Below, piece after piece: positions 1-33,358 of a stretch of 33,358 bases of DNA. Under the pieces are notes generated by a model. It was given only the letters and a program-made list of their open reading frames with translations, had not been told where the DNA came from and searched no databases. Source of the stretch: an uncultured Bacilli bacterium (lineage in GTDB: Bacteria > Bacillota_I > Bacilli_A > RF39 > UBA660). The position numbers and the translations under genes are program-made. Position 1 is the stretch's first letter. Each line of letters opens with the position of its first letter. The DNA lies in contig CALVYE010000005.1 of NCBI GenBank assembly GCA_944372025.1, positions 1-33,358 on the forward strand, written 5' to 3'.

Positions 1-650
1 TCTGCTACTTCCCAATTTTCACTTGTTTCATCATATACTACGGGTATCATCCCACTTGCTAGTTTTGGTTGATTTGCCCCACTATTGTCTACATAAATTG
101 ATGGTTCAGCATATCCTAAAATTTCAACTTTTGCTTTAAAACTACCATTCATCATTGATGATTGATCTTGTTTGTTTTCGGATATCCATATATATATTGT
201 ATAATTTTTTCCTTCATCTGGTTGGAAAGGAATATTTTTATATAAATTTAAGCTAGTATTTGTTCCAATAGCACTAAAATTCCCTTCTTTTATAAGAACA
301 TCTTCTTGATATAATGCCCATTTAAAACTTTCATTTTTAAAATTATCACTCATGGTTATATCTATTAAATTAACATGTGCATATGCTTCTGTTTGTCCAT
401 AGTTTTTAATTGTAAATGAAATTTGTGCTGCCTCTTCTTTTATTTTACTATCTTTAATTGGTTTTAAGTTGCTTAGTCTAAAAGTATTTTCATTTTCATA
501 GACAATATTTAAACTACCTGTCTTTATGCCTTGAGCAACACTTGATGATCTACTTGAAAAATATGCAATTGTTACTCCTATTAATATAACTACTACTATT
601 GATGAGATTATTATTGCAAGTTTTTTATTACTCATTTTTTTCTTTTCCAT
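1..650 (-). CDS. Secreted/anchored TasA/CalY-like protein, partial (3' end outside window)
   Basis: The open frame starts at ATG 648-650 and runs off the left edge after about 216 codons. The start is preceded by GAGGAGATAGAGG. Residues 1-5 are basic, about residues 10-30 form one hydrophobic segment, and this ends in TIAYFSS, which resembles the signal peptides of SipW-processed TasA/CalY (camelysin) proteins. The following region (GIKTGSLNI, then a beta-rich segment with NYGQTEAYAHV) fits the same fold. Near the edge the frame reads LASGMIPVVYD...W, a module I remember recurring in surface proteins of uncultured Bacilli; this is from memory and unchecked. It has its own promoter and is probably exported to the cell surface or a fibre matrix. 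The function is not established. Confidence 0.72.
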   Translation of the reverse strand, partial: MEKKKMSNKKLAIIISSIVVVILIGVTIAYFSSRSSSVAQGIKTGSLNIVYENENTFRLSNLKPIKDSKIKEEAAQISFTIKNYGQTEAYAHVNLIDITMSDNFKNESFKWALYQEDVLIKEGNFSAIGTNTSLNLYKNIPFQPDEGKNYTIYIWISENKQDQSSMMNGSFKAKVEILGYAEPSIYVDNSGANQPKLASGMIPVVYDETSENWEVA

Positions 651-702
651 TATTCCTCTATCTCCTCATCATACAAATTCTCATATTGTATATTTATAAT
701 AT

Positions 703-719
703 AAGTATATAATATACTT
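703..719. repeat. Perfect 17-bp palindrome over the -10 element
   Basis: The plus strand reads aagtatat-a-atatactt, two 8-bp arms around one base, overlapping the TATACT box. It could be an operator for a dimeric repressor or a chance product of AT-rich sequence. Confidence 0.5.
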
Positions 720-732
720 TTTTCTTGGTCAA
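704..732 (-). promoter_or_regulatory. Sigma-A promoter of the TasA/CalY-like gene
   Basis: On the minus strand TTGACC (727-732) lies 17 nt upstream of TATACT (704-709). It sits about 50 nt before the start codon at 650 and just past the terminator of the preceding pyrophosphatase gene. The -10 element lies inside a perfect 17-bp palindrome (703-719). Confidence 0.75.
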
Positions 733-761
733 GAAGATTTTATTTTATAATTAGGAAAAAT

Positions 762-794
762 AAAAAAATATTGAAAAAATTCTCAATATTTTTT
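762..794 (-). terminator. Rho-independent terminator of the pyrophosphatase gene
   Basis: Arms at 763-774 and 783-794 pair over 12 bp with an 8-nt loop, and a run of U follows on the minus strand. The upstream arm overlaps the stop codon at 793-795. The stem is nearly all A-T. Confidence 0.8.
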
Positions 795-2409
795 ATAATT
801 CGTCCATTATATATGGAATGACTTGTTTTTTCCTAGATACTACTCCATCAATATAGTAACCTTGATATAAATCACTAATATTTAGACAATTTTCTAATAA
901 TTCTTTACTGTTTTCATTATATAAAACATATGAACCTTTTTTTACAATATCAGTAATATAAAGATTTATCATATAATAATTATTATTTTTAACAGTATCT
1001 TCTATTAATTTTACATAGTCATCTATATCTTTTTTAATTTCATCAAAATTCATAGTAAATATTTGACCTATACCTATTTTTTTATTGTTAACATTAAATT
1101 CTTTAAAATCATTATATAAAATTTCTTCCTTAGTTTTTCCAACAATAGATGTACCCGCTTTTAACATTTCCATACCATATTCATTCATATTGATTTTTGC
1201 AAGTTTTTCTAATGCTTTAGCGGCCTCTTTATCTAGTGGTGTTGTAGTTGGAGAACTAAAAAGTAAAGTATCAGATATTATTCCAGATAACATTATACCT
1301 GCAATTTCTTTTGGAATTTCAACTTTATTTTCTTTGTACAAGTTATATATTATCGTATTAGTACTTCCTACAGCCATATTTCTAAAATTGATAGGGTTTG
1401 TAGTATTAACATTACCAATTTTGTGATGATCAATTATTTCTAGAATTTCCGCTTCTTCTAGTCCATCTACACTTTGTTCTCCTTCGTTGTGATCAACTAA
1501 AATTACTTTTTTCTTTCTCTTATCTGAAATATCATTTATTTTTAATAAACCATAACATTTATTATTTCTATTAACAATTGGATAATTAGTATATTTTAAT
1601 CTATTAGAGATATCCACAAAACTGTTGATAAAGTCATTTTCATCAAATGTTGTTAATTCTTCATCTTTATTTATAATTGTAGAGATATAATTTGATAATT
1701 CTATTAATTTTGCTACATTGAAAGTATTTAAATCAGTTTTAATGATATTAACCTTATTTTCTTTTGCTCGTTTCAAATGTTCATCTTTCATTTGATTTCC
1801 ACCAGTTATTATAAGCATTTTTACTTTACTTTCAATTGCGTACTCAATAATACTATGTCTATCTCCTACTATAAGAATTGTATTAGGTCCAATTTTAACG
1901 TTTTCAATAAAAGAGGTACTTCTATATGAAGCAACGAGTATTTCGCCTTTTATTTCATCGTTAAATCTCAAAATTTCTTGTCCTTCAATTGTATTTAAAA
2001 TATTATTATATGAAGTATTTAAATCCCTTATTATACTATCTATTAACTCTCTAAATATTCCTTTTAGAGTAGCCATTCCAACTAAATTGTTATTTTCATT
2101 AATAATTGGAAGTCCTGTTAATTCTTTACTATTCATAAAATTATAAACTTCATATATAGAAGATTTTTTACTTAAATAACAACCCCTATCATAGTTTATA
2201 TCTTTTATTTGTAGTTTTACATCATTCAAATATTTAGGTTTATCCACTTTAAAATATTTTAAAACAAACTTTGTTTCATTATTTAAATTTCCAATTATAA
2301 ATGGTTCAGTATTATATCCCAATTTATTCTTTAAATAAGATAGCGCAATTGCAGATGTAACTGAATCAGTATCAGGTTTTTTATGACCAAAAATATAAAT
2401 TTTTTCCAT
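793..2409 (-). CDS. ppaC: CBS/DRTGG-containing manganese-dependent inorganic pyrophosphatase (family II)
   Basis: This cytosolic enzyme hydrolyses pyrophosphate to phosphate. Of the 538 residues, the N-terminal DHH domain has GHKKPDTDS (8-16), and the second half has VDHNE (305-309) and the DHH motif D327-H329. The C-terminal DHHA2 domain ends with SRKKQ (525-529), the substrate-binding signature of family II enzymes. Between the DHH halves lie CBS repeats (about 75-125 and 255-300) around a DRTGG-like domain (about 150-240); in characterised relatives this insert binds adenine nucleotides and tunes activity. I chose ATG 2407-2409 over an ATG six codons upstream because TAGGAG lies 8 nt before it and inside the longer reading. 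It is a single-gene unit with its own promoter and terminator. Confidence 0.92.
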   Translation of the reverse strand: MEKIYIFGHKKPDTDSVTSAIALSYLKNKLGYNTEPFIIGNLNNETKFVLKYFKVDKPKYLNDVKLQIKDINYDRGCYLSKKSSIYEVYNFMNSKELTGLPIINENNNLVGMATLKGIFRELIDSIIRDLNTSYNNILNTIEGQEILRFNDEIKGEILVASYRSTSFIENVKIGPNTILIVGDRHSIIEYAIESKVKMLIITGGNQMKDEHLKRAKENKVNIIKTDLNTFNVAKLIELSNYISTIINKDEELTTFDENDFINSFVDISNRLKYTNYPIVNRNNKCYGLLKINDISDKRKKKVILVDHNEGEQSVDGLEEAEILEIIDHHKIGNVNTTNPINFRNMAVGSTNTIIYNLYKENKVEIPKEIAGIMLSGIISDTLLFSSPTTTPLDKEAAKALEKLAKINMNEYGMEMLKAGTSIVGKTKEEILYNDFKEFNVNNKKIGIGQIFTMNFDEIKKDIDDYVKLIEDTVKNNNYYMINLYITDIVKKGSYVLYNENSKELLENCLNISDLYQGYYIDGVVSRKKQVIPYIMDEL

Positions 2410-2453
2410 TTTTACAACTCCTAACATTATGTTTTTTCCAAATTGCCTTGTAT

Positions 2454-2482
2454 ATTATACAAATAATTTCCAAAAATTACAA
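2454..2482 (-). promoter_or_regulatory. Sigma-A promoter of the pyrophosphatase gene
   Basis: TTGTAA (2477-2482) lies 17 nt upstream of a consensus TATAAT (2454-2459) on the minus strand, about 45 nt before the chosen start at 2409. No strong terminator separates it from the rhodanese gene upstream, so some read-through is possible. Confidence 0.75.
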
Positions 2483-2494
2483 TATAAATCTTTT

Positions 2495-2857
2495 TTATTC
2501 ATACCAATTAGACATCGCTCCCATATTATACACGGTCTTATATCCTAATTTTTCTAATTTAGTCTTTGCTTCTTTACTCCTTACCCCACTATTACAATAG
2601 ACAACTATTATTTTATCTTTGCTAGGTATCTTTTTATCAGCATCTTTTTCAATATCCTCTAATGGTAATGATATCGCACCGCTTAAATGTTCTTCGTTAT
2701 ATTCTTCTTCGCTTCTAACATCTATTAAAAGAGCAGAATTATTAACTGTTTGAATTCTAGCTTCTTTTCCGTTAATTATTTCATCCTTATTTCCACATCC
2801 ACATAAAAGTATTAAGAATATTAGAATTATTGAGAAAGATAAAAATAATTTTTTCAT
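2495..2857 (-). CDS. Single-domain rhodanese lipoprotein
   Basis: The protein has 120 residues. A lipoprotein signal peptide (1-20) ends in the lipobox LCGC, with C21 the predicted lipidated residue. The rest is one rhodanese domain: LLIDVRS (43-49), EHLSGAISLP (56-65) and an active-site loop CNSGVRS starting at C88. Rhodanese domains carry sulfur as a persulfide on this cysteine. The lipid anchor places it on the outer face of the membrane, where it could handle persulfides or act on thiols of other surface proteins. It starts 16 nt after the lysozyme-fusion gene, with AAAGGA about 8 nt before its ATG, so the two are probably co-transcribed. The substrate is unknown. Confidence 0.87.
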   Translation of the reverse strand: MKKLFLSFSIILIFLILLCGCGNKDEIINGKEARIQTVNNSALLIDVRSEEEYNEEHLSGAISLPLEDIEKDADKKIPSKDKIIVVYCNSGVRSKEAKTKLEKLGYKTVYNMGAMSNWYE

Positions 2858-2873
2858 ACTATCATTCCTTTAA

Positions 2874-4025
2874 TTAGTAATATTGTAAAGTTCTTTCATA
2901 GAACCCTGTATTATAATCGCCTGTTAAATACAAGTGCCATTCACCATCACGACGTTTTGTTAATCCTTCTCTAAATTTAGGAGGATTAACAATAGAACTC
3001 ATATATGCCCATAGTGCTTCATCTCCACCACTTGCATATCTTGAAATTGCTGTATTCATAGATCCTGATCCCGCATTATAAGAAAAGCTAGTTAAAGCAT
3101 CTATTTTATTTTGAGTCCATCCTGTAATATTGTTTTTAGCAAGAGCATCTATAACCGCTTGTTGATGTGATTTTATAGTGTTTGCATATAAATCATCAAA
3201 GATGGTAACAGGAACACAGTCACCAGCAGACATTGGAAAATATTGTCCATATCCTAGTGAGATTGCTATTGCTTGTGTATAATTTGTAATTCCATATCCT
3301 GCAGTAATTGTACCATCTCCTAGATTCGCTGCCTTATAAGTAGTATGTGATGAATCACAATATCCTGTATTGCCCTCATATCCCATAATAAATTCTACTA
3401 CATTTTCATTTAATCCTGAAATTGAAGTAATCTTAGGAATTTTAGAAATTATATCTTCCCATACAATTTCTTTATATTTTGTATCTAATTTTCTATAAAT
3501 TTTCTTTAGATCTTTAACACTTGAGGAAGCTTCAGATACATTTTTCTCATTGAGAGCTTTGTTTAATCTTTCTTCTATTTCATTTACTTCATTTTGTTCT
3601 TCATCTGTTATATTACCTGACAGTTTTTCTACAACAACAGTTAATTGTTCGACTATATTTTCAGACTCAGATTTATATCGAGCTATCAATTCATTTGTTT
3701 TTGCGTTTTGAACATTTTCATATGTAGCTTCTTCCCAACATGCAGCAGCCATAAAATCACCAGATCCTAAAAGGGAAAAAGCAAATGTTATAATAAAAGG
3801 AACAAAAAATATTAAAATTGCAGGTATAACCGTTTTTACTACACTAGATGTAACTTTTCTTATGGCTTCTTCTCCTAAAGTCATTGCTTTAAAAAACTTT
3901 ATTGAGAGTTGAACTATCAAAATTACAGGAACGGCAATAGATATGATTTGCAATACAACTTTGATTAAATATATAATTTGAAGTAAAGTGTATGATTCAC
4001 AATTATTAGTAACTAACAAATACAT
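2874..4025 (-). CDS. Two-TM (VirB2/TrbC-like) membrane module fused to a GH24 lysozyme
   Basis: The protein has 383 residues. It has two hydrophobic segments (about 18-44 and 64-88) joined by a short basic loop, a charged, probably coiled-coil linker (about 105-195), and a phage-type muramidase domain (about 205-383). E217, D224 and T241 (ITAGYG) match the Glu/Asp/Thr triad of GH24, and LTSFSYNAG (311-319) and LTKRRDGEW (355-363) are family hallmarks. The basic loop puts both ends outside, so the enzyme should face the cell wall. C9 and C96 flank the membrane pair and could form a disulfide. The N-terminal module resembles the small two-TM pilin-like proteins of T4SS loci, but that relation is by eye. 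No conjugation genes adjoin it. GAGGAGG lies 7 nt before ATG 4023-4025. Confidence 0.82.
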   Translation of the reverse strand: MYLLVTNNCESYTLLQIIYLIKVVLQIISIAVPVILIVQLSIKFFKAMTLGEEAIRKVTSSVVKTVIPAILIFFVPFIITFAFSLLGSGDFMAAACWEEATYENVQNAKTNELIARYKSESENIVEQLTVVVEKLSGNITDEEQNEVNEIEERLNKALNEKNVSEASSSVKDLKKIYRKLDTKYKEIVWEDIISKIPKITSISGLNENVVEFIMGYEGNTGYCDSSHTTYKAANLGDGTITAGYGITNYTQAIAISLGYGQYFPMSAGDCVPVTIFDDLYANTIKSHQQAVIDALAKNNITGWTQNKIDALTSFSYNAGSGSMNTAISRYASGGDEALWAYMSSIVNPPKFREGLTKRRDGEWHLYLTGDYNTGFYERTLQYY

Positions 4026-4053
4026 ATTTTTACCTCCTCGTAAATATTAATAT

Positions 4054-4062
4054 AGTATATCA
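4054..4062 (-). promoter_or_regulatory. Extended -10 promoter of the lysozyme-rhodanese unit
   Basis: The minus strand reads TGATATACT, an extended -10 (TGn plus TATACT at 4054-4059), about 30 nt upstream of the start at 4025. No good -35 hexamer is present at the usual spacing, which is tolerated with extended -10 elements. Confidence 0.5.
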
Positions 4063-4083
4063 TAGTATGAGATAAAAATAAAT

Positions 4084-4106
4084 AAAAACGGAAATATCCC
4101 GTTTTT
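4084..4106 (-). terminator. Terminator at the end of the ecf-truA-GNAT operon
   Basis: The 8-bp arms AAAAACGG and CCGTTTTT (4084-4091 and 4099-4106) enclose a 7-nt loop, with a U-rich tail on the minus strand. The hairpin overlaps the GNAT stop codon at 4105-4107 and lies before the lysozyme promoter. Confidence 0.8.
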
Positions 4107-4533
4107 ATAATTCTTTTTTAAAAATATCACTATCTCTTTTAAAATATCCATGATCTTTGTACATTCTTTGTGCAATTTCTCTAAAAGTAGAACAATTTAA
4201 AAATGTATATGAACAATCATTTTCTTTAGCAAACTCTTCTATGCTTTTTAAAAGTTCTTTACCATAACCTTTATGTCGATAATCGTGACGAACACATATT
4301 TCCGAAATATACATATATGGTTTTGCATTACCAAAAATGTTATATATTATATCGCCTTTTATGTGTCCTATGATTATATTTTTATCTTTAATTACTAAAC
4401 TTTTAGAATTTTTATTTTTATTATCTTTTCTAAAAGATTTTTTCATTTCATCTAAATCACATTCTATATTAAAAGCTTCTTCATATAATTCTTTTAAAGA
4501 TTCTAAATCAGAAAGTTCTAAATCTTTTACCAC
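4105..4533 (-). CDS. GNAT-family N-acetyltransferase
   Basis: The protein has 142 residues and a single GNAT fold. The acetyl-CoA binding motif A is clear (ISEICVRHDYRHKGYGKEL, with R-x-x-G-x-G), and the C-terminal beta strand follows (FREIAQRMYKDHGYFKR), as in aminoglycoside 6'-N-acetyltransferase-like and general GNAT proteins. The acceptor cannot be read from sequence. The start is GTG 4531-4533, with AAGGAG 8 nt upstream; this ribosome site overlaps the end of truA, 12 nt away. It is the last gene of the SDR-ecf-truA run and is followed directly by the terminator. Confidence 0.85.
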   Translation of the reverse strand: MVKDLELSDLESLKELYEEAFNIECDLDEMKKSFRKDNKNKNSKSLVIKDKNIIIGHIKGDIIYNIFGNAKPYMYISEICVRHDYRHKGYGKELLKSIEEFAKENDCSYTFLNCSTFREIAQRMYKDHGYFKRDSDIFKKEL

Positions 4534-4545
4534 TTAACTCACTCC

Positions 4546-5289
4546 TTAATAGAATACGTTTTTAAGATATAATCCTTCAGGATTTGATGTTGGTGCGGCA
4601 GCTTGTCTATTCTTTTTTTCTATAATACTTATTATATCTTCTGCTTTAAGCTTACCTTCACCAACCTGAATTAAAGTTCCAATCATGTTTCTAATCATAT
4701 ATCTTAAAAATCCAGTTCCCAAAAACAATATAGTTATCTTGTTAGTATCTCTAAGATCCCTAATTAAATTAGTTTGAGTAATTGTTCTAACACAGTTATC
4801 TTTAGGATCTTCACTACATGCAAAAGATCTAAAATCATGTTCACCTTCAAGATATTTTAAAGCTCTTTCCATTTCAACTACATCTAAAGGCTTATTATAT
4901 TGATAAACATAATTTCTTTCTAGAGGGTTATACTCTCCCATATTTATAAGATACATATATTCTTTAGCTTTTACATTATATCTGGCATGAAAAGTATCAT
5001 CTACTTTTTCCACCATGTGTACATGTATATCATCGGGAATAAGACTATTTAAAGCCATTTTTAAATTTCCTTCTTCAATATCTATGTCTAAATCAAAATG
5101 TGCTTTTTGATTTAGCGCATGTACACCTTTATCAGTTCTACCTGATGCCTGAATTTCTGTTTTTTTATTATTGTTTATTTGTTTTAAAGCTTTTTCCATT
5201 TCTCCTTGTACAGTTCTAAGTTTTGGTTGTCTTTGATAACCGTTAAAATCAGAACCGTCATATGAAAAAGTTATTAAATATCGACTCAT
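4546..5289 (-). CDS. truA: tRNA pseudouridine(38-40) synthase TruA
   Basis: TruA converts uridines 38-40 of tRNA anticodon arms to pseudouridine. The protein has 247 residues, normal for the family. It opens with the expected RYLITFSYDGSDFNGYQRQ region and carries the catalytic aspartate D53 in SGRTDKGVHA. The C-terminal half has the FLRYMIRNMIGTL helix typical of TruA. TAGGAGGT precedes ATG 5287-5289 and overlaps the end of ecfT, 12 nt away. The ecfT-truA order is conserved across Bacilli. In many relatives rplM-rpsI follow truA; here a GNAT gene and a terminator follow. Confidence 0.96.
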   Translation of the reverse strand: MSRYLITFSYDGSDFNGYQRQPKLRTVQGEMEKALKQINNNKKTEIQASGRTDKGVHALNQKAHFDLDIDIEEGNLKMALNSLIPDDIHVHMVEKVDDTFHARYNVKAKEYMYLINMGEYNPLERNYVYQYNKPLDVVEMERALKYLEGEHDFRSFACSEDPKDNCVRTITQTNLIRDLRDTNKITILFLGTGFLRYMIRNMIGTLIQVGEGKLKAEDIISIIEKKNRQAAAPTSNPEGLYLKNVFY

Positions 5290-5301
5290 ATTAATTACCT
5301 C

Positions 5302-6099
5302 CTAGAAAAAAAAGTCCCATACAATATTATCAAATAAAGATCCTTGATTCAAAATTTCTTTTGTTATAAATACTGCAAGTATCAAAACATGTAATAAAAC
5401 TATAAAAGTATCTTTCGCACCCCAAAATTTAGTTCTATAACTTGTTCTTTTATTATATACAGTATACATTCTAAGTTCCATTGCTTGCGCTAACTCTCTA
5501 GAACGCATATTTGCAAGTCTAAATAAAGGTTTAAGCATTGAAAAGAATGCGAAAACTTTCCTTTTAAATTTTGAATTTACGAAGTCCACACCTCTACTAG
5601 CTTGAGTTTTAATTATTCTTTGAGCTTGTTCAAATAATATTGGTATATATCTAATTGCTAGTGTAAGTTTTAAAGCAAGTTTACTAGTAGAGACACCTAC
5701 AAGTTTTAAAGGCGCTAAAACTTTTTGAAAACCATAAGTTAACTCAGTAGGAGTAGATGTAAATGTAAGTATCGAAGTATATAAAATTATTAAAACTATT
5801 TTTAAGACTAAAAATATTATAAATAAAGGCCATACATTTATTAGTAATGTAACTATTAAAACAATGAGAATTAACGGTGAAAGACTGGATACACCTTTAA
5901 AATATAATCTTAATGGTACATTACTTCTTAGCATCATAATTAGACATACAAGTATCATTAATATCATTACGGTCAAATTGTTAGTAATTATTAAAGTAAT
6001 TATAAAAATGATTGTAGATAACATTTTAGCAAAAGGATCCATATCATGCATTTTAGATTTTACAGGAAAATATCTACCTAATAATATATTATTATACAT
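5302..6099 (-). CDS. ecfT: ECF transporter transmembrane component EcfT
   Basis: EcfT is the membrane scaffold of energy-coupling-factor transporters. It couples the two EcfA ATPases to exchangeable substrate-binding S components for vitamins and similar micronutrients. The 265 residues contain hydrophobic segments near the N-terminus and at the C-terminus, and the cytoplasmic coupling helices carry the ELAQAMELRMY motif (around 205-215), the counterpart of the Ala-Arg-Gly motif that docks in the ATPase grooves. The gene overlaps the end of ecfA2 by 8 nt. No S component is nearby, which fits a group II transporter with S genes elsewhere in the genome. Confidence 0.93.
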   Translation of the reverse strand: MYNNILLGRYFPVKSKMHDMDPFAKMLSTIIFIITLIITNNLTVMILMILVCLIMMLRSNVPLRLYFKGVSSLSPLILIVLIVTLLINVWPLFIIFLVLKIVLIILYTSILTFTSTPTELTYGFQKVLAPLKLVGVSTSKLALKLTLAIRYIPILFEQAQRIIKTQASRGVDFVNSKFKRKVFAFFSMLKPLFRLANMRSRELAQAMELRMYTVYNKRTSYRTKFWGAKDTFIVLLHVLILAVFITKEILNQGSLFDNIVWDFFF

Positions 6100-6940
6100 T
6101 TTGGTAAATCTCCTTTATTAAATCATTAATATCATCAATATCTCCTAAATATTTACCTGTCTTATTCTTAACTTTATCTATAAATTCTACAATTTGTGGA
6201 ACCTTTACACCATTTTCAGTTAAATAATCAATATTTTTAAATACTTCATATTTATTACCTTCACTTAGTATACGCCCATTTGATAATATAATAACATTGT
6301 CTACAAATTTATATAATGTATCAACATCATGGCTTACAACAATTATAGTTTTTTTATATTTTGTTTTTAATAGTTTTATAAGTTTTATAAGCATATCTTT
6401 ACTTGTCGTATCAAGTCCATTTGTAGGCTCATCAAAAATTATAACTTCTGGATTGAAAGCTAAAACAGATGCAATTGCGACTCTTCTTTTTTCTCCACCG
6501 CTAAGTTTAAAGGGATCTCTATTTAAGAATGATTCATCAAGGCCTACCATTTTTAAAGCATCTTTTGTTCTTTTTTCGATTTGATCGATTTTATATTCAA
6601 AATACTTCATACCAAATTCTATTTCTTTTTTTACAGTTTTACAAAAAAATTGTTCTTCGGGATTTTGAAATACAACGCCTATATCAAATCTTAAACGATT
6701 AGAATTCACAATTCTTATATTATTTCTAAGTCTATGTTTACCAACATGAACAATCCCTTTAGTCGGTAAAATAAGACCATTTATCATTTCAATCATTGTT
6801 GATTTACCACTTCCAGAAGGACCTATTATAGCATTTATTTCATTTGATTTTATTGTTGTACTAATGTCTTTTAAAGCATCTACCTGTAAAGGAGTACCTG
6901 CCAAATAAGAATAACTGACATTTTCAAATACTATTTCCAT
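6092..6940 (-). CDS. ecfA2: ECF transporter ATPase EcfA2
   Basis: This is one of the two ATPase subunits of the ECF module, 282 residues. It has Walker A GPSGSGKST (40-48), a Q-loop in GVVFQNPEEQFF, the ABC signature LSGGEKRR, Walker B VIIFDEP and an intact H-loop (VVSHD). The N-terminus (ENVSYSYLAGTP) is typical of EcfA2 (CbiO2) rather than EcfA1. It overlaps ecfA1 by 10 nt and ecfT by 8 nt, indicating translational coupling. The pair drives uptake of several vitamins through shared EcfT. Confidence 0.95.
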   Translation of the reverse strand: MEIVFENVSYSYLAGTPLQVDALKDISTTIKSNEINAIIGPSGSGKSTMIEMINGLILPTKGIVHVGKHRLRNNIRIVNSNRLRFDIGVVFQNPEEQFFCKTVKKEIEFGMKYFEYKIDQIEKRTKDALKMVGLDESFLNRDPFKLSGGEKRRVAIASVLAFNPEVIIFDEPTNGLDTTSKDMLIKLIKLLKTKYKKTIIVVSHDVDTLYKFVDNVIILSNGRILSEGNKYEVFKNIDYLTENGVKVPQIVEFIDKVKNKTGKYLGDIDDINDLIKEIYQNV

Positions 6941-7740
6941 AATTTATCCACCATCTTATCCATATCTAATTCGATATCTTCTAATAGTCCATACAATTTT
7001 AAGCGAGAAGCCAAATCTACAAGGAAAGGTAAATCTAACCCTAATTTTTTCATGGCTCTTTCTTCATTTAATACGCCTTTTACAGGACCATCTATACCAA
7101 TTTGCCCTTTGTATAAACCTATTATTCTATCTGAATAGACAGTTTCTTCAATATCACTAGTAAAATTTAAAATAGTTGTATCGGTATCTTTATGATATTT
7201 TCTTAACATTTTCATTATTTCATTTTTATCATATGGATCAACCATTGATAAAGCTTCATCTAATATAAGAATTTTTGGCTTAATTACAAGCGCGGAAGCT
7301 AAAGCTACTTTTTGCATTTGTCCCCCACTTAATCTATGGGGCTCTATATCTAATAAATCTTCAATTTTAAGTCTTTTAGAAACTTCATTTACGGCTTTAT
7401 GTATTTCTTCCTTAGGCATTTGTAAATTCTCTAATGTAAAAGCAATTTCATCTTTTACAGTTTCTGCAACAAATTGGATCTCGGGATTATCAAAAACTAC
7501 ACCTATTAATTTTCTTATATTTCTAATATTTTTTTTATTTAAAGTAAGATGATCAATTTCTATAGAATTATTACTATTTAAAAGACCAATTATAAGTTTA
7601 ACTAGAGTTGTTTTTCCTGCACCATTTGCTCCCAAAACTGATATCCAATCGCCAGATTCAATAGACATGCTAAAATCTTTAAAAAGTAAATTTTTATTAT
7701 AACCAAATGACAAATTTTTAATATCAATTATATTAGCCAT
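6931..7740 (-). CDS. ecfA1: ECF transporter ATPase EcfA1 with substituted H-loop
   Basis: This is the partner ATPase of EcfA2, 269 residues. Walker A GANGAGKTT (37-45), Q-loop GVVFDNPEIQFV, signature LSGGQMQK and Walker B LILDEALSMVDP are all present. The switch region reads NFTSDIEET, where EcfA1 proteins normally have a T-H-D motif: the H-loop histidine is replaced by serine. EcfA2 keeps its histidine, so one of the two composite ATP sites may be impaired. The gene overlaps the SDR gene upstream by 8 nt and ecfA2 by 10 nt. Identity is secure; the effect of the substitution is inference. Confidence 0.94.
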   Translation of the reverse strand: MANIIDIKNLSFGYNKNLLFKDFSMSIESGDWISVLGANGAGKTTLVKLIIGLLNSNNSIEIDHLTLNKKNIRNIRKLIGVVFDNPEIQFVAETVKDEIAFTLENLQMPKEEIHKAVNEVSKRLKIEDLLDIEPHRLSGGQMQKVALASALVIKPKILILDEALSMVDPYDKNEIMKMLRKYHKDTDTTILNFTSDIEETVYSDRIIGLYKGQIGIDGPVKGVLNEERAMKKLGLDLPFLVDLASRLKLYGLLEDIELDMDKMVDKLWK

Positions 7741-8506
7741 GTAAAGTCTCTCCTAACTTTTTTTTCCTTCGTTGATTATTATACACTATTTTAGCTGCAA
7801 ATGCATCTGGAAGAATTTTACTAAAAAATCTATTAAATTTCATTAAAAAACCAGGAATAATAATTGTTTTTCCTTTAAACATTTTATCAATTGCGTATTT
7901 AGCAACATAATCACTTGTCAAGGGCTTAAAAGAAAAATTGACATGTGCGACATCGTTAAATTCTGTATCTACAGGTCCTGGACATAACACACTTATTTTT
8001 ACATTAGAGTTCTTATGTTTTAATTCGGAAGATATACTTTCACTTAATCTTAAAACATAACTTTTAGTAGAATAATATGTAGCCATAAGAGGACCTGGTG
8101 CGAAAGAAGCCGCTGAACCTACATTTAAAATATAACCATTATTATTTTTAAGCATATCTTTTAAGAATAATTTTGTTAAAATATGTACCGCATTAATATT
8201 AACATTTATCATTTGTAAATCTTTGTCTAAATCAGTTTCTTCAAAATTACCAAAATCTCCAAATCCTGCATTGTTAATTAATATATCGATTTTATCTTTT
8301 TTCACTTTATTATATAATTCTTTACAATTTTCACTTGTAGATAAATCTAAACAAATTATCTTAATATTAGTTTTTAGTTCTTGTTGTATTTTTTCTAGTC
8401 TCTCTTTCCTTCTTGCAACTAGTATTAAATCATAGCCTAAGCTAGATAAATATTTGGCAAAAGAAAGCCCAATCCCACTACTCGCACCAGTAATTAATGC
8501 TTTCAT
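7733..8506 (-). CDS. SDR-family NAD(P)-dependent oxidoreductase
   Basis: This classical short-chain dehydrogenase/reductase has 257 residues: cofactor glycine motif TGASSGIG (6-13), NNAG (78-81), a serine in NVGSAAS (128-134) and the YxxxK pair Y144/K148. LCPGPVDTEF, the conserved post-catalytic PG motif, is also present. The family resembles YqjQ/DltE-like SDRs of unknown substrate. The C-terminus is basic (RRKKKLGE). It starts 11 nt after the hypothetical membrane protein gene and overlaps ecfA1 by 8 nt, so it belongs to the same transcript as the ECF module. An SDR is not part of the usual rplQ-ecf neighbourhood. Confidence 0.9.
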   Translation of the reverse strand: MKALITGASSGIGLSFAKYLSSLGYDLILVARRKERLEKIQQELKTNIKIICLDLSTSENCKELYNKVKKDKIDILINNAGFGDFGNFEETDLDKDLQMINVNINAVHILTKLFLKDMLKNNNGYILNVGSAASFAPGPLMATYYSTKSYVLRLSESISSELKHKNSNVKISVLCPGPVDTEFNDVAHVNFSFKPLTSDYVAKYAIDKMFKGKTIIIPGFLMKFNRFFSKILPDAFAAKIVYNNQRRKKKLGETLHG

Positions 8507-8517
8507 TTATACACCTT

Positions 8518-9960
8518 CTATCTAGCAATATTTAATAAAACTGCAGAGATAATTCCTGATAAAACTCCTATTGAAAATACAACAATAAATGAACTAATAT
8601 ATCCATTTCTATCTATGTTTCCAAAGGTTAACTTTTTTTGATGAGATATTTCTTGAGTTTTAGTATTATTATAATCTTTTGTATTTTCATCTGATAAACT
8701 ATAAGTAGCTAAAATTATTTTTTGTTGTTCAGGATTAGCTTTTATAAATTGTTCATAAACACCATATTCTATTAACTTATCTTTAATATTTGGGTCAATG
8801 TTCATATTGTATCTCCTTTCAATTTCGCCATTATTTCCTAATTTTGTTATTTGCCCGTCTTCTAAAGTATAGGGATTACCCTTTTCATCAATTAAAAATC
8901 CTGTTTTAGTATCTATTTTTAATTTATTAGTTTGTGGAACTACTTTTTTATCTATATCTTCAAAATCATCATTTGTTATCATTTCTTTTTTTACTTCATC
9001 TACAAGTTCAGGTGCTTTAAGAGATACATCCCTATTTCGATCTCTAATTTTATCTAATCTTTCTTTTGGAGTTATATTCCCAATAATTTCTGCAAATACT
9101 GGTTCATCCTCATCTTCTAATTTTATATATTGTGTTTTACCTTTATTTACATGATTTACTTCTTCTGTTTTCATTTTTTCTAAGGCTTTTTCATTTTCTT
9201 TATCTACGCTCATTATTTCTTCATTAGGTAATTTTATATCTAAATTAATAATCAACATATTTCTTTCATCTTCAGTTAACCCAAGCTTTTTGATATCTTC
9301 TTCAGACATATTTTTAAAAATATGATTTACACAATTAATCATATAAAGATTCTTATAATTTTCTCCTAATGTATCAAATATTTGTTTTAAATCTCCCTTT
9401 ATCAACAAATCGTATTTATCATTTAGTAATTTTTTACTTTCTAAAACAAATTTATATTCTTCATTAAATTCTTGTATTATTTCTATATCTAATTTCTCTC
9501 CAATATCACGTGCGATTACTTCTGTCATTCCTGATATTAGTAAATCTTTAATTATATTAGGATTAGAATTTAAAAACATTAATTTATATTGATCTTCAAC
9601 ATGTGATGTAAAGGATATATCTGATAAATTTATATGATAATTTTTATTACTTATCTTATATTGTAACTCTAAAAAGATATTTAATAATAATTTTATAAGT
9701 GTACTTTTAAGTTCTTCTATATTTAATTCTTTATGTGTTTCCATATAATAATTAATTGTTGCATCTATCAAACTTTTAATTTGATAATTATTGGGTATAT
9801 GATCTTCATTAGTTGAATCGTAGTTTGTTATTCGTGTAGAATATTTATCCATTATTATTATTGGATATGTATCAAAATAACCTGAATAATGTCTTCTTAA
9901 GAAATTAATAGTATTCCAGGAAGTTGTTAATAATTCCTGTTCTAATTCTTTTTTATCCAT
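8518..9960 (-). CDS. Unrecognised protein with C-terminal membrane anchor
   Basis: I do not recognise this family. It has 480 residues from ATG 9958-9960, chosen over an ATG 11 codons upstream because GGGGAG lies 6 nt before it. The first 240 or so residues are mixed and helical, with no catalytic motif I can name. A charged middle region (about 240-330) is rich in Glu, Lys and Asp. A short segment reading GFLIDEKGNPYTLEDGQITKLG looks like a beta-hairpin repeat. The last 26 residues form one hydrophobic helix, so the protein is probably tail-anchored with its bulk in the cytoplasm. It sits between another unknown membrane-associated protein and the SDR gene. Confidence 0.72.
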   Translation of the reverse strand: MDKKELEQELLTTSWNTINFLRRHYSGYFDTYPIIIMDKYSTRITNYDSTNEDHIPNNYQIKSLIDATINYYMETHKELNIEELKSTLIKLLLNIFLELQYKISNKNYHINLSDISFTSHVEDQYKLMFLNSNPNIIKDLLISGMTEVIARDIGEKLDIEIIQEFNEEYKFVLESKKLLNDKYDLLIKGDLKQIFDTLGENYKNLYMINCVNHIFKNMSEEDIKKLGLTEDERNMLIINLDIKLPNEEIMSVDKENEKALEKMKTEEVNHVNKGKTQYIKLEDEDEPVFAEIIGNITPKERLDKIRDRNRDVSLKAPELVDEVKKEMITNDDFEDIDKKVVPQTNKLKIDTKTGFLIDEKGNPYTLEDGQITKLGNNGEIERRYNMNIDPNIKDKLIEYGVYEQFIKANPEQQKIILATYSLSDENTKDYNNTKTQEISHQKKLTFGNIDRNGYISSFIVVFSIGVLSGIISAVLLNIAR

Positions 9961-9984
9961 GGAAATCTCCCCATTCTTATAACA

Positions 9985-9990
9985 ATTATA
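9985..9990 (-). promoter_or_regulatory. Possible -10 element upstream of the tail-anchored protein gene
   Basis: A consensus TATAAT lies on the minus strand about 25 nt before the start at 9960, in the 57-nt gap. No convincing -35 accompanies it. It may allow extra transcription of the SDR-ecf genes, but chance is likely in this AT-rich gap. Confidence 0.25.
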
Positions 9991-10017
9991 CAATAAAAAA
10001 GGATATAAATAAATATT

Positions 10018-11310
10018 TTACTTATTCATATCACGGATTAGACATAATATTTTTTGATTTTCTTTAAGATTTTTATTCATTTTTTCTTTTTCTTTTATAA
10101 ATTGATTTTGCTTATTTTTTAATTTGTCTTGATAGCTATTTATTTTTTTTAGATTTTTTTGAAATATATCAGTATTACTATATTCCCCAAATTGATTAAT
10201 ATAATCATTTTTTAAGTTTGAAATTTGATCTAAAGAGTCTTCCATCATATACTCAATTAGATCAAAACTATTTAAATTTGTTTTAATTGCACTTATGTAA
10301 TTATTACTAGGAATATATTCTACTACTTCTTCTGTAGTTATTAATTTTCTCATATTTCTAATAGAATTACTTATAATAAATAATCCAGTAGCAAAAAGTG
10401 GTATATTTTTAGGTTTTTTTAACAAAGGTATACTCATTATTGAAAACATGACATTTTTAAAATTTGAAAATAAATTACTTAAAAAATGAAATTTTACATA
10501 TTTTAATTCTTTAGGTTTAATACCCTTTATTTTTTTATTAAATTCTGCATATATTTTTTGTTGCTCTTTTAATTTTTCATCTAAAAGATTATGTATATTT
10601 TCTATATGAATTAGATTAACATTAGATAAAACTGTTTTATTTTTCCTATTATTTTGGTAATTATATATATTTAAGACTGTCTTCTTTTTTGTTTTTTTAC
10701 TCTTTATAATTTTTTGATTTGATGCATTACTAATTTTAGGAGTTTTAATTGGTTCTACAAAATATACATTTTTAGGTTCTGGTATTCCTTTTTTTAAGTT
10801 AGTAGATACTTTTTCACGCTTATTATTTTCTAAAACTTCTTTTACTTTTTTTGTATTAAGATTTACTGTTATAGATTTTGAAGATTTTATATTTTTAGTA
10901 TTTAATTCATGAGTATTTTTATAAGTATTATGAATACTATCAATATTTTTATTTTGATAACTTTTAGACTTGGAAGCAATTTTGATTTGTGGTTGTTTTT
11001 TTTGTTTTTCATATTTGAATGTTGACAAAATCATTGTTGTAGGGACTAAAGCTACTTTTAATGTGGTTGCTACATAGTGTTTTTTGAATTTATGGTCTGT
11101 GCTTATTATCATACCTTTTGAATTTCTTTTTATAAATCTATCATGATTTAAGATTATTTCATTGTCTTTTTTCTTTTTTTCAATATACTTTTTCTTTTTT
11201 AAATTTTCTTCTTCTAATAATTTTTTTCTTCTTTTAATAAAGAACAATTTAAATTTTCTAAATCTTATTTTTAATCTATCTAAGAAGCTACCCTTAGAAC
11301 CACTTCTCAC
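10018..11310 (-). CDS. Unrecognised highly basic membrane-associated protein
   Basis: I do not recognise this family. It has 430 residues and is very rich in Lys and Asn. It begins with a strongly basic stretch (1-50) containing many Lys/Arg. A moderately hydrophobic segment lies at 79-98, and a second at about 303-318 follows a hydrophobic, Phe-rich region (275-297). Between them (100-235) is a low-complexity Lys/Asn/Ser/Thr region, probably disordered. The C-terminus (about 355-430) has the heptad-like pattern of a coiled coil. The start is GTG 11308-11310, preceded by AGAAGGTGA. It is the first gene after the rplQ terminator and has its own consensus-like promoter, so it heads the transcript that continues through the ECF genes. 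Confidence 0.68.
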   Translation of the reverse strand: MRSGSKGSFLDRLKIRFRKFKLFFIKRRKKLLEEENLKKKKYIEKKKKDNEIILNHDRFIKRNSKGMIISTDHKFKKHYVATTLKVALVPTTMILSTFKYEKQKKQPQIKIASKSKSYQNKNIDSIHNTYKNTHELNTKNIKSSKSITVNLNTKKVKEVLENNKREKVSTNLKKGIPEPKNVYFVEPIKTPKISNASNQKIIKSKKTKKKTVLNIYNYQNNRKNKTVLSNVNLIHIENIHNLLDEKLKEQQKIYAEFNKKIKGIKPKELKYVKFHFLSNLFSNFKNVMFSIMSIPLLKKPKNIPLFATGLFIISNSIRNMRKLITTEEVVEYIPSNNYISAIKTNLNSFDLIEYMMEDSLDQISNLKNDYINQFGEYSNTDIFQKNLKKINSYQDKLKNKQNQFIKEKEKMNKNLKENQKILCLIRDMNK

Positions 11311-11340
11311 AAAATCACCTTCTAAATCAAATATTTAAAA

Positions 11341-11369
11341 ATACTATCATATATAATTATATTTGTCAA
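11341..11369 (-). promoter_or_regulatory. Sigma-A promoter of the hypothetical-SDR-ecf-truA operon
   Basis: A consensus TTGACA (11364-11369) lies 17 nt upstream of TAGTAT (11341-11346) on the minus strand, about 30 nt before GTG 11310 and immediately after the rplQ terminator. This separates the downstream operon from the ribosomal one. Confidence 0.82.
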
Positions 11370-11383
11370 ATTACAAAAAAGGT

Positions 11384-11414
11384 AAAAAAAAGAATAGAAA
11401 TTAAATTTCCATTC
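11384..11414 (-). terminator. Terminator of the S10-spc-alpha operon
   Basis: Arms at 11392-11400 and 11406-11414 pair over 9 bp (one G-U) with a 5-nt loop, followed by eight U on the minus strand. It lies 17 nt after the rplQ stop. Confidence 0.85.
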
Positions 11415-11431
11415 TCTTCAAGAATAACTCT

Positions 11432-11797
11432 TTATTTAGATTCTTTACTTTCTTCTTTAACTAGTTCTAAAATTACCATTAAAGCGTCATCTCCACGTCT
11501 TTCATTTAATTTTAGAATTCTAGTATAACCACCATTTCTATTAGCATATCTTGGCGCTAATACATCAAATATTTTCTTAACAACTTCTTTGTCGTTATGT
11601 AGAAAAGCTAATGCTTTTCTTCTAGCAACTAAACTACCATCTTTACCATAAGTAATCATTTTATCAACAAATTTACGAACTTCTTTTGCTCTTGTTTCAG
11701 TAGTTTCTATTTTTTCATACATAATTACGTTTTTTACTTGACTAGCAAGTAAACTTCTTCTATGTTTATTATCTCTTCCTAATTTTCTATAAGCCAT
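11432..11797 (-). CDS. rplQ: 50S ribosomal protein L17
   Basis: L17 belongs to the large subunit and lies near the exit tunnel. It has 121 residues. The N-terminus [20 protein letters not shown] is the conserved start of bacterial L17, and [20 protein letters not shown] is the conserved C-terminal beta region. It is slightly longer than the 116-120 residues usual in Bacilli because of an acidic-basic tail (EESKESK). It lies 18 nt after rpoA and is the last gene of the ribosomal operon. Confidence 0.97.
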
Positions 11798-11815
11798 ATT
11801 AATTTACCTCCTTTA

Positions 11816-12769
11816 CTAGTCATCATCTCTAAATTTAAGTCCCATATCTTTAATTTTTTCAATAACTTCTTTTAAAGATTTTTTACCTAAATTACGTATT
11901 TTCATCATTTCATTTTCACTCTTAGCTGTTATGTCTTGTACTGTTAATAATGAAGCTCTTTTTAAACAATTGTAAGCACGAACAGATAAGTCAAGATCTT
12001 CAATTGGAGTTTGTAATGTTTTAAGTTTTGGATCTTCAACTTTTTCATTCATTAATCCTTTAGTGTCAGCAATAGAATCAATTTGTGTAATTATTTCTAA
12101 GTGTTCAATTAATATTCTACCTGCTAAAGCTATAGCTTCTTCAGGTTTCATTGCTCCATTTGTCCAAACATTCATAATTAATTTATCATAATTTTCATTT
12201 TGACCAACACGAGCATTTTCTACTTCATAACTGATTCTTTCAATTGGAGAATATAAAGAGTCTATTGGAATAACTCCAACTTTTACATTACCTAAATATT
12301 TCTTTTGTTCGTCTCCTCTTACGTATCCTCTACCATTACCAACAGTTGCTTCTAAGACTAATGATCCACCTTCTGCAACATTAGCAATAACATGATCCTT
12401 ATTGATTATTTCTATATCAGGATCAGCTTCAAAATCACCAGCTGTAACTACTTTTGGTCCTTTTACATTTAATTTTAAAATTTTATTTTCTTCATTTGAA
12501 TGATTTTTAATAACAACGCCTTTTAAGTTAAGAATTATACTAGTTACATCTTCTATAACACCATCAACTGTTTGAAATTCATGCATAACTCCATCAATTT
12601 TAACACTTGTAAGTGCACTTCCTGGTAGACTAGATAACATAACTCTTCTTAATGCATTTCCTAATGTAGTTCCAAAACCTCTTTCAAGTGGTTCTAATTC
12701 AAATTTACCATAACTGTTACTTTCAACATATTCAGTTACTTTGTATTCTGGTTTTTCAAATTTTAACAC
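11816..12769 (-). CDS. rpoA: DNA-directed RNA polymerase subunit alpha
   Basis: Alpha dimerises to nucleate assembly of RNA polymerase. The protein has 317 residues, normal for Bacilli. The N-terminal assembly domain has LEPLERGFGTTLGNALRRVM (about 26-45). The C-terminal domain (about 245-317) has the helix-hairpin-helix region RAYNCLKRASLLTVQD and RNLGKKSLKEV that contacts UP elements and activators. It lies 18 nt after rpsK and 18 nt before rplQ, the standard alpha-operon order. Confidence 0.98.
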   Translation of the reverse strand: MLKFEKPEYKVTEYVESNSYGKFELEPLERGFGTTLGNALRRVMLSSLPGSALTSVKIDGVMHEFQTVDGVIEDVTSIILNLKGVVIKNHSNEENKILKLNVKGPKVVTAGDFEADPDIEIINKDHVIANVAEGGSLVLEATVGNGRGYVRGDEQKKYLGNVKVGVIPIDSLYSPIERISYEVENARVGQNENYDKLIMNVWTNGAMKPEEAIALAGRILIEHLEIITQIDSIADTKGLMNEKVEDPKLKTLQTPIEDLDLSVRAYNCLKRASLLTVQDITAKSENEMMKIRNLGKKSLKEVIEKIKDMGLKFRDDD

Positions 12770-12787
12770 TTTAGCACACTCCCTTTC

Positions 12788-13171
12788 TTAGTTACGAGGA
12801 CGTTTTGGTGGACGACATCCATTGTGTGGGATTGGTGTTACATCAACTATTTCAGTAATTTCTAACCCTGCAGTTTGTAATGATCTGATTGCAGTTTCAC
12901 GCCCTGGTCCTAATCCTTTTACATAAACTTGTACTTTTTTCATTCCGCTTTCAACAGCAGCTTTTCCAGCAGCTTCTGCACTCATACCAGCAGCAAAAGG
13001 AGTACTTTTCTTGCTTCCTTTAAAACCTAATGTTCCAGCTGAAGCCCAGCTAATTACGTTCCCTTCTTTGTCAGTAATTGTAACAATTGAATTATTATAA
13101 GTAGAATGAATATGTGCTTGCCCTTCAGGCACATTTCTCTTTACTTTACGTTTTCTTGTCTTATAAGCCAT
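12788..13171 (-). CDS. rpsK: 30S ribosomal protein S11
   Basis: S11 forms part of the small-subunit platform near the mRNA exit and the E site. It has 127 residues. [18 protein letters not shown] and the C-terminus [12 protein letters not shown] are diagnostic. The Asn-Gly next to the C-terminus is the conserved site that becomes isoaspartate in E. coli S11. It lies 23 nt after rpsM. Confidence 0.98.
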
Positions 13172-13194
13172 TTAAAATAACCTCCTTTTTCAAA

Positions 13195-13569
13195 TTACTT
13201 TTTCTTATTAGCAACTACTTTTCTTGGCCCTTTATGAGCTTTACAGTTTCTACAATTTCTTCCTGTTCTTTGTCCTCTAACAGGTAATCCTTTTATGTGA
13301 CGTGTACCACGATATGATTTAATTTCCATTTGTGTCTTTATATTAGTACTTACTTCACGTCTTAAATCACCTTCGATTGTATGTTTTGATACTTCATCAC
13401 GAATTAGATTTAATTCATCTTCAGATAAATCTTTTACCCTTCTATTTTCATCAATTTTAGCATCTTTACAGATTTTTTGCGCTAAACTTTTTCCAATACC
13501 AAAAATGTAAGTTAAAGATATAACTACTCTTTTATCATTTGGAATATCTACTCCCTTAATACGTGCCAT
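13195..13569 (-). CDS. rpsM: 30S ribosomal protein S13
   Basis: S13 sits in the head of the small subunit and makes inter-subunit bridges and contacts with P-site tRNA. It has 124 residues. The start [20 protein letters not shown] and the glycine-rich [14 protein letters not shown] near the C-terminus are characteristic, and the end is a basic tRNA-facing tail. It lies 14 nt after rpmJ, with GGAGGTG ahead of the ATG. Confidence 0.98.
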
Positions 13570-13583
13570 ATATTACACCTCCA

Positions 13584-13697
13584 TTATCCTTGTTTTTGTT
13601 TGTGTTTTGGGTTTTCACAAATCACCATAATTTTTCCTTTACGTTTAATTACTTTACATTTATCACAGATTGGTTTCACTGATGGTTTTACTTTCAT
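13584..13697 (-). CDS. rpmJ: 50S ribosomal protein L36
   Basis: L36 is a 37-residue zinc-ribbon protein of the large subunit. The sequence starts [20 protein letters not shown] and continues with a third cysteine and a histidine (VICENPKH), giving the C-C-C-H zinc site. The zinc-binding form is thus the one present. GGAGGG precedes ATG 13695-13697. It sits in the conserved infA-rpmJ-rpsM order, 14 nt from each neighbour. Confidence 0.97.
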
Positions 13698-13711
13698 TAA
13701 AATCCCTCCTA

Positions 13712-13927
13712 CTATTTTCTATAGGTTATACGCCCACGTGTTAAATCATAAATGGAAAGTTCTACAACTACTGTATCACCTGGTAAAATACGAATGTAAT
13801 TCATTCTTATTTTACCAGAAACGTGAGCTTCTACAGTATGTTTATTTTCAAGTTCAACTTTGAATTTTCCACCTGGTAAGACTTCTAGTATTTTACCTTC
13901 CATCTCTATAACATCATCTTTTGCCAT
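13712..13927 (-). CDS. infA: Translation initiation factor IF-1
   Basis: IF-1 is a single OB-fold protein that occupies the A site during initiation and helps IF-2 and IF-3 select the start. It has 71 residues. The sequence [20 protein letters not shown], then [17 protein letters not shown] and the end RGRITYRK, is a complete match to the family. It starts 4 nt after map, suggesting tight coupling. Confidence 0.98.
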
Positions 13928-13931
13928 TCTA

Positions 13932-14681
13932 TCACTCTCCTGTTAATATTTCATATCCATCTTTAGTTACTAAAACGGTATGTTCATAGTGTGCAGATGG
14001 TTTACGGTCATATGTTGAAATAGTCCATTCATCATCTTCCATAATTACATGTCTACTTCCTAAATTAAGCATAGGCTCTATTGCTATTACCATACCTTCT
14101 TTAAGAAGTGCTCCTTTATAATTTTTCATCGTATAATTAGGAACATCTGGTTCTTCATGCATACTTGAACCAATTCCATGACCAACTAATTCTCTTACTA
14201 CACTAAGATTATATTTCTTAGCACAGTCTTCAACAGCCTTACTAATATCACTTATGTGATTTCCTGGCTTAACTTGCTTAATTCCTTCATATAAAGCCTC
14301 TTTTGTTCCATCCATTAATCTTTTAACATCTGGACTTGGATTACCAACTACATAGGTCCATGCAGAATCTCCATGATATCCCTTGTAACATACTACAATA
14401 TCAATAGATACTACATCGCCTTTTTTAAGTTTGTAATCCGAAGCTATACCATGTACAACTTGTTCGTTTACCGAAATGCACACAGCTTTGGGAAATCCTT
14501 CAAATCCCAAACATGAAGGAGTTGCATCATGTTTTAGAATAAATTCGTGAGCAAGATTATCTAGTTCATCTGTAGTAATGCCTTCCTTTATAAACTGTTG
14601 TATATACTTATGGGTTTCATAAACGATTTTTCCTGCTTTTCTCATTAATTCTATTTCTCTTGGAGTTTTAATTGTTATCAT
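13932..14681 (-). CDS. map: Methionine aminopeptidase, type I
   Basis: The enzyme removes the initiator methionine from nascent proteins. It has 249 residues with the pita-bread fold. The five metal ligands D94, D105, H168, E202 and E233 are present, with H78 as the substrate-side histidine. It lacks the N-terminal zinc-finger extension, as expected of the short bacterial type Ia form. It starts 7 nt after adk and ends 4 nt before infA, the standard spc-operon context. Confidence 0.97.
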
Positions 14682-14688
14682 TCTAACA

Positions 14689-15339
14689 CTACCCCTTTTG
14701 ATTTAGTATACTAACTATTTTTTCGTGTACTAATTCTTTTCTAAAATTGCTATCTATATTATAAAGTAAATTCTTTTCTTTATAATAATCTATTAATGGT
14801 TTTGTTTTTTCCATAAATGTATCAAATCTATGTTCAAAAGATTTTTCGTTATCGTCATCTCTATGAACTAATGTAACATTACATTCATCACATAAATTAT
14901 CAACTTTAGGTTTGGATTCCTCAAAAAATTTATTATATATTCTACCACACTTTGGACATCCAAGTCTACCACAAGCTCTTTTTAGTGCAAGTTCCTTATC
15001 AATATCTAGATAAAAAACATAATTAACTTGTTTATTTAATTTATTAAGTAATTCTTCCAAAATATTTGCTTGATTTATATTTCTTGGATAACCATCTAAA
15101 ATATATCCATTATCACAATCATTCATTTTTAATCTTTTTTCAAGTAATTTTGTAACTGTAGCATCATCTATTAAATTTCCTGATTCCATTTGTGATTTTA
15201 AGTTAGAATCCTTTTTTGCTTCTTCTCTAAGTAAATCACCAGTAGAAATATGTGCAAGATTAAATTCACTTTTTAACATACTAGATTGTGAACCTTTTCC
15301 TGCTGCAGGTGGGGCAATGAAAATTATATTTTTTTTCAT
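14689..15339 (-). CDS. adk: Adenylate kinase with zinc-binding lid and atypical P-loop
   Basis: The enzyme interconverts ATP plus AMP and two ADP. It has 216 residues. The P-loop reads APPAAGKGSQ (9-18), where most family members have GPPGAGKGTQ: two glycines are alanines and Thr is Ser, but the Lys is kept. LDGYPRN marks the AMP site. The lid has two CxxC pairs (GCPKCGR and LCDECN) that should bind a structural zinc, as is usual in Gram-positive enzymes. The ATG overlaps the secY stop by 4 nt (ATGA), coupling the two. Function is very likely retained. Confidence 0.96.
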   Translation of the reverse strand: MKKNIIFIAPPAAGKGSQSSMLKSEFNLAHISTGDLLREEAKKDSNLKSQMESGNLIDDATVTKLLEKRLKMNDCDNGYILDGYPRNINQANILEELLNKLNKQVNYVFYLDIDKELALKRACGRLGCPKCGRIYNKFFEESKPKVDNLCDECNVTLVHRDDDNEKSFEHRFDTFMEKTKPLIDYYKEKNLLYNIDSNFRKELVHEKIVSILNQKG

Positions 15340-16619
15340 GCTCTTCTTTTTCTACGTGAATAAGTAGTTTTTTGATAACTACGACTTACTAAAGAACTTT
15401 CTAATTGTTTATATGTTTCTAGTGCAACCCCAACTACGATTAATAATCCTGTACCACCAATTGTTATACTAGATGGTAATTTAGAAATATTAGTAAATAT
15501 TATTGGAAGTCCTGCTATTACGGCTAAAAATATTGCACCTACAATAGTTAACCTTGAAAGAACTTGCTTAATATATTTACATGTATCTTTTCCTGGTTTA
15601 ATACCTGGTATGTAACCACCATTTTTTTGTAAGTCTTCGCTCATTTGTTCTGGATTCATTTGTAAAAATACATAGAAATAAGCAAAGAAAATAATTAAGA
15701 TTATATAAATTGAAAATCCAACTGCTGTATTATAATTCAAATATTTATTAACAAATAATGTAAAACTTTCATTCTTAATGAATTGAGCGATAGTTGCTGG
15801 AATTGCAATTACACTCGATGCGAAGATTACAGGGATAACTCCTGCAGAATTAATTCTAAGCGGCATATATGATTGTTGTCCACCATATGAACTAGTAGTT
15901 CTATTTGCATATTGCATAGGCAATCTTCTTTCAGCTTCTTGAACGAAAATAACACCTACAATTATTAATAAATAAATAAGAATAAATACTAAATATGAAA
16001 TTCCACCAATAAATATTGATTGTGTACTATCAAACTTAACTAATTCGGTAAATGCATCGATAAACATAGTAGGAATACTTGCTAAGATACCAGCCATAAT
16101 GATAAGTGAAATACCATTACCTATACCTTTTTGAGTAATTTGATCACCTAACCATAATAGGAATGCTGTTCCTGCTGTCATTATTGTTGCGACTCTTAGA
16201 TATTCCATTGTACCATGTGAATCACCTAAGAATGCAAATGAAAATGCAAAACCTTGTAAAAATGCAAATATAATACCTACGTATCTAGTTATTTGATTTT
16301 TCTTTTGCCTACCTGTATATCCTTGTTTGTTAAGTTCTGATAAATATGGAATAATATCCATTGATAAAAGTTCAATTATAATTGATGCTGTAATGTATGG
16401 CATAACTCCTAAAGAAAATATTGAAAATTGTTTAAGAGCTCCACCACCCATAGCATTAATTAATTCTAGGAAACCTAAATTATCAGTTAAATTTTCTGTA
16501 CCTGGGATTCTTATTACTGTCCCGATTTTAAATATAAATAATACACCTAAAGTAAACAGTAATCTTTTTCTTAAATCCTTATTAGTAGGTTTAAATATTT
16601 GCTTTATTGTAGCAAACAT
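15336..16619 (-). CDS. secY: Protein translocase subunit SecY
   Basis: SecY is the pore of the Sec translocon in the cytoplasmic membrane. It has 427 residues with ten hydrophobic segments. The N-terminus (FKPTNKDLRKRLLFTLGVL), the TM2 to plug region (ELINAMGGGALKQFSIF), the conserved QAEERRLPMQYA-type cytoplasmic loop (here VQEAERRLPMQYANR) and LQKNGGYIPGIKPG before TM9 are all typical. It starts one base after rplO and ends in an ATGA overlap with adk. TGA is the stop codon here. Confidence 0.98.
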   Translation of the reverse strand: MFATIKQIFKPTNKDLRKRLLFTLGVLFIFKIGTVIRIPGTENLTDNLGFLELINAMGGGALKQFSIFSLGVMPYITASIIIELLSMDIIPYLSELNKQGYTGRQKKNQITRYVGIIFAFLQGFAFSFAFLGDSHGTMEYLRVATIMTAGTAFLLWLGDQITQKGIGNGISLIIMAGILASIPTMFIDAFTELVKFDSTQSIFIGGISYLVFILIYLLIIVGVIFVQEAERRLPMQYANRTTSSYGGQQSYMPLRINSAGVIPVIFASSVIAIPATIAQFIKNESFTLFVNKYLNYNTAVGFSIYIILIIFFAYFYVFLQMNPEQMSEDLQKNGGYIPGIKPGKDTCKYIKQVLSRLTIVGAIFLAVIAGLPIIFTNISKLPSSITIGGTGLLIVVGVALETYKQLESSLVSRSYQKTTYSRRKRRA

Positions 16620-16620
16620 A

Positions 16621-17064
16621 TTAGATCACCTCTACTTTTCCACCTAATGCTTCTATTTTTTCTTTTGCACTATCACTAAATTTGTGTGCACGAACTGTAA
16701 CTTTCTTTTCTAAAGTACCGTTACCTAATACCTTAATACCACATAATTGTTTTTTAACTATACCTAATTCAATTAATAATTCTGGAGTAACAACATCACC
16801 ATCATTGAATCTATTTAAATCATCTAAATTAATTATAGCATATTCCTTTTTGAACATTGAATTACTAAATCCTCTTTTTGGTAAACGTCTGAATAATGGA
16901 AGTTGACCACCTTCAAATCCTGGTCTTACTCCTCCACCACTTCTGGCATTTTGACCTTTATGACCTTTACCTGAAGTTTTTCCAGTACCACTACCAGGTC
17001 CTCTACCGACTCTTTTACGATTTTTTACTGAACCTTCGTTAGGTTTTAATTCATGTAATTTCAT
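16621..17064 (-). CDS. rplO: 50S ribosomal protein L15
   Basis: L15 is an early-binding large-subunit protein. It has 147 residues. The N-terminal glycine- and lysine-rich extension ([20 protein letters not shown], about 18-37) threads into 23S rRNA, and the C-terminal globular domain ends with [13 protein letters not shown]. Its ATG shares one base with the rpsE stop (TAATG), so rpmD, which normally lies between rpsE and rplO, is absent. The ribosome-binding site GAGGAG lies inside rpsE. Confidence 0.97.
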
Positions 17065-17573
17065 TATCCTAAAATCTCCTCTACTTTTTTACCTCTTAAT
17101 TTAGCAACATGTTCAGCAGTTCTTTGAGAACTAAGAGCTTCAATTGTAGCACGAGCCATATTTAATTTAGTATTAGATCCAAGTGATTTAGAAACAACAT
17201 CACGAACACCTGCAAGTTCAAGTACTGCACGAACAGGTCCTCCTGCGATAACTCCAGACCCAGCTGCTGCTGGTTTAATAAGAATTTTAGCTGCTCCACT
17301 TACTCCGATTGCATCGTGTGGAATAGTTCTATTATCAACTATAGGTACCATAATGATATTTTTTGTTGCAGCTTGAATAGCTTTTTTAATAGCATCAGGA
17401 ACTTCGTTAGCTTTACCAATTCCTAGACCAACTTTCCCTTTTCTATCTCCAACAGCTACTACAGCGCTAAATCTAAAATGACGACCACCTTTTGTAACTT
17501 TAGTAACACGGTTAATTGTGATTACTTCTTCGTCATATATCTTTTTTGGTGGGTTATATTTTTTTTCTTTCAT
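17064..17573 (-). CDS. rpsE: 30S ribosomal protein S5
   Basis: S5 lines the mRNA entry channel and affects decoding accuracy. It has 169 residues. The N-terminal double-stranded-RNA-binding-like domain ([24 protein letters not shown], about 29-52) and the C-terminal domain ([20 protein letters not shown]) are complete. It lies 16 nt after rplR and overlaps rplO by one base. Confidence 0.98.
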
Positions 17574-17589
17574 TTCTATACCCTCCTTC

Positions 17590-17952
17590 TTAAAATTCTA
17601 ATCCATTTTCACGTGCAGCTTCTGCTAAAGCTTTAACACGTCCATGATATAGGTATCCACCTCTATCGAAAACTACTTTTGTAATATTTGCTTTTTTTGC
17701 TTTTTCAGCAATTGATTTTCCAACTAATTTAGCCGCTTCAATGTTTGAACCGTTTTCAATCTTTAATGTTTTGTCTAATGATGAAGCACTAGCAAGTGTA
17801 ACTTTATTAACATCATCGATAATTTGAACTGAGATGTTTTTATTTGATCTAAAAACATTTAATCTTGGAACTTCAGGAGTACCAGATACTTTAGCTCTAA
17901 CTCTTGCATGTCTAATCTTACGTACTTCATTACGAGATACCTTATTTACCAT
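17590..17952 (-). CDS. rplR: 50S ribosomal protein L18
   Basis: L18 binds 5S rRNA in the central protuberance together with L5. It has 120 residues. [33 protein letters not shown] and the closing [20 protein letters not shown] are conserved features. It lies 17 nt after rplF. Confidence 0.97.
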
Positions 17953-17969
17953 AACAATCTCTCCTTACC

Positions 17970-18509
17970 TTATTTTGAGGCTTTCTTTCCTTCTTTACGA
18001 CGGATATGTTCACCTTTATAACGAATACCTTTACCTTTATATGGTTCTGGTTTTCTTACTTTACGAATATTTGCAGCAAATTCTCCAACTGCTTGTTTAT
18101 CAATACCTTTAATAGTAATTTCTGTATTACTTACACCTTCAACTTGTAATCCGTTTGGTACGGCAAGTTCAACAGGATGTGAATAACCAGCATTTATAAC
18201 TAATTTTTCACCTTTTGGTTGAAAACGATAACCAACACCAAGGATTTCTAAACCCTTAGAATAACCGTTAGTAACTCCTTCAATCATATTAGCGATATTA
18301 GCATTTGCAGTACCGTGCATTTGTTTTGCAGGTTTAGTGTCATTTATTCTTTTAGTTATAACTTTTCCATCAGTAACTTCTACTGTAACATAATTAGAAA
18401 CATCTGATGTAAGTTCACCTTTTGGACCTTTAACTTTTACTATTTGACCTTCTACTGTAACTTCAACACCAGTAGGTACTGTTAAATTTCTATTTCCTAT
18501 ACGACTCAT
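17970..18509 (-). CDS. rplF: 50S ribosomal protein L6
   Basis: L6 lies near the factor-binding site of the large subunit. It has 179 residues and two similar RNA-binding domains. The start MSRIGNRNLTVPTGVEVTV and the C-terminal KVRKPEPYKGKGIRY are diagnostic. I chose ATG 18507-18509; a GTG three codons upstream is part of the ribosome site AGGAGGTG itself and is not a credible start. It lies 23 nt after rpsH. Confidence 0.97.
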   Translation of the reverse strand: MSRIGNRNLTVPTGVEVTVEGQIVKVKGPKGELTSDVSNYVTVEVTDGKVITKRINDTKPAKQMHGTANANIANMIEGVTNGYSKGLEILGVGYRFQPKGEKLVINAGYSHPVELAVPNGLQVEGVSNTEITIKGIDKQAVGEFAANIRKVRKPEPYKGKGIRYKGEHIRRKEGKKASK

Positions 18510-18532
18510 AAAGTCCACCTCCTTTTAGTTAT

Positions 18533-18934
18533 CTACCAAATATAAGCTAGTACTTCTCCACCAACTTGTTCTTCACGTGCTTTTTTATCAGTCATAATTC
18601 CTTTTGAAGTTGATATAATCGCAATTCCTAAACCATTTAATACTTTCGGAATTTCATCAACCTTTGCATAAACACGTAATCCTGGTTTAGAAATACGTTT
18701 TAATCCAGTAATTACTCTTTCTTTTCTATCTCCATATTTTAATGATAATACTATCATATCATCTTTATCATCATGTTTTTGAACTTCGAATCCATTAATG
18801 AATCCTTCTTCTTTTAGAATTCTAGCTATTTCTAATTTTACATTAGAAGCTGGAACTTCTACTTCTGTATAACGCATAGCATTTGCATTACGAATTCTCG
18901 TAAGCATATCTGCGATTGGGTCAGTTAATACCAT
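18533..18934 (-). CDS. rpsH: 30S ribosomal protein S8
   Basis: S8 binds helix 21 of 16S rRNA in the central domain; in E. coli it also represses its own operon. It has 133 residues. [16 protein letters not shown] and the C-terminal [23 protein letters not shown] are conserved. I chose ATG 18932-18934, preceded by GGGAGG; a longer reading starts inside the preceding rpsZ gene and adds nine unconserved residues. Confidence 0.97.
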
Positions 18935-18954
18935 AATAATCCTCCCTTCCCTTT

Positions 18955-19140
18955 TTACCAACTAGATTTCTTAACACCAGGGATTTGCCCTTTATATGCT
19001 AATTCTCTAAAACAAATACGACAGATTTTGAATTTTCCCATTACGGCATGTGGTCTTCCACATCTTTCGCATCTTGTGTATTCGCGTACTTTGTATTTTT
19101 GCTTTTTGTTAGCTTTAACAATCATGCTTTTCTTTGCCAT
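18955..19140 (-). CDS. rpsZ: 30S ribosomal protein S14, zinc-binding type Z
   Basis: S14 sits in the head of the small subunit. At 61 residues this is the short zinc-binding form, with two CxxC pairs (CERCGR and CRICF) and the end [11 protein letters not shown]. The zinc-free paralogue used by some Bacilli under zinc starvation is not in this window. It lies 21 nt after rplE. Confidence 0.97.
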
Positions 19141-19161
19141 ATATTATCCTCCTTTACGAGA

Positions 19162-19701
19162 TTACTTTCTAAAAGGAATACCGATTCCATTTAATAAATC
19201 ATAAGCTTCTTCATCAGTTTTGGCAGTAGTAACGATAACTATATCCATACCACGAACTTTGACAACATTATCAAATTCAATTTCTGAGAATATTAATTGT
19301 TCTTTGATACCTAAAGTATAATTTCCTCTACCATCAAAACTTCTTTTAGAAACTCCTCTAAAATCTTTAACACGAGGTAATGAAATACGGATTAATTTTT
19401 CTAAGAAGTCATACATTTTTTCACCACGTAGTGTAACTTTGCATCCAATAGGAGCTCCTTCTCTTAATTTGAATCCAGCAATTGATTTTTTTGCTTTAGT
19501 TATTACAGGTTTTTGTCCAGAAATTAAAGCTAAATCTGCAACAGCAGCATCGATTAATTTACTGTTTTGATTTGCATCACCAACACCCATGTTAATAACT
19601 ATTTTTTCAATTTTTGGAACTTCCATAACTGATTTATAATTATGTTTTTCTTTTAAACTAGGAACAATTTCATTTAAATATTTTTCTTTTAGGCGGTTCA
19701 T
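19162..19701 (-). CDS. rplE: 50S ribosomal protein L5
   Basis: L5 binds 5S rRNA and contacts P-site tRNA in the central protuberance. It has 179 residues. [28 protein letters not shown] and [15 protein letters not shown] are conserved stretches. It lies 17 nt after rplX. Confidence 0.98.
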
Positions 19702-19718
19702 AAATACCCTCCTTCCAA

Positions 19719-20027
19719 TTAATCTAGTTTAGAATTAGATTTTTTTGTAATTCTTACTTTTTTACCATTTTTATCTAATTCTTTACCGATTCTTGTTCTT
19801 TTTTTAGTTTTAGGATCTACAATCATAACATTAGATACATGAATTGGAGCTTCAACTTCAATGATTCCTCCATCTTTACCGTTAGTAGGTTTAATATGTT
19901 TTTTAACGATATTAACTCCTTCAACGATTACTTTGTCTTCTTTAACTAATGTTTGACTAATTTTTCCTTCTTTTCCTTTATCTTTACCACAGATAACTAC
20001 AACTTTATCTCCTGTTTTTAAATTCAT
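19719..20027 (-). CDS. rplX: 50S ribosomal protein L24
   Basis: L24 is an assembly-initiator protein close to the tunnel exit. It has 102 residues. The KOW motif near the N-terminus ([19 protein letters not shown], 5-23) and [14 protein letters not shown] are conserved. It lies 22 nt after rplN, with AGGAGGAA before its ATG. Confidence 0.97.
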
Positions 20028-20049
20028 GTTTCTTCCTCCTTTTTAAGGC

Positions 20050-20418
20050 TTATATAACTTCTTTAGCAAGTGAAACTATTTTCATATAATTATTATCTCT
20101 AAGTTCACGAGCTACAGGTCCTAGTACACGAGTTCCTACTGGAGATTTATCATCTTTTATGATAACACATGCATTATCGTCAAATTTGATGTAAGAGCCA
20201 TCTTCTCTTCTTGCTCCAAATTTACTTCTTACTATAACCGCTTTAACTACCTTACCTTTTTTAACAGTACCATTAGGTATAGCTTTTTTAACAGTACCGA
20301 CAACTACATCGCCAATGTTACCAGTTTTAACTTTACTTCCACCAAGAACTCTAATTACCATTAATTCACGAGCTCCTGAGTTATCAGCAACTTTTAAAAT
20401 ACTTTGTTGTTGAATCAT
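20050..20418 (-). CDS. rplN: 50S ribosomal protein L14
   Basis: L14 lies at the subunit interface and is the docking site of the silencing factor RsfS. It has 122 residues, the usual length. [20 protein letters not shown] and the end FMKIVSLAxEVI-like (here [14 protein letters not shown]) are diagnostic. It lies 30 nt after rpsQ. Confidence 0.98.
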
Positions 20419-20448
20419 TAGATAATCCTCCTTCCACTAAAAGAGTTA

Positions 20449-20706
20449 CTATAATATTACTGCTTTTTCGATAACTTCTACAAGTTCATATCTTTTAGTT
20501 TTAGATAATGGTTTTGTGAAAGCTATACGAACAGTATCACCAATTTTAGCAACGTTTTGTTCATCGTGAGCAGCATATTTTTTAGAATATTTTACTCTTT
20601 TTCCATATAATGGATCTTTTTTATATGTTTCAACTAAAACTGTAATAGTTTTATCAGTTTTATCACTTACAACTTTTCCTACAAGTTCACGTTTTTTTGT
20701 ATTCAT
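20449..20706 (-). CDS. rpsQ: 30S ribosomal protein S17
   Basis: S17 is an OB-fold protein that binds the 5' domain of 16S rRNA early in assembly. It has 85 residues. [20 protein letters not shown] and the [12 protein letters not shown] end are conserved. It lies only 5 nt after rpmC. Confidence 0.97.
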
Positions 20707-20711
20707 AAGGA

Positions 20712-20918
20712 TTAAGCCTCCTCTTCTTTGTTCATTTCACGTTCTCTAAGAATAGTTTTTAATCTTGCAACGGTTTTTCTAAGTTCTCTAATTCTTGAAG
20801 GTTTTTCTAGATTACCGCTAGCTTGTTGAAAACGTAAATTAAATAATTCTTCTTTAGATTCTTCGATCTTTTTGTTTATTTCTTCAGTGGTTAAATTTCT
20901 GATTTCATTAACCTTCAT
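20712..20918 (-). CDS. rpmC: 50S ribosomal protein L29
   Basis: L29 is a two-helix protein at the tunnel exit. It has 68 residues. [18 protein letters not shown] and the [18 protein letters not shown] turn are diagnostic. I chose ATG 20916-20918; the five extra residues of the longer reading lie in the ribosome-binding region. The gene overlaps the end of rplP by 11 nt. Confidence 0.96.
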
Positions 20919-21339
20919 TAGTATCACCACCATCTTCTTTTTTAACGAATTTGCATTTAATAGGTAATTTGTGGCTTGCTAAACGGAAAGCTTCACGAGC
21001 AATTTCTTCTGAAACTCCACCGATTTCAAACATAATTTTGCCTTCTTTAACAACAGCAACCCATTCTTCAACATTACCTTTACCTTTACCCATACGAGTT
21101 TCTAAAGGTTGTTTTGTTTTAGCTAAATGTGGGAATATGTTTATCCAAACACGTCCACCACGTTTCATATAACGAGTCATAGCAATACGAGCAGCTTCAA
21201 TTTGTCTACCAGTAATCCATGCTCCTTCTTTAGCCATTAAACCAAATTCTCCAAAGTTAACTTTTGTATTACCTCTAGCTTTACCTTCATAAGAAATTCT
21301 ATGAGGTTTTCTATACTTAGTTCTTTTTGGCATTAACAT
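20908..21339 (-). CDS. rplP: 50S ribosomal protein L16
   Basis: L16 lies near the A site and aids tRNA accommodation. From ATG 21337-21339 it has 143 residues, the family norm. The start [14 protein letters not shown] and the conserved [20 protein letters not shown] segment, which includes the arginine that is hydroxylated in some bacteria, identify it. I rejected the longer open frame, which adds 23 residues, because AGGAGGT lies 8 nt before the chosen ATG. The gene overlaps the end of rpsC by 23 nt, so its ribosome site is inside rpsC. Confidence 0.96.
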
Positions 21340-21997
21340 TTGTATTACCTCCTTTAGAAGTTTTCTTAGAAGGAAGGATTTCTCCTTTATAAATCCAAAC
21401 TTTAACACCTATTTTTCCATAAGTTGTATCTGCTTCACTTGTTGCATAATCGATATCAGCTCTTAGTGTATGTAGTGGAGTATTACCTTCACTATATCCT
21501 TCACTACGAGCCATATCAGCTCCACCTAAACGACCAGATACTAAAGTTTTAACTCCTTTAGCTCCTGCTTTCATAACATTTCTAATCGCTCTTTTTTGTG
21601 CGATTCTAAATGAAACTCTATTTTCGATTTGGTGTGCAATATTATCAGCAACTAATTTAGCAACTAAATCTGGATTTTTAATTTCCATAATAGAAATTTG
21701 AATATCTTCATTTACTAATTTTGATAATTCCTTCTTTATTTTTTCGATTTCTTCACCGCCACGTCCAATTATAACTCCTGGTTTAGAAGTATGAATTGTA
21801 ACTTCGCAAGCTTTAGGATTTCTTTCGATTAAAATAGTAGAAATACCAGCATCTTTAAGTTTTTTATCTAAAAACTTACGGATTTTAACGTCGTTATTTA
21901 AATACTTAGCGAAATCTTTATTTCCAGCATACCAGTTAGATTCCCAAGTTTTATTTATACCGATTCTAAGTCCTACTGGACTAACTTTTTGTCCCAT
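21317..21997 (-). CDS. rpsC: 30S ribosomal protein S3
   Basis: S3 lines the mRNA entry channel and contributes to helicase activity. It has 226 residues. [14 protein letters not shown], the KH domain with [20 protein letters not shown] (about 73-92) and the C-terminal domain [20 protein letters not shown] are complete. It starts 13 nt after rplV and overlaps rplP by 23 nt; its last residues (about 220-226) are therefore read from bases that also encode the rplP start. Confidence 0.98.
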
Positions 21998-22010
21998 CAG
22001 TATACCTCCT

Positions 22011-22349
22011 TTACTTTGTTTTATAACCTACGACTACAGTTATATGACTAGTTCTTTTATCGTGTCTATCAATATGACTTCTAGAACCAAATCTAATTCT
22101 TTTTAGAACTGGTCCTTCATTGATATATGCTTCAAGAACATATAATTTATCCTTTTCAAGGCCTAAATTATTTTCTGCATTCGCTACTGCTGAAGTTAAT
22201 ACTTTATTTATTAATCTAGCAGATTTTTTATTTAAATTATTTAATATATTTGCTGCTTCACTAACACTTTTCCCGCGAATTAAATCGATAACTAAACGAG
22301 ATTTTATAGGAGCAGTTAGAACTGTTTTTGCAGTTGCTTTTGCCTTCAT
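22011..22349 (-). CDS. rplV: 50S ribosomal protein L22
   Basis: L22 has a globular domain on the surface and a long hairpin lining the exit tunnel, where macrolide-resistance changes occur. It has 112 residues. [19 protein letters not shown] and the hairpin region [17 protein letters not shown] are conserved; the hairpin shows no unusual insertion. It lies 18 nt after rpsS. Confidence 0.97.
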
Positions 22350-22367
22350 TTAAGCATCCTCCTTTGG

Positions 22368-22640
22368 TTATTTCTTTTTCTTGTCATCACCGTGTCCACC
22401 AAATTTACGTGTTGGAGAGAATTCACCTAATTTATGACCAACCATATCTTCAGTAACATATACTGGGATAAATTCTTTTCCGTTGTGTACCGCAAATGTG
22501 TGACCAATAAATTCAGGATAAATTGTTGAACGGCGTGACCATGTTTTGATAACTTGTTTTTTATTTGATTCATTCATTTCACGAACTCTTTTAAGTAATC
22601 TTTCGAATACATAAGGTCCTTTTTTCAAACTTCTTGCCAT
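22368..22640 (-). CDS. rpsS: 30S ribosomal protein S19
   Basis: S19 binds the head of the small subunit with S13. It has 90 residues. [36 protein letters not shown] and [15 protein letters not shown] are diagnostic. It lies 17 nt after rplB. Confidence 0.98.
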
Positions 22641-22657
22641 TATTATTTCATCCTTTC

Positions 22658-23491
22658 TTATTTTTTCTTACGGCGATTAACAATAAATTTGTCAGAAGCC
22701 TTTTTATTTTTACGAGTTTTGTATCCAAGTGCTGGTTTACCCCAAGGAGTAAGTGGTCCTTTTCTACCGATTGGCGCTCTACCTTCACCACCACCATGAG
22801 GGTGATCGTTAGGGTTCATAACTGAACCACGAACTGTAGGTCTTATACCCATGTGACGTTTACGTCCAGCTTTACCAATACTTACTAACTCATGATCGGC
22901 ATTTCCTACTTCACCGATTGTTGCCATACATGTACCAAGAACTAATCTAGTTTCTCCACTATTTAATCTTAGCATTACATATTTACCTTCACGTCCAAGA
23001 ATTTGTGCTTTATTACCCGCACTTCTTGCAATTTGTGCACCTTTTCCAGGTTTCATTTCGATGTTGTGTACTACTGTACCAACAGGAATGTTCATAAGTG
23101 GAAGTGCATTACCAACTTTGATATCAGCATTTTCTCCACTCATTATTTTATCTCCTACTTTTAATCCTTTAGGAGCAATGATGTATCTTTTTTCTCCATC
23201 TTTATAATTAATTAAAGCAATGTTAGCTGTTCTATTTGGATCGTATTCAATAGTAGCAACAACACCTTCGATATCTTTTTTATCTCTTTTAAAGTCGATA
23301 ATACGATATTTTCTTTTTGCTCCGCCGCCTTGATGACGAACTGTTATTCTACCTAAATTATTACGACCACCGTTTTTACTTAATGATACTAATAAACTTT
23401 TTTCTGGTGTACTAGTAGTAATTTCATCATTAACTAATCTAGACATTTCTCTAGTACCATTAGTCATTGGTTTTAATTTCTTAATTGGCAT
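22658..23491 (-). CDS. rplB: 50S ribosomal protein L2
   Basis: L2 is essential for subunit association and peptidyl-transferase assembly. It has 277 residues. [20 protein letters not shown] and the C-terminal [20 protein letters not shown], containing the conserved histidine near the catalytic centre, are present. It lies 20 nt after rplW. Confidence 0.98.
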
Positions 23492-23511
23492 TTTAATAAC
23501 CTCCTTGTCTG

Positions 23512-23796
23512 TTAGCCAAGGTCTATTGTGTTACCTTCTGCTAACTTAACAATTGCTTTTTTATATTTACTTGTCATACCAGTGTATCTACCAACTCTTT
23601 TTTTCTTTGGCTTAACATTTATGGTATTAACACTTTCAACTTTAACGTTGAAGATTTTTTCGATTGCTTGTTTAATTTCTGTCTTGTTTGCTTTAGAATC
23701 AACTTTAAACACATAGCTTTTTCCATCTTCAGCTATTGTAGCAGTTTTTTCAGTTATAATAGGAGCTTTAATGATATCTCTATAATGATTCATCAT
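23512..23796 (-). CDS. rplW: 50S ribosomal protein L23
   Basis: L23 at the tunnel exit is the docking site for trigger factor and SRP. It has 94 residues. [20 protein letters not shown] and the loop [20 protein letters not shown] are conserved. The first ATG shares one base with the rplD stop (TAATG), and the Shine-Dalgarno GAGGAGGTG is made of the Glu-Glu-Val codons at the end of rplD. Two consecutive ATG codons exist and either may be used. Confidence 0.97.
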
Positions 23797-24422
23797 TAGC
23801 TAAGCACCTCCTCTATTTTGTTAACTGCATCTTCAGTAACTACCATGTAATCAGCATTAACGATATCTAATGTATTTATTTCTTCGTTAGATAAAACTAA
23901 TACTTGTGATAAGTTTCTAGAAGCAAGGATTAAATTGTCTTCTAATTCTGAAGTTACAATTAAAACTTTTTTATCATCTAATTTTAAATTATTTAGTAAT
24001 TCAGTAAAGTCTTTAGTTTTTGGAGTTTCTAAATTCATGTTGTCAACTACCATTAATTCTTTACCTTTAAATTTATAAGATAGCGCAGATAAAAGTGCTA
24101 ATCTTCTTTCCTTTTTATTCATTTTCTTTTTATAGTCTCTTGGAGTTGGACCGAATACTATTCCGCCACCTCTCCATTGAGTAGCACGAATACTACCTTG
24201 TCTTGCACGTCCTGTACCTTTTTGTCTCCATGGTTTTCTACCACCACCGCTAACTTCTGAGCGATTTTTAGTTTTATGAGTTCCTTGTCTTAATGATGCT
24301 AAAGAAAGTATTAAAGCATTATGTAATACTGCATCATTTGGTTCTATATTCCATATATTGTCGTTTAAGTTAATGTCTTTTAGTTTATCACCTTTTACAT
24401 TTAAAAGAGCTATTTTAGCCAT
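23796..24422 (-). CDS. rplD: 50S ribosomal protein L4
   Basis: L4 reaches into the exit tunnel. In E. coli and other bacteria it is also the repressor of the S10 operon through the leader RNA. It has 208 residues. The tunnel loop is intact ([19 protein letters not shown], about 60-78), followed by [14 protein letters not shown]. It lies 52 nt after rplC, the widest gap in the operon; I see only an AAAGGAGG site there. Its presence suits the structured leader before rpsJ. Confidence 0.97.
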
Positions 24423-24474
24423 TTCAAATTCCTCCTTTCATCACAATAAATTAAATACTTAAATTTTATTTTTT

Positions 24475-25239
24475 CTATTCTTCTACTTTTTCTTCTTGTG
24501 ATGATTCATTTGTTTCTTCTGTTGTCTTGGTATCATCAGTAACATCTTCAACAGTTTCGGAAACTACTGGTTCTTCTGTTACATAGCTTATTAATTCTTC
24601 CATTTCTTTTTTAATTGGATTTTTAACAGCAGTTCTTATAACAACAAAAGATTTTTTAGGACCAGGAACATTACCTTTAACTAATAGACAACCATTTAGA
24701 GTATCAACTGCAACTATAACTAAATTTTGAATAGTAATAGTTTCTTCACCCATATGTCCAGGTAATTTTTTACCTTTAAATACACGCATTGGTCTCATTG
24801 TTCCCATTGAACCAGGACCTCTATGATAGTGTGATCCGTGAGTCATTGGACCACGACTTTGGTTATGACGTTTAATAACGCCTTGGAACCCTTTACCTTT
24901 ACTAGTTCCAGTTACATCAACCATTTCTCCAACTTCGAATGTATCTGCATGTAATTCCATTCCAAGTTCGTAATTGTTAATGTCAACACCTCTGATTTCT
25001 TTTAAGAAGCGCTTAGGTGTTGTGTTTGCTTTTTTAGTATGACCAAGTTCAGGTTTGTTTGATAGTTTTTCTCTTTTTTCGCCAAATCCAAGTTGAATAG
25101 CTTCATAACCATCATTTTCTTTAGTTCTAATTTGTGTAACAACATTAGTACCTACTTCAATAACAGTTACAGGAGTTAACTTACCGTTTTTATCAAAAAC
25201 TTGAGTCATTCCTAATTTGCGACCTAAGATTCCTTTCAT
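24475..25239 (-). CDS. rplC: 50S ribosomal protein L3 with acidic C-terminal extension
   Basis: L3 initiates large-subunit assembly. It has 254 residues, about 44 more than the roughly 209 usual in Bacilli. The core is normal: [40 protein letters not shown] with the conserved glutamine that is methylated in E. coli, and [17 protein letters not shown]. After this the chain continues with about 44 residues containing 17 Glu/Asp and only 3 Lys, with many Thr/Ser. The tail looks disordered. It lies 18 nt after rpsJ. Confidence 0.97.
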
Positions 25240-25257
25240 AATTTTTTCCTCCTATTT

Positions 25258-25566
25258 TTATAATTTGATTTGTATTTCAACACCACTAGGTAAATCAACA
25301 TGAGTTAAAGCCTCAATTGTTTCTTTACTAGGATTATTGATATCGATTAGTCTTTTATGAGTACGCATTTCAAATTGTTCACGTGAATCTTTATATTTGT
25401 GTACTGCTCTTAAAATTGTATATTTTTGAATTTCAGTTGGTAGTGGTACTGGTCCACTAACTTCCCCTCCAGTTCTTTTAACAGTTTCTACAATTTTAAT
25501 AGCTGCTTGATCTAATATTTTGTGATCATACGCTTTCAATCTGATACGAACTTTCGTATTTGACAT
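25258..25566 (-). CDS. rpsJ: 30S ribosomal protein S10
   Basis: S10 belongs to the head of the small subunit and also works in transcription antitermination with NusB. It has 102 residues, the usual length. [17 protein letters not shown]-type start and [20 protein letters not shown] are diagnostic. It is the first gene of the 29-gene ribosomal operon, preceded by GGGGAGG and a structured leader. Confidence 0.98.
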
Positions 25567-25693
25567 AATTCTTCCTCCCCTCGCCTATATCGATGTATAG
25601 ACTAGCTCCGAGCAAATAACCTGACAACCCTTTTAAATTGTTAACAACTTAACCTGGTGTGTCAGCAACCTTGCACATCTAAGCCGTCAAACA
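25567..25693 (-). ncRNA. Structured 5' leader of the S10 operon, putative ribosomal-protein autoregulatory RNA
   Basis: The untranslated leader is about 127 nt. Two hairpins are visible on the minus strand. The first (25621-25665) has a 6-bp base stem CTGACA/TGTCAG, an internal loop, then CC/GG and a smaller GTTAA/TTAAC hairpin inside. The second (25580-25612) has CTCG/CGAG around an asymmetric loop and a CTATA/TATAG tip; it ends next to the GGGGAGG of rpsJ. S10 leaders bound by L4 are known in E. coli and proposed in Bacilli; equating this one with them is inference. Confidence 0.6.
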
Positions 25694-25699
25694 TTTAAC

Positions 25700-25729
25700 A
25701 TTTTACCATAGATATCCTATGAAAATCAA
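25700..25729 (-). promoter_or_regulatory. Extended -10 promoter of the S10-spc-alpha operon
   Basis: On the minus strand TTGATT (25724-25729), an 18-nt spacer and TAAAAT (25700-25705) preceded by TGG form an extended -10 promoter. The predicted start is near 25693. It lies between the gpmI terminator and the leader RNA. The spacer contains an inverted repeat CATAG/CTATG (25707-25721). Confidence 0.78.
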
Positions 25730-25777
25730 GGCTTTTTTAGAACTTTTTTGTTAAAATCTTACAAATATTTTACAAAC

Positions 25778-25815
25778 AAAAAAATAGTAAAAATTTTATT
25801 TCATTTTTACTATTT
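25778..25815 (-). terminator. Terminator after gpmI
   Basis: Perfect 13-bp arms at 25782-25794 and 25803-25815 enclose an 8-nt loop and are followed by a U-rich stretch on the minus strand. The upstream arm covers the gpmI stop codon TAG at 25810-25812. Confidence 0.85.
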
Positions 25816-27309
25816 AACTATGACTTTTCCTGTCATTTCTTTAGGTATATCTAAATTTGCAAGACTAAGCATTGTCGGTGCGATATCACCAAGCTTACCT
25901 TCTCTAACTTCATAACACATTCTACAAGCTATAAATGGAACTTTATTTGTAGTATGTGCTGTAAAAGGTTCTCCCATAGAATCTATCATATATTCAGCAT
26001 TTCCATGATCAGCAGTTACTAATAATAATCCATTTAAACTTTTGACTTTATCATATATTTTACCTAAATTATTGTCTACTGTTTCTACTGCTTTAATAGT
26101 TGCCTTCATATCACCTGTATGACCTACCATATCACAATTAGCAAAATTTAAGATTACAAAATCATAATCATTATCAAGTTCTTTTAATAGACTATTGGTT
26201 ACTTGATTTGCACTCATTTCGGGTTGTAAATCGTAAGTAGCAACTTTAGGAGATGACACTAATAATTTTTTTTCTTTTGGATAATCGACAGTTTTATTGC
26301 CATCAAAAAACCATGTTACATGATTATACTTTTCGGTTTCTGCTATTCTAAGTTGTGAATATCCTAATTTAGAAATATATTCGCCAAAAGTATTATTAAG
26401 CTTTTCTAATTCGAATGCATGTGTAGCTATAACACTTTTATTTACAGGCATCATAGTTACAACTTTTAAATTTTTAAAATTCTTAGTTTTAAATTCTTTA
26501 AATTCAGTATTGGTTAAAGTTGTTAAAATTTCATTAGCTCTATCTCCTCTAAAATTAAAGAATATCAATCCATCATTGTCTTCAATAATTCCATCTTCAT
26601 TTATTATACAAGGTTCTATAAATTCATCATATATTTTATTTTCAAAAGACTTTTCTACACAACTGTTGATAGAACTTTCTTTTTTACCTGTTTTGTTAAC
26701 TATTACATTATAATATTTTTGAATTCTATCCCATCTATTATCTCTATCCATTGCATAATATCTACCTGATATACTGGCAATTTTCCCCACTTCGAGTTTT
26801 TCAATTTTTGTTTGTAACAATTCAATATATTTCATACATGAATCAGAAAGAGTATCTCTTCCATCGGTAATTACATGAATATACACATTTTTTAAATTTT
26901 CCATCTTGCATAGCTCTAATAACGCAAATAAATGTTCAATGTGAGAATGCACTCCACCATCACTAACTAATCCCATTAAATGTAATTTAGAATCATTTTT
27001 TTTAACATGTTTAATAATATCTAAAAATTCTTTATTTCTAAAAAAAGTTTTATCTTTGATTTTATTATTTATTAACATTAAAGGTTGATAAACTATTCTT
27101 CCTGCTCCAATATTTAAATGACCTACTTCACTGTTACCCATTTGACCTTTTGGAAGCCCTACTGCTTCTCCACTTGCATCAAGTAAAGAATGAGGAAAAG
27201 TTTTCCATAAATAATCAAAATTTGGAGTGTTTGCTTGCTTTATAGCATTTCCCTTTTCTTCTTCTCTATATCCAAATCCATCTAAGATTGCCAAAACAAT
27301 TGGTTTCAT
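25810..27309 (-). CDS. gpmI: 2,3-bisphosphoglycerate-independent phosphoglycerate mutase
   Basis: The enzyme interconverts 3- and 2-phosphoglycerate in lower glycolysis using two manganese ions. It has 499 residues, slightly shorter than the usual 510. The first metal site is ILDGFG (D10), and the phosphoserine nucleophile is S60 in QMGNSEVGH. The transferase insert carries ITDGRDT, and the end has TADHGNAEYM and FTAHTTNKVPF. AAAGGAT precedes ATG 27307-27309. It starts 20 nt after the ATPase gene with no terminator between them, so both probably use the promoter at 28632-28660. pgk and tpiA lie in the next operon upstream. Confidence 0.97.
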   Translation of the reverse strand: MKPIVLAILDGFGYREEEKGNAIKQANTPNFDYLWKTFPHSLLDASGEAVGLPKGQMGNSEVGHLNIGAGRIVYQPLMLINNKIKDKTFFRNKEFLDIIKHVKKNDSKLHLMGLVSDGGVHSHIEHLFALLELCKMENLKNVYIHVITDGRDTLSDSCMKYIELLQTKIEKLEVGKIASISGRYYAMDRDNRWDRIQKYYNVIVNKTGKKESSINSCVEKSFENKIYDEFIEPCIINEDGIIEDNDGLIFFNFRGDRANEILTTLTNTEFKEFKTKNFKNLKVVTMMPVNKSVIATHAFELEKLNNTFGEYISKLGYSQLRIAETEKYNHVTWFFDGNKTVDYPKEKKLLVSSPKVATYDLQPEMSANQVTNSLLKELDNDYDFVILNFANCDMVGHTGDMKATIKAVETVDNNLGKIYDKVKSLNGLLLVTADHGNAEYMIDSMGEPFTAHTTNKVPFIACRMCYEVREGKLGDIAPTMLSLANLDIPKEMTGKVIVK

Positions 27310-27329
27310 AATAACATATCCTTTCTATA

Positions 27330-28598
27330 TTAAATACAGAATATTGCATATATTGGAATATTCTTAATTTTTCCATTTTTACTAAAATTTTCGAAAGTAA
27401 TATTAATTGCAAAATTAATATTATGATCTTTATTAAAACGAGTTATATTTTTAGCTTTCTTTCTTCTTTCAATATCAATAGGTATAACTTCGCCTTTAAC
27501 AGTTTGAATAACAAATGGTATCTCAGCCTTACCTTCACTTTCGTAATAATATACATGATAACCATTATTATATAATGTAGCTGCAACATAATTTTGAATA
27601 ATTGCATCAATTTGTCTTTCCCACATTTTATCCATAATATCAGTATAATTTATACCATACATTGATGCTAAAATACCATTATCATTTAAAAATAATTTAA
27701 AATTACTGTCATCCGCACTAGACGCAATACTTCTATTAATTTTATTTACTTTTAAACATTTTATTAATATATCTTTTTTCTTTAACCAATCAATCGGTTC
27801 TTTATATTCACTTTGTCTCGCACCCTTTTTAATTATGCCATATTGAAATTTTTTATTTTCTTTAAAAAGTTGAATAGGTATAGAATTTATAGAGTTCAAA
27901 ATTTTAGTTTGGTTACCTGAATAATTTTTAAAAATATAGCTATTAATATTTTTAAAGATTTCATGTTGCTTTAACAATACTAAATTTAAATCTTTGGTTT
28001 CCATATATTTTTGAATTACGCTAGGATATCCTCCTATAACTAGATATAGTTTAAAATAATCTAGTGCGACAGAATGGAAAGGATTCTTCTTACACTTTTG
28101 ATAAGAAGTCTTTATAAATTCTAATAGTTCCTTTTGACCATTTATTATTAAAAATTCTTCAAAATCTATTTTTGTCATTTTAATAAAAGTAATTTTGCCG
28201 ACATATGACGTATTATTAGTAGGAAGAACGATATTATCACAAATAGAAATTACATCATATTCAATTGGCCATTCTTTAAATCTTATCAAAACTGAGATTA
28301 TTTTCTCATATTTGTCTACATTATCAAAAATTATAAGTGTGTTATTATTATCACCTTTTATATTATAAAGAAGACAAAGTTTTTCAAATAATCTATCAAT
28401 ATTTGTTTCCTTACTTAAAAGAGATACTACAACAGGATTAAATTCTAAATTAACATAAATATAATTTTGATATTGTGTACGCCCAAAGTTGATAACTGAA
28501 TAACTTTTTCCAACCATTGTTGGTCCACTAATTATCAATGGATTTTTACTACTAGCATTTTTCCACTCATATAATGTTTTATCTATTTTTCGTTCCAT
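27330..28598 (-). CDS. AAA_14/DUF4143-type ATPase with altered Walker B and nuclease-like motifs
   Basis: The protein has 422 residues. The ATPase half has Walker A GPTMVGKS (25-32) and a Walker B-like LIIFDN (88-93) in which the usual catalytic glutamate is Asn. GGYP (189-192) matches the hinge motif of the family, and the middle (about 250-315) has the winged-helix pattern of DUF4143. The C-terminal PD-(D/E)xK-like core usually reads E-[VIL]-D-F and E-V-K; here these are EIPF (359-362) and DIE (375-377), so acidic and lysine ligands are lost. Homologues are common in archaea and gut bacteria and their role is poorly known. The gene has a consensus promoter and AAGGAGAGG 8 nt before the ATG. 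Confidence 0.85.
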   Translation of the reverse strand: MERKIDKTLYEWKNASSKNPLIISGPTMVGKSYSVINFGRTQYQNYIYVNLEFNPVVVSLLSKETNIDRLFEKLCLLYNIKGDNNNTLIIFDNVDKYEKIISVLIRFKEWPIEYDVISICDNIVLPTNNTSYVGKITFIKMTKIDFEEFLIINGQKELLEFIKTSYQKCKKNPFHSVALDYFKLYLVIGGYPSVIQKYMETKDLNLVLLKQHEIFKNINSYIFKNYSGNQTKILNSINSIPIQLFKENKKFQYGIIKKGARQSEYKEPIDWLKKKDILIKCLKVNKINRSIASSADDSNFKLFLNDNGILASMYGINYTDIMDKMWERQIDAIIQNYVAATLYNNGYHVYYYESEGKAEIPFVIQTVKGEVIPIDIERRKKAKNITRFNKDHNINFAINITFENFSKNGKIKNIPIYAIFCI

Positions 28599-28631
28599 TT
28601 ATTGCACCTCTCCTTCATTATTTCTAATTAG

Positions 28632-28660
28632 ATTATAATTCTAATAAAGAAAAGTGTCAA
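28632..28660 (-). promoter_or_regulatory. Full-consensus sigma-A promoter of the ATPase-gpmI unit
   Basis: TTGACA (28655-28660), a 17-nt spacer and TATAAT (28632-28637) on the minus strand match the vegetative consensus exactly. It lies about 35 nt before the ATPase start and after the spo0A terminator. Confidence 0.88.
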
Positions 28661-28711
28661 TAACTTTACAAAAAAAGACAAAAAATAACATAATTTTTCA
28701 TATTTCGAAAC

Positions 28712-28747
28712 AAAAAATAAAGGCATAATTGTCATCTGCCTTTATTT
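28712..28747 (-). terminator. Terminator after spo0A
   Basis: The 11-bp arms at 28715-28725 and 28737-28747 (AAATAAAGGCA/TGCCTTTATTT) enclose an 11-nt loop, with a U run following on the minus strand. The upstream arm overlaps the spo0A stop codon. Confidence 0.87.
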
Positions 28748-29512
28748 CGCTTTAGAAGTATGAAACTCTAATCTTAACTTATCTGATATAGTTACGATAA
28801 ATTCTGAATTAGTTGGTTTTGCTTTATCGATATCTACACTATGTCCAAACACTTCTTCCATAAGTTCCCAATTCCCACGATTCCAACTTACTTCAATTGC
28901 ATGTCTTATGGCTCTTTCAACTCTTGACACTGTCGTATCAAATTTATTTGCAATCTCTGGATACAATTCTTTTGTTATTGCACCCACCATTTCAGGATTA
29001 TTATATAATAGAGAAATTCCTTCTCTTATATATTGATATCCTTTAATATGAGATGGTATACCAAGTTCATGAAGAATTTTTGTTATACAAATTTGTAAGT
29101 CATTATGTAATAAATCTATAATTTTACCATTTTCTTTTTTATTACAAATTTCTAAAACTCTTCTTTCTAAATCAGAAAGTTCAAAAGGTTTTAATATAAA
29201 ATAACTTACTCCATATCCCGACACTCTTCTAATAGTATCTTCTTCATTAAATGATGTAGAGACTATTACTTTTTTATCAATTCCTCTTTTTTGCATTTCT
29301 TCTAAAACGTATAATCCATCTTTCTTTGGCATAATTAGATCCAAAATAATAACATCATACTCGTCTTTCCTATTTTGAATCATATCTATTCCTTCTTCGC
29401 CATTATAGGCGGTTAATGCTACTTCTATATTTGCGTGACTACTAAAATACTCTTTAACCATACTGCATAAACTTTCGTTGTCGTCGATCATAAGAATTTT
29501 TATATTTTCCAT
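28742..29512 (-). CDS. spo0A: Sporulation master regulator Spo0A
   Basis: Spo0A is the phosphorelay response regulator that commits endospore-formers to sporulation. It has 256 residues. In the receiver domain (1-120), D10/D11 form the acidic pocket, D58 in ILDLIMP is the phosphorylation site, and S85/T86 and K108 are the switch residues. The C-terminal domain (about 140-256) is the Spo0A-specific DNA-binding fold, including [20 protein letters not shown] and [20 protein letters not shown] precedes the ATG. It is a single-gene unit between tpiA and the ATPase. An intact Spo0A suggests sporulation ability, but no other sporulation gene is in this window. Confidence 0.96.
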
Positions 29513-29552
29513 TTTGTTCTCCCTTCATTATTCTTTTTTACCACGCAAACTA

Positions 29553-29558
29553 ATTATA
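29553..29558 (-). promoter_or_regulatory. Probable -10 element of spo0A
   Basis: TATAAT lies on the minus strand about 41 nt upstream of the spo0A start at 29512. The -35 region is weak (AGTAAT at 17-nt spacing), which would fit activator dependence. I see no clear sigma-H promoter. Confidence 0.5.
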
Positions 29559-29645
29559 TACTAAAAGCACTTTTTATTACTAGAGTTTTTTTTAGCTTAT
29601 TTTGTAATCATCTGTCGTATTTACACGAATTTTACAAGAAATCAA

Positions 29646-29673
29646 TAAAAAAATAGCTAAATAAATAGCTATT
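29646..29673 (-). terminator. Terminator after tpiA
   Basis: The 8-bp arms AATAGCTA/TAGCTATT (29652-29659 and 29666-29673) enclose a 6-nt loop, followed by seven U on the minus strand. It closes the pgk-tpiA operon. Confidence 0.82.
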
Positions 29674-29697
29674 AAATAAAATTTTAAATTTTATAAG

Positions 29698-30417
29698 TTA
29701 TATTTCATTTATTATTTGAACAAATTCATTTGGATTATTAGAAGCTCCTCCCACTAAGAATCCATCTATATCATTCAATAATTTAAATTTATCAATATTA
29801 GTTGTATTAATACTTCCTCCATATAAAACTTTAACATTAATTTTATATGCACTTTTAACTATATCTTTAATAAATAATGCAATATCATCTATTTCTTTTG
29901 GAGACGGAACAATTCCTGTACCGATAGCCCAAATAGGTTCATAGGCAATTATCAAATCTTTAATCTTATCCCTATCTAAGTCCTTTAATATTTCTAATAA
30001 ATCCATTCTTAATACTTGTTTAGTTTTAAATTCAATTCTCTCTTCTTTTGTTTCACCTATACAAACAATTGGAATTAATTCATTATCTAAACACTTTCTA
30101 ATTTTAATATTCATTACTCTTTCATTTTCATGAAAATATTTTCTTCTTTCAGAATGTCCTACAATTACATATTTAACTCTTGCACTTTTAAGCTGTTCTG
30201 CACTAACTTCTCCTGTAAAAGCTCCATTATCGTATATCGATACGTTTTGTGACCCCACATTAAAGTTTTCATTAGTAAAAAAAGGAATATAAATATAACT
30301 AGGACAAATAACCACTTCATTATCACTATTAATTGAATTATTCATAGTATAAATATAATCTCCAACTTTATCCATGTTCATATTTGCTTTTAAATTTCCA
30401 ACTATTATTTTTTTCAT
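29698..30417 (-). CDS. tpiA: Triosephosphate isomerase
   Basis: The enzyme interconverts dihydroxyacetone phosphate and glyceraldehyde 3-phosphate. It has 239 residues, a little short of the usual 250. The catalytic residues are all present: N8, K10, H88 (VGHSERR) and E160 (AYEPIWAIGTG, including flexible loop 6), with YGGS at 199-202 gripping the phosphate. The normally invariant N-W-K near the start reads NLK. The ATG overlaps the stop of the GT4 gene by 4 nt (ATGA), so translation is coupled to the glycosyltransferase. Confidence 0.96.
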   Translation of the reverse strand: MKKIIVGNLKANMNMDKVGDYIYTMNNSINSDNEVVICPSYIYIPFFTNENFNVGSQNVSIYDNGAFTGEVSAEQLKSARVKYVIVGHSERRKYFHENERVMNIKIRKCLDNELIPIVCIGETKEERIEFKTKQVLRMDLLEILKDLDRDKIKDLIIAYEPIWAIGTGIVPSPKEIDDIALFIKDIVKSAYKINVKVLYGGSINTTNIDKFKLLNDIDGFLVGGASNNPNEFVQIINEI

Positions 30418-31646
30418 TCATCTTTTCCTTTCCACATTTTTTTAATAGTAGTAACAATTTTATATTTATCTTTAGGAGCATTTTCAATCGCAATTTTATA
30501 AACATCCAAAACACGTTCTGCAAAATATTTAGAAGAATATTCTTCAGCATTTCTTCTAGCTTGTTTAGATAATCTTTTTAATTCGTCAGGATTTTCTATT
30601 AATTCAAAAATGTCAGCTTTATATTGTCTTTTATTTTTAAATATTTTTCCATTTAAATCATCTATTACAACATTTCTGAAACTTTCATCATCTATACAAA
30701 CGGGAACTTTTGATGCAGCCATTGCTTCAATTACTGTTAATCCTTGGGTTTCAGTTTTAGATGCAGTTACAAATACTGATGCAAGTTGATAATAATTAGG
30801 AATAATTTCCCATGGAACTTTTCCTGTAAATATTACATTATCTTTTATTCCTAATTTTTGTGCCATTTTTTTATATTTTTCAATATCAGGGCCATCACCG
30901 ATAATAAGTAATTTACTATTTGGATATTTTTTTGAAATATCCTTTTGAGCATCAATTAAAAATTCAACATTTTTTTCTTGTGCAAGTCTTCCTACAAATA
31001 CAATTATAAAATCATCTTTATCTATTCCTAATTCTTTTCGATATTTTTCAGTCATCGATTTTGTAAATTTTTCTTTATAAAATCTTTCAACTTCAATTCC
31101 TGTAGGTATTATATGTACATTTCTTGCAACCTTATATTTTTCTTTAAATAAATCATAAGTTTTCTTTGTTGGAACAATTAATTCTGAAATGGTCTTATCG
31201 CAATAAAACAAAGTTAAATATTCTACAATTTTTTTACTGGCATTATTAAAATAGCCCTTAGTTATATAATGTATGTAATCTTCATACATAGTGTGGTAAG
31301 TATGAACAAGAGGAATGTTAAATTGTTTAGCGATAATTCTAGCAAAAGTTCCTACACCAAACTCTGTATGAGAATGTATAACATCTAATTTCCACTTTTT
31401 AATTTTATTTACACATCTTATAGGATAGATACCCGAAAGCCTATAATCATATATGCCTATAGGTAAACCAGGAATTCTAATTACTTTTCCGTTTTCCTCA
31501 TATCTGTATTTAGTAATTTCATTATTAACTGTTACAACAAATACTTGATGTCCCTTTTTCTCTAAAGCTCTTTTAAGCATAACAATACTTGTAGAGACCC
31601 CATTTATATATGGCGGATAGGTATCTGTAAACATACCAATTCTCAT
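30414..31646 (-). CDS. GT4-family glycosyltransferase, probably a diacylglycerol glucosyltransferase
   Basis: The protein has 410 residues with a GT-B fold. The N-terminal domain has MFTDTYPPYINGVSTSI and HSHTEFGVGTFARIIAKQF, and HTYHTMYEDY (115-124) is typical of the 1,2-diacylglycerol 3-glucosyltransferase (MGS-like) group. The C-terminal donor domain has VGRLAQEKN (218-226) and the E-x7-E motif E299/E307. Such enzymes transfer sugar from UDP-glucose to membrane diacylglycerol, giving glycolipids that set bilayer charge or anchor lipoteichoic acid. There are no TM segments, so peripheral membrane binding is expected. The gene starts 7 nt after the flippase-like gene. The exact sugar acceptor is inferred from family resemblance. 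Confidence 0.88.
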   Translation of the reverse strand: MRIGMFTDTYPPYINGVSTSIVMLKRALEKKGHQVFVVTVNNEITKYRYEENGKVIRIPGLPIGIYDYRLSGIYPIRCVNKIKKWKLDVIHSHTEFGVGTFARIIAKQFNIPLVHTYHTMYEDYIHYITKGYFNNASKKIVEYLTLFYCDKTISELIVPTKKTYDLFKEKYKVARNVHIIPTGIEVERFYKEKFTKSMTEKYRKELGIDKDDFIIVFVGRLAQEKNVEFLIDAQKDISKKYPNSKLLIIGDGPDIEKYKKMAQKLGIKDNVIFTGKVPWEIIPNYYQLASVFVTASKTETQGLTVIEAMAASKVPVCIDDESFRNVVIDDLNGKIFKNKRQYKADIFELIENPDELKRLSKQARRNAEEYSSKYFAERVLDVYKIAIENAPKDKYKIVTTIKKMWKGKDE

Positions 31647-31653
31647 AATAAAA

Positions 31654-32511
31654 TTACCTCCTTTTATTTAAAGACATTGCGATTGCTCCTATAATCATAC
31701 CTAAATAATATGTAATAAATCTCCATATTAATAATGATGTAGCTAGTATTGGACCACCTAAATATTCACCATAAAATTTTGAGAAGGCGAACTCTAAACC
31801 ACCACTACCACCAGGAATTGGAACAAAGGCACCTATAATCATTACAAAAGCACAAGCTACAAAAGAAGTTATAAAACTTATTAAATTAAAATTACCTGTA
31901 CTAAGAATTATAATGAAAGGTAGCGAGTATAAGAAAATAAAAGCAAAGAAATTATATAAAAAACATTTAAAAAACGCTTTTCGGTTTTTTCTAATTGAAA
32001 TCGCACTTTCATGAAACTTATCTAATTTTAAATTCACTTTATTTATTGTTCTTAGTCTATGTTTAACTAGTTTAATTTTGTATAAAAAATTAATAAACTT
32101 TTCTACGATATATTTATCAGTTTTTTTTGCATAACTTATAAACAATAAAGATAACATTACTAAACTATTAATTGTAAATCCTAATATGATAAATCCTTTT
32201 AATAAAGATATATTAGGGAAAAAATCAAAAAAGTAATTAACGATAATAGCAAACAACCCATATATAATTAAAACTATTTGGTAAACAGCAAAATTTTGAA
32301 TTACAATACTTGTTGCTGTCGGTAAATCTACACCTTGAGTTTTTAGAAAATAAATTTGAGCAGGTTGTCCTCCAGATGCAAAAGGTGTCACCCCATTAAA
32401 AAATTGTGTTATAAGTAGGTTTTTAACTGTATCTATAAATTTAAAATCTTTTTTAAAAGTTTTTATTACAGTATGTAATGATAAAGTTCTAAGGATTCCA
32501 TAAATTCCCAT
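31654..32511 (-). CDS. Flippase-like/LPG-synthase-TM family membrane protein (annotated from first ATG; N-terminus displaced by frameshift)
   Basis: Multi-TM protein of the lysylphosphatidylglycerol synthase TM (UPF0104, YbhN/AglD2-like) family. From the first in-frame ATG it has 285 residues, with the diagnostic GVTPFASGGQPAQIYFLKTQ near the N-terminus and PIPGGSGGLEFAF near the C-terminus. The same frame stays open upstream to 32643 without any ATG, GTG or TTG, and encodes a hydrophobic N-terminal segment plus a typical amphipathic link, so the first 40 or so residues of the family are present in DNA but lack a start. An ATG at 32660-32662 would supply it if the A10 run at 32636-32645 had nine A, giving about 335 residues. 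Relatives move or modify lipid-linked substrates; pairing with GT4 suggests a glycolipid role. Confidence 0.8.
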   Translation of the reverse strand: MGIYGILRTLSLHTVIKTFKKDFKFIDTVKNLLITQFFNGVTPFASGGQPAQIYFLKTQGVDLPTATSIVIQNFAVYQIVLIIYGLFAIIVNYFFDFFPNISLLKGFIILGFTINSLVMLSLLFISYAKKTDKYIVEKFINFLYKIKLVKHRLRTINKVNLKLDKFHESAISIRKNRKAFFKCFLYNFFAFIFLYSLPFIIILSTGNFNLISFITSFVACAFVMIIGAFVPIPGGSGGLEFAFSKFYGEYLGGPILATSLLIWRFITYYLGMIIGAIAMSLNKRR

Positions 32512-32662
32512 ACATAAAAGCGCTAAAAGAATCCATAATTTATTTAAAGTTAAAAATTGTTTTATTACTTCTGTAAAATTATCTTTTAAAGTAAAATATA
32601 AGACTATTAATAAAATACTAATTAGAATTATATAGTTTTTTTTTTAAATTCTTTAAAATCAT
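32512..32662 (-). pseudogene. Displaced N-terminal coding segment of the flippase-like gene
   Basis: From ATG 32660-32662 the frame reads MILKNLKKK and then stops soon after the A10 run. One base out of phase, the frame reads [15 protein letters not shown] and onward into the downstream gene without interruption. The composition is coding-like and matches the first TM segment expected of the family. The ATG has no good ribosome site and lies inside the end of pgk, so translational coupling would be needed. Confidence 0.6.
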
Positions 32663-33358
32663 TAGAACTATCATTAATTACTTCAATACCCGGTAAAATT
32701 TTACCTTCTAATAATTCCAATGATGCCCCTCCACCTGTTGATATATGAGTGAATTTTTCTTTATATCCAAATTTTATTGCAGCTGCGGCACTATCGCCAC
32801 CACCAATAATAGTTATTCCGTTATTTTTTGACATTGCTTCACAAATCATTTTAGTACCATTTTGATAGTTTTCAAATTCAAAAACTCCCATTGGACCATT
32901 CCAGATTACTTGTTTAGCGTCTTTTATATACTTAGAAAAAAGTTCAATAGTTTTAGGACCTATATCTAATCCCATTTCTTCATCTTCAATTTGATTAATA
33001 TCTTTTATTTTTCCTTTTTCATCTTTAAATTCATTATTAACAACCAAGTCTACTGGAAGAAGTATTTTATTTTCATGTTCTTTTAAAACTTTTGAACAAA
33101 AATCCAAACTTTCATTATCAACCAAAGAATTACCAACATTATATCCTTCAGCTTTTAAAAACGTATGGCACATTCCTCCGCCAATTAAAATATAATCTGC
33201 TATTTCTGTTAAATTTTCTATAACTTTTATCTTATCAGATACTTTTGCACCACCAAGAATTACAACAAAAGGTCTTTTAGGCTTTGTTATAGCTGGTTCT
33301 AGAATGGATAACTCTTTTTCGATTAAGAATCCTACCCCACTATCAATATTAGAAGCTA
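32628..33358 (-). CDS. pgk: Phosphoglycerate kinase, partial (5' end outside window)
   Basis: The enzyme transfers phosphate from 1,3-bisphosphoglycerate to ADP. The visible part is the C-terminal 243 or so residues of about 400; the frame is open to the right edge ([16 protein letters not shown]). It contains [32 protein letters not shown], the nucleotide-binding IGGGDSAAA and [14 protein letters not shown], and ends with PGIEVIND plus an extra 11 or so residues ([13 protein letters not shown]). The stop TAA is at 32628-32630. These last codons lie over the A10 run shared with the next gene. It should head or continue a glycolytic operon whose start is beyond the window. Confidence 0.95.
32636..32645 (-). 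other. A10 homopolymer (possible slippage site)
   Basis: Ten consecutive A on the minus strand lie in the overlap of pgk and the flippase N-terminal segment. Nine A would join the ATG at 32660-32662 to the flippase frame; eleven would fuse pgk in frame to it. Runs of this length are prone to polymerase slippage and to sequencing or assembly indels. Confidence 0.75.

Follow-up and report, generated by a model that had tools for sequence, protein, structure and literature searches.

Introduction

VirB2 pilins are reported as absent from Gram-positive T4SSs except in Patescibacteria (2025 review, PMC12857230; also PMC12102498), where VirB2-like pilins (PF18895) occur in arrays (PMC12102498). The VirB1-like hydrolases of Gram-positive systems, such as TraG of pIP501 and PrgK of pCF10, are membrane-tethered and outward-facing, with a variable domain make-up, and carry no pilin hairpin (PMC12857230). 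The closest precedent for a GH24 protein that is not of phage origin and crosses the membrane twice is SpmX of Caulobacter and Asticcacaulis (muramidase domain in PDB 6h9d; PMC4460556), which combines a GH24 domain, a spacer, and a two-pass transmembrane (TM) region. The same enzyme fold is found in the phage endolysins (PHROG_7, 7m5i, T4-type lysozymes), which lack a pilin hairpin. In the X-T4SS pair XAC2609/XAC2610 a T4SS-related lysozyme adjoins a lipoprotein gene; XAC2609 is a cytoplasmic soluble effector delivered by the T4SS of a diderm host and has no TM hairpin (PMC10933484).

The gene described here was found in an assembly of an uncultured gut Bacilli bacterium (the window, i.e. the whole analysed stretch of DNA, is 33,358 nucleotides long), and encodes a VirB2-like hairpin joined to a GH24 lysozyme. 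With the VirB2-like pilins the module shares two TM helices, a basic inner loop, both ends outside, and several divergent copies per genome, which in relatives lie beside VirB6, VirB3, VirB4, and VirD4. It differs from them by the C-terminal enzyme, a cysteine pair, a Cys-x-x-x-Ala-Thr motif, and a location away from any T4SS locus, and the host is a member of a family of Bacilli rather than of Patescibacteria. In respect to SpmX the order of parts is reversed (there GH24 is N-terminal and the TM region C-terminal), and the TM region of SpmX, an alphaproteobacterial protein of stalk development, is not shown to be pilin-like. Compared with the phage endolysins, the GH24 domain retains the fold, has candidates for the catalytic residues, and adds a 12-residue insert by the active site. 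A search of the open literature returned no description of an RF39 T4SS or of pilin-hydrolase fusions, and the set of fusions reported here, within one bacterial family, is apparently undescribed.

Architecture of the fusion protein

The open reading frame, read from those of the window, spans exactly positions 2874-4025 of the minus strand (383 residues), and its ATG start lies just 3' of a strong GAGGAGGT ribosome site. The initial annotation, which named no strand, had listed a two-TM hairpin with a basic loop, flanking cysteines, a charged linker, and a GH24 domain, and all of these were recovered:

2874..4025, minus strand: whole gene, VirB2-like pilin hairpin and GH24 lysozyme, 383 residues (Pfam, PHROG, AlphaFold model)
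3987..4025, minus strand: outside N-terminal tail, residues 1-13, almost free of K/R, including Cys9 (3999-4001)
3891..3986, minus strand: first TM helix, residues 14-45, with conserved Pro33 (model and alignment)
3828..3890, minus strand: basic cytoplasmic loop, residues 46-66, with conserved Lys46 (alignment of 82 fusions)
3762..3827, minus strand: second TM helix, residues 67-88, with conserved Phe73 and Pro76 (model and alignment)
3705..3740, minus strand: juxtamembrane motif Cys96-W-x-x-A-T-x-E, residues 96-107, common within the hydrolase-fusion clade but seldom seen outside it
3426..3731, minus strand: helical charged linker, residues 99-200 (model, pLDDT mostly >85)
2889..3407, minus strand: GH24 lysozyme domain, residues 207-379 (Pfam, PHROG, Foldseek, alignment)
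3375-3377, 3354-3356, and 3303-3305, minus strand: candidate catalytic E217, D224, and T241, respectively (alignment)

The C-terminal domain belongs to GH24, both by its score and by its lysozyme fold. Pfam Phage_lysozyme matches residues 238-361 (E 1.3e-7; 32.4 bits, above the cut-off of 22.3) and the PHROG_7 endolysin profile matches the protein with E 1.4e-15. The AlphaFold model, calculated with 32 sequences, consists of a helical hairpin (10-50/52-85), three linker helices (102-195), and the lysozyme domain, with a mean pLDDT of 75 and values <50 for residues 233-265; prediction from two sequences alone was poor (pLDDT 60). The best Foldseek match of the model is the endolysin 7m5i (E 7.6e-4), and GH24 endolysins and the SpmX muramidase are among its matches. 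The membrane-tethered muramidase that had been proposed is supported. GH24 enzymes had been taken for normally soluble phage endolysins, a generalization to which SpmX already is an exception (PMC4460556).

The putative catalytic residues E217 and T241 align cleanly with GH24. D224 is placed only by a Y-x-D motif, which we take to correspond to Y18-K19-D20 of T4 lysozyme; because the loop between D224 and T241 contains the insert and is modeled with low confidence (pLDDT <50), D224 is only the presumed Asp of the triad. All three residues are kept in the only orthologue, which belongs to a congener (G002).

The N-terminal module

The Pfam model PF18895 (T4SS_pilin) aligns over nearly its full length with residues 16-81, at a sub-threshold level (E 0.0054; 17.2 bits, below the curated cut-off of 26.6). 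The match is stronger in other copies: seven of the eight module copies in the source genome are recognized (best 1.1e-7), 19 of 82 aligned fusions have E<1e-3 (best 2.9e-8), and one fusion (L037) passes the cut-off with 29.2 bits. A search of the modules against NCBIfam gave nothing useful. The VirB2-type character suggested initially is therefore faint in the window copy and clearer in its paralogs, and the alternative of an ordinary holin was checked as well, the matches being to the T4SS pilin. Judged by these profile matches, the N-terminal module is homologous to the VirB2-like T4SS pilins.

The topology predicted from the model and the charges is also VirB2-like, with two TM helices, a basic cytoplasmic loop, and both ends outside. 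Over the 82 homologous N-termini the K+R counts are 0.17 for the outer tail, 5.2 for the loop, and 2.1 after the second TM helix (vs 3.3 acidic residues). This charge distribution places both module ends outside, in line with the outward orientation claimed before. The pilin-type anchor and its orientation are both well supported. Among the same 82 fusions Cys9 is conserved in 77, Cys96 in 80, Pro33 in 81, Pro76 in 79, and Lys/Arg at position 46 in 78. Both cysteines are present together in 77 sequences, and in three of the remaining five the N-terminus is truncated. The sister proteins L040 and L055 lack both, the joint loss being confined to one subclade, as expected for a disulfide pair; the residues probably form a Cys9-Cys96 disulfide.

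Genomic neighbourhood

The genes around the fusion are:

2495..2857, minus strand: rhodanese-domain protein with a lipoprotein-like signal, directly downstream (Pfam); same place in G002
793..2427, minus strand: CBS/DHH-type pyrophosphatase-like gene (function recognized from the sequence); same place in G002
4105..4533, minus strand: acetyltransferase-like upstream neighbour (identity recognized from the sequence); same place in G002

G002 thus has the four genes in identical order (acetyltransferase, fusion, rhodanese, pyrophosphatase), and the two fusion proteins are 42% identical. No fusion was found at the same genomic place in other genera, where the neighbours differ; in the genus-mate G001 the contig ends before the site. 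The gene is chromosomal, as had been stated, among housekeeping genes and out of the company of VirB4, VirB6, and VirD4, whereas stand-alone modules in relatives do have this company. An assembly error was rejected, since the whole protein recurs at this place in a second species and 80 others share the design.

As phages commonly carry GH24 domains, and phage endolysins are the GH24 sequences that come nearest in the databases, the gene could be read as a holin-endolysin fusion or as the leftover of a prophage lysis cassette. We give this reading practically no credence. The full fusion was not found in the viral contigs, phages, or plasmids searched, the phage matches being limited to residues 205-370 with identity <31%, and neither a phage neighbourhood nor a phage homologue of the whole protein was found. 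The housekeeping gene order persists in the second species, where a decayed prophage had been considered and the locus is not one, and the N-terminus comes from a pilin family present in 131 of 145 genomes of the bacterial family. On these searches and the conserved gene order, a prophage or holin-endolysin origin was rejected.

Distribution of the module and of its fusions

The eight module copies of the source genome comprise six stand-alone proteins (~140-175 residues), the GH24 fusion, and an NlpC/P60 fusion. This recurrence, the presence of the module in 131 of 145 family genomes, and the 77 of 82 fusions with both cysteines make the arrangement more than a coincidence. Among 296 genomes drawn class-wide, 36 members of the family matched and outside it only one genome did, marginally; a phylum-wide draw showed the same confinement.

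In the initial survey of 96 modules, 46 were stand-alone, 28 lay at the C-terminus of exported proteins, and 22 were N-terminal fusions, so that VirB2-like proteins, previously described as small and stand-alone, are here often fused, at either end. In the tree of these 96 sequences all 19 of the N-terminal fusions that bear an enzyme cluster together, to the exclusion of every other module (bootstrap 88, SH-aLRT 92), and are accounted for by a single label change; the grouping is good but not decisive, since the alignment is short. The 82 aligned fusions are these 19 and 63 newly read sequences retrieved with a profile of the 19-member group, and because they were found with the group's own profile the added members extend the group and are no independent test of its unity.

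The 82 fusions carry the Pfam domains Peptidase_C39_2 (11), NLPC_P60 (10), Big_2 (9), M23 (6), CHAP (6), GDSL_2 (5), VanY (4), Amidase_3 (4), Glucosaminidase (3), M15_4 (2), Phage_lysozyme (2), YkuD (2), and single others, where one protein may match more than one domain. L,D-transpeptidase is among the swapped C-termini, and a GH24 C-terminus is restricted to the window gene and its G002 counterpart. The survey for recurrence that had been suggested thus yields 82 fusions with the same N-terminal module in the family. The fusion is a recurrent architecture, not a one-off, with one N-terminal module and swapped wall enzymes: the pilin hairpin now serves to anchor some ten kinds of them.

The module is also found toward the C-terminus of exported proteins, some of them VWA-like and several within the T4SS locus (L050:9817-11529, L051:1754-3031, L047:9519-12008, L096:2730-4535). 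Stand-alone pilin-like genes of the source genus adjoin small Big_2-type TM proteins away from any T4SS (L070:3259-5380, L069:6744-8503, L055:2738-3196), as well as exported proteins with Cu_amine_oxidN1 or Amidase_3 domains. One genome (G073) has 16 module copies, and four long module-bearing open frames lie close together on its contig 1 (e.g. G073:C1:78031-82833, L108).

The T4SS locus of the family

In sister genera, module copies stand in tandem directly upstream of genes for a VirB6-like protein, a PrgI-like protein, VirB4, a VirB1-like hydrolase, a lipoprotein, and VirD4. The pilin array is preceded by Tad-like genes, namely CpaB, a CpaF/VirB11-type ATPase, and TadB/TadC-like genes (the last by position and look of the sequence). 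By profile, VirB4 (Mbov_0397-type model) is assigned with 5e-106, VirD4 (CD1115-type) with 3e-87, and VirB6 with 2e-9, and the ATPase is assigned to VirB11/TadA; PrgI (E 2e-4) and RcpC/CpaB (2e-5) are both below the cut-off. The loci and the VirB1-like genes are:

L059:4690-20000, L047:1645-18573, L053, L054, and L049:7857-19933: T4SS loci with VirB2-like pilin arrays joined to Tad-like genes
L059:15660-18011, L049:10765-12540, L060:951-2762, and L047:16765-18573: VirB1-like genes

The VirB1-like gene after VirB4 differs in its wall-enzyme domain from genome to genome, with CHAP, M23, SpoIID, and NlpC/P60 each found in one of four.

VirB4 of this locus was detected in 338 of the family's 386 genomes, covering 143 of its 150 genera, with identity mostly 70-80% among the matches listed. 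An uncultured family of Bacilli thus has VirB2-like pilins in a near-universal chromosomal T4SS locus, outside the Patescibacteria exception, and offers a second monoderm lineage for asking whether Gram-positive cells build T4SS pili.

The locus was not found in the source assembly (93.7% complete, 98 contigs). Since both genus-mates G001 and G002 carry it, a missing contig is plausible, but the source genome may also have truly lost it. VirB4 was likewise not found in the assemblies G128 and G148, both of which carry fusions. The window hydrolase lies outside any T4SS locus, and the loci of relatives have their own, separate VirB1-like hydrolase. A fusion as part of the T4SS operon was rejected, as none of the fusions examined for their surroundings sits there.

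The dispersal of the fusions among housekeeping genes, their grouping apart from the T4SS-locus pilins in the tree, and the T4SS missing from the source assembly would all suit a plain topology device, in which a two-pass anchor keeps housekeeping hydrolases at a set distance as cells grow or separate and is not now tied to a secretion system; SpmX is a precedent for a two-pass GH24 protein used in development (PMC4460556). This is possible, and we consider it the less probable explanation: the hairpin is still recognizably a pilin throughout the family, although any TM helix would serve, the module is confined to the one family having this T4SS, and a lipoprotein family of the T4SS locus accompanies many of the fusions.

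Downstream partners

A same-strand gene follows within 300 bp in 70 of the 82 fusions, typically 12-20 bp away. The commonest partner is one lipoprotein-rich cluster with 24 members. A profile built from 14 downstream proteins finds, outside its seed, the T4SS-locus lipoprotein encoded between the VirB1-like hydrolase and VirD4 in three loci (E 2e-34, 1e-27, and 5e-20), and this kinship is the strongest thread leading from the dispersed hydrolases to the T4SS. The partner of the window gene is the rhodanese lipoprotein, not a member of the shared family. Downstream of the L037, L242, L264, and L272 fusions, the NlpC/P60 type among them, a conserved protein of ~290 residues (start MDIIVKP or similar) is encoded, which is no lipoprotein.

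We regard as doubtful a polymorphic system of delivery or display, in which the pilin-derived N-terminus might give the Gram-positive T4SS of the family, through its pilus or channel, a set of exchangeable enzymes that attack wall and lipid, presented on the cell surface or passed to neighbours, with the adjacent lipoprotein keeping each in check. About as doubtful are polymorphic antibacterial effectors, in which the pilin-like N-terminus would load wall-cutting domains onto or into a T4SS or pilus against neighbours and the lipoprotein would be the immunity protein. The X. citri T4SS effector XAC2609 is indeed lysozyme-like and has an immunity protein with a lipoprotein box (PMC10933484). 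Here, too, one conserved N-terminus precedes a wide choice of swapped domains that cut wall or lipid, a genome having several such proteins, and the fusion gene is closely paired with one for a lipoprotein or another exported protein, but two TM helices with both ends outside would make release or transfer hard, and L,D-transpeptidases and VanY are wall-remodelling, not killing enzymes. Immunity proteins usually match one toxin, whereas this lipoprotein family is common to different enzyme types.

Proposed role

The window protein is genuine and not of phage origin, a putative wall hydrolase that faces outward and belongs to a large modular set. That it is a chromosomal hydrolase on a VirB2-type pilin hairpin opening the cell's own wall, likely for a T4SS, has in our estimate about an even chance. 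As the anchor is related to the family-wide T4SS pilins, a wall gap for the T4SS appears to be the likeliest use of the fusion. The hairpin would insert in the membrane with both ends outside, probably locked by the Cys9-Cys96 disulfide, and the helical linker would hold the GH24 domain outward at the wall, where the cell's own peptidoglycan may be its target, cut at the glycan strands. With this anchor the enzyme could be brought to where the T4SS, or another pilin-like assembly, needs a wall gap, as VirB1 does elsewhere, and the adjacent lipoprotein would probably restrain or position it. The substrate is very likely present, because a wall is predicted for most RF39 species (PMC10868615) and the source genome encodes a penicillin-binding transpeptidase. 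With this proposal, the question of how a secretion machine might breach the wall in its way becomes concrete and testable.

Of the functions named in the initial annotation, the link to a secretion channel stands in part: relatives have a T4SS with the same pilin family, and many fusions have a lipoprotein partner in common with this system, but the gene is outside that locus and the T4SS is absent from the assembly. For division or spore-mother-cell remodelling we found no evidence, although Spo0A is encoded in the window (28742-29512; Spo0A_C 4.5e-41) and the lineage keeps this sporulation master regulator. Elsewhere in the window, beside the ribosomal protein operon, positions 8518-9993 and 10018-11310 encode two long proteins, adjacent to each other, that contain hydrophobic segments and match nothing in Pfam.
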